From positions 1 through 56,676 of the forward strand of contig CANHNQ010000005.1 of assembly GCA_947462095.1 (NCBI GenBank): a DNA stretch of 56,676 nucleotides, read 5' to 3'. This DNA is from Gemmatimonadota bacterium (GTDB lineage: Bacteria; Gemmatimonadota; Gemmatimonadetes; Gemmatimonadales; Gemmatimonadaceae). Positions 1 to 56,676 of this stretch are shown here, piece by piece (the stretch's first letter is position 1; every line of letters begins with the position of its first letter). A program made the position numbers and the translations under genes. A model generated the notes under the pieces. It saw only the letters and a list, made by a program, of their open reading frames with translations, ran no database searches and was not told the origin of the DNA.

Positions 1-2843
1 CGGGCATCGCGTCGGCTCTCGAGCTGGGGGCGCCAGTGGGCGAGCCAGCGGGTGGTGGCCGGCGGCAGCGAGTGCAGCGGCCGTCCATCCACACCGTGCG
101 TCCAGAGAATGCGCAGCTCGTCGCCGGCGCCCGGTGCGCGTGCGGTCATCCCTTCGCCGCGCAGCGCGGGTCGCAGCAACCGGCGTTCGATGACGGCCGA
201 TCGCGGGGCTGTGGCCATGCCGTGTGCCGGATAGTCGGAGGCGACGACGGTGGCGGAGTCGTCGTCGTGTTCGCGGGCACGCACGAGGAACGCGGCGTTG
301 CAGCCGCACTTCACGCCAAGCAGCGGGCGTCCGAGGCGGGAGTCACCGAGGGGCGAGCCGGCGCTGCGGAGCCGATCGAAGGCGGCACGCGCGGGCGGGG
401 GGAGCAGGACCCAGGGGGCGGCGGTATCGCCGTCGAGGGTGAGTCGTGCCGAGGGAATCGGGAAGGCGCGTTCGCCGTGCGTGGAGGCGATCGTGACGTG
501 GATGTCCGGTGATGCAGGCGCCGCCGGACTCGTGTCTGCCGCGATGGCGGTATCGCCACGCGGATGCGTGCGGGCCACCAGGAGCGACGGATACGTGGCC
601 GCGTTGAAGAGCGCGGGGGCGTCGCTCCAGTCGCGGATGGCGTGCACGGTGGCGACCTGTGCGATGGTGCGGCGGATACCGCCACCCGACAGGGAGCGCC
701 AGAGTTTGGCCGGCACCAGGAGGGCGAGGGTACCGCCGGGGGCGAGCAGTTCGAGGCTGCGTTCGATGAAGGCCACGGCCAGATCCGGCTGCGACGCGAA
801 GCCCACGCCGGCGCCGGCCCGGGCGGCGCCGGCGTGCCAGGTGGCGGCGCGCATGCTGCGAAACTCGCGGCGCAGCTGTTCGCGCTCGCGTTGGGCGAGG
901 GCGTGCGGTCGCACCCAGGGGGGATTGCCGATGAGCACATCGAAGCCGCCGGCGGCGGCCACGTCGGCGAAGTAGGTGACGAAGCGGAACGGCAATGCGC
1001 CGCCGTCGGCGAGTTTGGCGCGCGCCGTCGAGAGCTCGCGGCCGTGTGCACGTAGCGCGTCGAGACGGGCGACATCGGCGCGACTGGGCGTGCGACGTTG
1101 CCCGAACAAGTCGCGCGCGCGGAGTGTGCTGAGGAGGGCCGCGCGTTCGGCGCGGAGCGCATCGCGCTGCGTGGCGAGGGCGGCCATCGCGCGGTGCCGC
1201 TCTTCGCGCTGGAGGGCGAGGGCGATCGACTGTTTGCGCGGGCCGGTGGCGCGGGTATAGCGCTCACGCAGCGCGGTCAGGGTGCGGGCGCTGGGCGGAG
1301 CGAATCGGAAGTTGCCGCCGGCGAGCGAGTCGCCGACGCGGATGTGATGATCCAGATTGGGCAGCGGCGGCACGCGGGTGCTGTCGGTTTCCGCACATTC
1401 GATGACCACCGACAACCAGAGACGCAGTTCGCAGAGCCAGACCGCGACCGGATTGCGGTCGACGCCGAAGATGCTGTGCGTGAGGAGCTGTCGTCGGATG
1501 TGGTGCACGTCGACGGATGCCGGCGTGGCAGGCAGCGTGGCTGACGCCAGCTGCGTGCGTCGAAGCAGGGTGCTGAGTCGTTCGAGCGTGTGCACCAAAA
1601 ACGCACCCGAGCCGCAGGCCGGGTCGAGAATGCGCAGGCGGTGCAGGGCGTCACTGGTTGCGGGCGCGAGCAGGAGCGGGGCGGTGGAGTCGTCGAGCGC
1701 ATCGGCGGGGAGATCGGGCAGGGCGGTGAAGAGGGCATCGCGAACGACCTGGTCCACGAGGGCGGGTGGCGTGTAGAACGAGCCCGAGCGACGCCGTTCG
1801 TCGGTGGCCATGAGCGATTCGAAGGCGCGCCCCAGCATCTCCGGGTCGACCGCCGCTTCCGACCAGCTGGCGGAGTCTTCGTGCGCGGTGAAGCGATGCC
1901 GGTCGAGCACCGATCCGACGAGATGCGCGATGGCATCATCGCTGAAGCGCAGCGTGCGATGGCGCTTTTCGAGCGGTGTCGGGGAAAACAGCCCGCCGTT
2001 GAGAAACGGCACGGCACCGAACCGACGGGCGGCCGGCGCACGATCGCGCCGCGGAGTGTTCAGCGTGCCGAAGAACAGCGGACGCAACAGGCGCTGATGC
2101 AGCTGACCGCCGGCCTCGAGCTGCGCGGCGGTGTGATGCATCAGGAAGTCGAGACGATGGTCGAGCCATCCCTTGGCTTCCAGAAACGCGAGAAACAGGC
2201 ACCGGCTGGTGCAGAGCAGCGCCAGTTCGCGACGTTCGGCGGGGAGCGCACTCTGTGCTGCGGGGCCGGTGGCATCGGTGGCGAGCGTGGTCACGGCGCG
2301 CTCCAGAATGCCGTAGAAACGATTCGACAGCGCTTCGCGTCGCAGGATGTCGGTGAAGCGCGCATGGCGCAGGAGCGCATCCGGCTCCGACACGGCGGCG
2401 AGGGTGCGCAGGGTGTCGGCGTCGGAGTCGACCACGCGGGTGCGATCGATCCGGAGCGCGGCCACGCGCGGACCGTTGCCATGCGGACACACGGTGGCAA
2501 TACAGAGCGTGCGCCGACGCGCGTCGAGCGTGATCAGGCACCAGTGTCGCGCCGGGGCCTGCTGCAGCATCACGGACGCGAGCCGTTTCGTGAGTTCGCG
2601 TGGATCGGCGGCACCAGCGAGGTCGGTAGGAGGCGCCAGTTCAGCGCACAGCAACCGGAGCGTGCCGGTGCCGCGTATGAGATCAGCGGCGCTTGTCAGG
2701 GCGTCGATGCGCAATCGTTCGCGCCCGTCGGCCTCGAGCGCGGCGGGTGTCGCGGTGAAGCCCAGGGCCTGGGCGATCGGGCGCAGCGACTGGCGGGAGT
2801 CGGCCTGCGCGAGCAGTTGAGCGGCGGCGCGGAGTGTGAGCAC
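1..2843 (-). CDS. Eco57I-type DNA adenine methyltransferase (type IIG/ISP-like), C-terminus outside window
   Basis: About 947 codons are visible; the frame is still open at base 1, so the C-terminal target-recognition part is missing. I start at GTG 2843 because an in-frame TGA lies five codons upstream of it and no other start is available. The large N-terminal region (about residues 1-385) has the 'FLAFLEAKGW' and 'FLNGGLF' stretches usual before the methylase fold in Eco57I/PglX-like proteins. It is followed by GSFYTPP (near 388), the SAM-binding motif DPACGSG (407-413) and the catalytic NPPW motif (640-643) of N6-adenine methylases. I see no clear PD-(D/E)XK nuclease motif in the visible part, so it may be a methylase-only, type IIG or phage-defence enzyme. 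No partner gene lies on the visible side. Family sure; system type unknown. Confidence 0.85.
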   Translation of the reverse strand, partial: MLTLRAAAQLLAQADSRQSLRPIAQALGFTATPAALEADGRERLRIDALTSAADLIRGTGTLRLLCAELAPPTDLAGAADPRELTKRLASVMLQQAPARHWCLITLDARRRTLCIATVCPHGNGPRVAALRIDRTRVVDSDADTLRTLAAVSEPDALLRHARFTDILRREALSNRFYGILERAVTTLATDATGPAAQSALPAERRELALLCTSRCLFLAFLEAKGWLDHRLDFLMHHTAAQLEAGGQLHQRLLRPLFFGTLNTPRRDRAPAARRFGAVPFLNGGLFSPTPLEKRHRTLRFSDDAIAHLVGSVLDRHRFTAHEDSASWSEAAVDPEMLGRAFESLMATDERRRSGSFYTPPALVDQVVRDALFTALPDLPADALDDSTAPLLLAPATSDALHRLRILDPACGSGAFLVHTLERLSTLLRRTQLASATLPATPASVDVHHIRRQLLTHSIFGVDRNPVAVWLCELRLWLSVVIECAETDSTRVPPLPNLDHHIRVGDSLAGGNFRFAPPSARTLTALRERYTRATGPRKQSIALALQREERHRAMAALATQRDALRAERAALLSTLRARDLFGQRRTPSRADVARLDALRAHGRELSTARAKLADGGALPFRFVTYFADVAAAGGFDVLIGNPPWVRPHALAQREREQLRREFRSMRAATWHAGAARAGAGVGFASQPDLAVAFIERSLELLAPGGTLALLVPAKLWRSLSGGGIRRTIAQVATVHAIRDWSDAPALFNAATYPSLLVARTHPRGDTAIAADTSPAAPASPDIHVTIASTHGERAFPIPSARLTLDGDTAAPWVLLPPPARAAFDRLRSAGSPLGDSRLGRPLLGVKCGCNAAFLVRAREHDDDSATVVASDYPAHGMATAPRSAVIERRLLRPALRGEGMTARAPGAGDELRILWTHGVDGRPLHSLPPATTRWLAHWRPQLESRRDA

Positions 2844-2932
2844 GGGCCCACACTGCGATCACGCGCGCGAACGTGTGTCACCCGAAGTGCGCCGGCGGTG
2901 CTTTCGGAGCGCATGGCGGCGGGACGCGGTCC

Positions 2933-2970
2933 GGCACGGTGCGGCACGGTGCGCTCGGCGTGGCTATCTT
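2933..2970 (+). promoter_or_regulatory. adjacent 10-bp direct repeats and a -10-like hexamer ahead of dat
   Basis: GGCACGGTGC occurs twice in direct tandem (2933-2942 and 2943-2952). A -10-like TATCTT follows at 2965-2970, about 64 bases before the dat start codon. The repeats sit where a -35 box or a regulator site would lie. The only other support is position in the 190-base gap between the divergently transcribed methylase and dat. Confidence 0.3.
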
Positions 2971-3033
2971 AGACGCCGTGGGTATCGCCGCCGCGCGCCG
3001 CCCGGCTCCTTCTTCCTCATCGCACGTTTTCCC

Positions 3034-3879
3034 ATGCCCGTCTGCTGGCTTAACGGATCCTTCGTCGCGGAACAGGACGCGCACGTATCCATCTTCGATC
3101 GCGGCCTGCTCTTCGGCGACGGCGTGTACGAAGTCGCGGCGGTGTTGAACGGCACGCTGCTCGATGCCGACCGGCACCTCGTGCGGTTGGCGCGCTCGCT
3201 CGGCGCCATCGGCATCCCGAATACACAGCCGGCGGCCGCGTGGCTGGGCGTGATGCAGCAACTGGCTACCGACAATGGCGTCGATGAGGGACTCGTCTAT
3301 CTGCAGGTCACGCGCGGCGTGGCCGAGCGGGACTTCCCGTTCCCGGTGAACGTGACGCCGACGATGTTCGCGTACGCGCGACCGAAGCTGTTACGTACCG
3401 ATCCGAACGCTTCAGGCGTGCGCCTGCACGTGGTGCCGGACCTGCGCTGGGCGCGCTGCGACATCAAGAGCACCAGCATGCTGGCGCAGGTGCTCGCCAA
3501 GCAAGCGGCGCGCGCCGCTGGCGCGTTCGAAGCGATGATGCACGAGGATGGCCTCGTGACTGAAGGCGGCTCGAGCAACCTGTGGATCGTGAACGACGGC
3601 GTGGTGCAGACGCGTCCGCTGTCGAGCGACATTCTCGCGGGCATCACGCGCGACGTCGTGCTGGAACTTGCGGAGGCCGCCGGCGTGCCGGTCCGCGAAC
3701 GCGCGTTCACCGTAGCGCAGGCGAAGGGCGCCGACGAGTGCTTCATGAGCAGCGCCACGAGCTTCATCCTGCCGGTGACTCGCATCGACGACGACATCGT
3801 GCACGGCGGGACGCCGGGCCCGGTGTCGCAGCGGTTGCGCGCCGCCTATTTCGAGCGCGCCGAACGGCTCACGCGTTAA
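3034..3879 (+). CDS. dat: D-amino-acid (D-alanine) transaminase, class IV PLP enzyme
   Basis: 281 aa, matching the normal family length of about 280. It interconverts D-alanine and 2-oxoglutarate with pyruvate and D-glutamate, feeding peptidoglycan. The PLP lysine is K145 in CDIKSTSML and the conserved glutamate is E177 in LVTEGGSSN; both fall at the numbering usual for Bacillus D-AAT, which supports the ATG at 3034 (MPVCWLNG) over the longer upstream reading frame. It lacks extra N-terminal residues or a signal peptide and is therefore cytoplasmic. A branched-chain aminotransferase of the same fold is the main alternative, but the short N-terminus and motif spacing favour D-AAT. It converges with the glycosyltransferase gene 13 bases downstream. 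Confidence 0.85.
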   Translation: MPVCWLNGSFVAEQDAHVSIFDRGLLFGDGVYEVAAVLNGTLLDADRHLVRLARSLGAIGIPNTQPAAAWLGVMQQLATDNGVDEGLVYLQVTRGVAERDFPFPVNVTPTMFAYARPKLLRTDPNASGVRLHVVPDLRWARCDIKSTSMLAQVLAKQAARAAGAFEAMMHEDGLVTEGGSSNLWIVNDGVVQTRPLSSDILAGITRDVVLELAEAAGVPVRERAFTVAQAKGADECFMSSATSFILPVTRIDDDIVHGGTPGPVSQRLRAAYFERAERLTR

Positions 3880-3892
3880 CGCGCCGCACGCG

Positions 3893-5185
3893 CTACTGCG
3901 ACACGTAGGCGCGGTCTTTCCATCGCACGTGCTTGCCGCGTGCGAGCGCGGACACGCAAATGGCCAGCACGATCGCCCCGCCCAGCGGGGCGAGCAGTGC
4001 GCGGCGGATCGGATCCCCATTCAGCCGGTTCGCCGCCGCAAACGCGGACAGGACGGCCGCGGTGCTGGCGGCGCTCCAGAGTAGGACTGCCGTGCTCGCG
4101 GCGGCCCCCGCGGCCAGTGCGATGAGGCACCACGCCAGCGCCAGGAACGGCATCAGCACGCCCAGCGGAAACGCCAGCAGGAAGAGCGGATACAGCCACT
4201 TCCCCACGGCGCCCCACCACATGGCGTGCCGTCCACCGGCGTACATGTTCTTCCCCCAGCCTTTCATGAGGCTGCCCAGGCCGTCGTACATCCGCGTGCT
4301 GAGCTGCGCGATGCCCAGCGCCAGCGACACGCGATCGCCACGCGCCTGAATCGTCTGCGCCATCATGACGTCTTCCACCACGAACCCGCGTACGGGTTCG
4401 TGACCGCCGATGGCATCGTAGACGCGCCGCGACAGCATGAAGCACTGCCCGTTCGCCACGACGTCGCGTGGATGGGTGGCGCGCTCCATCGCCTCCGCCC
4501 CGCCGTATCGCGTGAGAATGAGGGTGAACACCGACGGCTGCACCGCCCGCTCCCACACCGTCCCCATTTCCTGATGTCCCGCCACCGACAGCAGTTCGGC
4601 CCCTCGGCGCTCGCGCATGCGCACCATGCGCCCTACCAGATCGGGGGCGTGACGAGTATCGGCATCGGTGAAGAGCAGCAGCGATCCGGTGGCGTGGGCC
4701 GCTCCCGACTGACAGGCCCACTGCTTTCCGAACCAGCCGGCGGGAAGATCCGGGGCGTCCACGACCTTCACCCGAGCGTCGTCAGCTGCAGCCGCACGCG
4801 CGAGCGCGCCGGTGCCGTCGGTGGAGTGATCATCGACCACGATGAGCTCGAGGTCGGGCCACGTGGAGGCGCGAATGCTCCGGATGCAGGCCGCGATGTG
4901 CACCGCCTCGTTCCGTGCCGGCAGTACGATGCTGACGCGTGGAACGGGCTCGGCGATGGTCGCGGCCACGTCGATGTCATCGAGACGGGGGGTCGTTTTC
5001 AGGCGCGCTGCCAGAACGAGGGGAGCGCCCACCCACGGCGCGGCGGCCGCGACGGCGGACAGGGCGCCCTGCAGCGACATCGGCGTCAGACCCGGAAAGA
5101 GGCTCAGCATATAGCGCGAAAGCTGGCTGCGTCGCACCGCGAGCGGGAGCGTTGTGGGTGCACCGTGGGCGCATCGTAGGCGCAT
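3893..5185 (-). CDS. GT2 family glycosyltransferase, membrane anchored (HpnB/CrtQ-like)
   Basis: 430 aa. An N-terminal hydrophobic segment is followed by a GT-A domain: VSIVLPARNE, then the nucleotide-binding VVDDHSTDGT, then the metal-binding TDADT. Four hydrophobic segments follow towards the C-terminus (the PLFLLAFPLGVLMPFLALAW region onward). The GWFGKQWAC stretch and the C-terminal membrane block resemble hopene-associated (HpnB) and carotenoid (CrtQ) glycosyltransferases, so a lipid or isoprenoid acceptor is likely, but the substrate cannot be read from sequence. The start is uncertain: ATG 5185 is the longest, while ATG 5110 (MLSLFPG) would remove 25 basic residues. It is divergent from the LD-carboxypeptidase gene, with 57 bases between them. 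Confidence 0.75.
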   Translation of the reverse strand: MRLRCAHGAPTTLPLAVRRSQLSRYMLSLFPGLTPMSLQGALSAVAAAAPWVGAPLVLAARLKTTPRLDDIDVAATIAEPVPRVSIVLPARNEAVHIAACIRSIRASTWPDLELIVVDDHSTDGTGALARAAAADDARVKVVDAPDLPAGWFGKQWACQSGAAHATGSLLLFTDADTRHAPDLVGRMVRMRERRGAELLSVAGHQEMGTVWERAVQPSVFTLILTRYGGAEAMERATHPRDVVANGQCFMLSRRVYDAIGGHEPVRGFVVEDVMMAQTIQARGDRVSLALGIAQLSTRMYDGLGSLMKGWGKNMYAGGRHAMWWGAVGKWLYPLFLLAFPLGVLMPFLALAWCLIALAAGAAASTAVLLWSAASTAAVLSAFAAANRLNGDPIRRALLAPLGGAIVLAICVSALARGKHVRWKDRAYVSQ

Positions 5186-5196
5186 TGTGACGAGAC

Positions 5197-5218
5197 GGGG
5201 GAGTTCCGTTGCTCCCCC
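5197..5218. repeat. perfect 7-bp inverted repeat in divergent promoter region
   Basis: GGGGGAG (5197-5203) and CTCCCCC (5212-5218) are separated by 8 bases. The right arm overlaps the -35 element proposed for the LD-carboxypeptidase promoter, so this may be an operator rather than a terminator; neither side has a U-tract. Confidence 0.45.
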
Positions 5219-5237
5219 GAGTCAAGACCGATACGTT
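5209..5237 (+). promoter_or_regulatory. putative sigma-70-type promoter of the LD-carboxypeptidase gene, apparently leaderless
   Basis: TTGCTC (5209-5214), a 17-base spacer and TACGTT (5232-5237). Initiation would fall at or next to the ATG at 5243, only 5 bases after the -10 element. mntH has the same TTGCTC -35 hexamer and a similar start-proximal -10. Confidence 0.45.
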
Positions 5238-5242
5238 CAGAC

Positions 5243-6226
5243 ATGGTCGCCGATGGTGGTACTTTCGATCTTCCCGAGGGGGATTCCCGCGGGGCACACC
5301 ATGCGTCCGGGCTGCGGATGCCCCGCCCGCTGACGGTCGGCGCGCGGGTCGCGATGATCTCCCCGTCCGGCCCGCTGCAGGGTCCCCACGAGCTCGAGCG
5401 TGCGGTCGCGACGGCCGAGTCGCTCGGTTGGGAGGTACAGGTCGGGCAGCATGCGCTGCGACGGACCGGGTATTTCGCGGGCGACGATGCGCAGCGTGGC
5501 GACGATCTCCTCGACGCGTTGCACGACGACACCATCGATGGCATCTGGTGCCTCCGGGGGGGCTACGGCGCCGCGCGGCTGCTGCCGCGACTCTCGGCGG
5601 AGGTGCTGCAGCGCCATCCGAAGGCGCTGATCGGCTATTCCGACATCACCGCGCTGCATGCCGCGTGGCAGCATGCCGGTCTGGTGAGCTATCACGGCCC
5701 CACCGCGCGTGCTCCCCTCTCCGACTTCTCGCGCGATTCGCTGGTGCGCGCGGTGCAAGACGGGACCGACAGCTGTGGCGAGGCACCCGACGCGCGGGTG
5801 GTGCGTGGTGGCCGCGTCACCGGCCGGCTGGTGGGCGGCAATCTCGCGCTGGTGTCGTCGCTGGTCGGAACGCCGTGGGCGGTGGATTGCCGTGGGGCGA
5901 TTGTGGTGCTCGAGGATGTCGGAGAAGCCACGTACCGGCTCGATCGGATGCTCACGCAGCTGCGCCTCGCCGGCGCGTTCCACGGCTGCGTTGGCGTGGC
6001 CTTCGGACAGTGCACCGATTGTCCGGACACCACCGACGACGGCACGCGAACGATCGAGGCGCTCGTGACTGAGCTGGCCGAGGCGTTGCAGGTCCCCACC
6101 CTGCAAGGCATTCCGGTCGGACATATTTCGGATCAGTGGACGGTGCCGTTCGGGGCCATCGCAACGCTGGATGCCGACGCGCGCTCGTTGTCTGTCCTCC
6201 CCACCGCTGTTTCGCGCTTTCACTGA
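5243..6226 (+). CDS. ldcA: Muramoyltetrapeptide LD-carboxypeptidase, S66 family
   Basis: 327 aa. It would trim the terminal D-alanine from murein tetrapeptides during peptidoglycan recycling. The N-terminal Rossmann-like domain opens with VAMISPSGPL. The serine nucleophile is S133 in GYSDIT; the acidic partner lies in LEDVGE (E224 or E228) and the histidine is H294 in VGHISDQ, the S66 Ser-Glu-His arrangement. No signal peptide is seen, consistent with a cytosolic enzyme. The start could be ATG 5243 or the internal ATG 5318 (MPRPLTVG). The family usually begins near the latter, but a -10-like box 5 bases before 5243 favours the longer form. It heads a tight cluster with rhodanese and NUDIX genes. 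Confidence 0.85.
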   Translation: MVADGGTFDLPEGDSRGAHHASGLRMPRPLTVGARVAMISPSGPLQGPHELERAVATAESLGWEVQVGQHALRRTGYFAGDDAQRGDDLLDALHDDTIDGIWCLRGGYGAARLLPRLSAEVLQRHPKALIGYSDITALHAAWQHAGLVSYHGPTARAPLSDFSRDSLVRAVQDGTDSCGEAPDARVVRGGRVTGRLVGGNLALVSSLVGTPWAVDCRGAIVVLEDVGEATYRLDRMLTQLRLAGAFHGCVGVAFGQCTDCPDTTDDGTRTIEALVTELAEALQVPTLQGIPVGHISDQWTVPFGAIATLDADARSLSVLPTAVSRFH

Positions 6227-6245
6227 CTCATCACCGAGTACGCTC

Positions 6246-6602
6246 ATGAAGACCGCACAGCAACTCATCGCCGAAGCCAAGGCGAGCGTCACCGAAGTGA
6301 CGGCGCGTGAAGTGCAGGACCGTCTGGCCGCCGGCGCGCCGCTGGTGCTCATCGACATCCGCGAGCAGAACGAATGGAATCTTGGACACGCGGCGCCGGC
6401 GGAATACATCGGCCGGGGTGTGCTCGAGAGCCAGATCGAAGCGCGCGTGCCGCGCGACGCGCAGGTCGTGCTGATGTGCGCCAGTGGTAATCGCTCCGCG
6501 CTCTCGGCCCGGACGTTGCAGGAGATGGGCTACACGAACGTGGCATCGATGGCCGGTGGATTCCGCGATTGGGTCGCCTCGGGTGGCACGGTGGCCGACT
6601 GA
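6246..6602 (+). CDS. Single-domain rhodanese (thiosulfate sulfurtransferase)
   Basis: 118 aa, the size of one rhodanese domain with a short N-terminal helix. VLIDIREQNEW is the conserved CH2-type signature, and the active-site loop MCASGNRSA carries the persulfide-forming C78. The loop has the six-residue CxxGxR form typical of GlpE/PspE-like sulfurtransferases. No signal peptide, so cytoplasmic. The start ATG at 6246 lies 19 bases after the LD-carboxypeptidase stop; the longer upstream frame would overlap that gene without need. The physiological sulfur acceptor cannot be inferred. Confidence 0.88.
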   Translation: MKTAQQLIAEAKASVTEVTAREVQDRLAAGAPLVLIDIREQNEWNLGHAAPAEYIGRGVLESQIEARVPRDAQVVLMCASGNRSALSARTLQEMGYTNVASMAGGFRDWVASGGTVAD

Positions 6603-7219
6603 GCGAGTCCGCGCGCGAACAACGCTTGCAGATCGCGCTGCAGCACGCGGACGTGTCGCGGCTTGCGACCCGTCTCGCGAGCCGTGTTGCGATCGATGCC
6701 TCCCCGGTGGCCGAGTCGAGGCTTGCCGCGGTGTCGGCCGTGCTGCGCGTGGTCAACGGGGAGCCCGAGTTGTTGTTCATCAAGCGCGCGGAGCTGGAGC
6801 GCGATCCGTGGAGCGGGCACATGGCATTCCCCGGTGGCCGCCTCGAACCCGGCGACGCCTCGCTCGAAGTCACCGCCCTCCGCGAAACGCAGGAAGAACT
6901 GGCGCTTGATCTCTCGCAGGGGCGCATACTGGGGCGCCTCGACGATCTCGCGCCGCGTAGCCGATCGCTGCCGCCGATGATCATCCGGCCTTTTGTGGCG
7001 ATCGTCGAACCCGACGTAACGTTGACGCCCAGCGATGAAGTGGCGGCCACGTTCTGGGTCCCGCTCGCGCATTTGCTGCACGAAAGCTCGACGGCCGAAC
7101 ATGTCATGGACGTCAGCGGCGTCCGCGCCACGTTTCCGGCCTTCCGCGTGGAGCAGCACATCGTGTGGGGGCTCACCGAACGCATCGTGCGCCAGCTCCT
7201 TGCCCTTGTCAGTCCGTAA
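6569..7219 (+). CDS. NUDIX hydrolase, CoA pyrophosphatase-like
   Basis: About 216 aa if translation begins at TTG 6569. The NUDIX box begins at GGRLEPGDASLEV and ends in RETQEEL, and is preceded by LLFIKRAELERDPWSGHMAFPGG. That is the UPF0035-type arrangement seen in CoA/acyl-CoA diphosphatases (NudL/YeaB-like), so CoA hydrolysis is the best guess. The start is not settled: TTG 6569 overlaps the rhodanese gene by 34 bases, no ATG is available near the N-terminus, and GTG 6652 would leave a protein beginning close to the core fold. The overlap suggests translational coupling with the rhodanese. Confidence 0.8.
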   Translation: MGRLGWHGGRLSESAREQRLQIALQHADVSRLATRLASRVAIDASPVAESRLAAVSAVLRVVNGEPELLFIKRAELERDPWSGHMAFPGGRLEPGDASLEVTALRETQEELALDLSQGRILGRLDDLAPRSRSLPPMIIRPFVAIVEPDVTLTPSDEVAATFWVPLAHLLHESSTAEHVMDVSGVRATFPAFRVEQHIVWGLTERIVRQLLALVSP

Positions 7220-7270
7220 GTCCGTCCGTCGCGCCCCGAACGCGGTTCCGGCCGGCGTTGTACGTCCACG

Positions 7271-9106
7271 ATGGGATTCACCCGCACCTTACCCGAGGGC
7301 ATGACGTTGCCGATGTGTTTCGCGTTCCACCGCTCTGCTCGTACCGTGGCCACGACGGCCCTGCTCGTGGCCGGCAACCTCGTCACCGGCTGCATGCGCC
7401 CCTCGGCCAGTGCCGTGGCGCCGATGTCGGGCAAGCGCGTTGAGAGCGACCGCGGTATGGTGGCCGCGTCGCACCCGGATGCGGCCGCCGCCGGTGCGGC
7501 GATCCTCGCGCAGGGCGGCAATGCCGTCGACGCCTTCGCGGCGACCGCCTTCGCCCTCTCGGTCACCGACGTTTCGCAAACGGGGCTCGGCGGCGGCGGT
7601 GCCATGACCTTTTTCGACGCGAAGACCAAGACCGTCGAGCATCTGTCGTTCTATCCGCGCGCCGGTGAAGACCCGGCGTGGGGACGGGCCGATACGACAC
7701 GTGGCCGTCGTCCGGGCCGCGCCGCCGCGACGCCCGGCATGGTGGCCGGCGTGCTCGAGGCGCAGGCGAAGTGGGGGAAGCTCACGCGGGCCCAGGTGAT
7801 GGCGCCGGCCATCGCCTTGGCGCGCGACGGCTTCATTGTGTCTCCGTTGCTCGCCCGCACCATCGTCGCATCGCGCGACAAGCTGATGGCGGACTCGCTG
7901 GCGGCCGCGCGATTCATGCCGCGCGGTGAGGCGCTGCGCCCCGGCGATCGCCTCGTGCAGCCGGAGCTGGCGGCCACAATGGAGCGTATTGCCGCCGAAG
8001 GGGCCACGGTGTTCTACAACGGTGGCATCGCCGAGCGCCTGTCGGCGAAGGTGAAGGCGCAGGGCGGTTTGATCACCGTGCGCGATATGAACACGTACGT
8101 CGTAACCCCCATGCGCCCGCTGTGCACCATGTGGCGTGGGTACACGCTGCTGGGCGCGCCCCCGCCAATGGGTGGCGCGTCGGTGCTGGAGATGCTGCAG
8201 CTGGCCGATGCCGCCGGCGTCGCCGACGCCGGGTCGTTCACCGAGAATGGGACGGCCGTCGCGAAGCTCGCCGACATCATGCGCCTCGGCGATGCCGACG
8301 CCAGCGAATATCGCGGTGACCCTGCGGTGCAGCGCGTGCCCGCGCACGGGGTGGTCCATCCCGGCTTCGCGCGGCAGCGTGCGGGACTCGTGGGTGGGGC
8401 ACTCCCCGACACGGCACGCGCCGGCAACCCGTGGGCGTTCGACAGCCTCGCGTCGCCGGGGAACTGCGGCACGTTCAATCCGTATCCGGCGTCGACCGCG
8501 CTGCGCACAGGGGCGCGCTCCGGCAGCGCCGGCGGTGCTCCACGCGACACGGCGACGGTTGACGAGGGGCGCAGCTTCACGTCGCATCTGGCCGTGGTGG
8601 ACGGCGACGGCAGTGCGGTGTCGGCCACGACGACCGTTGGCGTGCTGTTCGGCTCGGGCGTGTACACCGATGGCTTCTTTCTGAACTCGTCCGGCAGCAA
8701 CTTCGATGCGAAGACGCGTGGCACGGACCGCTACGCGAATTCCACGATGTCCCCGACACTCATTCTCGACGGCGACAAGGTGCGTCTCGTGGTCGGTGCC
8801 GCCGGCTCGCAGTACATCCAGCCCGCCATCACGCAGGTCACGATTCGCATGCTCGCCTTTGGTGAAGATCCCGCGGTGGCGCTGTCGGCGCCGCGGATCC
8901 ACGCCAGTGACAACACCAAGGAAGTCGAAGTGGAGCCGGGCTTTTCCACGAGCGTGTACCAGGCGCTCGTGTCGCGCGGCTACGCGCCGGCCAGTCGCGT
9001 GCGTGACATCAGCTTCGGCGGTGTCCACGCCGTGTTCATTCGAAAGGACGGCAAGCGGATCGGCGTGGCCGATCCGCGGCGCGACGGCACCGCCGCGGGC
9101 TGGTAG
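7271..9106 (+). CDS. ggt: Gamma-glutamyltransferase, lipoprotein-type
   Basis: 611 aa. It would transfer or hydrolyse gamma-glutamyl groups of glutathione in the periplasm. The N-terminus has a hydrophobic segment ending in the lipobox LVTGC (Cys at about residue 42), so it is probably a lipid-anchored exported protein. The mature part starts with the family stretch MVAASHPDAAAAGAAIL. The autocatalytic cleavage and nucleophile site is T437 in SFTSHLAVVD, where the usual TTH is TSH; downstream FGSGVYTDGFFLN and GAAGSQYIQPAI fit the small subunit. Starts at ATG 7271, 7301 and 7313 are all possible. A strong hairpin follows the stop codon. Family assignment is firm. Confidence 0.88.
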   Translation: MGFTRTLPEGMTLPMCFAFHRSARTVATTALLVAGNLVTGCMRPSASAVAPMSGKRVESDRGMVAASHPDAAAAGAAILAQGGNAVDAFAATAFALSVTDVSQTGLGGGGAMTFFDAKTKTVEHLSFYPRAGEDPAWGRADTTRGRRPGRAAATPGMVAGVLEAQAKWGKLTRAQVMAPAIALARDGFIVSPLLARTIVASRDKLMADSLAAARFMPRGEALRPGDRLVQPELAATMERIAAEGATVFYNGGIAERLSAKVKAQGGLITVRDMNTYVVTPMRPLCTMWRGYTLLGAPPPMGGASVLEMLQLADAAGVADAGSFTENGTAVAKLADIMRLGDADASEYRGDPAVQRVPAHGVVHPGFARQRAGLVGGALPDTARAGNPWAFDSLASPGNCGTFNPYPASTALRTGARSGSAGGAPRDTATVDEGRSFTSHLAVVDGDGSAVSATTTVGVLFGSGVYTDGFFLNSSGSNFDAKTRGTDRYANSTMSPTLILDGDKVRLVVGAAGSQYIQPAITQVTIRMLAFGEDPAVALSAPRIHASDNTKEVEVEPGFSTSVYQALVSRGYAPASRVRDISFGGVHAVFIRKDGKRIGVADPRRDGTAAGW

Positions 9107-9117
9107 GACAGGACCGC

Positions 9118-9156
9118 ACGCCACCGGGCCATGCACGCGGCGTGGCCCGGTGGCGT
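9118..9156 (+). terminator. strong hairpin after ggt
   Basis: ACGCCACCGGGCCA (9118-9131) pairs perfectly over 14 bp with TGGCCCGGTGGCGT (9143-9156) around an 11-base loop, starting 12 bases after the ggt stop. No U-tract follows, so it may be a hairpin-only terminator or an mRNA 3' end stabiliser. Confidence 0.65.
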
Positions 9157-9185
9157 GTCGGCCGGTGTGGTACGTCGTTGGCCGA

Positions 9186-9216
9186 CATGCCCGAAGTCCA
9201 TTCTGGGCATGGACTT
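9186..9216. repeat. two overlapping, mutually exclusive inverted repeats upstream of mntH
   Basis: CATGCCC (9186-9192) can pair with GGGCATG (9205-9211), and AAGTCCA (9194-9200) with TGGACTT (9210-9216). The two pairings share bases 9210-9211 and cannot form fully together. They lie directly upstream of the proposed mntH -35 box, so a binding site for a second regulator is as likely as an RNA structure. Confidence 0.45.
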
Positions 9217-9242
9217 GCTCAAAAGTTAGGTAGGCCTAAGTT
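9215..9242 (+). promoter_or_regulatory. putative mntH promoter, leaderless arrangement
   Basis: TTGCTC (9215-9220), a 16-base spacer and TAAGTT (9237-9242). The -10 hexamer ends exactly 6 bases before the mntH ATG, so transcription would start at the start codon. No usable Shine-Dalgarno is present at normal spacing. Confidence 0.5.
9226..9239. promoter_or_regulatory. MntR/DtxR-family operator candidate
   Basis: TTAGG (9226-9230), 4 bases, CCTAA (9235-9239): a palindrome of the TTAGG/CCTAA type bound by DtxR-family metalloregulators. It lies between the -35 and -10 elements of the mntH promoter, where metal-bound repressor would block RNA polymerase. The third gene of the same operon encodes a DtxR-family regulator, making autoregulation likely. 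Confidence 0.6.
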
Positions 9243-9248
9243 TAAGGT

Positions 9249-10661
9249 ATGGCCGATCCAAAGAATGACACGATGGCGACCACCGATCGTCTGGGCGAGC
9301 CGATGGCGGTGCCCGCATCGGCCGGGTCCGCGAACGCTGAACCCGGGTGGCGTCGCGCGCGGTTGGCGCCGTCGCTGGCCGAGGTGCATCGCTCGGTCGA
9401 GGTACAGGGCGCTACCTGGTTCCGGAAGCTGCTGGCGTTTGCCGGCCCAGGGTATCTCGTGGCGGTGGGCTATATGGATCCCGGCAACTGGGCGACCGAT
9501 CTCGCCGGTGGCTCCCGCTTCGGCTACACGCTTCTGTCGGTGATCCTGCTGTCGAACCTGATGGCGGTGCTGTTGCAGGGGCTTGCCTCCAAGCTCGGCA
9601 TCGTGACCGGACGTGATCTCGCGCAGGCCTGCCGAGATCATTATTCGCCGCCTGTTGCCTTCGCCCTGTGGGTGCTGTGCGAAGTCGCCATTGCCGCGTG
9701 CGACCTCGCCGAGGTGATCGGCACCGCCATCGCGCTGAATCTGCTTTTTGGGGTGTCGCTGCCCGTGGGTATCGCGATCACCGCCGTGGACGTCTTGCTC
9801 GTGCTGTACCTGCAGAACAAGGGGTTCCGCATGCTCGAGGCGCTCGTCATTGCGCTGATCGCGGTCGTGGGCGGGTGCTTCCTGTTCGAACTGTTTATCG
9901 CCAAGCCCGATCTGGGAGCGGTGGCGCGTGGGTTCGTGCCGACCACGCAGATTTTCACCAATCCGGAGATGCTGTACATCGCGATCGGCATTCTTGGCGC
10001 CACCGTCATGCCGCACAATCTGTATCTGCACTCCTCCATCGTGCAGACGCGCAAGTACGAAGAGACGGCGGAAGGGAAGCGTGAAGCGGTGCAATTCGCG
10101 TTCATCGATTCCACGATCGCGCTCAGCTTCGCGCTCTTCATCAATGCGGCCATTCTGATCGTGGCCGCCGCGACGTTTCATACCACCGGCAACACGTCCG
10201 TGGCGGAAATTCAGGATGCGCACAAGCTGCTCACGCCGCTGCTTGGCGTGGGCGGGGCCAGTGCGGTATTTGCGCTTGCGCTGCTGGCCTCTGGACAGAA
10301 TTCCACGCTCACGGGCACGCTCGCCGGTCAGATTGTCATGGAGGGATTCCTCAACCTCCGCATTCGTCCCTGGCTGCGCCGGCTCATCACGCGGGCGATC
10401 GCCATCGTGCCGGCGGCGACCGTGGCGGTACTTTACGGAGCCAGCGGCACCGCCAAACTGCTGGTGTTCAGTCAGGTCATCCTGTCGTTGCAGCTCTCCT
10501 TCGCCGTCTTCCCGCTCGTGCGATTCACCTCCGACCGTGCAAAGATGGGTGAATTCGTGAACTCGCTCGGGCTGCGTACCGCGGCCTACCTGGTGGCCGG
10601 CATCATCGCCACGCTGAATGCCTGGCTGCTCGTTCAAACCATTCGCGGGTGGATCGCCTGA
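9249..10661 (+). CDS. mntH: Nramp-family Mn2+/Fe2+ transporter
   Basis: 470 aa, inner-membrane proton-coupled divalent metal importer with about eleven hydrophobic segments. The two metal-site signatures are present: DPGNWATD in the first transmembrane helix (D77, N80) and MPHNLYLHS in helix six (M254, H256). The N-terminus carries about 55 extra hydrophilic residues before the membrane core. ATG 9249 sits 6 bases behind a -10-like hexamer; ATG 9273 is an internal alternative. It is the first gene of an operon with a UspA protein and a DtxR-family regulator and has an MntR-like operator in its promoter, pointing to manganese rather than iron as the regulated metal. Confidence 0.9.
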
Positions 10662-11101
10662 TGTATCGCCGCATTCTCGTGCCACTCGAGCACTCCGCGT
10701 ACGACCAGGTGATTCTCGCACATGTGCGGCAGCTGGCGCAGCTGTGCGCGTCCTCCATCGTCCTGATTCACGTGGCCGATGGCTGGGCGGCTCGACATCA
10801 GCGGGCGCTCAAGCTCCGCGAATCGGAAGAAATGCGACTGGATCGCGAGTACATCGAATCCTGTTGCGCCGCGTTGCGCGTGGACGGTTTCGACACGGAG
10901 TCGATTCTCGCCGGTGGCGATCCGGCCGGCGAGATCGCGGCCGCCGCCGAGCGCGAAGCGTGCGATCTGATCGCCATGGCGGTGCATGGGCACAAGGGTA
11001 TTCAGGACGTGATCTATGGCACGACCGCCAACAGCGTTCGCCACCGGACGATGGTGCCCGTGCTGATGGTCAGGGGTCCGGTTCGCGTCGCCGCCCGCTG
11101 A
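10661..11101 (+). CDS. Universal stress protein, UspA family
   Basis: 146 aa, the size of a single Usp domain. It begins [12 protein letters not shown], the usual first beta strand, and ends with a VHGHKGIQDVIYGTTANSVRHRTMVPVLMV stretch holding the G-x2-G-x9-G(S/T)-like ATP-binding pattern in modified form. The ATG at 10661 shares its A with the mntH stop (TGATG), so the two are translationally coupled. Placement between a manganese importer and its probable regulator suggests a role in metal or oxidative stress, or direct tuning of transport, which is inference only. Confidence 0.85.
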   Translation: MYRRILVPLEHSAYDQVILAHVRQLAQLCASSIVLIHVADGWAARHQRALKLRESEEMRLDREYIESCCAALRVDGFDTESILAGGDPAGEIAAAAEREACDLIAMAVHGHKGIQDVIYGTTANSVRHRTMVPVLMVRGPVRVAAR

Positions 11102-11104
11102 CCG

Positions 11105-11869
11105 GTGACGATGCACGCACGCCCCGCACTGACCGGGCCGGTGGAGGATTACCTCAAGGCGATCTATGAACTCGAGAGCCGGTTCGGGGCGGCGGCCACC
11201 AGCGACGTGGCTCACGCGCTCGACGTCGCGCCAGCGTCGGTGACCGGCATGGTGCGTCGGCTGGCCACGCAGGGATATCTCGATCATGTCCCGTACCGGG
11301 GCGTGCAGCTCACGCCGTGCGGACGCCAGGCTGCCCTGCGCACCATCCGCCGCCATCGCATCCTTGAGTCGTATCTCACGGGCGTGCTGGGGTATCCATG
11401 GGATCGTGTGCACGATGAGGCCGAGCGTCTCGAGCATGCGGCCTCGGACGATCTCATCGAACGCATGGCGGCGGCGTTGGGCCATCCCACGGCCGATCCG
11501 CACGGGGCGCCGATCCCCACGGCCGACGGCCTGATCGAGGAACAGCCGCATCGGACCCTTGCCGAGCTGCCGGTCGGTGAAACGGCGCGCATGCTGCGTG
11601 TGAGCGACAAGAATCCGTCGCTCCTGCGCTATCTCGCGGAGATCGCCCTGCAGCCCGGCGCCGAGGTCACGATGGTCGCGCGCGCGCCCTTCGACGGGCC
11701 GATCACCTTGCGGATCGGGAATAGCGAACCCGTGGTGGGACCCAATCTGGCTGCTCAGGTATTGGTTGCAGCGATGCCCTCTTCTGGCCTACGCTCTGCT
11801 GATGCTTCTGGCTCGCTTCCATCCACTGCCGCGTCCAAGCCGAAATCGCGCAAGCCGACCGCTCGTTGA
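11105..11869 (+). CDS. mntR: DtxR/MntR-family metal-dependent transcriptional repressor
   Basis: 254 aa including a long basic, low-complexity tail after about residue 225. An N-terminal winged helix-turn-helix begins PVEDYLKAIYELE, with recognition helix around APASVTGMVRRL. It is followed by the metal-binding and dimerisation domain with RRHRILESYL and DEAERLEHAASD, which carry the His and the E-x2-EH ligands of MntR. A C-terminal SH3/FeoA-like domain (about 155-215) is present as in DtxR/IdeR and absent in short Bacillus MntR. Starts at GTG 11105 or ATG 11111. It is the third gene of the mntH operon, whose promoter contains a TTAGG-N4-CCTAA box, its probable target. IdeR-like iron sensing cannot be excluded. 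Confidence 0.85.
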   Translation: MTMHARPALTGPVEDYLKAIYELESRFGAAATSDVAHALDVAPASVTGMVRRLATQGYLDHVPYRGVQLTPCGRQAALRTIRRHRILESYLTGVLGYPWDRVHDEAERLEHAASDDLIERMAAALGHPTADPHGAPIPTADGLIEEQPHRTLAELPVGETARMLRVSDKNPSLLRYLAEIALQPGAEVTMVARAPFDGPITLRIGNSEPVVGPNLAAQVLVAAMPSSGLRSADASGSLPSTAASKPKSRKPTAR

Positions 11870-11879
11870 GCGGCCGTCG

Positions 11880-12707
11880 ATGAAAGCGTGGTGTTCGATG
11901 GCTGCCGTGCTCGTGCTGGCGGTCGCCGGTGCGGCGCCGCTTGCTGCTCAACGCGGCATCGCGATCGACACGCGCATGGCCGAAGACCTCGGCTTGGCCG
12001 TCGGTGCGCGCGTGCGGATTTCGGCCCGTCCCGGTGAGGCGGGGGACAGCGCCACCATCGCCGCGATCTATGAGCGCAAGGCGGATCCCGCTGAAGTCGC
12101 GCGGCGCGAGTACCGGGTTCGCCTGCACCTCGATCAGCTGCAGCAACTCATGGAGCTCGACGATCGCGTGGATCGCTTTGCCGTCGGTACCCGCGATGGC
12201 CAGTCGATCGACTCGGCGCTCACCCGCATCAATCATGTGGCGTTCGGGTTTCGCGCGCACAAGTCGCGTGACGTCGCCGTGCAAAGTTCGCGCACCTTCC
12301 GGGTGGTCGAGCGTTTTCATACGGCCATCGGCATTATCACGGTGGTTGCGAGCGCGGTGTTCCTGCTCTGTCTATTGCTGCTCAGCGTGGAAGAGCGCCG
12401 GCGGGACATTGCGGCGCTCCGGCTGATGGGCATCTCCCGGGCCACCGTGGTGCGCGCCATCGTGATCGAAGCCGCGATCGTCTCGCTGCTCGGCAGCGTG
12501 CTCGGCGCCGGGATCGGCTGGATCGCGTCGCTGCTCGTGAATGCACATTTCCAGCAGGTGTATCGCACACCCCTGGCGTTTGCGCTGCTCACGCCGCAGA
12601 TCTTCGCGTTCGCCACGGGGCTCTCGCTCGTCCTCGGCATCGGCTCGGGCGCTGCCGCCGGCTGGCGTCTGGTGAAGTCGTCGCCGCTGTCGCTCATGGG
12701 ACGCTAA
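11880..12707 (+). CDS. FtsX-type permease, C-terminal half with its own signal peptide
   Basis: 275 aa. It begins with a signal-peptide-like segment (MKAWCSMAAVLVLAVAGAAPLAAQ) and then enters directly what looks like the second half of a MacB-type periplasmic domain: RMAEDLGLAVGARVRIS resembles the usual 'A..LGl.vGd.v.l' stretch. From about residue 140 the FtsX domain follows with three membrane segments and the EERRRDIAALRLMG coupling region. The normal first transmembrane helix and first half of the periplasmic domain are missing. They seem to be present at the N-terminus of the 14664 gene in the same operon. The start is 10 bases after mntR. I infer one half of a split AttF/AttG-like permease. 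Confidence 0.75.
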   Translation: MKAWCSMAAVLVLAVAGAAPLAAQRGIAIDTRMAEDLGLAVGARVRISARPGEAGDSATIAAIYERKADPAEVARREYRVRLHLDQLQQLMELDDRVDRFAVGTRDGQSIDSALTRINHVAFGFRAHKSRDVAVQSSRTFRVVERFHTAIGIITVVASAVFLLCLLLLSVEERRRDIAALRLMGISRATVVRAIVIEAAIVSLLGSVLGAGIGWIASLLVNAHFQQVYRTPLAFALLTPQIFAFATGLSLVLGIGSGAAAGWRLVKSSPLSLMGR

Positions 12708-12710
12708 ACC

Positions 12711-13925
12711 ATGCGCTTCCTGATGGCGTGGGCCACCCTGCGACGACATCCCGCCCGTACCACACTGGCGATGCTGGGCATCGCCGTGGCCGCGGCGTTG
12801 CTGCTCGACATGGTGATGCTGGCCACCGGCATGAGCGAGTCCTTCCGTTCGCTGCTGCTGACGCGTGGCTATCAGCTGCGCGTCTCCCCCAAGGGCACGT
12901 TACCGTTTGACAGCGAGGCGACGATCGACGGGGCGGGCGCGATCGTGCGCGCCCTGCGTGCCAATCCCGACATCAAGGCCGTGAGTCCGACGCTGGGGGC
13001 CACGCTCACCATCGACGGCAGCCGCATTCCGTCGGCGTTCGCGCTGGGGCTCGAGCGCGACGTACAGGGTGACTACACCGTCGAAGCCGGCCATGACATC
13101 ACCATTGCCGATTCGGCCGCGCGGTCTCCGCTGCCGCACATCGTGGCGAGCCAAGCATTTCTCGCCCGCACGGGACACGTCGTCGGCGACACGATCACGA
13201 TTTCTTCGGGGCTCGATGCGCAGCTGCGCACCGCCGCGCGATCCACGCGCGTCGTGATCAGCGGCATGGGTCGTTTCATTTACGTGCCCGGGGAAACGCC
13301 CGTGCTGGCGCTCGATCTGGCGCTGCTGCGCCACCTGCTCGGGCCGCGCTATGGCGACCGCATGTCACTCGCGATGGCCGAGTCGCGACGGAGCGATTCG
13401 GCATCGGTCGAAAGCGTGCGCGCGTGGATTGCCACGACGCAGCCGCGGGTCACGGCCATCTCCACGGAAACCGCGATCCGGCAGGTGGAAGAGCGCCTGT
13501 CGTACTTCCGGCAGCTCGCGTTCGTGCTCGGGGCCATCAGTCTTGGCATCGGCTTTCTGTTGGTCGCGACGCTCGTCACGTTGTCGGTGAACGAACGACG
13601 CGGTGAGATCGCGGTGTTGCGCGCTATCGGCACGCAGCGCCTCGGCGTGCTGAGCCAGGTATTTCTGGAAGGGTTGTTGCTCACCGGTGCGGGCATCGTC
13701 GGTGGTCTTGCGCTGGGATTGATCACCGCCGAATGGCTGAACGGTATTCTGCGCGATTTCCCTGGGCTGCCGTCGGCGTTCAACTTCTTCGTGTGGAGCC
13801 CCGACGCCGGCTGGCGCGCGCTCGCCCTGCTGCTCACTTCCGGAACGCTGGCCGGTCTGCTGCCCGCATGGCGCGCCGCCTCTATCCCCATCGCTCGCGC
13901 CCTACGCGAGGAAGCCATTGGTTGA
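12711..13925 (+). CDS. FtsX/MacB-type ABC transporter permease (AttG-like), complete
   Basis: 404 aa with the standard layout: transmembrane helix one (about 19-41), a periplasmic MacB-like domain (about 45-255) and an FtsX domain with three helices (about 265-395) ending ALREEAIG. The cytoplasmic coupling loop NERRGEIAVLRAIG is present. It starts 3 bases after the preceding half-permease and ends 8 bases inside the ATPase gene. With the ATPase and the lipocalin-domain protein it resembles AttEFGH systems, FtsX-type ABC exporters or lipid-handling machines of unknown substrate. The complete architecture here contrasts with the split partner. Confidence 0.85.
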   Translation: MRFLMAWATLRRHPARTTLAMLGIAVAAALLLDMVMLATGMSESFRSLLLTRGYQLRVSPKGTLPFDSEATIDGAGAIVRALRANPDIKAVSPTLGATLTIDGSRIPSAFALGLERDVQGDYTVEAGHDITIADSAARSPLPHIVASQAFLARTGHVVGDTITISSGLDAQLRTAARSTRVVISGMGRFIYVPGETPVLALDLALLRHLLGPRYGDRMSLAMAESRRSDSASVESVRAWIATTQPRVTAISTETAIRQVEERLSYFRQLAFVLGAISLGIGFLLVATLVTLSVNERRGEIAVLRAIGTQRLGVLSQVFLEGLLLTGAGIVGGLALGLITAEWLNGILRDFPGLPSAFNFFVWSPDAGWRALALLLTSGTLAGLLPAWRAASIPIARALREEAIG

Positions 13926-14667
13926 CGTGTCGGAACTTCGTGCCGGAACCCCATCAGATCCCGTGCCCGCGCCGGTGATCGCCTGCGAGCAGGTCGTGCG
14001 CAGCTATCCCATGGGGAGCGCGATCGTGCAGGCCGTACGTGGCATCGATCTCACGATTGCGCGCGGCGAGTTCGCGGCGATCACGGGCCCCTCCGGGTGC
14101 GGGAAGAGCACCCTGTTACATCTGCTCGGTGCCGTGGATATCCCGACGTCGGGTCGCGTGTTCGTGAATGGACGCGACACCGCCTCGCTGTCGGATCGCG
14201 AGGCAACGGACTTCCGGCTGCGTCACATCGGCTTCGTGTTTCAGCGTTTCTACCTCATGCCCACGCTGTCGGCCTCGGAGAACGTCGAGCTGCCGCTCGC
14301 CGAAGCGGGGATGGACAAGCGGGCGCGAAAGGCGCGGGCCCGCGAACTCCTGGGGTACGTCGGCCTCGGCGACCGGCTCGATCACCGCCCCACCCAGCTG
14401 TCGGGGGGCGAGCAGCAGCGCGTCGCCATCGCGCGAGCGCTATCCAACGAGCCGGCCCTGTTGCTGGCCGACGAGCCCACGGGCGAACTCGATGCCGAGA
14501 CCGGTGTCCGGCTGCTGGAGCTGTTCGGACAATTGCATCGCGATGGACGTACGCTGGTGTTCGTCACGCACGATGCCGTCGTGGCGCAGGCGGCCCAGCG
14601 CGTGATCCGCTTACACGACGGCCGCGTGGCGTCGGACTCGACGCGCCAAACCCGGAGTGATGCGTGA
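13918..14667 (+). CDS. ABC transporter ATP-binding protein (LolD/MacB/AttE type)
   Basis: 249 aa. Walker A GPSGCGKST (57-65), Q-loop FVFQRF, signature LSGGEQQR, Walker B LLLADEPTGELD and H-loop VTHD are all intact, so it should be an active ATPase. The sequence pattern is that of the LolD/FtsE class that pairs with FtsX-type permeases. I chose TTG 13918 because GAGGA lies 5 bases upstream; GTG 13927 is the alternative. It overlaps the upstream permease by 8 bases and the downstream gene by 4 (ATGA-type junction), which indicates coordinated translation of the complex. Confidence 0.88.
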   Translation: MVDVSELRAGTPSDPVPAPVIACEQVVRSYPMGSAIVQAVRGIDLTIARGEFAAITGPSGCGKSTLLHLLGAVDIPTSGRVFVNGRDTASLSDREATDFRLRHIGFVFQRFYLMPTLSASENVELPLAEAGMDKRARKARARELLGYVGLGDRLDHRPTQLSGGEQQRVAIARALSNEPALLLADEPTGELDAETGVRLLELFGQLHRDGRTLVFVTHDAVVAQAAQRVIRLHDGRVASDSTRQTRSDA

Positions 14668-16190
14668 GTGCCAACGCCGGCGCGATCCGTCTGGCAATGG
14701 CTCAGTTGCTGGCGTGGCGCTCGGTCGCGTCGCGGCCGCTGCGCGCGCTGTTGCTGTGCGGCGGATTCGGCGTGGGCGTCGGGGTCATGATTGTGCTGCT
14801 GGCGGTCGGTGAAGCCATGGTGCGCCAGGCCAGTCAGGAGCGGCTGGTCGGTGGCGGCACGATCACCGTGTTGCCCGAGGGCATCGACATCGAGGTGCTC
14901 ACGACCGGCGGTCTGGGCGGCTTGTTCTTCTCGGTGCCCAACGCGCGCTTCGTGCATCGGCAGGTGCTCAATGCCCCACGCCTCAGCGACGCCGTGACCG
15001 TGGCCGCGCCGCAGCTGGAAGGCAAGCTGCTGTATGTCACCACCAGCGACGGCGTCGAGCATCCCGTACGGGCGAGTGGCGAGATCCCGTCGGCCACGCG
15101 CGCGCTCGGCGCGCTCCCGACCGTTGCCGCGGGCGCGTGGAATGACGATGACGGCGACCGCCGCTGGATGACGCCCACTCTGGCCGAGCTGCGTCATGAC
15201 ATCGATCATTTCCATCTGCCCACGCCGGGGATGGCGAATCGCCGTTCGTGGGGGGAGTGGCACTATTTCAACGTGATCACGCCCGATGCGAACCGCTGGG
15301 CGTTCGTGTCGTTCATCGTGGGCGGCGATGTGACCGGTGACCAGTGGGGCGGGCAGGTGCTGGTCACGCTGCACGAGCGCGGTCGTGCGCCCCGACGATT
15401 CAGTCGCACGATCCCGAAGGAGCGCGTGCGTTTTTCCACGCGCGATGCGAACCTGACGATCGGCAATGACAGCGTGCGCGTGTTGCCGGACGGACGATAT
15501 GCCGTGCGCGCCGACGTGCGTGAGGAAGGGACCGGCACGCCGCTCACGCTCGATCTGGTCGTATCACCGGCGCCACGCATCGACTTCCCCGGCGCCACGT
15601 TGGTGAGTGGCGACTTCACCTCGGGCTATGCCGTGCCGGCCTTGCGCGCCGATGCGTCGGGCGCGCTGTGCGTGGCGCGCGTCTGCGAACGATTCGACGG
15701 CGCCCAGGCGTATCACGACCATAACTGGGGAGGATGGCGCGGCGTGACCTGGGAATGGGGGTCGGCCCGCGCCGGTGAGTACACCGTGCTGTATGGCCGC
15801 GTGACGCCCGAGGATTCGGCTGACGGGAACGCGCCCCTGTTCGTGTACGTCACCGATGCGCAGGGATTTCTGGCGCTCTTCCGGCCGCGGGTGATTCGGT
15901 ACGACGACGCGCGTGAGGTGCGAACCGCCATGGGCGCGCTCAAGGTTCCGGCCACCGCTGAGCTGTTCGACGTGCGCGGTCCTGACACGCTGCGGCTGAC
16001 GTTGACCGTGGACGATGCGGTAGCGACGGACACGCGGATCGGATTGGTGGATCGGGGGGACAGCGAGTCCGCACGCGCGCTGCGTCGTCCGTGGTTCGTG
16101 CAGATGGCGGGCGAGGCGCGTGTCGACGGCCGTGTCCGCGGTCGCGTACTCGGGGGTCGTGGCCGCGGATTCTTCGAGACCTATCGATGA
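14664..16190 (+). CDS. Half-permease fused to an AttH/CrtC-like lipocalin domain
   Basis: 508 aa. The first about 165 residues look like the start of an FtsX/MacB permease: a transmembrane helix (about 26-48, LLLCGGFGVGVGVMIVLL) followed by an N-terminal periplasmic-domain-like stretch. The rest (about 170-500) resembles the hydroxyneurosporene synthase (CrtC)/AttH beta-barrel family, with WGEWHYFNV and the signature DHNWGGWRGVTWEWG. There are no later membrane helices, so the barrel should be periplasmic and tethered. The missing permease half matches the 11880 gene. AttH proteins are associated with AttEFG transporters; the substrate is unknown, and lipids or pigments are plausible because CrtC acts on carotenoids. 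It overlaps the ATPase gene by 4 bases. Confidence 0.72.
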   Translation: MSANAGAIRLAMAQLLAWRSVASRPLRALLLCGGFGVGVGVMIVLLAVGEAMVRQASQERLVGGGTITVLPEGIDIEVLTTGGLGGLFFSVPNARFVHRQVLNAPRLSDAVTVAAPQLEGKLLYVTTSDGVEHPVRASGEIPSATRALGALPTVAAGAWNDDDGDRRWMTPTLAELRHDIDHFHLPTPGMANRRSWGEWHYFNVITPDANRWAFVSFIVGGDVTGDQWGGQVLVTLHERGRAPRRFSRTIPKERVRFSTRDANLTIGNDSVRVLPDGRYAVRADVREEGTGTPLTLDLVVSPAPRIDFPGATLVSGDFTSGYAVPALRADASGALCVARVCERFDGAQAYHDHNWGGWRGVTWEWGSARAGEYTVLYGRVTPEDSADGNAPLFVYVTDAQGFLALFRPRVIRYDDAREVRTAMGALKVPATAELFDVRGPDTLRLTLTVDDAVATDTRIGLVDRGDSESARALRRPWFVQMAGEARVDGRVRGRVLGGRGRGFFETYR

Positions 16191-16203
16191 GCGTCGTGCG
16201 CGT

Positions 16204-17013
16204 ATGACGGCACGGCTGCGGTTGGGTACGCAGGGGTGGAATTACCCGGCATGGGTGGGACCGTTCTACCCCGAGGGGACGCGCCCGGTGAACTTCCTGC
16301 GCACCTTCACGCGCGCCTTCGAGGCGGTGGAGATCGATTCCACTTTCTACGCGATCCCGCCGGCGAGTACGGTGCGCGGATGGGCGTCGCGCACGCCGCC
16401 GGAGTTCACCTTCACCTGCAAGCTTCCGCAGGAGATCACCCACGAGCGCCGTTTCGTGGACGCCGTTGACGTGCTGCTGGCATTCACTGATCGCATGCGT
16501 GAGCTCGGGCCACGATTGGGGCCCATCCTCATCCAGTGCGGGCCAGACTTTTCGCCGGCCGAGATCGCCGCGTTCGCTGCCTTTCTCCCGGCCCTGCCGA
16601 CCGATCTCCGTTTTGCCGTGGAGTTCCGGCAGGCGGCATGGGTGCGCACGCGCACGTTGGACCTGCTCAAGCGCCACGGCGTGGCGCTGGCGCTCAGTGA
16701 TGGTCGATGGATTCCGCGGGAGTGGCTGCTCAAACTGTGCGAGCAGCCGACGGCGGATTTCGCCTATCTGCGCTGGATGGGGCCCGACCGGACGATCGTG
16801 GATTACTCGCGGCTGCAGGTGGACCGGAGTGCCGAGCTCGACGCGTGGAGCCGCATGATGCCGGTGCTCCAGGCGCAGGTGCGCGACGTGTTCGGGTTCG
16901 TCAACAACCATTTCGCCGGACACGGACCGGCCTCCGTGCGGATGCTGCAGGAGCGACTCGGCATACCGACGGTGGATCCACGCTCGATCGGGGATCAACC
17001 CTCGCTGTTCTGA
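16204..17013 (+). CDS. DUF72 family protein (YecE-like)
   Basis: 269 aa, usual length for DUF72, a TIM-barrel family of unknown reaction. Family marks are the opening LRLGTQGWNYPAWVGPFYP, the FEAVEIDSTFYAIP strand, FTCKLPQEITH, FAVEFRQAAW and the closing VFGFVNNHFAGHGP. ATG 16204 begins right at the first barrel strand and lies 13 bases after the upstream stop; the longer frame would run into the lipocalin gene. Substrate and role are not known for the family, and no context clue narrows it. Confidence 0.85.
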   Translation: MTARLRLGTQGWNYPAWVGPFYPEGTRPVNFLRTFTRAFEAVEIDSTFYAIPPASTVRGWASRTPPEFTFTCKLPQEITHERRFVDAVDVLLAFTDRMRELGPRLGPILIQCGPDFSPAEIAAFAAFLPALPTDLRFAVEFRQAAWVRTRTLDLLKRHGVALALSDGRWIPREWLLKLCEQPTADFAYLRWMGPDRTIVDYSRLQVDRSAELDAWSRMMPVLQAQVRDVFGFVNNHFAGHGPASVRMLQERLGIPTVDPRSIGDQPSLF

Positions 17014-17032
17014 CGTGACCCGCTTGACGGGA

Positions 17033-17038
17033 TATACT
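17033..17038 (+). promoter_or_regulatory. -10-like hexamer TATACT placed 6 bases before the glgB start
   Basis: TATACT (17033-17038) followed by 6 bases and the glgB ATG at 17045. No Shine-Dalgarno precedes the ATG. This is the same spacing as at mntH, rnz and the threonine dehydratase gene, and suggests an internal leaderless promoter. No clear -35 box: CTGACG at 17-base spacing is weak. Confidence 0.4.
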
Positions 17039-17044
17039 TCACGT

Positions 17045-19546
17045 ATGACTGTGCCGACTGCATCTGACGACGCTGCGCTTCGGATCGTTCGCGGAGAATC
17101 CTCCGCGCCGCACGACCTGCTCGGTGCTCATCCATTTACCCTCGATGGCGTTGACGGCGTGGTGATCCGCGCCTTCCAGCCCAATGCGGCGTCCGTTGCC
17201 GTGGTGCTCGGTGCGCGGCAGTGGCCGATGGAGCGCGATGAGCACGGATTGTTCGTGCGCTTCCTGAGCGATCGCACGCTCCCGGTCGCGTATGGACTCG
17301 AGATCACCTTCGGCGACGGCCGCGTTGTACTCCGCGACGACCCATATCGCTTTCTCCCCACGCTCGGCGAGATGGATCTCCATCTCTTCAACGAGGGACG
17401 CCATCTGCGGCTGTGGGAGAAGCTGGGCGCGCACGTGTGTGCGATGGAAGGCGTCGCCGGGACCTCGTTTGCGGTGTGGGCGCCGAACGCCACGCGCGTC
17501 TCGGTGGTCGGCGACTTCAATGCCTGGGACGGGCGCGCGCATCAGATGCGCCTGCTCGGGTCCAGCGGCGTATTCGAGCTGTTCGTGCCCGGAGTCGGTG
17601 CCGAGGCGATGTATAAGTTCGAGATCCAGTCGCCTGACGGCGCGCTGCGCGTAAAGACCGATCCGTACGCGTTCAAGATGGAGCAGGACGCAGGACACGC
17701 ATCGATCGTGCAGGCGCGCGCGACGTACGACTGGAAGGACGGTGCGTGGCTGGCCGGGCGTGCCGACGCCGATCCGCTGCGCGAACCGATGCTCGTGTAC
17801 GAAGTGCATCTCGGGTCCTGGATGCGGGGTGAGCACAACCGGCTGCTCACGTACGGCGAGCTGGCCCCACGCCTCGCCGAGCATGTGACGCGCATGGGAT
17901 TCACGCACGTGGAACTGCTGCCGGTGCTCGAGCATCCCTTCGGCGGTTCGTGGGGCTATCAGGTGGGCGGCTACTTCGCGCCCACGTCGCGCCACGGGTC
18001 CCCCGATGACTTCCGGGCCTTTGTGGACACGATGCACGAAGCCGGCATCGGCGTGCTGCTGGACTGGGTGCCGGCGCACTTCCCCAAGGATGACTGGGCA
18101 CTTCGCCGTTTCGATGGGACGGCGTGTTACGAGCACGAGGATCCGCGCATCGGCGATCACCCCGAGTGGGGCACGCACATCTTCAACTATGCGCGCTATG
18201 AAGTGCGCAACTTCCTGCTGGCGAACGCGCTGTACTGGATCGAGGAGTTTCACATCGACGGATTGCGCGTCGATGCCGTGGCGTCAATGCTGTACCTGGA
18301 CTACGGCCGCGAGGCCGGTCAGTGGCTGCGCAACCGTTTCGGTGGGCGGGAGAATCTCGAAGCGGTGTCGTTCCTCAAGCAGCTGAATCACGCCGTGCAT
18401 ACGCTCTATCCCGGCGTGATCACCATCGCCGAGGAGAGTACGTCGTGGCCACGGGTCACGCACCCGATCAGCGAGGGGGGACTCGGTTTCACGTTGAAGT
18501 GGAATATGGGGTGGATGCATGACACCCTCGATTACTTCCGGGTCGATCCGTTCTTCCGTAAGGGCGCGCACGACAAGCTGACGTTCGCCATGATGTACGA
18601 GTACAGCGAGCGCTTCATGAATCCGCTGTCGCACGATGAAGTCGTGCACCTCAAGAAGTCGTTGCTCGAGAAAATGCCGGGCGATGTGTGGCAGCGCTTC
18701 GCCAATTTGCGCGCGCTCATCGGCTACTCGGTCACGCGTCCGGGCAAGTCGTTGTTCTTCATGGGCACCGAACTCGGGTCGCATCACGAGTGGAACCACG
18801 ACATCAGTCTCGAGTGGCACCTGATGGGCGATGCGCGTCGGCAGGGGCTGATGGCGTTCATGGAATCCCTCGGCGCGCTCTATCGGCAGCACTCGTGTTT
18901 CTGGCGGCGCGATCATGAGCCGTCGGGTTTTGGCTGGATCGACGTGTCTGACAAGGAGCAGTCGGTGCTGTCGTATGCGCGGTATGACGGGGCGGCGCAT
19001 GCGGTGGTCGCGCTCAACCTCACGCCGGTGCCGCGCGGGATGTACCGACTGGGTGCGCCCACGATGGGGACCTATCACGTGGTCCTCAATTCCGATGCCG
19101 CGACGTTTGGTGGCAGCGGCTATGCGGTGGCGGACGTGGTGGAGGCCGAGCCGGTGCCGTATCACGGATTCCCACAGTCGGTCGTCGTATCGTTGCCGCC
19201 GCTGAGCATGCTGGTGTTGCTGCCGGCCGAGCAGCCCGAGACGCACGCTCCGGGCGCGGCGCGTGTCGGTCGGGTCGTCGGCAGCGCAGCGGTGCTCCAG
19301 GCCGGTGCCGCGGCGACGCGGTCCAAGCCCGGGAAGCGAAACAAGGCTCCGAAGGTCCCGAAGGCTGAGAAGGTCCCGAAGGCTGAGAAGGTCCCGAAGG
19401 CGGAGAAGGCGCTGAAGACCCCGAAGACCAAGAAGGCCCCAACGGTCGAAAAGGCCGACACGCCGGCCATCACATTGGCGGCGACGCCGAACGCGGGGAA
19501 GACTGCGGTCAGTCTGCCGTCGGCGTCGCCGTTGAAGGAATCATGA
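17045..19546 (+). CDS. glgB: 1,4-alpha-glucan (glycogen) branching enzyme with lysine-rich C-terminal tail
   Basis: 833 aa; typical GlgB is about 730. It forms alpha-1,6 branches in glycogen. An N-terminal domain is followed by CBM48 (FAVWAPNATRVSVVGDFNAWDG) and a GH13 barrel with GFTHVELLPVLEHPF, the nucleophile D410 in GLRVDAV, the acid/base Glu in IAEEST (463/464) and D531 in LSHDEV. The C-terminal beta domain ends near residue 735. The remaining roughly 100 residues form an Ala/Pro/Lys-rich tail with three near-identical VPKAEK units that is not part of the family. ATG 17045 is preceded by a -10-like TATACT at 6 bases. No glgA/C/P gene is adjacent. Confidence 0.93.
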   Translation: MTVPTASDDAALRIVRGESSAPHDLLGAHPFTLDGVDGVVIRAFQPNAASVAVVLGARQWPMERDEHGLFVRFLSDRTLPVAYGLEITFGDGRVVLRDDPYRFLPTLGEMDLHLFNEGRHLRLWEKLGAHVCAMEGVAGTSFAVWAPNATRVSVVGDFNAWDGRAHQMRLLGSSGVFELFVPGVGAEAMYKFEIQSPDGALRVKTDPYAFKMEQDAGHASIVQARATYDWKDGAWLAGRADADPLREPMLVYEVHLGSWMRGEHNRLLTYGELAPRLAEHVTRMGFTHVELLPVLEHPFGGSWGYQVGGYFAPTSRHGSPDDFRAFVDTMHEAGIGVLLDWVPAHFPKDDWALRRFDGTACYEHEDPRIGDHPEWGTHIFNYARYEVRNFLLANALYWIEEFHIDGLRVDAVASMLYLDYGREAGQWLRNRFGGRENLEAVSFLKQLNHAVHTLYPGVITIAEESTSWPRVTHPISEGGLGFTLKWNMGWMHDTLDYFRVDPFFRKGAHDKLTFAMMYEYSERFMNPLSHDEVVHLKKSLLEKMPGDVWQRFANLRALIGYSVTRPGKSLFFMGTELGSHHEWNHDISLEWHLMGDARRQGLMAFMESLGALYRQHSCFWRRDHEPSGFGWIDVSDKEQSVLSYARYDGAAHAVVALNLTPVPRGMYRLGAPTMGTYHVVLNSDAATFGGSGYAVADVVEAEPVPYHGFPQSVVVSLPPLSMLVLLPAEQPETHAPGAARVGRVVGSAAVLQAGAAATRSKPGKRNKAPKVPKAEKVPKAEKVPKAEKALKTPKTKKAPTVEKADTPAITLAATPNAGKTAVSLPSASPLKES
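19351..19404 (+). repeat. 18-bp coding tandem repeat, three copies
   Basis: GAAGGTCCCGAAGGCTGA occurs at 19351-19368 and 19369-19386, with a one-base variant at 19387-19404. In frame it encodes repeated KVPKAE units in the tail of the branching enzyme. Copy number may vary between strains. Confidence 0.85.
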
Positions 19547-20379
19547 GTCGTCCAGACGCGAAGACGCTGCTGTTCGGTGCACTTACCGTGATTGCCGCGG
19601 CGGTGTGCATTCGGCTTGGGGTCTGGCAGCTCAACCGGCTCACGCAGCGGCGCGCGCAGAACGCGATCGTGCTTGCCCGCGGTACGATGCCTGTGGTCAG
19701 CGTGTCCTCACTGCGCAGCGTTGACACCACGGCATCGCATTGGCGCCGTGTGCACATTCACGGTGTGGCCGATTATGCCGGTGAAGTCGTGCACGCCACG
19801 CGTTCGCAGGCCGGCTCGCCCGGGGTGCACGTGCTGACGCCAGTGCGACCGCTGGATGGGGGCTGGGGCGATACGGCGGTGCTCCTGCTGCGCGGCTTCG
19901 TGTATTCGCCTGATGGGCGCACGTTCGATCGTGACAAGGCGCGCGAGTCGGATACGCTCGATCTCGATGCGCTCGTGCTCGCATTCCCTGCGCACGCGCC
20001 CGGTCGCGTGCAGATGACGACCGCCACGCGCGCCGTTCGCCTGCTGGACCGCGATACGCTCGCCGCGCTCACGGGGCATCCACTCGCCCCGTTCATCTTG
20101 CTGGCGCTGGGTGACACGGCCATGTCCGACATTGCCAAGGCCGTGCGCGTACCACCGCCGTCGCCGTCGGAGGGGCCTCACCAGTCCTATGCGATTCAGT
20201 GGTTCGCGTTCGCTACGGTGTTCCTCGTGGGCTTTGCCGCGTTCATCTGGGGCCCGGGGCGCGGCCGTGGCGCGCCCTCGTTCGACGACGACACGGGGCG
20301 CGATCTGGGTGGTGTGGGTCATGCGCAGAACGAGCAGGCAGCACGACAGCACGGCGATCCGACCAACCCGTCTGTCTAG
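19543..20379 (+). CDS. SURF1-family cytochrome oxidase assembly protein
   Basis: 278 aa. Two membrane anchors flank a periplasmic domain: the first near residues 8-25 and the second near 220-240. Family signatures are RLGVWQLNRL just after the first helix and GPHQSYAIQWFAFA just before the second. SURF1 helps insert haem a into heme-copper oxidases. The ATG overlaps the glgB stop by 4 bases (ATGA), although the functional link to glycogen is unclear. A polar tail of about 35 residues follows the second helix. No oxidase subunits are in this window. Confidence 0.85.
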   Translation: MSRPDAKTLLFGALTVIAAAVCIRLGVWQLNRLTQRRAQNAIVLARGTMPVVSVSSLRSVDTTASHWRRVHIHGVADYAGEVVHATRSQAGSPGVHVLTPVRPLDGGWGDTAVLLLRGFVYSPDGRTFDRDKARESDTLDLDALVLAFPAHAPGRVQMTTATRAVRLLDRDTLAALTGHPLAPFILLALGDTAMSDIAKAVRVPPPSPSEGPHQSYAIQWFAFATVFLVGFAAFIWGPGRGRGAPSFDDDTGRDLGGVGHAQNEQAARQHGDPTNPSV

Positions 20380-20410
20380 CGCCCGCCACATCCGTTGTGG
20401 TGTGTGCGCA
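20380..20410 (+). terminator. weak hairpin after the SURF1 gene
   Basis: CCACA and TGTGG pair around 5 bases with an outer GCGC/GCGC pairing, immediately after the SURF1 stop. There is no U-tract. It is the only terminator-like structure noticed at the end of the long co-directional run; the rest of 20411-20650 shows nothing recognisable. Confidence 0.3.
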
Positions 20411-20663
20411 ACACTTTGCCGCCATCGTGACGCGCGCCACAATCCGACGTCAACCACACCGCACCGTCGCGCCGTCACACCACGGGAACGTGCTGGCGCG
20501 AGCGCGTCGGGGACTGTTACGGAAGCGCCCTGTCGGTGCCACGGCGCCGAGGCGATCCATGAACCAGCATCACAAAACTGCTCTCCGGTGAGTGCGGCAC
20601 AGCCGTTGCTCTCCGCTCGTTGTCGTCGGACATGCGGTCCGGCCCTCACGAGGTGGAGATGTG

Positions 20664-21521
20664 ATGCACGCGATGGGCCGTACGCGGAACTGCAGGAAGG
20701 GGGGGCTGGCGCTCGCGGTCGTGGCCGGCGTCCTGATGCTTGGTTCGAAGACCGCCGCCGCGCAGTCCATCACCTGCGATGGTGCGACCTCGGTGGGCCG
20801 GCTCGGCACGCAGCTCGGTCTGAGCGCTCTCGCCACCGGCCTGGAATACCAGTCGATGGCGCGTAGCGCCACGTGGCGGATGGCCGACCAGCGGGCGTCG
20901 ATGCAGATCCTCGCCGACCCGAGTTCCCATCTTCACGCCTACGGCTCGTATCATCTGGCCCGTACCGCCGTGCACGCGGGTTGTGCCGATCGTGTGAGCC
21001 GCATCCATGCCGCATGGAAGGGCGCGGGGGCGTCGCTTGCGATCGGCGTCGCGAAGGAGGTCTCGGATGGCTACTACACGGGATTCAGCACCATCGATCT
21101 GGGCGTCGACGCGATCGGTGCTGGCTACGCCGTGGCGCAAGCGTACCTCCCCGTGCTCGAACATATCACGCCGTCGTTCTCGGTGACGCCACGTGCCTTC
21201 CACGGCGAGCGCGGACCGCGCGGCGCGCTCACGGCCTACGCGCACCAGACCGTCTGGCTGTCGGCGAGCGTACACGATCTGCTGCCATCGGCGGTCGCCA
21301 AGGCGTGGCCGTCGCCGGTTCGTGTGTCGGTGGGACGCCGCGCGTTCGGCGGCGCCACGCCGAGCGAGTACGTGGTCGGACTCGATCTGGACGCGGCACG
21401 CCTGCCCGGCAGCAACCCAGCGTGGGTGAAGGTGAAGAACTTCCTGCACTCGGTGCGGTTGCCGGGGCCAGCGCTCGTGATGAGCGCCAACGGCACGAAG
21501 TCCTTCGGCCTGTACTGGTAA
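20664..21521 (+). CDS. Exported DUF2279/YfiM-like protein of unknown function
   Basis: 285 aa. A signal peptide (about 1-30, AVVAGVLMLGSKTAAAQ) directs export. The middle (about 90-150) has YGSYHLARTAVHAG, then GVAKEVSDGYYTGFSTIDLGVDAIGAGYA, which resembles the KE-x-D-...-S-x2-DL-x2-DA-x-GA pattern of DUF2279/YfiM predicted periplasmic proteins. The remaining C-terminal half (about 165-285) looks like beta-rich outer-membrane-associated sequence without a family I know. ATG 20664 is chosen because GGAG ends 5 bases upstream; GTG 20661 is nearly as good. It converges on the glycan operon, 26 bases away. Confidence 0.6.
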   Translation: MHAMGRTRNCRKGGLALAVVAGVLMLGSKTAAAQSITCDGATSVGRLGTQLGLSALATGLEYQSMARSATWRMADQRASMQILADPSSHLHAYGSYHLARTAVHAGCADRVSRIHAAWKGAGASLAIGVAKEVSDGYYTGFSTIDLGVDAIGAGYAVAQAYLPVLEHITPSFSVTPRAFHGERGPRGALTAYAHQTVWLSASVHDLLPSAVAKAWPSPVRVSVGRRAFGGATPSEYVVGLDLDAARLPGSNPAWVKVKNFLHSVRLPGPALVMSANGTKSFGLYW

Positions 21522-21547
21522 GCGATCGCCGCCGTGCGGTGCCGGCG

Positions 21548-22714
21548 TTACGCCGAGGCGCTGTTCGTCTCCATGCAGGACTGGACCACGTCGATCACCC
21601 GCTCCTGCTGTGCCACCGTGAGCGACGAGCCACTCGGCAGGCACAGGCCGGTGGCGAAAAGGGCGTCCGACACGCTGCCCCCAATCGTGCGACATCCGGC
21701 AAACACCGGCTGCTGGTGCATCGGCTTCCACAGTGGGCGCGCTTCGATCTGCTGCGCCTCGAGCGCCAGGCGCACGGTATTGCAGTCGGCGCCGAATCGC
21801 GCCGCGTCAATCGTGAGTGTCGTGAGCCAGCGTGTCGCGCGCATGCCGTCTCGCCCGTAGTGCGCTTCGGGCATCAATGCGATGCCGGGCAGCGTGCTGA
21901 GGCCCGCGTGGTAGCGCGTGAACACGGCACGCCGCGCTGCCACCCGCGCCTCGAGCTGCTCCAACTGACCGCGTCCGATGCCGGCCAGCACATTGCTGAG
22001 CCGGTAATTGTACCCGACGTGACGGTGCTCGTAGTGCGGCACCGGCTCACGCGCCTGTGTGGCCAGCATACGGGCGCGTTGCGCGACATGCGCATGTGGC
22101 GTGACGAGCATGCCACCGCCCGATGTCGTGATGATCTTGTTGCCGTTGAACGAGTAGAACCCGACATCGCCGAACGTGCCGGCGGCACGGCCATCGTACG
22201 TGGCGCCGAGCGCCTCGGCGGCATCTTCGATGAGAAACACACCGTGCGCCGCGCACGCGTCGGCGATCGGCTGCACGTCCGCGCACTGCCCGTACAGATG
22301 CACGAGTACGACCGCGCGTGGCAGCGCATTCCGCCGCGCCGCGTCGTGCAGCGCCTCCACGAACAGCATCGGGTCCATGTTCCAGGAGTGCAGGTCGGCA
22401 TCCACGAATACCGGCACCGCCCCGACGTAGCGCAACGGGAATGCCGATGCCGCAAAGGTGAGCGAGCTCACCCAGACTTCGTCGCCGGCACCGATGTCGA
22501 GCGCCTCGAGGGCAAGATGCAACGCGGCGGTGCCGGAGCACAGCGCCACAGCATGGGGGGCGCCGGTGTGTTCGCACAACTCCCGCTCGAAGGCATCTAC
22601 ATGCGGACCGAGGGGAGCGATCCAATTGGTGCGGAACGCTTCGAGCACCAGCTGTTCCTCGCGCTGGCCCAAGTGCGGCGGCGAGAGATAAATCCGCTCA
22701 TGCATCATTGTCAC
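21548..22714 (-). CDS. DegT/DnrJ/EryC1/StrS aminotransferase (PglE-like)
   Basis: 388 aa PLP enzyme of the sugar aminotransferase family. The PLP lysine is in FNGNKIITTSGGGM, preceded by the conserved IEDAAEALGA and ALCSGTAALHLAL stretches. With the neighbouring PglD-like acetyltransferase and PglC-like phosphosugar transferase it should convert a UDP-4-keto-6-deoxy-GlcNAc-type sugar to the 4-amino sugar. No 4,6-dehydratase (PglF) is present in the window. GTG 22714, ATG 22708 and ATG 22705 are possible starts, and all overlap the upstream pglD-like gene. It is the last gene of the glycan operon. Confidence 0.85.
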   Translation of the reverse strand: MTMMHERIYLSPPHLGQREEQLVLEAFRTNWIAPLGPHVDAFERELCEHTGAPHAVALCSGTAALHLALEALDIGAGDEVWVSSLTFAASAFPLRYVGAVPVFVDADLHSWNMDPMLFVEALHDAARRNALPRAVVLVHLYGQCADVQPIADACAAHGVFLIEDAAEALGATYDGRAAGTFGDVGFYSFNGNKIITTSGGGMLVTPHAHVAQRARMLATQAREPVPHYEHRHVGYNYRLSNVLAGIGRGQLEQLEARVAARRAVFTRYHAGLSTLPGIALMPEAHYGRDGMRATRWLTTLTIDAARFGADCNTVRLALEAQQIEARPLWKPMHQQPVFAGCRTIGGSVSDALFATGLCLPSGSSLTVAQQERVIDVVQSCMETNSASA

Positions 22715-23369
22715 GGTGCCACCCCGATAGGCGTTGTTTGATCACGCGGGCCGGTACGCCGACCGCCGTCACGTTGGCGGGAAGATCGCGGCACACCACC
22801 GCACCCGCGCCGACGATACTCCACGCACCGATCGACACCCCTTGAATAATCTGACTGCCGGTGCCGATGTCCGTGCCTTCTCCCACCATCACATTGCCGC
22901 TCACGTTCACGCCCGGCGCCAGCGTGGTATAGTCACCGAGGACGTCATCATGGGTGATCGTGCAGCCGTGATTGACCATGCAGAATGCGCCAAGTCGAAT
23001 GTCCACGGTGATCACCGACGCGGTGCAGACAATGGTCCCTTCGCCGATCGACACGCGGCGCCCCACGGAAACGGTTGGGTGCACCAGCGTCGGGAACGAC
23101 ACGAACGGTGTGCGGACCCGCTCCACCAGACGATGCTTCACGGCGGGGCTGCCGACACCGAGTGCCACCGCGATCGGTTGCCCGCGCGCATGCACCCACT
23201 CGCTGCCGCCAAGCACCGGAAGATCGCCGACCGTGCGGCCATGCCATGCGGCGTCATCAGAAAGAAAGCCCAGCACCGACCACTGCGGGGCACGCTCGTT
23301 GATGTCGGCCAGCAGCTGCGCCACCTCACGCCCCGCGCCGCCCGCACCGTAGATCACGATGTCCCGCAT
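22698..23369 (-). CDS. Sugar O/N-acetyltransferase, NeuD/PglD-type left-handed beta-helix
   Basis: 223 aa. An N-terminal Rossmann-like sugar-nucleotide domain begins MRDIVIYGAGGAGREVAQLL, and the C-terminal half is a left-handed beta helix built from hexapeptides (IGEGTIVCTASVITVDI to GVPARVIKQ). The catalytic His of the PglD family is probably in VNHGCTITHDD. It would acetylate the 4-amino group made by the PglE-like enzyme. The start codon overlaps the stop of the phosphosugar transferase gene by one base (TGATG), so the two are coupled. Confidence 0.85.
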   Translation of the reverse strand: MRDIVIYGAGGAGREVAQLLADINERAPQWSVLGFLSDDAAWHGRTVGDLPVLGGSEWVHARGQPIAVALGVGSPAVKHRLVERVRTPFVSFPTLVHPTVSVGRRVSIGEGTIVCTASVITVDIRLGAFCMVNHGCTITHDDVLGDYTTLAPGVNVSGNVMVGEGTDIGTGSQIIQGVSIGAWSIVGAGAVVCRDLPANVTAVGVPARVIKQRLSGWHRDNDA

Positions 23370-23962
23370 CAGCGCTTCCCCTGAAATACGGACATGGTGG
23401 CTTCACCCGCGGCATTCACGTTCGTGCGTCGCACCACCATGGTGACGGTGCGCACCAGGATCTGCAGGTCGAGCCACAGCGATTGATGCTCCACATACCA
23501 GACATCGTGACCGAACCGCTCTTCCCACGAGAGCGCGTTGCGCCCGTTCACCTGTGCCCAGCCGGTCACGCCCGGGCGCACCTCATGTCGACGCGCCTGT
23601 TCGGGCGTGTAGCGATCGAGGTACTCCATCAACAGCGGACGTGGGCCCACCAGCGACATCTCGCCGCACAGGACGTTCCACAGCTCGGGCAGTTCATCGA
23701 GACTGGTGGAGCGGAGCAGCTTGCCGAACGGGGTGAGGCGTTCGGCATCGGGCAGTGGCAGTCCATCGCGGCCGGTCGCATCGCGCATCGTGCGGAATTT
23801 CACCATGGTGAATGGCCGGCCGTGAAGGCCAGGACGTTGCTGCCGGAAGAGTACGGGGCTCCCCAAGTTTATGCGTACCGCCAAGGCCACCAGCAGCAGC
23901 ACGGGCAACGCGAGGAGCAGCACCGCAGCCGCGACCACGATATCGAGCGCGCGTTTGAGCAT
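23369..23962 (-). CDS. Undecaprenyl-phosphate sugar-1-phosphate transferase (PglC-like initiating enzyme)
   Basis: 197 aa, the small single-domain PglC size. One membrane-associated N-terminal helix (about 6-30) is followed by the monotopic transferase core: FRQQRPGLHGRPFTMVKFRTM, the catalytic DE pair in STSLDELPELWNVL, then MSLVGPRPLL and VRPGVTGWAQVNGRN. It would load the first sugar phosphate onto undecaprenyl phosphate at the inner membrane, starting each glycan unit. Both ends overlap neighbours by one base. The adjacent pglD- and pglE-like genes suggest a diacetamido sugar as substrate. Confidence 0.9.
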   Translation of the reverse strand: MLKRALDIVVAAAVLLLALPVLLLVALAVRINLGSPVLFRQQRPGLHGRPFTMVKFRTMRDATGRDGLPLPDAERLTPFGKLLRSTSLDELPELWNVLCGEMSLVGPRPLLMEYLDRYTPEQARRHEVRPGVTGWAQVNGRNALSWEERFGHDVWYVEHQSLWLDLQILVRTVTMVVRRTNVNAAGEATMSVFQGKR

Positions 23963-26385
23963 CAGGCCGCCTGTCCTCGAGGTGTCCCGTCGCGCCCGAC
24001 GTCGGTGGTTCCGTCCGGGGCATCGGAGCCGTCATGCGACAGGCCGACGCCGCGGAGTGCCGCATCGTACAGCCGGTCGTGCCGCGCGAGGAGATGCGCC
24101 AGGGCGGCATGCTCCTCAATCCATGCGGCGGCACGCTCGGCGCGCGCGCGCGCATCCGACGGGCGCCGCAGGACATCCGTGAGCGCGTCGGCGAGCGCCG
24201 CCACGTCGCCGGTGCGATACACCAGGCCGCGTCCGGCCGCGGCAAGATCGCGCGAGCCCCTCGCGTCGGAGGCGATCACGGGAACGCGCATCGCCATCGC
24301 CTCGAGCAGGCAGCGCGGCAGCCCCTCACGCTGTGACGGCAGCAGAAGGGCATCGGTGCTGGCCACAATTGCCGCGACGTCGCGTCGCTGTCCGAGGAAG
24401 CGCGTCGACTCGGCGACACCGCGCGTGCGGGCGAGCGCCTCAATCGCCGCGCGGCTGCCCCCCTCGCCAAGAAAGAGGACCGTCGGGAGCACGCTCCCCC
24501 GCGCCGCGAGCAACGCCAGGGCCTCGATCACATCCGCCTGACGCTTGTTGCGGTTGAACTCTGCCACGACCGCGATCAGCGGCTGTGCTTCGGTCAGGCC
24601 CATCGTGTCTCGCACCGTGCGCCGGTCCGCGATGGACGCCGCGCGATAGTGACTGGTATCGACACCGATGCCGGGGTGGTGCGTGATCCGATCCGTGGCG
24701 GCCAGCGCATCCCGCCTGGCCAGGGCGAGATCGTCGGCGTTGATGACCACGAGGTAGTCGGTCCACGCCGCTGCCATGCGTTCGATGGTGCGCAGCAGGG
24801 TGTTGCGCACCCGGTTGGCGCCCGGATACGCGTGAAAGCCGTGCGCCGTGTAGATCACCTTGGTGCCCGACGCGCGACGGCGCAGCGCGAAGCGCGTAAT
24901 CCACGCGGCGATCGGCGTATGCACATGCACCAGATCATACCCGCCCTCGGCTACGACCGCGCGCACCTGTCCGGGGGCGCGCCACAGGGCGCGCGCCGTG
25001 CGCCACAGGCGCGAGAGGCCGCCCAGGCTACGCTGCCACACGGCATCGACTCGACGATCGAAGTGGGCATCGAGGCCCGGGTGCGATGTAGCACCGGCCG
25101 CGAGCGCATCGACGGTCCAGCCCCGTGCACGATAGTGATCGGCAAAGGGAAGCAGAAACGCCTCCAGCGTCGTACTCACCGTCGTCACGATCAGGAGCCG
25201 TGGCGCCGCTGCGCGCCCGGCCGTCGCGTGCCACACCCGTGCGTAGGCGTCACGTTCGAGTGGCGCGCTGTAGTGCGAGAGAATCCGGGCGCGGGCGGTG
25301 CGTCCGCATTCGACGCGCCGCGTACCGTCGCGCACGAGGCGGAGCGCGGCCTCCGCCAGCGCCACGGCGTCGCCAACCGGCGCGACCTCACCGCTCGCGC
25401 CGACCAACTGCGCGGCATCGCCGACATCGGTCACGACGCACGGAACGCCGCAGGCCATCGCTTCCGCCACCGCATTGGGGCTGCCTTCGCTCCGCGACGT
25501 GAGCATCACGATGTCGCAGGCATTGTACAGCGCGGGCATATCGCGCCGTTCACCGCAGCGCACGATGCGGCCGGTCAGTGCCGGCACGTCGCGCTCGCGC
25601 TGCGCGATGGCTGCGTCCAGCGCAGTCGGTGGCATACCGGGGGCGGCAGCGTCGGTGCCCGTGCCGACCAACAGGAAGTGGGCTGTCCCGTCGCGTGCGG
25701 CGATGTGCGCGGCGGCACGGAGAAACGTGTCGTGGTCCTTGAGTGGATCCACCCGCGCCGCCATGCCGATGACCACGGCGGTGTCGGGAAGCGCAAGCGC
25801 ACGCCGTGTGGCCGCGCGGCGCTCGTCATCCGGTGCGAATCGCTCCGCGTCGACGCCGTTGGGAATCACCACGGTGCGGGTTGCTACATAGCCACGCGCC
25901 TCATGTTGCCGGGCCGAGCGTGTCGAGTTGTAGATGACTGCGCGCGGGTGCTTCGAGAAGCGCGCCATGAGGTGAATGAGCCAGCGCAGCTTTCTCGGCT
26001 CCGATGTCCACGCATCGAGCGCATGCCGGATGTTCCACAGCACGGGCCATCGCTCGCGGGTCGTGAGCGACAGCAACGAGGCGGCGAAGCTGGCGTGGTA
26101 CATCCATCCCTGAATCACATCCGGCTGGACGTCGCGCGCAATCGACCGCAGTGTACGTAAGGCCTGCCATGACGCGCGCCCGCGCGCCAACCCGATGGCC
26201 CACACGCGCACGCCCATGGCCTCCAGATCGCCCGCGCGCGTACCGCGCGTGGTCAGCGACACGACGGCATGACGCGTCGGATCCTCCGCGCCCTGAAGGA
26301 CACGGACGAGACTCGACTCCGCACCACCGGTACCCAGTCCGGTGATGATGTGCAGCAGGCGGGGGGAAGGCGAAGAGATGGACAC
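23962..26385 (-). CDS. Tandem double GT4 glycosyltransferase
   Basis: 807 aa from GTG 26385, about twice the usual GT4 length. The first unit (about 8-375) has the opening HIITGLGTGGAES, VDPLKDHDTFLRA and the donor-binding E-x7-E region SEGSPNAVAEAMACGVP. The second (about 395-775) begins RLLIVTTVSTTLEAF and has its own REGLPRCLLEAMAMRVP. Both keep the GT-B donor site, so two sequential sugar additions by one polypeptide are likely. The upstream frame extension to 26553 overlaps the Wzz-like gene and lacks family similarity, so I reject it. A frame break between two separate genes is not seen; the linker is short and continuous. Confidence 0.85.
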   Translation of the reverse strand: MSISSPSPRLLHIITGLGTGGAESSLVRVLQGAEDPTRHAVVSLTTRGTRAGDLEAMGVRVWAIGLARGRASWQALRTLRSIARDVQPDVIQGWMYHASFAASLLSLTTRERWPVLWNIRHALDAWTSEPRKLRWLIHLMARFSKHPRAVIYNSTRSARQHEARGYVATRTVVIPNGVDAERFAPDDERRAATRRALALPDTAVVIGMAARVDPLKDHDTFLRAAAHIAARDGTAHFLLVGTGTDAAAPGMPPTALDAAIAQRERDVPALTGRIVRCGERRDMPALYNACDIVMLTSRSEGSPNAVAEAMACGVPCVVTDVGDAAQLVGASGEVAPVGDAVALAEAALRLVRDGTRRVECGRTARARILSHYSAPLERDAYARVWHATAGRAAAPRLLIVTTVSTTLEAFLLPFADHYRARGWTVDALAAGATSHPGLDAHFDRRVDAVWQRSLGGLSRLWRTARALWRAPGQVRAVVAEGGYDLVHVHTPIAAWITRFALRRRASGTKVIYTAHGFHAYPGANRVRNTLLRTIERMAAAWTDYLVVINADDLALARRDALAATDRITHHPGIGVDTSHYRAASIADRRTVRDTMGLTEAQPLIAVVAEFNRNKRQADVIEALALLAARGSVLPTVLFLGEGGSRAAIEALARTRGVAESTRFLGQRRDVAAIVASTDALLLPSQREGLPRCLLEAMAMRVPVIASDARGSRDLAAAGRGLVYRTGDVAALADALTDVLRRPSDARARAERAAAWIEEHAALAHLLARHDRLYDAALRGVGLSHDGSDAPDGTTDVGRDGTPRGQAA

Positions 26386-26393
26386 GCCGTGGA

Positions 26394-27509
26394 TCAGGCT
26401 GCGCGCGACGGGTCGTCGGAACGGGACTTCGACACCATGCGCCACGGACGACGGAGGTCCCCGGCGGCCTCCGCGGCCAACGACTCCATCTCCGCCGCCA
26501 GCGCCGGGTTCAGAACCGCCAGGCGCCGGCGCCACTCGCCGGCGAGGATCCACGCCAGCAGGACGCCGCCTGTTACGATGGCCGCGAACAGTGCCTTAAG
26601 CACCAGACGGCGGCTGTCAGGGAGCGCCGGACGTACTGGCGCCTCGACCACGGTGATCACCGGCAGGTTCCGACTCTCTTCGAGCCGCGCCTGCTCCAGC
26701 CCCTGCGCGAGCCCCGCCACCACCTGCTGGCGGAGATTCACGTCACGGCGCAGGCGGTCCTCCTGGAGCACCAACTGCGGGGCGCCGCTGAACACACGAT
26801 TGCTCCGCAGGAAGCCTTCCAGACGATCCTCGGCGACCCGCAGTTCGCTGCGGGCCATCGCGAGGCGGCTATCGGTGAACACGCGCTCCTGCGACGCCTG
26901 TGCCTGCTGGGCCAGCACGTTCAGACGATTCAGTTCCTCGAGCGCGCGCGCCGCAACCTGCCGTGCCAGTTCGGGGTCGTCCAGGCGTACCGCGAGTCGA
27001 ACCAAGCCGGTCTTGATCCCGACACTGGCACTCACCATGGTGCGCAAGTCACGCAGCGCGAGTTCGCCGCGGCGTGCGGTATCGGCGACGCCCGGCACCA
27101 GATGCGCGGACAGCTCGACGCGCTGACCACCGGCCGTCGTGTAGCGACCCGCGAGCAGCTGCCGCATCATGCCGTCGCCGCGCAACACGTCGGCATAGAA
27201 ATCCGGGGACTGTCCAGACTGCGCGTTCGGTACGCTCACGCCGAACTGCGCCGCGAGGCCGGCCAGTCGCGAGATGCCACCGCCCGGCGATTGCGCGACG
27301 AACGTGGCCTGTGAGACCCACTGTCGATCCGCCAGCAGGCCGATACCGACCACCATCGCCGCGACGAGCATGGGGAGCATGAACAGGAGCCGTCGCCGAC
27401 GTAGCACGAGGCGCACGACGTCGAGCGCCGTCAGTGTGGCGGGCGGCGGAGACGCGACGGTGCCAACGGCAGCGGAAGCGGAAGGGGAAGCCAGCGGGTT
27501 CGGTGTCAT
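26394..27509 (-). CDS. Wzz-like polysaccharide chain-length determinant (PCP family)
   Basis: 371 aa. There is a Pro/Ala-rich cytoplasmic N-terminus, a first membrane helix (about 40-60), a large periplasmic region with extended coiled coil (about 170-300), then PVRPALPDSRRLVLKALFAAIVTGGVLLAWIL, which combines the proline-rich PCP motif with the second helix. There is no C-terminal tyrosine-kinase domain, so it is the kinase-free Wzz type. It would control glycan length together with the ligase/polymerase encoded two genes upstream. It overlaps the preceding GT4 gene by 4 bases. Confidence 0.85.
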   Translation of the reverse strand: MTPNPLASPSASAAVGTVASPPPATLTALDVVRLVLRRRRLLFMLPMLVAAMVVGIGLLADRQWVSQATFVAQSPGGGISRLAGLAAQFGVSVPNAQSGQSPDFYADVLRGDGMMRQLLAGRYTTAGGQRVELSAHLVPGVADTARRGELALRDLRTMVSASVGIKTGLVRLAVRLDDPELARQVAARALEELNRLNVLAQQAQASQERVFTDSRLAMARSELRVAEDRLEGFLRSNRVFSGAPQLVLQEDRLRRDVNLRQQVVAGLAQGLEQARLEESRNLPVITVVEAPVRPALPDSRRLVLKALFAAIVTGGVLLAWILAGEWRRRLAVLNPALAAEMESLAAEAAGDLRRPWRMVSKSRSDDPSRAA

Positions 27510-28696
27510 ACGATGTTCACCTGAAGCAGGGACTGCAACGCCGCGGCGGTGTGGGACGCCGCCGCGCCGAGACTGAAGTTAGTCGTGATATGGGTGCGGC
27601 TCTCCTGGGAGAGCGCCGATGAACGATGCGCGAGCAGACGCGTCAGGCCGCCGGCGAAGGCGTCGGCATCACCCACCGGTGTCACTTCGCCGATCCCCGC
27701 TACGATCGCCGACGATGCACCGGTGTCGGTCACCACAGCGGGAACACCACAGGACATCGCCTCGGCCACGACATTCGGAAACCCCTCCCGCTGCGAGGTC
27801 AGGGCGAGGATGTCGAACGCGGGATAGACCGTGCTGGTGTCGTCCTCGCCGCCAACGAAATGCACACGGCTCCCGATGCCGAGGGTGTCGGCCAGCCGCT
27901 CGAGGGCGGCGATCCGATCGGCGTTGCCGTGCCCGACGCACACCAGGTGATGCGACTCTGCCGCTCCAGAGGAGAGGGCGAACGCGCGCAGGAGCATTTC
28001 GTGGTTCTTCACGGGATGCAGTCGCCCCACGTGCCCGATCACCGTGGCATCGATCGGGAGCGACCATCGATGGCGCCACTGCGCCCGCAACGCCGGGGAG
28101 GGAGCGAAGCGCGTGACGTCGACGCCGTTGTGTACAACCACGCCACGGGGGGCATCCGGAACGAGCGCCCGAAAGCTGTCGAGTCCTGCGCGACTGTTCG
28201 CGATCAGCAGATCCGCTCGCGGCGTCGTGAGTTTCACGATCGCGCGGACGACCCGTGCCTTGAGTTGCGTCGGATGTGCGCCATAGTCGCTGGTTCGAAG
28301 GCCCAGCACGACGCGCGGACGCCGTGCCGCCGGCATCCGAGCGGCGGCCGCCAAGGCCAGCAGCCACTGCACTTCCAGAAATGCGTAGACCACCTGCGGT
28401 GTCGACGCCGCGAACCATCGCGTGAGTTCCGGCACCGCCGTCAATGCGAACCCGCCGACGCGGGACAAGACCCGAAGCGCGAGGCCGTGCGACTCGACGA
28501 GCGTGCGTAACGGGCCATCCGTCAACGTGACCAACTCGACCACATGCCCGCTGCGCTGGAGTTCGGAGGCCAGCGCGATCGCCTGCGTCTCGGCGCCGCC
28601 GACCCCCAAGCCACCCAGCAGCATCATCACCCGAAGCGGAGCGGTGGCGGTCGGTGTGCCCGGCGCAGCCGTGTGCAGGCTCGCGGTCGCGTTCAT
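27506..28696 (-). CDS. GT4 family glycosyltransferase
   Basis: 396 aa single GT-B enzyme. It opens with RVMMLLGGLGVGGAETQAI after about 20 flexible residues, carries VVVHNGVDVTRFAP and IGHVGRLHPVKNHEMLLRA, and has the donor-site E-x7-E region REGFPNVVAEAMSCGVP. ATG 28696 is chosen because it forms a 4-base ATGA overlap with the stop of the O-antigen ligase gene. The donor and acceptor sugars cannot be predicted. It would act on the lipid-linked oligosaccharide at the cytoplasmic face. Confidence 0.88.
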   Translation of the reverse strand: MNATASLHTAAPGTPTATAPLRVMMLLGGLGVGGAETQAIALASELQRSGHVVELVTLTDGPLRTLVESHGLALRVLSRVGGFALTAVPELTRWFAASTPQVVYAFLEVQWLLALAAAARMPAARRPRVVLGLRTSDYGAHPTQLKARVVRAIVKLTTPRADLLIANSRAGLDSFRALVPDAPRGVVVHNGVDVTRFAPSPALRAQWRHRWSLPIDATVIGHVGRLHPVKNHEMLLRAFALSSGAAESHHLVCVGHGNADRIAALERLADTLGIGSRVHFVGGEDDTSTVYPAFDILALTSQREGFPNVVAEAMSCGVPAVVTDTGASSAIVAGIGEVTPVGDADAFAGGLTRLLAHRSSALSQESRTHITTNFSLGAAASHTAAALQSLLQVNIV

Positions 28697-29922
28697 GCGC
28701 CGATCTCCGGATCGTCGGCGTCCGGGAGCGCGGTGAGGAGCGCGAGCCCGATCAGGACGAACGCATCGTCTGCCACATTGTGGGAGAACACGCCCCAGCA
28801 GGCGACGAACGTCACGAACGCCGCCGCGGCACCCCGGTACACGCGCGACGTGTACCGCCGATGGCGCGGCACGGCGAGGAGCAGCAGCGCAGGCATGAGG
28901 AATGCGCCGAGCACGCCGTACTCGGCGAGGTGCCGCACGTAAATGTTGTGCGTCGACTCGGGCTCGTTCCACTCCACGGTGGCGCCGGTGCCGAAGCCGG
29001 TGAGGGGACGCTCGCCGAACATATCGAGGGCGTGCATCGCCAGCTGCGAACGGGACGATGCGCTCACATCGGCGCTGAACTCCTCACGCGACCCAATTCC
29101 AAGCCGCTGCGTCACGAAGCGTTCCGCGCCACCGCTCAGATAGCTCAGCTCACCGCTGGCCATCAAGGTGCCGACCGCCGACGCGACCACGATGATCCCG
29201 CCGCCCGCCAGCAGTGACAACCGCTGTGCGCGCAACAGTCGTGTGCCGAGCAGTACGACGATGACGATGCCGAAGCAGAGCAGGGCGCCGCGCGAAAGCG
29301 TGAGAAACACACCCGCGCCGACGACCAGCACGAAGGCTTCGCGCAGCCGCGCCGGAACGATGGGCAAGGCGAGCAGCATGCCGCTCACGAGCGCCGCGCC
29401 CGCGATGTTCGGATTCACGTAAAAACTGGCCGAGCGCCCCAGCGCCATGCTGAACGTCATCGGATGCGTGATTTCCCACACGTTGATCGCCACGGTGACC
29501 AGCGTCGCGACGGCAATGGCACGTCGCGTCAGGGTGCGTGTGGCCCCATCGGCCAGCAGCACCGAAAAGCCGACCAGCAGCATGGCGGAGAGCGTGCGGG
29601 TCTGGGCTTCCTGCAGCGCGATCTCGCTGCCGGACGACCAGAGAAACGCGAGCATGGCGAGACACGCGCTGGCCGCACTCCACACTTTCAGTTTGGCGCC
29701 GCCCAGACGCGCGGGCTCGAGCATCACCGCGGTACCGGCACAGCCCAGGACGACCAGCATGAACGCCAACGGTGGCAGCGAAAGCCGGCCCGTGTTGAAC
29801 GCCCAGGTGCTGAAGCCCGAGAACAGGGTGGCGACCGCCACCAGCGCCCCAATGCCGCGCGCTACCCGCGCCAGCACCGACGTGCTGTCGCTCGCGGCCG
29901 TGGGGATCATGGCGGCCGTCAT
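28693..29922 (-). CDS. O-antigen ligase/polymerase family membrane protein (Wzy/WaaL)
   Basis: 409 aa with roughly ten to twelve hydrophobic segments and one larger periplasmic loop (about 265-320). That loop contains the Wzy_C-type pattern LTGFGTGATVEWNEPESTHNIYVRHLAEYGVLG, where the N-x-Y and H residues before a hydrophobic segment are characteristic. It could polymerise glycan units (Wzy) or ligate them to an acceptor (WaaL); sequence alone does not separate the two. A Wzz-like protein in the same operon favours polymerisation. ATG 29922 overlaps the upstream GT4 stop by 4 bases (ATGA), preferred over the ORF start at 29943. Confidence 0.82.
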   Translation of the reverse strand: MTAAMIPTAASDSTSVLARVARGIGALVAVATLFSGFSTWAFNTGRLSLPPLAFMLVVLGCAGTAVMLEPARLGGAKLKVWSAASACLAMLAFLWSSGSEIALQEAQTRTLSAMLLVGFSVLLADGATRTLTRRAIAVATLVTVAINVWEITHPMTFSMALGRSASFYVNPNIAGAALVSGMLLALPIVPARLREAFVLVVGAGVFLTLSRGALLCFGIVIVVLLGTRLLRAQRLSLLAGGGIIVVASAVGTLMASGELSYLSGGAERFVTQRLGIGSREEFSADVSASSRSQLAMHALDMFGERPLTGFGTGATVEWNEPESTHNIYVRHLAEYGVLGAFLMPALLLLAVPRHRRYTSRVYRGAAAAFVTFVACWGVFSHNVADDAFVLIGLALLTALPDADDPEIGA

Positions 29923-31031
29923 GCCGCGCGTCCGTTGGCGCATCGCTGCGCGGCCGTCAGGACGTCATCCCATGCTTGCAGGACACGCGCCGGGGCGAAG
30001 CGCTGTGTCGAGACACGCGCCGCATCGCCCAAACGCGTCCGGTACGTGGCATCGTCGAGCACGCGCGTCATGGCCGCGGCGAGCGCCGCGGCGTCGTCCA
30101 CGGGTACCAGGAGCCCCAGACGGTCGTGCTCCAGCAACTCCGACGGCCCCGAGTCGCAGTCAGTCGCCACGCAGGCGCAGCCGCTGGCCATCGCTTCCAG
30201 CAGCACATTCGGGAAGCCCTCGTAGCGCGACGACAACACGAACACCGCGGACCCGGCGAGTACCGCATCGACGTCAGCGGTGCGGCCGGGCAATGCGACC
30301 GCCGCGTCGAGGCCGAGCGCGTGCCGCTGAGCTTCCAGCGCCGCGCGTTGTGGCCCTTCACCGCTGATCACCAGACGCCATTCGGGGTGTGTGACATGCA
30401 CGAGGGCGAAGGCGCGCAGTAGCGTATCGAAACCCTTCTGCGGAACGAGGCGGCCCACGGCGGCGATCGTCGTGGCGCGCGCGCCGGCGGCCAGCGGTGG
30501 CGTTGCCACCTCGCGCACCGGATTGCCGATCACGTGCACCTTCGTTGGCGGGACGTGCGTCTCCGCCCACGCCCGAACCCGCGCCGTCTGCACCACGAGG
30601 CCGCTGGCCCAGCGATAACTCAGGCGCCGCAGTGCGGACCAGGCGGCACCGATGTCGTGCCGTCGCGGATCGATGCGCTCGGAGACGACGACCGGAATCC
30701 CGAGACCGCGGGCTGCGAGCAGCGTGCTCACATTGGTGCGGTCCGTGAAGCTTACGATGACGTCGGGGGCGGCGCGACGTAACGCGCGCCGCAGGGTGCG
30801 CAGGCGCACCGCGTTGGCCCGAATGGCGCCCAGCGCGGATGTACTCGTGCCGGCGAGATCGAGTGCCACGCGCGACACGCCAGCCGGCACCGCGTGGAAA
30901 TCCTGACGGCCGTCATCGAACGTGAACAAGGACACCTCATCGCCACGCGCCGCCCAGGCGGTGCACAACGACGCCATCACCCGCTCGGCGCCCCCCGATC
31001 CCAGCGAAGCGATCACGCAGGCGATACGCAT
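29919..31031 (-). CDS. GT4 family glycosyltransferase (N-acetylgalactosaminyl/WbpT-like)
   Basis: 370 aa. It opens RIACVIASLGSGGAERVMASL, a start typical of PglJ/PglH/WbpT-like GT4 enzymes, and has SFTDRTNVSTLLAARGLGIPVVVSER, AVGRLVPQKGFDTLLRAFA and the donor-site region RYEGFPNVLLEAMASG. The C-terminal helix ends near the stop. ATG 31031 lies just inside the 3' end of the flippase gene (19-base overlap). Substrates are unknown, but PglJ/H-like enzymes transfer GalNAc, consistent with the Pgl-like enzymes at the operon end. Confidence 0.87.
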   Translation of the reverse strand: MRIACVIASLGSGGAERVMASLCTAWAARGDEVSLFTFDDGRQDFHAVPAGVSRVALDLAGTSTSALGAIRANAVRLRTLRRALRRAAPDVIVSFTDRTNVSTLLAARGLGIPVVVSERIDPRRHDIGAAWSALRRLSYRWASGLVVQTARVRAWAETHVPPTKVHVIGNPVREVATPPLAAGARATTIAAVGRLVPQKGFDTLLRAFALVHVTHPEWRLVISGEGPQRAALEAQRHALGLDAAVALPGRTADVDAVLAGSAVFVLSSRYEGFPNVLLEAMASGCACVATDCDSGPSELLEHDRLGLLVPVDDAAALAAAMTRVLDDATYRTRLGDAARVSTQRFAPARVLQAWDDVLTAAQRCANGRAA

Positions 31032-32419
31032 GAGGCCTCCATACCGGTCGCCAGGGATGCCGCGAACCCGCGCGGCTGCGCCGCCAGCGATTCCGCTTCC
31101 GCCACCCGCAACCGACGGTGTGCGGAGACGGCGAGATACACGCACGAGACCGCGTACACGCCCGCCGTGGAGAGTGCGATGCCGGCCACGCCGTAGCGAC
31201 GCATGAACACCACGTTCAGCGCCACGTTCACGACCAGATTGATCGCCGATCCGATGGTCAGCAGACGATTGGCCTGCAGGGCGGAAATGAGCCGGACGTA
31301 CAGAATGCCCAGCAGATGTCCCGGGACTTGCAGCAAATAGGCCGCCTGCACGCGAGACACGGTGGCGGTCTCCGCTGCCGAGAACGCACCGCGTTCAAAC
31401 AGCAGGTGCACGATCGGCGCCGAGAAGAGCACCAGCACGATCGTGACGGGAATCGTCGTGCCCAGCAACAGCCACCGGAGTCGCCGCTCGAGCTCGCGCA
31501 GCGCCGTCCATTCGGCGCGCGCCACCAGGGCGGAGAGATGCGGGAGCAGGGTGGTGCTCAGCGCCATCGCGCCGACGGTCATGAGGACCGAGCTGACTTT
31601 CGTACCGTAGCCAAGGGCGGAGACGCTGCCCACCGGCAGCCAGGCGGCCATCGACTGATCCACCAGCGTCGTGGCGCTCATGAGAATGGCGCCCGCCACG
31701 GCCGGCAGATACTGCACCCGCACCCGCCCCAACGCATCGGTCAGCGCGGCGCGCTCCGCATCGGGAACATGGGACATCGCGATGCCGCGAACGGACAATC
31801 CGCGCTGGCGCAACGCCCACGCGAGCCACGCAGCCTGTGCCAGCGTTCCACCCAACAAGCCCACGACCATCGTCCAGACCGTGGGGTCGGGAACGATGGC
31901 GATCCCAAGGGCAACGCCGATCGGCTGGGCAATCGGTGCGAAGGCACTCGCGCTGTATGCCCCCTCGGCCGCCAGCAGTCCACTCCACGCCGAGCACACT
32001 CCCTGCAGGAGCGTGAAAGGCGCAAGGGCGAGCGCCAGCATCGGGAGGATTGCACGGGTGCCGGCATCGAGCCGATTACCCGGGAGCCAGCCGAGCAGCA
32101 CCGAGGCGAGTGCGGCAACACCGGAGAGCAGGACCAGCCAGCGATAGCTCTGTTGCAAGACCGCGCCGGCCAGCAGCCTCGCGGCGGTGGTGCTGCGATG
32201 CTCTCGCTGCGCGATGTAGGCGGGCGTGAGGGCGGCGGGCAGGGTCCCGGCGGCCACGCTGATCAGAAACGTGGGCACCACCAGCGCGAGCAGAAACGCG
32301 TCGAGGGTCGCCCCGTTGCCGAAGTGCGCGGCCACCAGACTGTCCTTCAGCAGCGCGACGAGCTTCACCGCGGCGGTCAACCCGCCCACGGCGAACGCGG
32401 CGCGAAGCAGGCCGCGCAT
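31013..32419 (-). CDS. MurJ/MVIN-type lipid-linked oligosaccharide flippase
   Basis: 468 aa with about 13-14 hydrophobic segments. It begins AAFAVGGLTAAVKLVALLKDSLVAAHFGNGATLDAFLLA, the family opening, which includes a lysine-containing first helix and the A-x2-FG-x6-D-A motif, and continues with STTLLPHLSALV and LLFERGAFSAAETATVS. This is the MVIN (MurJ) branch of the MOP superfamily rather than classical Wzx. In this glycan operon it probably moves the undecaprenyl-linked unit across the inner membrane, though a lipid II role cannot be excluded. ATG 32419 overlaps the asparagine-synthase-like gene by one base (TGATG). Confidence 0.85.
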   Translation of the reverse strand: MRGLLRAAFAVGGLTAAVKLVALLKDSLVAAHFGNGATLDAFLLALVVPTFLISVAAGTLPAALTPAYIAQREHRSTTAARLLAGAVLQQSYRWLVLLSGVAALASVLLGWLPGNRLDAGTRAILPMLALALAPFTLLQGVCSAWSGLLAAEGAYSASAFAPIAQPIGVALGIAIVPDPTVWTMVVGLLGGTLAQAAWLAWALRQRGLSVRGIAMSHVPDAERAALTDALGRVRVQYLPAVAGAILMSATTLVDQSMAAWLPVGSVSALGYGTKVSSVLMTVGAMALSTTLLPHLSALVARAEWTALRELERRLRWLLLGTTIPVTIVLVLFSAPIVHLLFERGAFSAAETATVSRVQAAYLLQVPGHLLGILYVRLISALQANRLLTIGSAINLVVNVALNVVFMRRYGVAGIALSTAGVYAVSCVYLAVSAHRRLRVAEAESLAAQPRGFAASLATGMEASCVSPA

Positions 32420-34341
32420 CAGCCCCGCCTCCACGCCTGGAACATGAGGAGATGCCACAACGACGGCGCCCAATTCCGACTGCCGTCACGGTGTTCTTTC
32501 CACGTCTGCAGGACCGGCTCGACGCGGAAGATCCCGTCGTGGCGCAAGGCGTCCGGCGACAGCAGATCGTCGGCCCAATCCCGCAAGGGACCACGGAGCC
32601 ATTCGGCGATCGGTACCCCGAAGCCCTGTTTGGGCCGATCGATCAGGGTGCGAGGCACGTAGCGGTCCAGCACCTGGCGGACGATCCATTTGCCCTGACG
32701 ATCGCGCTGCCAGCAATGCGCCGGCAGCTGCCACGCAAACTCAGCCACCCGGTGATCGAGCAGCGGCGCGCGCGTTTCGAGACTGGCCGCCATCGCCGCG
32801 CGATCGACCTTCACGAGAATGTCGTCAGGCAGGTAGCTGACCTGATCGCGGAACATCATGTCGGCCAGCAGACCGCCGCGCCCCGACTGGAACGGGGCGC
32901 GGATCGCGGTATCGTGCTCCAGCACGCCCGGGAGCAGATCCTGCGGATGCCGCCACGCGGACACCAAGTGCAGATAGAAGTCCGGAAAATTGCGCGTGTC
33001 GATCAGCGTGGCCAGCTTGTGCAGACGATCGCCCGTGACGCCGCGCTTCACCAGCCCCATCGGACCGAGCACGCGATTCCACGCCACGGCGCCAACGGAG
33101 GTGACCATTGCCCTGGTCGCCTTGCGCATCGCATGGGGGACGCGGGTCAGACGTGGCCAAGCGCGCATCGCCAGTGGGTAGCGTGAATAGCCGCCGAACA
33201 GCTCATCGCCCCCGTCGCCGCTCAGCGCCACGGTCACGTGCGCCCGGGCCAGTTTCGAAACGAGGACGGTGGGGATCTGCGAGGAGTCGGCGAACGGCTC
33301 GCTGTAGATCGACGGGAGTCGCGGGATCACATCGAGCGCGTCCTGCGCCGTCACGAACATCGTGGTGTGTTCGGTCCCGAGGTGTCGCGCCACGGCTTCC
33401 GCATGCGGGGCTTCGTCGAAGGCCGACTCGCGAAATCCGATCGTGAACGTCCGGACCGGCCGTGCGCTCTGCGCTTGCATGAGCGCGACGATCAACGACG
33501 AGTCGATGCCGCCGGAGAGAAAGGCGCCGAGCGGCACATCCGTCACCATCTGGTCGGCAACGGCCGCCCGCAGCAACACGTCGAGCTGCTCGACGCGCGT
33601 GGCGTCCGTTCCAACGTGCGGCGTCGCCAGTCCGGCCGCGGCGGCCTCGCGGACGCTCCAGTATCGCGTGGTCTGCTCGGTGCCGAACACCGGCGCCGTG
33701 AAGGTCGCGATCGTTCCCGGCTCGAGCTTCACGACGTCGCGGAGCATCGACATCGGCGCCGGCACGTAGCCGTGTCGCAGATATGCGGCCAGCGCGGCCG
33801 GCTCGATGTCACTCGATACGCCCGGGAGTGTGCGCAGGGCTGCCAGCTCGGACGCGAACGCGAGGCCACCGTGGCACCGCCCCACATACAGCGGCTTCTC
33901 GCCGAAGCGATCGCGCGCCAGCGAGAGCCGGCTGGTCTCGCGGTCCCAGAGCGCGATGGCGAACATGCCTACGCACTGGCCGAGTGCCGACTCGAACCCG
34001 TCACGCTCGATGAGGGCCAGCAGGACTTCGGTGTCAGAGTGTCCACGGAACACGACGCCCTGTGCCTGCAGCGACGCACGAAGCGCGCGATGGTTGTAGA
34101 TCTCGCCGTTGAACACCAGCCAGAAACGACCTGCGGCCGACACCATCGGCTGGTGGCCGAGGGCGCTGAGGTCGACGATCGACAGACGACGATGGCCAAG
34201 GGCGAGGCCGCGGGAGGCGTCGATCCACGCGCCGGATGCATCAGGCCCCCGATGCACCAACGCATCGGTCATGCGAGTCACGGCAGTGCGCGCGGCATCG
34301 TCGTCGCACGCAGTCGTCCAGAATCCGGCAATACCGCACAT
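32419..34341 (-). CDS. asnB: Asparagine synthase (glutamine-hydrolysing)-like amidotransferase
   Basis: 640 aa with both AsnB domains. The N-terminal glutaminase begins MCGIAGFW, Cys2 being the nucleophile after Met removal, with VFNGEIYNHR and HSDTEVLL. The ATP pyrophosphatase/synthetase domain has LSGGIDSSLIVALM and LSGDGGDELFGGYSRY. In surface-glycan loci this family amidates sugar carboxylates (for example uronic acids) rather than making free asparagine. The UDP-GlcA/GalA-producing genes just upstream fit that idea, which is inference. It is the first gene of the glycan operon and has no clear Shine-Dalgarno. Confidence 0.9.
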   Translation of the reverse strand: MCGIAGFWTTACDDDAARTAVTRMTDALVHRGPDASGAWIDASRGLALGHRRLSIVDLSALGHQPMVSAAGRFWLVFNGEIYNHRALRASLQAQGVVFRGHSDTEVLLALIERDGFESALGQCVGMFAIALWDRETSRLSLARDRFGEKPLYVGRCHGGLAFASELAALRTLPGVSSDIEPAALAAYLRHGYVPAPMSMLRDVVKLEPGTIATFTAPVFGTEQTTRYWSVREAAAAGLATPHVGTDATRVEQLDVLLRAAVADQMVTDVPLGAFLSGGIDSSLIVALMQAQSARPVRTFTIGFRESAFDEAPHAEAVARHLGTEHTTMFVTAQDALDVIPRLPSIYSEPFADSSQIPTVLVSKLARAHVTVALSGDGGDELFGGYSRYPLAMRAWPRLTRVPHAMRKATRAMVTSVGAVAWNRVLGPMGLVKRGVTGDRLHKLATLIDTRNFPDFYLHLVSAWRHPQDLLPGVLEHDTAIRAPFQSGRGGLLADMMFRDQVSYLPDDILVKVDRAAMAASLETRAPLLDHRVAEFAWQLPAHCWQRDRQGKWIVRQVLDRYVPRTLIDRPKQGFGVPIAEWLRGPLRDWADDLLSPDALRHDGIFRVEPVLQTWKEHRDGSRNWAPSLWHLLMFQAWRRG

Positions 34342-34377
34342 GTCAGTTCGGGGGGGCGTTCGTGCGAGATCGGTGTG

Positions 34378-34415
34378 ACGGAAGATCCTGCCGTGTGACG
34401 GGCAGTTCCTTCCGT
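34378..34415 (-). promoter_or_regulatory. two-part hairpin upstream of asnB
   Basis: ACGGAAG (34378-34384) pairs with CTTCCGT (34409-34415), and inside it CTGCC (34388-34392) pairs with GGCAG (34401-34405) around 8 bases. It lies 37-74 bases ahead of the asnB start codon, in the 298-base gap after ugd. It could be an operator or a 5' UTR structure of the glycan operon. I could not place the promoter. Confidence 0.4.
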
Positions 34416-34575
34416 GTATCGCGCCCGGCGTCGGGCACGACTAACGGGGGTCGAGGGGAAGACGATTGGCTGAACGGCTTGTCACGTATGCACTTGCGCG
34501 GATCCCGCCGCGGTGGCGTTGAGGGGATTCGCGGTACTCGTGCTCCCCGCTGCGCCGTGAGAAAAGCACGGGGTG

Positions 34576-34615
34576 TGCCAGAACAAAGCGCCCGGCCGTC
34601 TCAGCCGGGCGCTTT
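34576..34615 (-). terminator. intrinsic terminator after ugd
   Basis: AAAGCGCCCGGC (34585-34596) and GCCGGGCGCTTT (34604-34615) form a perfect 12-bp stem with a 7-base loop. Read on the minus strand it is followed by a T-rich TTTGTTCT, 24 bases after the ugd stop. It separates the ugd operon from the asnB glycan operon. Confidence 0.85.
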
Positions 34616-34639
34616 GCGGATGCGAAGCCATCGGGACGC

Positions 34640-35944
34640 CTACGGCCGACCGATGCTGGTGTAGGTGAAGCCCTGTTTCCGCACGTCCTCGCCGCGGTAC
34701 ACGTTGCGGAGGTCCACGAGGACTTTCCGGGTCATCGATGCACCGATGCGGTCGAGATCGAGGGCGCGGAACTCGTTCCACTCGGTGATGATCACCAGCA
34801 CATCGGCGCCGACCGCCACATCGTAGGCATCCGCGCACCAGTGCACGTGAGGGAGCAGTGCGCCGGCCTCGTGCATCGCGGCCGGATCGTAGGCTCGCAC
34901 CGTCGCCCCCGCATCCTGCAGCGCGGGCACGATCGCGAGGCTCGGTGCCTCGCGCATGTCGTCCGTGTTCGGCTTGAACGCCACGCCGAGCACACCGATC
35001 GTCTGTCCGCGCACCGAGCCACCGCACGCAGCGATCACTCGGGAGGCCATTGCGCCCTTCCGCGTGTCGTTCACCTGCACCACGGTCTCCACGAGGCGCG
35101 CCGGAGCGCCGTACTCCTGCGCGGTGCGCACCAGCGCCACCGTGTCCTTCGGGAAACATGAGCCGCCGTATCCCGGACCGGCGTGCAGGAACTTCTTCCC
35201 GATGCGTCCGTCGAGGCCCATCCCGCGCGCCACATCCTGCACGTTGGCGCCGACCTTCTCGCACAGGTCCGCCATCTCGTTGATGAACGTGATCTTGGTG
35301 GCCAGAAAGGCGTTCGCCGCGTACTTCGTGAGCTCCGCCGTCTCGAGCGTGGTCATCACGACCGGCGTCTCCATGAGATACAGCGGACGATAGACCTCCT
35401 GCATGACCGCGCGCGCGCGATCGGTCTCCGCGCCGATCACGACGCGGTCGGGGCGCATGAAGTCGCCGATCGCCGAGCCTTCGCGCAGGAACTCAGGGTT
35501 CGAGGCCACGTCGAACTCCGCCGTCGGATTGGCGCCGCGAATCAGCTCCGCGACCCGGCGACCGGTGCCCACCGGCACCGTACTCTTCGTGACCACCACG
35601 GTGTACCCCTGCAGCGACTTCGCGATCTCGATCGCCGCCGCTTCCACGTAGCGCAGGTCGGCGTGGCCATCCCCTCGGCGCGACGGTGTGCCCACGGCGA
35701 TGAACACGGCATCCGCGCCCGATACCGCCGCGGCGAGGTCCGTGGTGAACGACAGGCGCCCGCTCTTGATCCCCTTGGCCACCAACGCGTCGAGCCCCGG
35801 CTCGTAAATCGGGATCTCCCCGTTCAGCAACCGCTCGATCTTGCCCGCATCGACGTCTACGCAGGTCACCTCGGGGCCGAACTCCGCAAAACACGCCCCC
35901 GACACGAGGCCGACGTAGCCCGTGCCAATCATGGCGATCTTCAT
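34640..35944 (-). CDS. ugd: UDP-glucose 6-dehydrogenase
   Basis: 434 aa, normal family length. It oxidises UDP-glucose to UDP-glucuronate with two NAD+. The N-terminal Rossmann domain begins MKIAMIGTGYVGLVSGACFAE, the central domain has NPEFLREGSAI, and the catalytic cysteine is in GPGYGGSCFPKD. The C-terminal UDP-binding domain contains GVAFKPNTDDMREAPS. It lies 6 bases after the UDP-glucuronate epimerase gene, giving a direct UDP-Glc to UDP-GlcA to UDP-GalA supply line for the adjoining glycan operon. An intrinsic terminator follows. Confidence 0.95.
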   Translation of the reverse strand: MKIAMIGTGYVGLVSGACFAEFGPEVTCVDVDAGKIERLLNGEIPIYEPGLDALVAKGIKSGRLSFTTDLAAAVSGADAVFIAVGTPSRRGDGHADLRYVEAAAIEIAKSLQGYTVVVTKSTVPVGTGRRVAELIRGANPTAEFDVASNPEFLREGSAIGDFMRPDRVVIGAETDRARAVMQEVYRPLYLMETPVVMTTLETAELTKYAANAFLATKITFINEMADLCEKVGANVQDVARGMGLDGRIGKKFLHAGPGYGGSCFPKDTVALVRTAQEYGAPARLVETVVQVNDTRKGAMASRVIAACGGSVRGQTIGVLGVAFKPNTDDMREAPSLAIVPALQDAGATVRAYDPAAMHEAGALLPHVHWCADAYDVAVGADVLVIITEWNEFRALDLDRIGASMTRKVLVDLRNVYRGEDVRKQGFTYTSIGRP

Positions 35945-35950
35945 GACGCG

Positions 35951-36967
35951 TCAGTCTCCGATCTGAAAGTACTCACGATACCAGGCGACGAAATTCGCCA
36001 CGCCGGTTTCGATTGGCGTCTTCGGGGCGAAGCCGACATCACGGACCAGCGCGTCCACGTTCGCATACGTGGCCGGCACGTCGCCCGGCTGCAGCGGCAG
36101 CATGCGCTTTTCCGCCACGCGCCCCAGCGACTTCTCAATGGTCTCGATGAGATGCATCAATTCCACCGGGTTGTTGTTACCGATATTGTAAATTCGGTAT
36201 GGCGCCGTGCTGGTGGCCGGATCGGGGGCCTCGGAGTTCCACGCCGGATTCGGCTCGGCCGTGTGATCGTTGGTGCGGATCACGCCTTCCACGATGTCGT
36301 CGATGTACGTGAAGTCACGCTGCATCTTGCCGTGATTGAACACGTCGATCGGCTTGCCGTCCAGAATGGCCTTCGTGAAGAGGAACATGGCCATGTCGGG
36401 GCGCCCCCACGGACCGTACACCGTGAAGAAGCGCAGGCCGGTGGTCGGCAATCCGTACAGATGGCTGTACGTGTGCGCCATCAACTCGTTCGCCTTCTTC
36501 GTGGCCGCATACAGCGACACCGGATGGTCGACGTTCTGATGTACGGAGAACGGCATGGCCGTATTGGCGCCGTAGACACTCGACGACGACGCATACGTGA
36601 GGTGCTGCACATCATGGTGCCGGCAGCCCTCGAGGATGTTGATGAACCCGACGAGGTTGCTCTCGATATAGGCGTGTGGATTGGTGATCGAGTATCGCAC
36701 GCCGGCCTGCGCGGCGAGATTGATCACGCGATCGAACCGCTCCTCCCGGAAGAGCCGCGCCACGCCGTCCCGGTCGGCCAGCTCCATGCGGACCAGACGG
36801 AATCCCGGATGCCTCGCAAGTCGTGCGATCCGCGCCTCCTTCAGCGTGGGATCGTAGTAGTCATTGACGTTGTCGAGTCCCACCACTTCGTCACCGCGGG
36901 CCAGCAGTCGTTCGCTGGTATGATAGCCGATGAATCCCGCGGCTCCGGTTACCAGAATTTTTGCCAT
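35951..36967 (-). CDS. UDP-glucuronate 4-epimerase (extended SDR)
   Basis: 338 aa. The NAD-binding [15 protein letters not shown] starts the Rossmann fold. The catalytic SSSSVYG plus YAATK (Tyr/Lys pair) is present, and the substrate loop [22 protein letters not shown] is characteristic of UDP-GlcA epimerases (Cap1J/LspL type) rather than GalE. It should make UDP-galacturonate. It lies immediately upstream of ugd in the same transcript, with only 6 bases between them. Confidence 0.9.
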
Positions 36968-37001
36968 GCGCTGATCGCCATGCGGGGTGTGAGGTCGCGT
37001 G

Positions 37002-37934
37002 CTACGTGTCCGCTCCAGACGACTGAGCCTGGCGGGGCGCCACAGGCGGCCGCTGCAGCAGCAGGACGGCGCCCATGATGGCGACCCCGCCGATCAAGGT
37101 ACCGGTCCCGACCGACTGACGCAGCAGAAGCAAGCCCAACAGTGTGGTCCAGAACGGTTCGACGGTGGAGGTGATGGCAGTCCGCACTGGGCCGAGGACC
37201 CGAAGCCCCGCCAGAAAGGCCAGGAACGACACCGCAGAGAGTACGCCCTGCAGCATGCTGGCCCCGAAGGCGGTGGCGTCTGGGATGCGCAGCAGCGTTC
37301 CGGTGGTCGCAGCCCAGGCCACGAACAGCGCCGCGCCGCCGACGGCGATGGCCCGGGATACGTCGAGGGGCTCGCGTCGGCGCTGCAGCGCGCCAAGTAC
37401 GGGGATGTACAAGGCGTAGACCAGCGCCGCCGTAAGCACCGCCGTCACGCCAAGCGGGTTGAGCGAGGCCGCACTCGGGGCCCCTACCATGAACCCGATG
37501 CCGCCAAGCGCGAGCAGAAGCGCCGTGACCCGCGTGCGATCGAGCCGCTCGATGCCGCGGAGCGCCGTGATCACCGCCACCCACGCCGGGAACGTGTAAA
37601 ACAGGAAGGACGCCGTGGCGGCGGGAATCCACCGCAGCCCGATGAGCGCCAGGGTGGCCACCGTCGCTTGGCCGCCGCCCGCCACGAGCAGAATGCGCGG
37701 CGTCCACCATGGCGCCACCCCCACGCGCGGGCCGCCGCCGCGCCACCAGCCAAAGGCCACCAGCAGCACCGCGCTCGTGGTGTAGCGCCACGCCTGAACG
37801 GATTCCAGCGCCATCCCGCGGCCGGTCGCGATCACGGTCAGCGGCGACACACTGCCGAAGCAGCACGCACTCAGCACGATCAGCAGCGTTGCCCGCAGCA
37901 ACGGCGCCGCCGCCGATCCCCGACCCGGACTCAA
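37002..37934 (-). CDS. EamA/DMT-family permease
   Basis: 310 aa with ten hydrophobic segments in two EamA repeats (about 15-145 and 155-300); each repeat ends in a loop rich in small residues ([12 protein letters not shown] and [14 protein letters not shown]). Start TTG 37934 is chosen because it forms a 4-base overlap (TTGA) with the mgtE stop, the ATGA-like junction used elsewhere here; no ATG lies at a suitable place. The substrate is unknown. The longer frame upstream would lie antisense-like inside mgtE with arginine-rich sequence and is rejected. Confidence 0.78.
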
Positions 37935-39343
37935 AGCAACGTGCCGCTGAGCAGCAGGTACGCGATGCCGAAGTAGATGCTGATGGCGGACACGTCGACG
38001 ATCGTGGCCACGAGGGGGGCCGAGGCACTGGCCGGGTCGAAGTTGAATCGCTTGAGGAGGAATGGCAGCATCGAGCCGGTGAGTGATCCCACCAGGACGA
38101 TACCGACCAGCGCCAACCCGACGACGACGGCGATCATGAACGAGTGGGGCCCGTAGTCGTACAGGCCGAGCGCGTTCCACATGAGAATGCGGCCGAAGGC
38201 GATCGCGCCGAGCAACAGGCCGAGGATAATGCCGGCCGGTAGTTCACGAAGCACCACCCGCCACCAATCGCCGAGATCCACTTCGCCGAGCGCCATCGCG
38301 CGGATGATCAACGACGTGGCCTGTGACCCGGAATTGCCCCCTGAACTCATGACCAGCGGAATGAACTGAGAGAGCAGCAGCACGCGGCCAATCTCGCCCT
38401 CGTACCGCGCCATGACCGACGCCGTAAGCATTTCGCTCACCGCCAGCACCGCCAGCCAGCCCCCGCGCTTGCGCACATTCTGCCACAGGCCGATCTGCAT
38501 GTAGGGCTCTTCGAGCGCCTCCATACCACCGAACTTCTGGGCGTCTTCCGTGCCTTCTTCCTGAATGACGTCGATGACGTCGTCCACCGTGACCACGCCC
38601 AGCAATCGCTTTTCCGAATCGACGACCGGCAGCGCCACCAGGTCGTAGTTCGAGGTGATCTGCGAGACCTCTTCCTGCGGCATGTCGGGCGCGACACTGA
38701 CCACCTCGCTCCACGCGAGTTCGCTCAGCGCCGTCCCGTCGGGGGACGCGAGCAGTTCGCGCAGCGACAGCACGCCGCGCAGGCGCCCGTTCCGATCCAC
38801 CGTGTAGATCGTGTACATCGCCTCGCGACGACCGGCCCGTGACATCGCCCGGACCGCCACCAACGCTTCCTCGGCCGTGAGGTTCTCATCCACCGACACG
38901 AACTCGGTGGTCATCAGACCGCCGGCCGTGTACGGATCGTACTCCAGGAGGCGTTCGGTCTCGGCCTTCTCCGCCGGCTCGAACTCGGCGAGAATGTCGT
39001 CCGCCGTCTCTTCGTCGAGCTCCTCGAGCGCGTCGGCGCGCTCGTCGGGCGTCATCTCCGACATGAGCGAGGCCGCTTCTACGGCCGTCAGCTCCTCGAG
39101 CACCATCGTGCGCAGCTGCTCGTCGAGATACTCAAGCACCTCGCCCGCCCGCTCCTTCGGCAGCGCCGAGAGGAAGGCGCGCACCATCTCCTCCGGCAGT
39201 GCCTCCGCGATGTCCGCGAGGTCGGCCGGGTGCATTTCCTCCGTCTGCGGTCCGATGCTTTCCGGGTGCTCCTCAAGCAGCTCGAGCAGGTCCGGAACGA
39301 TCAGCGCCGCGAGCGGCCGGTCTACTTTCGAGTGAGGAGGCAT
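37931..39343 (-). CDS. mgtE: MgtE-type magnesium channel
   Basis: 470 aa. There is an acidic N-terminal superhelical domain (about 1-130), tandem CBS domains (about 135-260, including YDLVALPVVDSEKRLLGVVTVDDVIDVI) and a plug helix. Five membrane helices follow (about 285-468) with the conserved SSGGNSGSQATSLIIRAMALGEV and ATIVDVSAISIYFGIA stretches that line the pore. It is an Mg2+-gated channel whose CBS/N domains close it at high cytosolic Mg2+. It appears first in a transcript with EamA and UDP-sugar genes; the link could be Mg2+ supply for glycan enzymes, which is speculation. I see no Mg riboswitch upstream. Confidence 0.93.
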   Translation of the reverse strand: MPPHSKVDRPLAALIVPDLLELLEEHPESIGPQTEEMHPADLADIAEALPEEMVRAFLSALPKERAGEVLEYLDEQLRTMVLEELTAVEAASLMSEMTPDERADALEELDEETADDILAEFEPAEKAETERLLEYDPYTAGGLMTTEFVSVDENLTAEEALVAVRAMSRAGRREAMYTIYTVDRNGRLRGVLSLRELLASPDGTALSELAWSEVVSVAPDMPQEEVSQITSNYDLVALPVVDSEKRLLGVVTVDDVIDVIQEEGTEDAQKFGGMEALEEPYMQIGLWQNVRKRGGWLAVLAVSEMLTASVMARYEGEIGRVLLLSQFIPLVMSSGGNSGSQATSLIIRAMALGEVDLGDWWRVVLRELPAGIILGLLLGAIAFGRILMWNALGLYDYGPHSFMIAVVVGLALVGIVLVGSLTGSMLPFLLKRFNFDPASASAPLVATIVDVSAISIYFGIAYLLLSGTLL

Positions 39344-39430
39344 CGGCGAAGGGCGGCGGTCTGGCGGTCAAGTTAGTCGGACGCGCCCAGCGATAGAAGC
39401 CGCCCACGGGGCGGACCGCGACGCGACCCG

Positions 39431-39670
39431 CTAGAGGACCGGCAGGACCCTCGCCTCGACGCGGACACTCCGGACCGACACCCCGGCCGCCTCGAGCGCC
39501 ATGTCCAGCGCCGCGCGATCCAGCTCGCCCTCGACCTCGAGGATGGCGCCCTGCATGGTGACTTCGGCGCTCACCAACCCGGGGACGGCCCCCAGCGCCG
39601 TCCAAACTGCGCGCACGGCGTGAACGGCCACCAGGCCGTCGAGCTGCACGTGGATCCGTTGAAGTGCCAT
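39431..39670 (-). CDS. Small HMA-fold-like protein lacking the metal-binding CxxC
   Basis: 79 aa. The pattern IHVQLDGLVAVHAVRAVWTALGAVPGLVSAEVTMQ...AILEVEG is that of a heavy-metal-associated ferredoxin-like domain (beta-alpha-beta-beta-alpha-beta). The loop that normally carries C-x2-C reads VAVH, and the protein has no cysteine at all. It therefore should not carry copper; a regulatory or protein-interaction role is possible. ATG 39670 is divergent from the dehydrogenase gene 75 bases away. Its C-terminus is followed by a short CCGCCC/GGGCGG hairpin. It may be conserved only in close relatives. Confidence 0.55.
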   Translation of the reverse strand: MALQRIHVQLDGLVAVHAVRAVWTALGAVPGLVSAEVTMQGAILEVEGELDRAALDMALEAAGVSVRSVRVEARVLPVL

Positions 39671-39745
39671 GTTTCAATCTTCACGACCGGTCCCGTTAGC
39701 TCAACCGGCCTATCGCCGTCGCTCTGCCCCTCTACCCGTCTCACC

Positions 39746-40648
39746 ATGCCTCGCGTCGCCTTTCTCGGACTCGGCGCCATCGGCGCACCGATGGCCCGTC
39801 ACCTCGCCCGTCCCGAATTCGAGCTGGCGGTGTGGAACCGCACGTCGTCCAAGGCTGACGCGATGGCGCGCGAGCTCGGGGTGCGCCACGCGCTCACGCC
39901 GGCCGATGCCGCGCGCGAGTGCGATGTCGTGATCACGTGTCTGCCGGTGTCGCGCAACGTGGAAGCGCTGCTCGATGGTCCCGAGGGGCTGCTGGCCACG
40001 ATGCGGTCGGGCGCTGTGCTCGTCGATTGCACCTCGGGCGACGCGGCGACGTCCCGCCGCATGGCCGCGCGCCTCGCCGAGCACGGGATCGGCTTCCTGG
40101 ACGCGCCGGTCTCCGGCGGGGTCGTCGGCGCCGAGCAGGGCGCGCTCACCGTGATGGTGGGCGGCGATGAGGCCACGCTCGAACGCGTGCAGCCGGTGTT
40201 GGCCTGCTTCGGCAAGCGGATCGTGCATTGCGGTGCGGTGGGCGCCGGTGATGCGCTCAAGGCGGTGAATAATGCGCTGCTCGCGATGCACATCTGGGGC
40301 ACGGCCGAAGGGCTGGTGGCGCTCGAGAAGGCCGGCGTGAAGGCCGAGATCGCCCTCGACGTGATCAACGTGTCGAGCGGACGGTCCAACTGCAGCATGA
40401 ATCTCTTCCCCGAGCGCGTACTCACGCGCGCCTTCCCGCGCACGTTCCGCCTGGCGTTGCTCGACAAGGATGTCGGTATCGCGGCGGAGCTCGCGCGCGA
40501 ACAACAGGTGCCGTCACCGCTCCTGCAGCTCACCGCCGAGCTCTTTCGCATGGCGCACAACGAGTTAGGCGAAGAAGCCGATCACGTGGAAGCGGCCAAG
40601 GTGGTCGAGCGGCTCGGTGGCGCGCAGATCGGCGGACGACCGTCATGA
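39746..40648 (+). CDS. NAD(P)-dependent beta-hydroxyacid dehydrogenase (3-hydroxyisobutyrate dehydrogenase family)
   Basis: 300 aa. The cofactor motif VAFLGLGAIGAPMARHLARP (GxGxxG) starts at residue 4, followed by VWNRTSSKADAM, where an R after the second strand suggests NADPH preference. The substrate loop DAPVSGGVVGAEQGALTVMVGG and the catalytic lysine region GAGDALKAVNN are both intact. ATG 39746 is right at the first strand. The physiological substrate (hydroxyisobutyrate, tartronate semialdehyde, glyoxylate) is not decided by these motifs. The stop overlaps the next gene by 4 bases (ATGA). Confidence 0.88.
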   Translation: MPRVAFLGLGAIGAPMARHLARPEFELAVWNRTSSKADAMARELGVRHALTPADAARECDVVITCLPVSRNVEALLDGPEGLLATMRSGAVLVDCTSGDAATSRRMAARLAEHGIGFLDAPVSGGVVGAEQGALTVMVGGDEATLERVQPVLACFGKRIVHCGAVGAGDALKAVNNALLAMHIWGTAEGLVALEKAGVKAEIALDVINVSSGRSNCSMNLFPERVLTRAFPRTFRLALLDKDVGIAAELAREQQVPSPLLQLTAELFRMAHNELGEEADHVEAAKVVERLGGAQIGGRPS

Positions 40649-41889
40649 GCGCCGCGGCGGTTGCTTCCGTTGACGCGATCCGGGCGCACTTCCCGGCGCT
40701 CGCGCGTCGCGAAGGCGCGCATCCGGTGGCGTTTTTCGACGGACCCGGTGGGACGCAGGTGCCGCGGGTCGTCGCCGATGCCATGACCGACTATCTGCTG
40801 CATCACAACGCCAACACGCACTGGGCGTATCCCACCAGTGTCGAGACCGATGCGATGCTGGCGGCGGCGCGCGAGACGCTCGCGGACTTCCTCGGCGCGA
40901 CCCCGGGGGAGATCTCGTTCGGCGCGAACATGACCACGATCCTGTTCCATGTGGCGCGCGCCATCGGCCGCACGCTCACCGCCGGCGACGAGATCATCGT
41001 GACGGAGCTCGACCACCATGCGAACGTGGCGCCGTGGCAGGCGCTGGCGAAGGAGCGTGGGGCGGTGCTCAAGTGGGTGCCCCTCGACCTCGAAACGTAT
41101 CGCCACGAAGCCGGCGCGCTCGCGTCGCTGCTGTCACCGCGCACCAAGGTCGTTGCCATCGGCGCCGCGTCGAATATCCTCGGCACGGTAAGCGACGTGA
41201 CTGCCATGGTCGCACTGGCCAAAGCGGCCGGCGCGATCACGGTGGTTGATGCCGTGCATTTCGCGCCGCACGCCCTCATGGATGTGAAGGCGATCGGTGC
41301 CGACTTCGTGCTCTGCAGCGCCTACAAGTTTTACGGGCCGCACATTGGAATCTGCTACGGGCGCCATGATGCCACGGCCGCCCTCGATCTCCCGCGTCTC
41401 GAGCCGGCGCCCGACTACGTGCCGGAGTGCCTCGAAACCGGCACCCAGAACCACGAAGGCATCGTGGGGGCCGCCGCCGCCGTGGACTTCCTCGCGGGAC
41501 TGGCCGTGGACGGCACCGCGTCGCGTCGCGAACGCCTGGGAACGGTCATGCACGCGCTGCACCATCGGGGCGACGCGCTGTTGCGCGAGCTGTGGGTGGG
41601 GCTGCAGGCCATCGATGGCGTGACCGTGTTCGGCCCGCCGCCGGGGACCGCGCGCACCCCCACCGTGTCGTTCCATGTGCAGGGATTCGAGTCGGAGCAG
41701 GTCGCGCGCTTCCTCGCCCCGCGCGGGGTCTATGTGTCGCACGGCGACTTCTATGCAACAACCGTGGCGCGTCGGCTGGGCCTGGCCCACGAAGGACTCG
41801 TGCGCGCCGGGTGCTCCTGCTACACAACGGCCGACGAAATCGCGCGGCTGCTCGACGGCGTGCGCGCCCTCGTGCAGGGAACGGCCTGA
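40645..41889 (+). CDS. Cysteine desulfurase-like class V aminotransferase
   Basis: 414 aa PLP enzyme. The family features are FFDGPGGTQVPRVVADAM, the HHANVAPWQ stretch, and the PLP lysine K228 in CSAYKFYGPHIG. The sequence style, especially FDGPGGTQ and the SAYKFYGPH site, is that of the 'cysteine desulfurase-like' (TIGR01976) branch rather than true SufS/IscS. The mobile-loop catalytic cysteine of IscS/SufS is not evident, so desulfurase activity should not be assumed. It follows the dehydrogenase with a 4-base overlap and is followed with no gap by a lipoprotein gene. Confidence 0.82.
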   Translation: MSAAAVASVDAIRAHFPALARREGAHPVAFFDGPGGTQVPRVVADAMTDYLLHHNANTHWAYPTSVETDAMLAAARETLADFLGATPGEISFGANMTTILFHVARAIGRTLTAGDEIIVTELDHHANVAPWQALAKERGAVLKWVPLDLETYRHEAGALASLLSPRTKVVAIGAASNILGTVSDVTAMVALAKAAGAITVVDAVHFAPHALMDVKAIGADFVLCSAYKFYGPHIGICYGRHDATAALDLPRLEPAPDYVPECLETGTQNHEGIVGAAAAVDFLAGLAVDGTASRRERLGTVMHALHHRGDALLRELWVGLQAIDGVTVFGPPPGTARTPTVSFHVQGFESEQVARFLAPRGVYVSHGDFYATTVARRLGLAHEGLVRAGCSCYTTADEIARLLDGVRALVQGTA

Positions 41890-43140
41890 ATGCGGCCGAC
41901 CGAGCTGCGGCCGACGGTACGACGGGCGCGCGCGCTTGTCACCTGCGCGGTGCTGAGCGCGGCGGCGGGGGCCGCCGCGTGCAGCGGCCGGGCGTCGCGT
42001 GGTGACGCGCTGCCCCGTGCCGAGTTCCTGTTCGCCGCGGGCGACTCCACGTACTGGGTGCGCAGCGGCGATGACGGGATGCGCGTGCGTAGCGCACCGA
42101 TCCTGCTCACAGATGTCGACGGCCGCTTGTTCGAAATCTTCCTTGGCGACGATGGGGCGGAGTATCCCGACGCCTCGTTCGCCAGCGCGAGGCTCTGGTC
42201 ACGCGAGCTGCAGCATCGCGATAGTACGCGGTTGTTCGGCGATTCCACCGTGATGCACGAACTCACGATGTGGCGTCGGGCACACCCCCGCGATGCGGAG
42301 ATCGACCCCGCCGACGAGGAGCTGCCCGAGGATCCGCTCACCGTGGTCAACGACGAAATCGATATCATCGACGTCCACGGCCCGTACCTCACCGTCGAAC
42401 ATCTCCTCAACGTCGACATCGAGGGGGGGGCGCCGCATCGCCACGAAGGGCGCCGTCTGGTGGTCGATGTGCGCAGCGGTGCCACGGCATCGCTCGAGGT
42501 GCTGGTCGGGGCCGACGAAGCGCGACGCGTCACGGCGGCCGCGCGGGCGTCGCTGGCGCAGCTCGTCGATTCGATCCGCATCGCCGGGACCGCGGGGGAT
42601 CAGCGCGCATCGGCTGCCACCGAATCGCTCGACAGCTTCCGGTTCGATTCCACCAGCTTCGGCATGACGGATATCGATCGTGAGCCGGCGGTGGCGTTCA
42701 TGGTGCCGGGGCACGGCACCGACGGCGAAGCGCTCGCCCTGTATTTGCCACCCATCACGGTGAAGGCGCCGGTGTGGTGGAAGACGGTCCGCGCCTCGTT
42801 GCCGGAATGGGCGAAGGACTCGGTACGGGTCACCTGGGATCGCGCCAAGTACGGGATCGCGGCGCGCCCCTCGGCCGATGGCGACGCCCTCGCCCTCGTT
42901 CTGGTCGGCGGCGCCGTGGGGACGGCGCGCGAGTGGCCGATCGCCACCGTCGCAGCCCCCGCATACCAGCTCATTCCGCTGGATACCCCGCCAATCGACA
43001 GCGCCGCGCGCGCCGCGCTGTCGCGGGCCTTTGATATTTCGACATCGCTCGACGGGCTGATCGAGCGCGCCGGCTGGCATCGTCGCGCGCTCACCCCGGC
43101 CACGCCGCTGCGCGCGACTTCCTTGTCCCACACCCGATGA
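41890..43140 (+). CDS. Predicted lipoprotein of unknown function
   Basis: 416 aa. The N-terminal signal (about 12-30, ALVTCAVLSAAAGAAAC) ends in a lipobox-like AAAC, so it is probably membrane anchored outside the cytoplasm. The mature part is acidic, with alternating strands and many Asp/Ser, no cysteines after the lipobox and no domain I recognise. Stretches such as VNDEIDIIDVHGPYLTVEHLLN and FMVPGHGTDGEALALYLPP may be useful search seeds. ATG 41890 directly abuts the preceding stop, and the stop overlaps the thioesterase start by 4 bases, so it is embedded in an operon and is a real gene. Confidence 0.65.
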   Translation: MRPTELRPTVRRARALVTCAVLSAAAGAAACSGRASRGDALPRAEFLFAAGDSTYWVRSGDDGMRVRSAPILLTDVDGRLFEIFLGDDGAEYPDASFASARLWSRELQHRDSTRLFGDSTVMHELTMWRRAHPRDAEIDPADEELPEDPLTVVNDEIDIIDVHGPYLTVEHLLNVDIEGGAPHRHEGRRLVVDVRSGATASLEVLVGADEARRVTAAARASLAQLVDSIRIAGTAGDQRASAATESLDSFRFDSTSFGMTDIDREPAVAFMVPGHGTDGEALALYLPPITVKAPVWWKTVRASLPEWAKDSVRVTWDRAKYGIAARPSADGDALALVLVGGAVGTAREWPIATVAAPAYQLIPLDTPPIDSAARAALSRAFDISTSLDGLIERAGWHRRALTPATPLRATSLSHTR

Positions 43141-43643
43141 CCGACTCGGTACCGCCACGCTTGTCTCGCCCCGTGTCCGCCTCGCAGCACGTCACGAGCG
43201 AGTTGATCATGCCCCACGACGCGAACATCCTCGGACACGCCTTTGGCGGGGCGATCATGGCGATGGTGGACAAGGCGGCCGCGGTGTCGGCGTTTCGGCA
43301 TGCGCGCACCGCGTGCGTGACGGCGTCCATCGATCGCGTCGACTTCCGCGAGCCCATTCACGTGGGCGACCTCGTCACCTGCCAGGCCTCGGTGAACTTC
43401 GTCGGCACCACGTCCATGGAAATCGGGGTGCGCGTGGAAGCGGAGGATCTCATCACCGGCGCGCGTCGTCACACCAACACCTGCTACCTCACGTTCGTCG
43501 CGATCGACCGGAACGGACGCCCCGTGCCCATCGCCCTCGTGCAGCCGGAAACCGACGAGCAGCTCCGGCGTTATGAGGCGGCGCAGGCGCGTCGCCGGCG
43601 GCGGCTCGAAGAGCGGCAGGACGAGGCGCGCGCGGAGCGCTGA
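43137..43643 (+). CDS. Acyl-CoA thioesterase, hot-dog fold (YciA/BFIT type)
   Basis: 168 aa. It has the hot-dog core with MPHDANILGHAFGGAIMAMVDKAAAVSAFRHA, which contains the N-x-LG-x-FGG-x2-M-x2-D motif of acyl-CoA thioesterases of the YciA/ACOT group. VDFREPIHVGDLV and NTCYLTFVAID follow. A basic Arg/Glu-rich C-terminal helix is added after residue 140. It would hydrolyse acyl-CoAs in the cytosol. The start overlaps the lipoprotein stop by 4 bases. Confidence 0.87.
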   Translation: MTDSVPPRLSRPVSASQHVTSELIMPHDANILGHAFGGAIMAMVDKAAAVSAFRHARTACVTASIDRVDFREPIHVGDLVTCQASVNFVGTTSMEIGVRVEAEDLITGARRHTNTCYLTFVAIDRNGRPVPIALVQPETDEQLRRYEAAQARRRRRLEERQDEARAER

Positions 43644-43644
43644 C

Positions 43645-44913
43645 GTGACCTCCATTCCCACTCCCGCCGCGGGCGACACGTACGCCGCGCTTCGCATTCC
43701 GAACTTCCGTCGCTATCTGCTGGCGCTGTTCACGCTCACGCTCGGTATCCAGATCCAGGGCACCGTCGTCGGCTGGCAGATCTATGATCTCACCCGCGAT
43801 CCGTTGGCACTCGGGATCGTGGGGCTGGCCGAAGCCCTGCCGGCGATCAGTATGTCGTTGTTCGCCGGGCATGTCGCGGACAGCCATGATCGCCGCCGCA
43901 TCGCCCTGTGTGCCCTCGCCGTGCTGGTGCTCTGCTCGCTCGGACTGTGGTGGCTCGCGCATCCCGCGCCCATCGGCGATCTCGCGCTCTCCGCGCCGGC
44001 GCGCGTGCGCGCGATCTATGGCGTGATCATGCTCAGTGGTCTGGCGCGCGCGTTCCTGCAGCCGGCCCGTCAGGCGCTCAGCGCCGAGCTCGTGCCCCGC
44101 ACCTTGTTCAGCAACGCGATTACCTGGCGCACCGGCAGCTGGCAGCTGGCGGCGGTGCTGGGCCCTGCACTGGGCGGTGCCCTGTATGCCGTCGGCGGTA
44201 CGACGCTGGGGTACGCGGTCGATGCCGTCCTGATGACGTTCGCCGTCGGTGCGTTGCTCTCGGTGCGGCATCGCTCACCGGTACGGGACGTCACCGACGA
44301 GCCGATCCTGACGTCGATCACCGGCGGTCTCCGCTTCGTGCTCGGCGAGCCACTGCTCCTCTCGGCGCTCACCCTCGATCTCTTCTCGGTGCTGTTCGGC
44401 GGCGCGATCGCCCTGTTGCCCGTGTTCGCCGCCGAGATCTTGCACACCGGTCCCTCGGGGCTCGGCCTGCTGCGCGCGGCGCCCGCCGTCGGTGCGGTCC
44501 TCACCAGCATTGCGCTCACGCGCTGGCCACCCTTCTCGCACACCGGACGGAATCTGCTCATCGCGGTGACCGGCTTCGGTGCGTGTACGATTCTGTTCGG
44601 CACGAGTCGCAGCCTGTGGCTGTCGCTGGGCGCGCTGGCGCTCGCCGGTGCGTTCGACATGGTCAGCGTGGTCATTCGGAGCCTCATGCTGCAGATCCGG
44701 ACGCCGGAAGCGCTGCTGGGGCGCGTGTCGGCGGTGAATCAGATTTTCATCGGCTCGTCGAACGAGATCGGTTCGTTCGAATCGGGGCTCACCGCCCGCT
44801 GGTGGGGCGCGGTCACGGCCGTCGTGGTAGGCGGTGTGGCCACGCTCGTCGTCGTGGCCACGGTGGCGTGGCGGGTGCCGAGTTTACGCCGGCTCCGGCA
44901 ACTGGCGAAGTAA
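43645..44913 (+). CDS. MFS transporter (MFS_3/EntS-like)
   Basis: 422 aa, twelve hydrophobic segments. GTG 43645 starts one base after the thioesterase stop. Family marks are FRRYLLALFTLTLGIQIQGTVVGWQIYDLTRDPLALGIVGLAEALP in helices one and two, and GHVADSHDRRRI, the MFS cytoplasmic loop G-x3-D-x2-DRR. The FLQPARQALSAELVPR stretch is typical of the enterobactin-exporter-like MFS_3 branch. The substrate is unknown, and no siderophore genes lie nearby. A large palindromic element follows its stop. Confidence 0.85.
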   Translation: MTSIPTPAAGDTYAALRIPNFRRYLLALFTLTLGIQIQGTVVGWQIYDLTRDPLALGIVGLAEALPAISMSLFAGHVADSHDRRRIALCALAVLVLCSLGLWWLAHPAPIGDLALSAPARVRAIYGVIMLSGLARAFLQPARQALSAELVPRTLFSNAITWRTGSWQLAAVLGPALGGALYAVGGTTLGYAVDAVLMTFAVGALLSVRHRSPVRDVTDEPILTSITGGLRFVLGEPLLLSALTLDLFSVLFGGAIALLPVFAAEILHTGPSGLGLLRAAPAVGAVLTSIALTRWPPFSHTGRNLLIAVTGFGACTILFGTSRSLWLSLGALALAGAFDMVSVVIRSLMLQIRTPEALLGRVSAVNQIFIGSSNEIGSFESGLTARWWGAVTAVVVGGVATLVVVATVAWRVPSLRRLRQLAK

Positions 44914-44924
44914 GCCGGCCTCGC

Positions 44925-45030
44925 TGCACAGATCACGCGGAGGCGCAGGGAGCGCAGAGGCCGCAGAGAAGACGATTGCGGTCGGTCTCTGCGTGCTCTG
45001 CGCGCTCCGCACCTCGGCGTGATCAGTGCA
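44925..45030. repeat. 106-bp imperfect palindrome (REP/MITE-like) between convergent genes
   Basis: Two 45-base arms (44925-44969 and 44986-45030) match at 37 of 45 positions when one is inverted, with a 16-base loop. The arms are built from a purine-rich GCGCAGAG/CCGCAGAGA-type motif. The right arm covers the stop codon and last codons of the RNase Z gene (stop at 45023-45025), and the element lies between the convergent MFS and rnz genes. Its outer ends are TGCAC...GTGCA. It may serve as a bidirectional terminator as well as being a dispersed repeat. Confidence 0.8.
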
Positions 45031-45988
45031 CGATGCCGTTGCCGCCCTCGACCTCAGTCGCCGCGAGCTCTTCCGTGAGCGACAGTTCGATCTCCGTGCC
45101 ATCGCGCGCGATGCTCGAGCGGGGGAATACCGAGCGGGCCTCGCGCTCCAACTCATGCGCATCACGCGAGTAGCGGGCCGAGATATGCGTGAGCACCAGT
45201 CGGCGTGCACCGGCTTTGCGCGCAACATCGGCGGCTTCGCGCGCCGTGCTGTGTCCGGTTTCCAGGGCCCGCGCCGCTTCGTCGTCGGCGAACGTGGCCT
45301 CATGGATGAGCAGATCCGCGTCGTGCGCGGCGGCGATCGTGTTCTCACACGGACGGGTGTCGCCGGTGATCACGATACGGCGGCCGCGCCGTCGCTCGCC
45401 CACCAGCACGGAGGGCTCGATCACTCGGCCGTCGTCGAGCGTGATCGGTTGCCCTTTGTGAATCCGTCCCCAGAGCGGACCCTCGGGGATGCCCATGGCG
45501 CGGGCCAGATCGGGATTGAAGCGACCCAGCCGCTCCTCCTCCACGAGCGCGTAGCCGAGCGACTGGGACGGGCCGTGCGACACCGAAAAGGTGGCCACGT
45601 GGTAGTCGGGCCGTTTGACCGCTTCGCCGGGCTCCAGCTCCGTGATTTCGATCGGAAATGTCGCGCGGTCGCCGCCTAAACTGATGCATTGCCGCAACGT
45701 TTTACCGGCGCCACGCGGTCCCCACAGTCGTAGCGGATCCGTTCTCCCTTGAAGCGCCATGGTCCGGATCAGTCCGGTCAGTCCCAGAATGTGATCCGAG
45801 TGCACGTGGCTGAAGAAGAGATCGTCGAAGGCAAAGGAGATCCCGTAGCGCATCATCTGTCGCTGCGTGCCCTCCCCACAATCGAACAACAACGTCTCCC
45901 CCTCCCGAATGATGGCGAGGGAGCTGACGCCGCGTTCCACCGTGGGGCGGGAGGCGGCGGTTCCAAGGAAGCGGACGAGCAAAGGCAT
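45023..45988 (-). CDS. rnz: Ribonuclease Z (tRNA 3' processing endonuclease)
   Basis: 321 aa metallo-beta-lactamase-fold nuclease that removes the 3' trailer of tRNA precursors. Both tRNAs in this window lack an encoded CCA, so it is needed. The zinc motif HVHSDH is at H61, H63, D65 and H66, with further ligands in SHGPSQS, ITGDTRPC and LTHIS. The family opening FLGTAASRPTVERG..S is present. ATG 45988 is chosen because TATATT lies exactly 6 bases before it and the protein starts at the first strand; the longer frame is low in similarity. The last codons and stop lie inside a palindromic repeat. Confidence 0.92.
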   Translation of the reverse strand: MPLLVRFLGTAASRPTVERGVSSLAIIREGETLLFDCGEGTQRQMMRYGISFAFDDLFFSHVHSDHILGLTGLIRTMALQGRTDPLRLWGPRGAGKTLRQCISLGGDRATFPIEITELEPGEAVKRPDYHVATFSVSHGPSQSLGYALVEEERLGRFNPDLARAMGIPEGPLWGRIHKGQPITLDDGRVIEPSVLVGERRRGRRIVITGDTRPCENTIAAAHDADLLIHEATFADDEAARALETGHSTAREAADVARKAGARRLVLTHISARYSRDAHELEREARSVFPRSSIARDGTEIELSLTEELAATEVEGGNGIVH

Positions 45989-45994
45989 AGCGGC

Positions 45995-46000
45995 AATATA
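45995..46000 (-). promoter_or_regulatory. -10-like TATATT placed 6 bases before the rnz start
   Basis: On the minus strand TATATT (46000-45995), 6 bases, then the rnz ATG (45988). No Shine-Dalgarno precedes the ATG. The spacing equals that at mntH, glgB and the threonine dehydratase gene, suggesting a leaderless mRNA. The rest of 46001-46225 shows no gene. Confidence 0.5.
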
Positions 46001-46225
46001 GGCGAACCGGAGCGGTCGCCAGTTCAGACGTGATCCGCGGACGTCCGCCGCGCGGCCCCATCCTTGCACGACATGGGCTTGCCGCCCCGAGCCGCGAACA
46101 GCGGCCTGAAGTTTGCAGAGGGGATTGGTGACGTATCGCCGCGGTATGCTGGATCTGTGACGGATGCCCTTCGTTGTGGTCCCGCGTTCCGCATTGATTG
46201 ATTACTTCCGGAGGCTGGGGGGGGT

Positions 46226-46594
46226 ATGACCGGAAAGAGCCGGCGCGGATTCGCGTCAATGGATCCTTCGCGTCAGCGAGAGATCGCCAGCAAAGGTGGG
46301 CGGGCAGCCCACGAAAAGGGGACGGCGCACGAATGGTCGTCCGACGAAGCGCGGAATGCGGGGCGCAAGGGTGGTGTTACCGTCAGTCGCGATCGGGCGC
46401 ACATGGCCGCGATCGGTCGTGAGGGCGGTGAATCGCGCAGTGCGGCGGCCCGCGAAGCCCGGTTGGGCGAACGGAACGTGGAGCGGGAAGTGCCGATGCA
46501 GGTGTCCCGCGAGAGTGACCGGTCCACGCCGATCGCACCGATGGCTGATCGGGCGCCCATGATTCCTCGCAGCGACGAGTCGTCGGCCCGCTGA
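46226..46594 (+). CDS. KGG-repeat stress-response protein (GsiB/con-10-like)
   Basis: 122 aa, hydrophilic and glycine-rich. Three copies of the KGG-type repeat are visible in REIASKGGRAAHEKG, EARNAGRKGGVTVS and MAAIGREGGESRS, preceded by RGFASMDPSRQ, the standard opening of this stress-protein family. Such proteins are intrinsically disordered and induced by desiccation or general stress. A purine-rich GGAGG-containing leader precedes ATG 46226. The C-terminal 45 residues are unlike the family and Ser/Arg/Pro-rich. Confidence 0.8.
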   Translation: MTGKSRRGFASMDPSRQREIASKGGRAAHEKGTAHEWSSDEARNAGRKGGVTVSRDRAHMAAIGREGGESRSAAAREARLGERNVEREVPMQVSRESDRSTPIAPMADRAPMIPRSDESSAR

Positions 46595-46656
46595 TGATCG
46601 CGGGGTGACGTCGCCCCGGCGGACATCGCGTTCTGCCGACGCTGTGACAGTGGTCC

Positions 46657-46688
46657 GAACGCCTCCCGGATTCATCCGCGAGGCGTTC
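46657..46688. terminator. palindromic hairpin between convergent KGG-protein and threonine dehydratase genes
   Basis: GAACGCCTC (46657-46665) pairs with GAGGCGTTC (46680-46688), and an inner CGGAT/ATCCG extends the stem with one mismatch. It lies 15 bases beyond the dehydratase stop and 62 beyond the KGG-gene stop, so it could terminate both. No U-tract. Confidence 0.55.
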
Positions 46689-46703
46689 GCACGTGTCTGC
46701 GGC

Positions 46704-47696
46704 TCAGGTCGGGTAGCGATCCAACTGCGCCTGCAGCCGCGCGGGGTCGACATTCCGGCCGCTGACCAGCAGCACCACCGGCCCACCCGTCACCGAAATC
46801 TGCCCGTGGCGTAGCGCCGCGACGGTCACCGCGCCGGCCCCTTCGACCGCCATGCCGGTGGTCCGGTGCAGCCACGCCATCGTCTCACCCAGCTGCGCCT
46901 CGGTAACCAAGGCCATCTCGTCAGCGCAATACTGCCCGATGTGCAGCGCCTCGGCGTCGATCTGACCGGCCAGACCGTCGGCCAGCGTGGGCGTGACCAC
47001 CGTGTCGATCACCTGGCCGGCGGCGAGGCTCTGCGCCATAGCCGATGTCTCCACGCTCTGCGCGCCGATGATCCGCACCTGCGGGGCCAGTTCGCGCAGC
47101 ACCGCGCCCATGCCGCCCAGTAGCCCGCCGCCGCCCGTGCAGATCACCACCGTGTGCATCGCCGGCACCTGCTCCAGCAGCTCCAACGCCACGGTGCCCT
47201 GACCGGCCAGCAAATCGACGCCGAGGCAGGGATTGATGAATCGGATCCCTTCGCGGGCCGCATGGGCCTTGGCCACGACCATCGCCGCGTCGTAGTCGAC
47301 GGCTTCGTCGTTCACGAGGGTGCCGAGGGCGCGGATACCGTCCTTCTTCACCTGGGGGGCGTCGATCGGCACGTAGAGCGTGGCCGGCGTGTTGAACGCC
47401 TTGGCCGCGTACGCGACGCCCAACCCGTGATTGCCCGCGCTCGACGCCACCACACCCTGCGCGCGCTCCTCCGCCGACAGCCCCGCGAGCACGTTGTACG
47501 CGCCGCGCACCTTGAACGACCCCGTGGGGTTCTCGAGCTCCAGCTTGAACAGTACCTCCACGCCGAAGGCGTCCGACAGCGCGTCGGAGCGAATCACACG
47601 GCTTGGTGCCAGCACGGGGCGCAGTCGCTCGGCGGCAGTGCGCACCGCGGCGATGGCAGGGATGATGCTCGGGTCGGGGGCCGGACGTGTCGTCAT
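46704..47696 (-). CDS. Threonine/serine dehydratase (PLP fold type II)
   Basis: 330 aa. The PLP lysine is K62 in NPTGSFKVRGAYN, the substrate loop is SSAGNHGLGVAYAA, and the phosphate-binding glycine loop is TGGGGLLGGMG. The length matches catabolic threonine ammonia-lyase or serine/threonine racemase-type enzymes without the C-terminal ACT regulatory domain of IlvA. It would deaminate threonine to 2-oxobutyrate or serine to pyruvate. ATG 47696 has a -10-like TATTCT exactly 6 bases upstream, supporting this start over the longer frame. Confidence 0.87.
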   Translation of the reverse strand: MTTRPAPDPSIIPAIAAVRTAAERLRPVLAPSRVIRSDALSDAFGVEVLFKLELENPTGSFKVRGAYNVLAGLSAEERAQGVVASSAGNHGLGVAYAAKAFNTPATLYVPIDAPQVKKDGIRALGTLVNDEAVDYDAAMVVAKAHAAREGIRFINPCLGVDLLAGQGTVALELLEQVPAMHTVVICTGGGGLLGGMGAVLRELAPQVRIIGAQSVETSAMAQSLAAGQVIDTVVTPTLADGLAGQIDAEALHIGQYCADEMALVTEAQLGETMAWLHRTTGMAVEGAGAVTVAALRHGQISVTGGPVVLLVSGRNVDPARLQAQLDRYPT

Positions 47697-47702
47697 GCGA
47701 CT

Positions 47703-47708
47703 AGAATA
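47703..47708 (-). promoter_or_regulatory. -10-like TATTCT placed 6 bases before the threonine dehydratase start
   Basis: Minus-strand TATTCT (47708-47703), 6 bases, then ATG (47696). There is no Shine-Dalgarno. A weak -35 (GTGACT) lies 17 bases upstream of the hexamer. Fourth instance of the start-proximal -10 arrangement in this window. Confidence 0.5.
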
Positions 47709-47755
47709 GCATCCCATGCTGCCGGAGTCACTCACGGGGGCGGGCCGCGCGTGCG

Positions 47756-49252
47756 TTAGCGCGGCCCCCACAGACTACCGCCGCCCTGCACGCGTGCGAT
47801 GTACCCGGCCACGTCGAATTTGAGCTTCGCGCGCGCGGTGACCATAGGGCGGATGCCACCCCAGATCGGCTTGTTCCCCCATGGGCGATCCCACAGCCCC
47901 AGGCACCACATGATGCCGCCCACGCTGTTCGGATCGCGACCGTCCAGCGCGTACTTGTCGTTGAGGAGGAACAGCCACGAGCGCGCCTGCTCGTAGTCCT
48001 CCGTCCACAGCAGCACCGTCTTGCCCCACAGCATGCGTGGGTAGTTGTGGATCACCCCCTGCTGCACGAGTTCCCGCTGGGACGCATTCCAGAGGGCATC
48101 GTGCGTCTGTGCCGACTCGAGCGCCTCGAGATCGTAGCGCACGGGCCGGGGATCGCCCACATGCTCGGCCATCGTTTTTTGGATCCACGCCGGCAGGGCC
48201 TCGAGACGATCGAAGTCGCGCGTGCGAAGGCACCAGTTGTACGCCAGCTCACGCCACGTGGTGACCTGCTGCACGAACGCGTCGAGACTCTCGGGCGATG
48301 CGCCACTCGCCCGCGCCTCACGTACCACCCGCGCCGAGGCGATCTGTCCAAAGTGCAGATACGGCGACAAGCGCGACGTGCCGTCGCTGACACTGGCCTC
48401 GTTCCGGCGGTCGGCGTACGGCATCAGTTCGCGCGACACGAACGTGGCGAGCCGATCGGCGGCCGCGGTGCTGCCGCCCACCAATGACACCGCGGGTACC
48501 GTGTGATCGATGTCGCATGACTGCACGGCCGCCGCGATGTCGGCGTCGCTCATCGTGGCGATGGGGCAGAGTGACAAGCCCTGCTCGCAGACGGTGGCGC
48601 GGAGCGAGGCACGCAGTGCCTCGCTCACGGGCACGCGCGGCAGGGCGTCCGCCACCGGCTCGATACTATGATCGAGCAGCTTGGCGATTTTCGGGCGGAT
48701 CGTACGCGCCGCGTACTCCGGCTTCTCGAACGCGCCACTGGGCACCGTGCACACGCTGTCAATCGCGAGCACGCGGCAATTCACGCGCGCTGCGAAGCGC
48801 TCCACGCGCTCACGAATGCCGGCGGTGGGAAACAGATCGGTGATCACCACGTACGCGCGCGCGGCGAGGCGGTCGACCACCCGACGGTCGTCGTGGCGCG
48901 ACGGCCGCAGCACAAACTGATAGTACAGCCCCCGCGCCTCGGCATCGCGCGCCGTCTCGCGCGCGCCCTGCAGGATGAACGTGTGATGCCGATCGGCGGC
49001 GTACGGATAGCTCGGGTCAAGCCCTTGATGGATCACGAGGGGACGGTTCACGCGGTCCGCCGCGCGGATCGCCGCCCGCAGCGCCCAGTTCTCCTCGAGC
49101 CGCTGCGTGGACTGCATCCAGTACAGCACGAATTCGCCGTCGGGATTGTAGGTCTTCCCGTTCACATCGACGGTGCGCGGCACCAGCTGGTCGCGGACGT
49201 AGTCGGCGTCGAGCGCGTGCGAGGCGGCGGATCGGATCGTGGGCGTCGTCAT
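47756..49252 (-). CDS. Class II CPD deoxyribodipyrimidine photolyase
   Basis: 498 aa. It repairs cyclobutane pyrimidine dimers with light through FADH-. The N-terminal photolyase domain has RPLVIHQGLD, and the FAD-binding domain contains the class II pattern WNASQRELVQQGVIHNYPRMLWGKTVLLW, then NDKYALDGRDPNSVGGIMWCLGLWDRPWG. Those features distinguish it from class I and cryptochromes. ATG 49252 (MTTPTIRSA) is chosen. The open frame continues to 49546, but that extension is the antisense of a tRNA gene and a terminator and cannot be coding. Confidence 0.88.
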   Translation of the reverse strand: MTTPTIRSAASHALDADYVRDQLVPRTVDVNGKTYNPDGEFVLYWMQSTQRLEENWALRAAIRAADRVNRPLVIHQGLDPSYPYAADRHHTFILQGARETARDAEARGLYYQFVLRPSRHDDRRVVDRLAARAYVVITDLFPTAGIRERVERFAARVNCRVLAIDSVCTVPSGAFEKPEYAARTIRPKIAKLLDHSIEPVADALPRVPVSEALRASLRATVCEQGLSLCPIATMSDADIAAAVQSCDIDHTVPAVSLVGGSTAAADRLATFVSRELMPYADRRNEASVSDGTSRLSPYLHFGQIASARVVREARASGASPESLDAFVQQVTTWRELAYNWCLRTRDFDRLEALPAWIQKTMAEHVGDPRPVRYDLEALESAQTHDALWNASQRELVQQGVIHNYPRMLWGKTVLLWTEDYEQARSWLFLLNDKYALDGRDPNSVGGIMWCLGLWDRPWGNKPIWGGIRPMVTARAKLKFDVAGYIARVQGGGSLWGPR

Positions 49253-49320
49253 AGAGAGTCCGGAACGCACAGAAATCGCGGAAGGTGCCCATCCGGCGGC
49301 GGCGAACACGCGCATCACGC

Positions 49321-49348
49321 TTGACACCCGTGCGGAGGCGGCTACCTT
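49321..49348 (+). promoter_or_regulatory. strong sigma-70-type promoter upstream of tRNA-Ala
   Basis: TTGACA (49321-49326), a 16-base spacer and TACCTT (49343-49348). The -35 box matches consensus exactly. Transcription would begin near 49355 and meet a terminator-like hairpin at once, before the tRNA. A second possible promoter, TTGTCC (49396-49401) and TATCAC (49418-49423), would start at the tRNA 5' end. Confidence 0.5.
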
Positions 49349-49365
49349 CCGCTTGTTACCCGATC

Positions 49366-49397
49366 GGCCCCGCGCCAACAGGAGCGGGGCCATTTTT
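49366..49397 (+). terminator. intrinsic terminator/attenuator-like hairpin between promoter and tRNA-Ala
   Basis: GGCCCCGC (49366-49373) pairs with GCGGGGCC (49384-49391) around a 10-base loop and is followed by ATTTTTG. It has the full form of an intrinsic terminator, yet no gene on the plus strand ends upstream of it. It lies between the TTGACA promoter and tRNA-Ala. Confidence 0.7.
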
Positions 49398-49428
49398 GTC
49401 CGGGTCACCGCCGTGAGTATCACGGTCC

Positions 49429-49501
49429 CGGGGCTGTAGCTCAGCTGGGAGAGCGCTGCATTCGCATTGCAGAGGTCAGGGGTTCGAGCCCCCTCAGCTC
49501 C
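49429..49501 (+). tRNA. tRNA-Ala (CGC anticodon)
   Basis: A 73-nt cloverleaf folds fully: acceptor GGGGCTG/CAGCTCC, D-arm GCTC/GAGC, anticodon stem CTGCA/TGCAG with loop TTCGCAT (anticodon CGC), T-arm AGGGG/CCCCT with TTCGAGC. The G3:U70 pair, the main alanine identity element, is present. CCA is not encoded (the sequence continues ACTTC), so RNase Z and CCA addition are required. It reads the GCG codon, frequent in this GC-rich genome. Confidence 0.97.
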
Positions 49502-49651
49502 ACTTCTATGCAGGAAATCGAAGCCGTTTCGTGACGGTTTCGACACTGGTGTGACGCGGGAACCTCCTGCATCGTCCAGTGTACAACAAACGAAGCCCGC
49601 CGCCGCTCGGTAGGACGGAGAGTTCCAATGACGGTGTGCGTGGCAGTTTGA
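49502..49651 (+). other. tRNA-Ala trailer, possible small RNA
   Basis: 150 bases between tRNA-Ala and its terminator with no credible reading frame. ATGCAGGA (49507-49514) can pair with TCCTGCAT (49564-49571), and CGTTTCG/CGGTTTCG is repeated inside. The transcript released by RNase Z from the tRNA precursor would be about 190 nt and end in a strong terminator, a tRNA-derived sRNA-like layout. No family is recognised. Confidence 0.3.
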
Positions 49652-49694
49652 GAACCCCCGGTGCCTGCAAAGGCGGCCGGGGGTTCGTTCTTTT
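49652..49694 (+). terminator. intrinsic terminator of the tRNA-Ala transcript
   Basis: GAACCCCCGG (49652-49661) pairs with CCGGGGGTTC (49677-49686); the loop itself contains a GCCT/AGGC stem with a GCAA tetraloop. GTTCTTTT follows. Strong and oriented on the plus strand. Confidence 0.85.
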
Positions 49695-49701
49695 CGTGAC
49701 G

Positions 49702-49775
49702 GCGAAGTATGGAGTACGGAGTATGGAGTCCGGTGCCGCCACTCCCTACCCCGTACACCCTACCCCCTACTTCGC
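49702..49775. repeat. 74-bp imperfect palindrome overlapping the stop of the 49767 gene
   Basis: The left arm starts GCGAAGTA (49702-49709) and the right arm ends TACTTCGC (49768-49775); between them are purine-rich GTATGGAGT-type units on the left and their pyrimidine-rich complements on the right. The right arm contains the TAG stop (49767-49769) of the minus-strand lipoprotein gene. Layout and position match the 44925-45030 element, though the sequence is different. Confidence 0.7.
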
Positions 49776-51086
49776 AGTTACCGCGGCCACATCCGCCCTG
49801 AACGCCGCCATCGCCTCGGCGATGAACCGGCTCTCCTCTTCCTCGACCTTCCCCGCGTAGTCGCTCATCGCGGTGAATCCCAGATTGCCCAGAAAGCGCA
49901 TGATCGCGCTCTCGCGCACCGCGACATCGAACGTGCGCGTCAGCAGCGTCTGGCCGTCGGGGCCCGTACGAAAGCCCAACGTGAACACGATGCCGCTCCC
50001 CTCGAACGGACGCTCGAGGGGCGAACGCAGCAGGCGTTCTGTGATCAGCGGCAGGTGCCACTCGGGGTCCTTCGTGAAGCGCATGGCCCAGCCGCGTTCG
50101 CGTGCGTGCTTCGTGTGGATGAACTCGCCCTGCATGTTCGTGACGCCCACCGTGAAGATCGAGATCTTGGCGAGGGCATCCACGTGGATCTGCAGCGTGT
50201 CGGGCATCCGCCGTGCGGCGCCTTGGATGGGCTGCAGCTGACCGTCGTGCGAGCGGAAGCGCACGGTGAGGACGCGGTCGCGCGCGTCCGCGTCGAACCA
50301 GTCCGAGCCCGTGCGGTCGGTGAGCCGATACCGGTAGCGCGCCGGCTCCACGTACTTGCTGATGTACTTGGCGAACGCGGGGAATCCCCGTGTGAGGCGG
50401 TCGCCGCTCACGGTGATCCGCAGCGCCACCAACGTCGACCCGTCTCCCTGGGGCGTGGTGGCGATCGAATCGATCGTGAGCAACCGGCCCAAGGCGGCGG
50501 TCATGCGCGGGAGGGCCGCGCGATAGTCAGCGCGCACGGTGGCCGCGGGGCGTTCGGCCGACAGGAACAGTGCGCGGGTGATGTCGTCGGCCCGGCTCGG
50601 AGGCATCGGACCAACCGCCTGATCCACGCGCGTGCGCCACGCCCAGTCGTTCTCGCCGAGCTGCTCGAGTTCGATCAGGTGTCGCGAATCGCCGACGCGC
50701 ACCGGCATCGGGACGCCGGCGCGTGCCGTGAACTGGTACTGCTGCGCACTGCTGAGGCCGGCCTGCACCTCGAGATCACGGTCGGCGCCGGTGCGGGTGG
50801 TTCGCATGCCGGTCCAGAGCGCGGTGTCCCGCTGCAGCTTCGACGGCGCAAACGCGTGCTGCGCGAGGCGCCTGCGCGCCAGCGAGAATTTCGGCGTCCG
50901 CACCACGTTGGTGAAACGGGCCTGAATGGCCGAGGCGAAGGCATCGGCACTCACCTTGGCGGCCGCGATGTCGGCGCCGTAGGCCAGCGTGGCCGCCCGA
51001 CAGCCGCCGAGTGCCACGGTGGATGCCACGGCGACTGCCACGGCCACTGCCAGGCGTGCAGCCCGAGGTCCAAGGAGGATTCGCAT
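49767..51086 (-). CDS. Predicted lipoprotein of unknown function
   Basis: 439 aa from ATG 51086. The N-terminal signal peptide (ARLAVAVAVAVASTVALGGC) ends in a lipobox LGGC, so it is a lipid-anchored envelope protein. The remainder is soluble and mixed alpha/beta, with no cysteine-rich or catalytic motif I can identify. The stretches TRTGADRDLEVQAGLSS and GSGIVFTLGFRTGPDGQTLL may seed searches. It has no operon partner; glnS is divergent. Its final codons and stop lie in a palindromic repeat. The longer frame to 51440 overlaps glnS and its promoter and is rejected. Confidence 0.65.
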   Translation of the reverse strand: MRILLGPRAARLAVAVAVAVASTVALGGCRAATLAYGADIAAAKVSADAFASAIQARFTNVVRTPKFSLARRRLAQHAFAPSKLQRDTALWTGMRTTRTGADRDLEVQAGLSSAQQYQFTARAGVPMPVRVGDSRHLIELEQLGENDWAWRTRVDQAVGPMPPSRADDITRALFLSAERPAATVRADYRAALPRMTAALGRLLTIDSIATTPQGDGSTLVALRITVSGDRLTRGFPAFAKYISKYVEPARYRYRLTDRTGSDWFDADARDRVLTVRFRSHDGQLQPIQGAARRMPDTLQIHVDALAKISIFTVGVTNMQGEFIHTKHARERGWAMRFTKDPEWHLPLITERLLRSPLERPFEGSGIVFTLGFRTGPDGQTLLTRTFDVAVRESAIMRFLGNLGFTAMSDYAGKVEEEESRFIAEAMAAFRADVAAVTAK

Positions 51087-51204
51087 AAGATTCCAGTACA
51101 CCGCAGAACACTCAGGTGGCATGCCCCGCTCGGCAAGCGCCCGTCGACGATTACTTTTCGTGCTTCTCGACGCCCATTGAACGCTGCACTTCTCGGTATC
51201 CGCC

Positions 51205-52920
51205 GTGTCTGACTCCACTTCTGAAGCCGGTTCTGAATCCACGTCCACCCCGCGTCGCGACTTCATTCGCGAGATGGTGGCCGACGACGTCGCAACCGGC
51301 CGGTTCGGCCGTGGTCCCGCCACGCGTTTCCCCCCCGAGCCGAACGGCTTTCTGCACATGGGCCACGCCAAGTCGATCTGCCTGAACTTCGGCATCGCCC
51401 AGGAGTTCGGCGGCACCTGCAATCTGCGCTTCGACGACACGAACCCGGCTACGGAAGACGTGCGCTACGTGGAAGCGATTCAACGTGACGTGCAATGGCT
51501 GGGCTTCCAGTGGGACAACCTGTTCTATGCGTCCGACTATTTCGAGAAGCTCTACGAGATTGCCGAATCGCTGGTGTTGAAGGGCAAGGCGTACGTCGAC
51601 TCGCAGAACGAAGAAGAAATCCGTGCGGGACGCGGCACGGTCACCTCGGCCGGTACGCCGGGACCGTATCGCGATCGCTCGGTCGAGGAAAACCTCGACC
51701 TGCTGCGACGCATGCGCGCTGGTGAATTCGCCGACGGGACGCACGTGCTGCGCGCGAAGATCGACCTCGCGCACGTCAACATGATCATGCGCGATCCGCT
51801 GCTGATCCGCATCCGGCATGCACATCACTATCGTCGCGGCAACGACTGGTGCATCTACCCGTTGTACGACTTCGCGCACGGGCTCAGCGACGCCATTGAG
51901 GGGATTACGCGCTCGCTGTGCACGCTGGAGTTCAAGGACAGCCGCGAGATCTACGACTGGCTGGTGAAGGAAGCGGGTTTCGAGCACCCGCCCACGCAGA
52001 TCGAATTCGCACGGTTGGAGCTGGATTACACGATCCTCAGCAAGCGCAAGCTGCTGCGGCTCGTGAACGACGGGCACGTGACGGGGTGGGATGATCCGCG
52101 TATGCCGACCATTGCCGGGCTGCGTCGTCGCGGCGTGCGTCCGGAAGCCATTCGTGAGTTCTGCGAAACGATCGGCGTGGCGCGCAAGGATGCGCGCGTG
52201 GAGATCGCGGCGTTCGAGCATGCGGTGCGCAACGACCTGAACATGGAAGTGCCGCGCGTGCTGTGCGTGCTCAATCCGCTCAAGGTCGTGCTCACGAACT
52301 ATCCCGAGGGCCAAGTCGAAGATCTCGACGCGCCGAGCTTTCCGCACGACGTGCCGAAGACTGGCTCGCGCAGCATGCCATTCTCGCGCGAGCTGTACGT
52401 GGATCGCGACGACTTCATGGAAGACCCGCCGAAGAAGTTCTATCGCCTGGCGCCGGGCAAGGAAGTGCGGTTGCGCTTCGGCTATCTCATCACCTGCAAC
52501 GAGGTGGTGAAGAACGACGCCGGTGACGTGATCGAGTTGCGGTGCACGTACGATCCCGCCACGCGCAGCGGTCAGGCGCCGGACGGTCGGAAGGTGCAGG
52601 GCACGATTCACTGGGTGAGCGCGGCGCAGGCGCTGTCGTGCGAAGTGCGCGTGTACGACCGTCTGTTCTCGCAGCCTGATCCCGATGCCGTGCCCGAGGG
52701 GCAGGACTTCATTTCCGCGCTCAATCCGCAGTCGCTGGTGGTGATTCCCGACGCCAAGATCGAGCCCAGTGTGGCCAACGATCCCATTGGGTCGCGCTAT
52801 CAGTTCGAGCGCACGGGCTACTTCATGAGCGAGGTGGAGAGCAGCACGCCGGAGAAGCTGGTGTTCAACCGGATCGTGGGGCTGCGGGACAGCTGGGCCA
52901 AGGAAGTGAAACGCGCCTGA
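51205..52920 (+). CDS. glnS: Glutaminyl-tRNA synthetase
   Basis: 571 aa class I synthetase charging tRNA-Gln in the cytosol. The HIGH motif is HMGH (51-54) within RFPPEPNGFLHMGHAKSICLNFG, and the KMSKS motif is LSKRK (278-282). The GlnRS-specific CNLRFDDTNP and the two C-terminal anticodon-binding beta barrels are present. GTG 51205 is chosen because the conserved DFIREMVADD block begins at residue 19; the internal ATG 51271 would remove it. It indicates direct glutaminylation rather than sole dependence on GatCAB. A tRNA-Gln gene lies 770 bases downstream. A hairpin follows the stop. Confidence 0.95.
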   Translation: MSDSTSEAGSESTSTPRRDFIREMVADDVATGRFGRGPATRFPPEPNGFLHMGHAKSICLNFGIAQEFGGTCNLRFDDTNPATEDVRYVEAIQRDVQWLGFQWDNLFYASDYFEKLYEIAESLVLKGKAYVDSQNEEEIRAGRGTVTSAGTPGPYRDRSVEENLDLLRRMRAGEFADGTHVLRAKIDLAHVNMIMRDPLLIRIRHAHHYRRGNDWCIYPLYDFAHGLSDAIEGITRSLCTLEFKDSREIYDWLVKEAGFEHPPTQIEFARLELDYTILSKRKLLRLVNDGHVTGWDDPRMPTIAGLRRRGVRPEAIREFCETIGVARKDARVEIAAFEHAVRNDLNMEVPRVLCVLNPLKVVLTNYPEGQVEDLDAPSFPHDVPKTGSRSMPFSRELYVDRDDFMEDPPKKFYRLAPGKEVRLRFGYLITCNEVVKNDAGDVIELRCTYDPATRSGQAPDGRKVQGTIHWVSAAQALSCEVRVYDRLFSQPDPDAVPEGQDFISALNPQSLVVIPDAKIEPSVANDPIGSRYQFERTGYFMSEVESSTPEKLVFNRIVGLRDSWAKEVKRA

Positions 52921-52942
52921 GTGCGATTGGCGGCGCAGGCGT

Positions 52943-52974
52943 AACGGGGGTGACGGAGTGCCGTCGCCCCCGTT
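52943..52974 (+). terminator. hairpin after glnS
   Basis: AACGGGGG (52943-52950) pairs with CCCCCGTT (52967-52974), and inside it GACGG (52952-52956) pairs with CCGTC (52961-52965) around AGTG. It is 22 bases after the glnS stop. There is no U-tract, so it is a GC-hairpin terminator candidate. Confidence 0.6.
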
Positions 52975-53036
52975 GCACGTTGGGGCATGAAGGTGTTGCC
53001 GCCGAGTTGCCAAAACCGCCGAAAGCCGAGCAAACT

Positions 53037-53639
53037 ATGGGCATGCCAATCGCGCACGAGCGTCGCTGGTCGGTGGAGGACGTCTGGGCGTTGCCAGACG
53101 ATCCACACCATCGCTACGAGACCGTGGACGGCGAGCTGCTGGTGACCCCGATGCCGCGGTTCGCGCACCAGCGCGCCGTGTCGCGCCTTGGGCTGCTGCT
53201 CGGTGAATACGTGCAGCGGCAGCGCGTGGGGGAGATGATGTTCTCGCCGTACGACGTCGTGCTCGACCCGTATACGCTGATGCAGCCGGACGTGCTCGTG
53301 ATCGCCCCGGTGGGCCTTGCTGTCGTGCGGGGGCAGGCGCCGCCGCCACCGCCGTATCTCGCGCTCGAAGTGTTGTCGCCGAGTACGGCGCGGGCCGATC
53401 GATTGCGGAAGCGGCCACGGTATCAGCGCGCGGCGATCGAGTGCTGGCTGATTGACCTCGACTCGCAGCTGATCGAGCGCTGGACGCCCGATGTCGACCG
53501 CCCTGAGATCTGCGCCGACCGGTTGGTGTGGAACCCTCCGGGCGCTCGGGAACCGCTCGAGGTCGATGTTCCCGCGCTGATGCTGGCGATTCTCGGGTTG
53601 GATGAGGCTGGAGCCGAGGGCACTACCGTCCGGCTGTGA
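53037..53639 (+). CDS. Uma2 family (DUF820) PD-(D/E)XK-like nuclease-fold protein
   Basis: 200 aa. Family marks are WSVEDVWALPDDPHHRYETVDGELLVTPMP at the start, QPDVLVI carrying the first acidic residue, LALEVLSPSTARADRLRK carrying the second acidic residue plus a basic residue, and AIECWLIDLDSQLIERW. The usual D...ExK nuclease triad is present in the relaxed Uma2 form (E-V-L). The cellular role of Uma2 proteins is not established; they are often found in many copies. Start ATG 53037 or 53043. It stands alone between glnS and tRNA-Gln. Confidence 0.8.
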   Translation: MGMPIAHERRWSVEDVWALPDDPHHRYETVDGELLVTPMPRFAHQRAVSRLGLLLGEYVQRQRVGEMMFSPYDVVLDPYTLMQPDVLVIAPVGLAVVRGQAPPPPPYLALEVLSPSTARADRLRKRPRYQRAAIECWLIDLDSQLIERWTPDVDRPEICADRLVWNPPGAREPLEVDVPALMLAILGLDEAGAEGTTVRL

Positions 53640-53688
53640 GTGTTCTATATTTGGATTTCCGACGGGCCTTGGCCGGTTGGAAGCCAGC

Positions 53689-53761
53689 TGCCCCTTAGCT
53701 CAACTGGCAGAGCGTCTGACTCTGGATCAGAAGGTTCCAGGTTCGAAACCTGGAGGGGCAA
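53689..53761 (+). tRNA. tRNA-Gln (CTG anticodon)
   Basis: A 73-nt cloverleaf: acceptor TGCCCCT/AGGGGCA (U1-A72 pair, a glutamine feature), D-arm GCTC/GAGC, anticodon stem TCTGA/TCAGA with loop CTCTGGA (anticodon CTG), T-arm CCAGG/CCTGG with TTCGAAA. Discriminator A73; CCA is not encoded. It reads CAG. An AT-rich TATATT lies about 40 bases upstream and may be its -10 element. It is followed by an intrinsic terminator. Confidence 0.97.
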
Positions 53762-53791
53762 TACAGTAAAGCCTTACAGTTCAAGCACTTA

Positions 53792-53817
53792 GCCTCGGCC
53801 TCGCGCCGGGGCTTTTT
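53792..53817 (+). terminator. intrinsic terminator after tRNA-Gln
   Basis: GCCTCGGC (53792-53799) pairs with GCCGGGGC (53805-53812), with one G-U pair and a 5-base loop, followed by TTTTT (53813-53817). It lies 30 bases after the tRNA. Confidence 0.88.
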
Positions 53818-53904
53818 GCGTGCGGCGGGCGGACCATCGACAGGCATCCGCAACAGGTGCAGACTGTACCCGACCGTGCCACCACAAATCATTCAGGAGG
53901 TACC

Positions 53905-54090
53905 ATGTCCGATTCGTCTGCCCCCGTACGACACGACGACCAGCCGCTCAGCGACGACCAGCTCAGCCAGATCGCCGGCGGGGGGCCCAAGGGAGGGGGA
54001 GGGATGTCTGTCAGCTACCCGTGCGATATCTGCGGTCAGAATTTCACCACACTCGATGCGCTCACGCGGCACCAGACGCCGCATCCGTGA
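53905..54090 (+). CDS. 61-aa peptide: double-glycine leader joined to a C2H2 zinc-finger motif
   Basis: A textbook AGGAGG (53895-53900) sits 4 bases before ATG 53905, one of the few strong ribosome-binding sites in this window. Residues 1-26 are polar and acidic and end in LSDDQLSQIAGG, the L-x3-x-L-x2-I-x-GG pattern of double-glycine leaders of secreted or modified peptides. A Gly/Pro/Lys linker (27-33) follows. Residues 38-60 match the eukaryotic-type C2H2 finger exactly: Y38, C40-x2-C43, F47, L53, H56-x3-H60. No peptidase, exporter or maturase is adjacent. It may be a peptide precursor, a tiny zinc protein, or both; function unknown. Confidence 0.72.
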   Translation: MSDSSAPVRHDDQPLSDDQLSQIAGGGPKGGGGMSVSYPCDICGQNFTTLDALTRHQTPHP

Positions 54091-54140
54091 CGTAAGATCC
54101 TCGTCGCGGCGCGAGCCCGGGCGCGCGACACACCCGCCGT

Positions 54141-54446
54141 CTATTTCTTGGCCTGCAGCGCCCGCGTCAGCAACGACTCCCAGATCCCGTCAAGCGCTTC
54201 GATCGCGACGGTGTCTACTGACGCGGGATCCAGTCGGTTCGACAACCGACGGCGGTTGCGATGATACGACTTCTCGTACCGCCCCTCGGCCTGCTCACTC
54301 GGCAGGTTCTTCGCATACCAGCCCGCCACGATGGCCAGCGTGCCCTCGTTCCACGCGGACGCCGGCAGTGAAAGATCCTCGTACTGCAGCACGAGTTCCC
54401 ATTCAAAAGAGCGGTGCTCCGCGGTGAACGAACTCTGATCGATCAT
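54141..54446 (-). CDS. Small hypothetical protein
   Basis: 101 aa from ATG 54446, chosen because GGAG lies 7 bases upstream in good Shine-Dalgarno position; the open frame continues to 54644 but lacks support. The protein is soluble and helical, with WNEGTLAIVAGWYAKNLPSEQA followed by a basic GRYEKSYHRNRRRLSNRLDP stretch and a C-terminal helix. It has no cysteine, signal or membrane segment and no family I recognise. It converges with the zinc-finger peptide gene and is divergent from the DksA-like gene. Confidence 0.5.
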   Translation of the reverse strand: MIDQSSFTAEHRSFEWELVLQYEDLSLPASAWNEGTLAIVAGWYAKNLPSEQAEGRYEKSYHRNRRRLSNRLDPASVDTVAIEALDGIWESLLTRALQAKK

Positions 54447-54642
54447 CGAGCGGCTCCGTTTCGGGACATGGGGCAGGTCGTGCGCGACGCGCACCGCCAT
54501 CACCCTCGGGAAACCTAGCACCACACCACCGGCGCACCGTCGTAGCGCGCTGGACCGATCCATGCAGATGGAGCACGCCATGCCCTGCATCGCACCCCTG
54601 TTCAGGCCGTCGCGATCGCTCACCGTCTGCTCCGGAGTTTCC

Positions 54643-55005
54643 ATGCCGCTAACCGCGCCGCAGCTACAGCACCTCGAGAAGCGCCTGCATCAGGAACGCG
54701 CCCGACTCCTGGAGGAGCTCCAGGACTTCGTCCGTGAGGAATCGTCCGCCGATAGCCAGCATCTCGCCGGCGACCTGTCGCAGCGTCCCCTGCATCCCGC
54801 TGATCTCGGCACCGACGTTGCCAACGAGGAGCTCGAAGCATCCGTGTCCACCCGTCGCTCGGCGGAGCTTGCCGAAATCGACGCGGCGCTGGCACGGCTG
54901 GCCGCCGTGCCGTCCACCTTCGGTGTCGACGAGCAGTCGGGTGCGGAGATCCCCTTCGCGCGGCTCGACATCATTCCGTACGCGCGCACCAACGTGGCGC
55001 GCTAA
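54643..55005 (+). CDS. DksA/TraR-family protein lacking all zinc-binding cysteines
   Basis: 120 aa. Layout as in DksA/TraR: a long N-terminal coiled coil (about 7-90) and the C-terminal finger region FGVDEQSGAEIPFARLDIIPYARTNVAR. The canonical version is YGxCxxCGxxIxxxRLxxxPxAxxCxxC. All four cysteine positions are changed (D96, S99, N117, R120) while the scaffold residues are kept, so it should fold without zinc. DksA-type proteins bind the RNA polymerase secondary channel and tune transcription under stress; whether this one does is open. ATG 54643 has GGAG 5 bases upstream. The longer frame from 54562 lacks such support. Confidence 0.75.
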   Translation: MPLTAPQLQHLEKRLHQERARLLEELQDFVREESSADSQHLAGDLSQRPLHPADLGTDVANEELEASVSTRRSAELAEIDAALARLAAVPSTFGVDEQSGAEIPFARLDIIPYARTNVAR

Positions 55006-55099
55006 AGGCGCCTCCGGGCGATGGCTCAGCCTTGCGGATGCCGGTGCCGGGCGCGTTTCTTAGCGCTTCACGCCCCGATCTTCCACGTATGAGGCCGCC

Positions 55100-56676
55100 A
55101 TGTCACTTCGTCTACGTCCCGCTGCCGTGCTTGCGGCGGCGTTCGTCGCTGCGCCGTTGCTCCTGTCGTCACGCGCCTTCGCCCAGTCCAAAGGACTCGA
55201 CGAAAGCGACATCATGCGTCTCAAGTCGGTCGGTGGCGTCGCGATGGCCCCCGATGGCGCACGGGTGCTCTATGCCGTCAGCGCGTGGGAGCATCCGAAC
55301 GCCAAGGGTGACACCGCGCTGGGCGATCGTCACGAACGTCGCTCGCATGTGTTCATGGTGCCCGCTGCCGGCGGCGCGCCGAGGCAGCTCACCTTCGGCG
55401 AGCGCGGCGAGTCCCAGGCGCAGTGGTCGCCCGATGGCCGCACGATTTCCTTCGTGACGGCGCGTGGCACCGGTACGGGTGACGATGCGCCGAAGCCGCA
55501 GATCTGGCTCCTGCCGGCCGATGGTGGTGAGTCGCGTCAGCTCACCACCGTGCGCGACGGCGTCTCGTCGTATGTCTGGTCGCCCGATGGCTCGCGCATT
55601 GCCATCGTGACCACCGATACACTCACACGAGAGCAGGAAGCGAAGCTCCGCCGCCGCGACGACCCCAAGGTGTACGAAGACGACTTCCGTCTCAATCACA
55701 TTTGGGTGGTCGATGTGGCCTCGGGGAAGGCCACCAAGGTGACGTCGGGGGCGTACACCGTGAGTGGTGTGCCGAACTGGTCGCCCGACGGCAAGAAGCT
55801 GGGCTTCCGCGCATCGCCCACGCCGATGATCCGCGATGAACGCGGCAACGCGTATGTGGTGGACGTGACGTCGCTCGCGCTCGATGCCATCACGACCACC
55901 AACGACGCCGAGTCGGCACCGCAGTTCTCACCCGACGGGAAGACGCTGGCGTTCACGATGCTCCCGCACGAGATGGCGCCGCACAAGGACGGGATCATGC
56001 CGCGCACGCTGCGGAATGCACGATTGGTCACGTTCGACCTCGCGACGCGCGCGATCACCAATCATGCCCGCGCCGATTTCGACGTGAGCCCGGGTGCGCC
56101 GCGCTGGTCACCCGATGGCAAACAGCTGTGGTTCACCGCCAGCGACCGCGTGTGGACTTCGTTGTACGCGTACGACGTGGCGGGCAAGAGCTACAGCAAG
56201 CGTACGAAGGACGTGCTGGTGCAGGGGCTCTCACCGAACAGCGACGGCAGCACGCTGGCGATGGTGCTCGATACACCAGACCTGCCGGGCGAAGTGTACG
56301 TGCAGAAGGGCAGCGCGGCGCCCACGCGCATCACCACCACCAACGGGTGGCTCAGCGAACGTGCCCTCGGTGCGTCGCGCGTGATCACGTGGAAGTCGAA
56401 GGACGGCCGCGAAGTGGAAGGCGTGCTGTTGCTTCCCGTGGGCTATCGCGAGGGGGCGCGCGTGCCACTCGTGGTCTCGGCGCACGGTGGGCCGACCGGT
56501 GCGCACACCAACGGCTTCAAGGCCGGCACGAGCCCCGGACAGACGTATGCGGCGCGCGGCTGGGCGGTGTTCTATCCCAACCCGCGCGGCTCCACCGGCT
56601 ACGGCGAATGGTGGATGCACGCCAACACCGGTGACTGGGGCGGTGGCGACTACCGCGACATCATGACCGGCGTGGA
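55100..56676 (+). CDS. S9-family (prolyl oligopeptidase/acylaminoacyl peptidase-type) exported peptidase, truncated at window end
   Basis: 525 codons are visible; the gene runs off the window. A signal peptide (about 1-29, AVLAAAFVAAPLLLSSRAFAQ) gives an exported enzyme. The N-terminal beta-propeller carries repeated WSPDG/FSPDG blades (for example QWSPDGRTISF, VWSPDGSRIAI, NWSPDGKKLGF, QFSPDGKTLAF, RWSPDGKQLWF). The alpha/beta-hydrolase domain begins near 440 with PLVVSAHGGPTGAH and FYPNPRGSTGYGEWW; the catalytic Ser-Asp-His lie beyond the window. ATG 55100 is chosen for the signal peptide and GAGG 5 bases upstream. It would degrade peptides in the periplasm. Confidence 0.88.
   Translation, partial: MSLRLRPAAVLAAAFVAAPLLLSSRAFAQSKGLDESDIMRLKSVGGVAMAPDGARVLYAVSAWEHPNAKGDTALGDRHERRSHVFMVPAAGGAPRQLTFGERGESQAQWSPDGRTISFVTARGTGTGDDAPKPQIWLLPADGGESRQLTTVRDGVSSYVWSPDGSRIAIVTTDTLTREQEAKLRRRDDPKVYEDDFRLNHIWVVDVASGKATKVTSGAYTVSGVPNWSPDGKKLGFRASPTPMIRDERGNAYVVDVTSLALDAITTTNDAESAPQFSPDGKTLAFTMLPHEMAPHKDGIMPRTLRNARLVTFDLATRAITNHARADFDVSPGAPRWSPDGKQLWFTASDRVWTSLYAYDVAGKSYSKRTKDVLVQGLSPNSDGSTLAMVLDTPDLPGEVYVQKGSAAPTRITTTNGWLSERALGASRVITWKSKDGREVEGVLLLPVGYREGARVPLVVSAHGGPTGAHTNGFKAGTSPGQTYAARGWAVFYPNPRGSTGYGEWWMHANTGDWGGGDYRDIMTGV

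Follow-up and report, generated by a model that had tools for sequence, protein, structure and literature searches.

A Double-Glycine Leader Peptide with a C2H2 Zinc-Finger Core in a Gemmatimonadota Genome and Its Family of Predicted Metal-Ligand Cores

The Peptide Gene and Its Surroundings

The window, i.e., the whole stretch of 56,676 nucleotides analyzed here, is contig C5 of a 3.64 Mb Gemmatimonadota genome (G000) that comprises 215 contigs and is 82% complete. At positions 53905..54090 of the forward strand it carries a gene for a peptide precursor of 61 amino acids, whose translation reads MSDSSAPVRHDDQPLSDDQLSQIAGGGPKGGGGMSVSYPCDICGQNFTTLDALTRHQTPHP and whose start position is kept in relatives. 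An AGGAGG ribosome-binding site (53895..53900, +) lies 4 bases ahead of the ATG. The hexamer occurs 15 times on the two strands of the window, and only two occurrences, that at 53895–53900 included, were scored shortly upstream of a start codon, which makes the initial annotation's description of an exact site that is unusual here a fair one. The upstream neighbor, outside the peptide gene, is a tRNA-Gln (CTG; 53689..53761, +) found by ARAGORN and Rfam (RF00005), followed downstream by a terminator-like hairpin of nine pairs and TTTT (53791..53813, +; one such hairpin found versus 0.4 expected). The terminator said to set the gene apart is hence present, as a terminator-like hairpin between tRNA-Gln and peptide gene, and probably belongs to the tRNA-Gln unit. 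Further upstream, a Uma2-type putative endonuclease gene (PF05685; 52950–53639, +) stands between the tRNA-Gln and a 571-residue ORF that we take to encode glutaminyl-tRNA synthetase. Prophage or plasmid cargo was rejected: the peptide has no match among 72,556 plasmid and 50,697 phage records, none of the 21 stretches of viral contigs that fitted a pattern was confirmed, and the window holds no exact 12-base repeat of the tRNA-Gln downstream of the tRNA.

The Double-Glycine Leader

Residues 1–26 (53905..53982, +) constitute a putative double-glycine leader, assigned by a leader profile and by its −12/−7/−4 positions. Its terminal segment, LSDDQLSQIAGG (residues 15–26), places L15, L20, and I23 at −12, −7, and −4 relative to the predicted cleavage site behind G25 G26, and residues 17–24 are helical in the structural models. 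Hydrophobic residues occupy these three positions in 34 of the 36 leader copies of five genomes, the window leader included; in the LahT structure, as far as excerpts of the paper describe it, residues at such positions fill the groove of the C39 peptidase (PMC6363468). The window leader remains below the curated cut-offs of all four NCBIfam models that it touches, among them the Gram-positive bacteriocin leader model TIGR01847 (12.8 bits, cut-off 15.7), and the window peptide is unmatched by TIGR03793 (NHLP) and TIGR03798 (N11P) at E up to 10. For 23 members of the family described below, TIGR03793 gives a weak match in two (best E 0.082), and TIGR03798 is absent from the matches at E up to 0.1. 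NF038167 (CTB family bacteriocin) weakly matches seven of the 23 (best E 0.0029) and NF046113 (BLP family) three (best E 7.2e-4), with the window peptide unmatched by either at E up to 0.1. These weak matches fit the general kind of GG leader. The leader motif proposed for residues 15–26 is present, and it becomes firm solely through the relatives and the leader profile built on them.

A Single C2H2 Finger behind the Leader

The second element is a C2H2 zinc finger at residues 38–60 (54016..54084, +), indicated by Pfam, by sequence matches in the PDB, and by models with a ββα fold. The full finger consensus read there at the outset holds at every named position (Y38, C40, C43, F47, L53, H56, and H60, with C40, C43, H56, and H60 as predicted ligands), and PF00096 (zf-C2H2) is matched just above its cut-off (25.3 bits versus a gathering score of 25.2; E 1.9e-5), while the peptide scores below the gathering scores of two sister C2H2 Pfam models. 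The strict finger pattern occurs once in the six frames of the window and in none of 40 Markov-simulated windows; a looser C2H2 pattern by itself means little, because its four occurrences face a simulated mean of 1.4. Matches to PDB sequences span residues 37–60, the best being Aart, whose E value of 4.5e-14 adds up six fingers, none of which exceeds 12 bits by itself. Two AlphaFold2 runs, one with five sequences and one with the single sequence, agree on strands at 38–39 and 46–47 and a helix at 50–57; in the five-sequence run the pLDDT reaches 88 for residues 41–50 and 82 for residues 51–60, at a modest overall confidence (mean pLDDT 68.5, pTM 0.33). Judged by their titles, 48 of the 50 Foldseek matches listed, out of 130, are C2H2 fingers; the scores are weak throughout, with 0.44 as the best E value among those listed.

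The sequence and predicted fold of residues 38–60 thus resemble the classic C2H2 fingers of PF00096, Aart, PRDM9, and Zif268. Unlike these, the window finger is single, bacterial, located behind an export leader, and not part of a DNA-binding array. Ros/MucR fingers are likewise bacterial and C2H2-like; they are cytoplasmic DNA-binding proteins, and even with E values up to 10 admitted, their model is absent from the Pfam matches of the window peptide.

Relatives Share the Leader and Differ in the Core

Among 61 genomes (the window's own and 60 relatives), clear relatives of the peptide occur in four further genomes of the genus (E ≤7.2e-8); altogether 40 of the 61 give a match when E values up to 1 are admitted, mostly by chance as we read them. 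The copies in G019 and G026 hardly differ from one another, share about 60% identity with the window protein, and keep both leader and finger, the combination that the initial annotation had asked relatives to show. The relatives in G014 and G023 have the same leader with different cores (CxxC...H...C in G014, Cys-rich in G023), and the similarity of the window DNA to these two genomes stops at 53987 and 53974, respectively, near the leader/core border at 53982. The block homologous to the G019 and G026 copies by blastn (53823..54078, +) comprises about 80 bp upstream and most of the ORF. In all four relatives the gene occupies one shared syntenic place, whereas in the window genome it lies at a different place, to which the ~80 bp of upstream DNA were carried along. 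Across the five members of this subfamily (the four syntenic ones and the window peptide), only C40, D41, C43, and H56 are invariant in the core.

A leader-only profile (A2, 22 rows) run over 30 genomes of the genus separates two groups of matches, one with E up to 0.032 and one with E from 0.158. The first group contains 38 copies in seven genomes (12 each in G000 and G023, nine in G014, two in G026, and one each in G019, G029, and G002), by which a reading as a lone gene was rejected. An earlier profile, A1, contained CxxC; A2 does not, but its rows were drawn partly from A1 and a regular expression. Five copies, outside the A2 rows and an earlier listing, are new through A2: C127e and C395d, both with the ligand set, two chimeras with TonB-receptor fragments, and C289 without ligands. 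Two of the copies, C127e being one, have no recognizable start codon. In a phylum sample of 395 genomes, 12 have a match at E up to 0.003, five of these from the genus; G014 and G023 are not among the 12 and were presumably not drawn. When genome contigs were scanned with the window protein, none of 107 stretches was confirmed, and a scan with alignment A3 confirmed four of 57, namely the contigs of G019, G026, G014, and G023.

Two further observations concern other contigs. In the window genome, contig C49, which bears two of the peptide genes, also has an ORF of near-perfect nine-residue repeats (DAFAAAFKN / DAFQQAMKN; L036:11811–12803, −). In another family of the phylum, G268 has a separate array of five GG peptides with short cores of the CSWSGCSN type (C273, L137:1323–2268, +), which is likely a different peptide cluster.

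Most Cores Keep Four Predicted Cysteine and Histidine Ligands

We counted cores, i.e., the residues after the GG, under two rules: a looser one (at least two Cys and at least four Cys plus His) and an exact one (C2H2 or C3H1). The looser rule covers 33 of the 38 cores, all in five genomes, and the exact rule 25. The five exceptions are the G029 copy with no Cys or His, the G002 copy (C2H0), and three cores of G023: a chimera with a TonB fragment (H4), a C2H1 core, and a ligand-free one. The other TonB chimera counts toward the 33 only because its residue numbers fit. Cys and His make up 5.9% and 5.8% of the core residues of 36 copies in five genomes, compared with 0.75% and 2.4% in 12 long ORFs of the window, and no Cys is found among 1002 leader residues. 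In a non-redundant set of 29 cores drawn from all 38 copies at <50% identity, 24 fall under the looser and 18 under the exact rule, while means of 13.2 and 3.45 result when residues are shuffled among the cores so that the enrichment is preserved; none of 20,000 shuffles reaches either observed value. At a limit of 60% identity, the counts are 28 and 20 of 33 versus shuffle means of 15.3 and 3.9, again reached by none. As controls we took 20 GG peptides from six genomes of other genera in the phylum, leader-like ORFs that were picked by a regular expression in profile-found loci and are not all profile matches: none falls under the looser rule, and one His occurs overall. The underlying comparison set of 23 included three peptides of the genus (one from G029, two from G002) that were left out of the controls; two of these three match the leader profile and are therefore counted as ligand-free copies of the family.

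Four ligand layouts cover 30 of the 38 copies. Layout A (CxxC-x9-13-H-x3-6-H) has seven copies, the window peptide with its CxxC...H...H arrangement included; layout B (CxxC-x6-9-H-x3-4-C, i.e., CxxC...H...C) has four, layout C (C-x1-2-H-x5-6-H-x6-14-C, with extra His in some) 15, and layout D (CxxH-x5-C-x5-6-H, i.e., CxxH...C...H) four. Eight copies fall outside these layouts: besides the five exceptions, they comprise the second chimera and one core each of C2H4 and C6H2 composition. Most cores span 21–57 residues, and once the Cys/His columns are excluded, the mean identity inside a layout is 22–29%. A reading of the group as a finger family was rejected: with E values up to 0.1 admitted, PF00096 matches one of 23 members, and the finger accounts for just one of the four layouts. 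Of the class envisaged in the initial annotation, the coexistence of leader and finger stands; what is kept is the leader plus, mostly, four Cys/His residues, and not the finger as such.

For the pair L158 and L159 from G014 and G023, DNA identity amounts to 78% in the leader, 60% in the core, 89% in the 300 bases downstream, and 72% upstream. Core mismatches are spread evenly over the three codon positions both in this pair (12, 11, 11) and between the window gene and L156 (10, 11, 8). Judging by the region identities of L158 and L159, the core appears to evolve fastest while its ligands persist, the counts coming from short gapped alignments without a formal selection test.

The composition of the cores bears on how they might be held in shape. 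Two cysteines could pair outside the cell with no metal involved, the enrichment of His having another origin; each of the 33 ligand-bearing cores has at least two Cys (as part of the counting rule), and export brings a peptide to an oxidizing place. His is nevertheless enriched like Cys, its spacings in the four layouts are narrow, a CxxC pair, as in layouts A and B, makes a poor structural disulfide, and the window core has the textbook form of a zinc finger. We therefore regard a disulfide as very unlikely and prefer a metal ion as the element that would hold the core.

The cores also qualify what the leader does. The leader can do without a ligand core, since five of the 38 copies have no ligand set. 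The ligand-free copies of G029 and G002 match the leader profile well (E 5.5e-7 and 7.6e-9), and because such cores stand behind matching leaders, the leader may be a general export tag, with the metal-ligand core as the speciality of one genome group.

An NHLM-Type Export Locus in Sister Genomes

Three NHLM genes share a contig with a leader peptide in G026 and in G014, and all exceed the NCBIfam cut-offs: the C39 ABC1 subunit (TIGR03796; 1073.7 bits in G026 and 1051 in G014, cut-off 853.3), ABC2 (TIGR03797; 912.9 and 912.1 bits, cut-off 709.4), and HlyD (TIGR03794; 331.3 and 326.1 bits, cut-off 156.2). The C39 and HlyD genes are located immediately upstream of ABC2, and as its neighbors the locus also carries genes for a substrate-binding protein, a permease, an ATPase, and a further protein whose OB-fold match stays below cut-off. 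In the window genome, contig C127 starts inside ABC2 (C127:3–2381, 922 bits, above the cut-off) and continues with the same neighbors, five leader copies, and the start of a TonB receptor (CarboxypepD_reg and Plug). Neither the C39 subunit nor HlyD turned up in this 82% complete assembly, and the region upstream of ABC2 falls past the end of C127. G023 has the same neighbors and four leader copies on C395, and a different contig of this genome ends in a C39 match. No HlyD was found in G023, and neither C39 nor HlyD in G019. For the C39 exporter that the initial annotation proposed to look for elsewhere in the genome, the picture is mixed: NHLM/C39 genes stand near sister peptides in G026 and G014 and ABC2 is present here, but the C39 gene was not found in the window genome, whose gene at 53905..54090 does not itself adjoin an exporter.

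On C127 and C395 (L091:6977–10090 in G000 and L152:1–1500 in G023), the peptide genes are interleaved with fragments that resemble TonB-receptor starts and the OB-fold-like protein, some of them joined to leaders; these fragments may be traces of a recombination that reshuffles cores. A separate observation concerns G014, where a leader with a CxxH...H...C core is fused in frame to an intein-like domain (C648, L104:5338–6201, −) that begins at a Cys and ends in ...LLSHNK. The domain matches NF038136 (E 8.1e-8), TIGR01445 (0.008), and TIGR01443 (0.027), all below cut-off, and has no Pfam match at 0.001; it may form part of a self-splicing or self-cleaving precursor of an exported peptide.

With the export locus at hand, the possibility of an ordinary intracellular zinc protein, such as a regulator, can be judged. 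C2H2 fingers bind DNA in eukaryotes, as do Ros/MucR proteins in bacteria, and the leader-like N-terminus would then be coincidental. It is, however, the leader rather than the finger that is conserved across copies, sister peptides lie at the export locus, no Ros/MucR model appears among the Pfam matches, and the protein's only finger spans 23 residues and is poor in basic ones (two Lys/Arg in the 35-residue core). We hold this reading to be extremely improbable and proceed with that of an exported peptide.

No Modifying Enzyme Seen at the Export Locus

The initial annotation had considered a modified peptide, and we searched for maturases of four families in five genomes of 80–93% completeness. 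LANC_like and MNIO (PF05114) proteins are found in none of the five. YcaO occurs in one, G023, as a domain of a 713-residue ORF (C341, L160; 213 bits), and no GG-leader peptide of the family was recognized on the 3.9 kb around it. Radical-SAM proteins with a SPASM domain are present in three of the five and adjoin a sulfatase-like gene; on inspection, without a family search, they read as sulfatase maturases. No modifying enzyme was seen among the ORFs of the export locus. On this search of four families in five genomes, a maturase partner was rejected, and modification of the peptide is disfavored.

What would remain of a modified RiPP is a peptide whose Cys residues are altered by an enzyme encoded elsewhere, as with the scattered prochlorosin genes, the Cys/His pattern reflecting the preference of that enzyme. 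A GG leader, an NHLM exporter, and scattered hypervariable copies are typical of RiPP precursors in the account given in parts of PMC2887384, the incompleteness of the five assemblies leaves room for such a gene, and one YcaO gene does exist. Besides the search results, the retention of His tells against it, as these enzymes do not account for that. We rate this explanation as quite unlikely and continue with an unmodified peptide.

Proposed Working and Role of the Peptide

Taken together, the window gene probably encodes an exported, GG-cleaved, unmodified mini-protein that is held by one metal ion and may have a microcin-like or signaling role. The leader family, the conservation of the ligands, and the exporter locus of the relatives are legible in the sequences; from them we infer cleavage, export, zinc binding, lack of modification, and a role as follows. 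The 26-residue leader would be recognized by an NHLM-type peptidase-containing ABC transporter and cut after Gly26, releasing a peptide of ~35 residues outside the cell (predicted residues 27–61, 53983..54087, +, by the GG motif and the NHLM exporter), which consists of a Gly-rich linker and the finger. Type I exporters move unfolded peptides, and for this reason the metal would have to bind outside. There, C40, C43, H56, and H60 would bind one zinc ion and the chain would adopt the ββα finger fold, such that the metal would replace the disulfide, thioether, or heterocycle crosslinks of known GG-leader peptides. The window gene is one of twelve found scattered in the genome that combine one leader type with fast-changing cores, mostly with four Cys/His ligands in one of the four layouts. 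Because cores diversify behind a constant leader in many copies, secreted microcin-like or signaling peptides are the most likely role, although for this step alone our assignment is tentative.

The main rival for the role is metal scavenging, because a TonB receptor or its fragments adjoin the array in two genomes: ribosomal metallophores would be exported free, bind zinc (or copper), and be re-imported through the receptor at the side of the array, so that the ligands alone would need keeping and the remainder would drift. In its favor one can point to the receptor start that follows the peptides on C127 and its fragments among the G023 peptides, to the even distribution of core mismatches over codon positions, and to the solute-binding and permease genes of the same locus; moreover, among the four relatives that have names, two bear isolate names (BENA-tail, AMD-out) that we read as pointing to tailings or acid drainage. 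The names of the other two suggest no mine sites, though, and the peptide of G026 is followed by a gene that reads as an epimerase and by no TonB receptor. TonB receptors are common in the group, a peptide of 35 residues per ion is costly, and the four layouts together with the kept hydrophobic core of the finger (F47, L53) suggest that a folded shape matters. Scavenging therefore appears unlikely, if clearly less so than a disulfide or a modified RiPP, and we retain the microcin-like or signaling role as the preferred one.

Relation to Known Systems and Significance

Thioethers, disulfides, and heterocycles are the known means of stabilizing GG-leader peptides. The present family shares a GG leader and, judging by the locus of G026 and G014, a C39 peptidase transporter with class II bacteriocins and microcins (colicin V; NF038167, NF046113). 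These rely on disulfides or an amphipathic helix, and the present family differs from them by its predicted metal-ligand core. The closest described machinery is that of the NHLP/Nif11 precursors and the NHLM export system, reported in 2010 (Haft 2010, PMC2887384). As far as excerpts of that paper go, the two have in common hypervariable cores behind a GG cleavage motif of the ELSDEELEAVAGG type, a large number of precursors in each genome, and the transporter families TIGR03794/03796/03797. The present family differs in its leader of 23–39 residues, in the window peptide's lack of a match to the NHLP/Nif11 models, in the four Cys/His residues that most cores conserve, and in that no maturase partner was found. 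Prochlorosins, in the portions of PMC10783134 and PMC6363468 available, are scattered precursors served by one enzyme and show the same conserved leader, scattered genes, and very diverse cores; here, a LanC-like protein is found in none of the five genomes, and the cores have fixed counts of Cys plus His. Bufferins, described in parts of PMC12452194 as MNIO-modified copper-binding RiPPs, are likewise small ribosomal metal-binding peptides (binding being predicted here), whereas our five genomes have no MNIO and the leader is of the GG type. In the one open-access library that was covered, we found no account of a GG-leader zinc-finger peptide family, and the accessible part of PMC8692599 has nothing on it.

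The peptides may be described as a variant of exporter-cleaved GG-leader peptides, with a new class as a possibility if metal binding holds. That class would be one in which NHLM exporters deliver unmodified, metal-structured mini-proteins. A single leader type would precede any of four Cys/His layouts that can stand in for one another, a secreted finger of eukaryotic style among them, and the surface between the ligands would be free to evolve, which makes it a natural display scaffold; on the present evidence we put this forward as a conjecture that could well fail. The family lends itself directly to testing, as its cores are short and cheap to synthesize, come in four layouts, and can be set against ligand-free peptides of sister genomes as controls. 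Peptide mining based on maturases would probably miss such genes. If the proposed working is true, metal ions would be a further means of holding a secreted peptide in shape, and a C2H2 finger of the eukaryotic type would have a place in bacterial secretion, beyond gene regulation.
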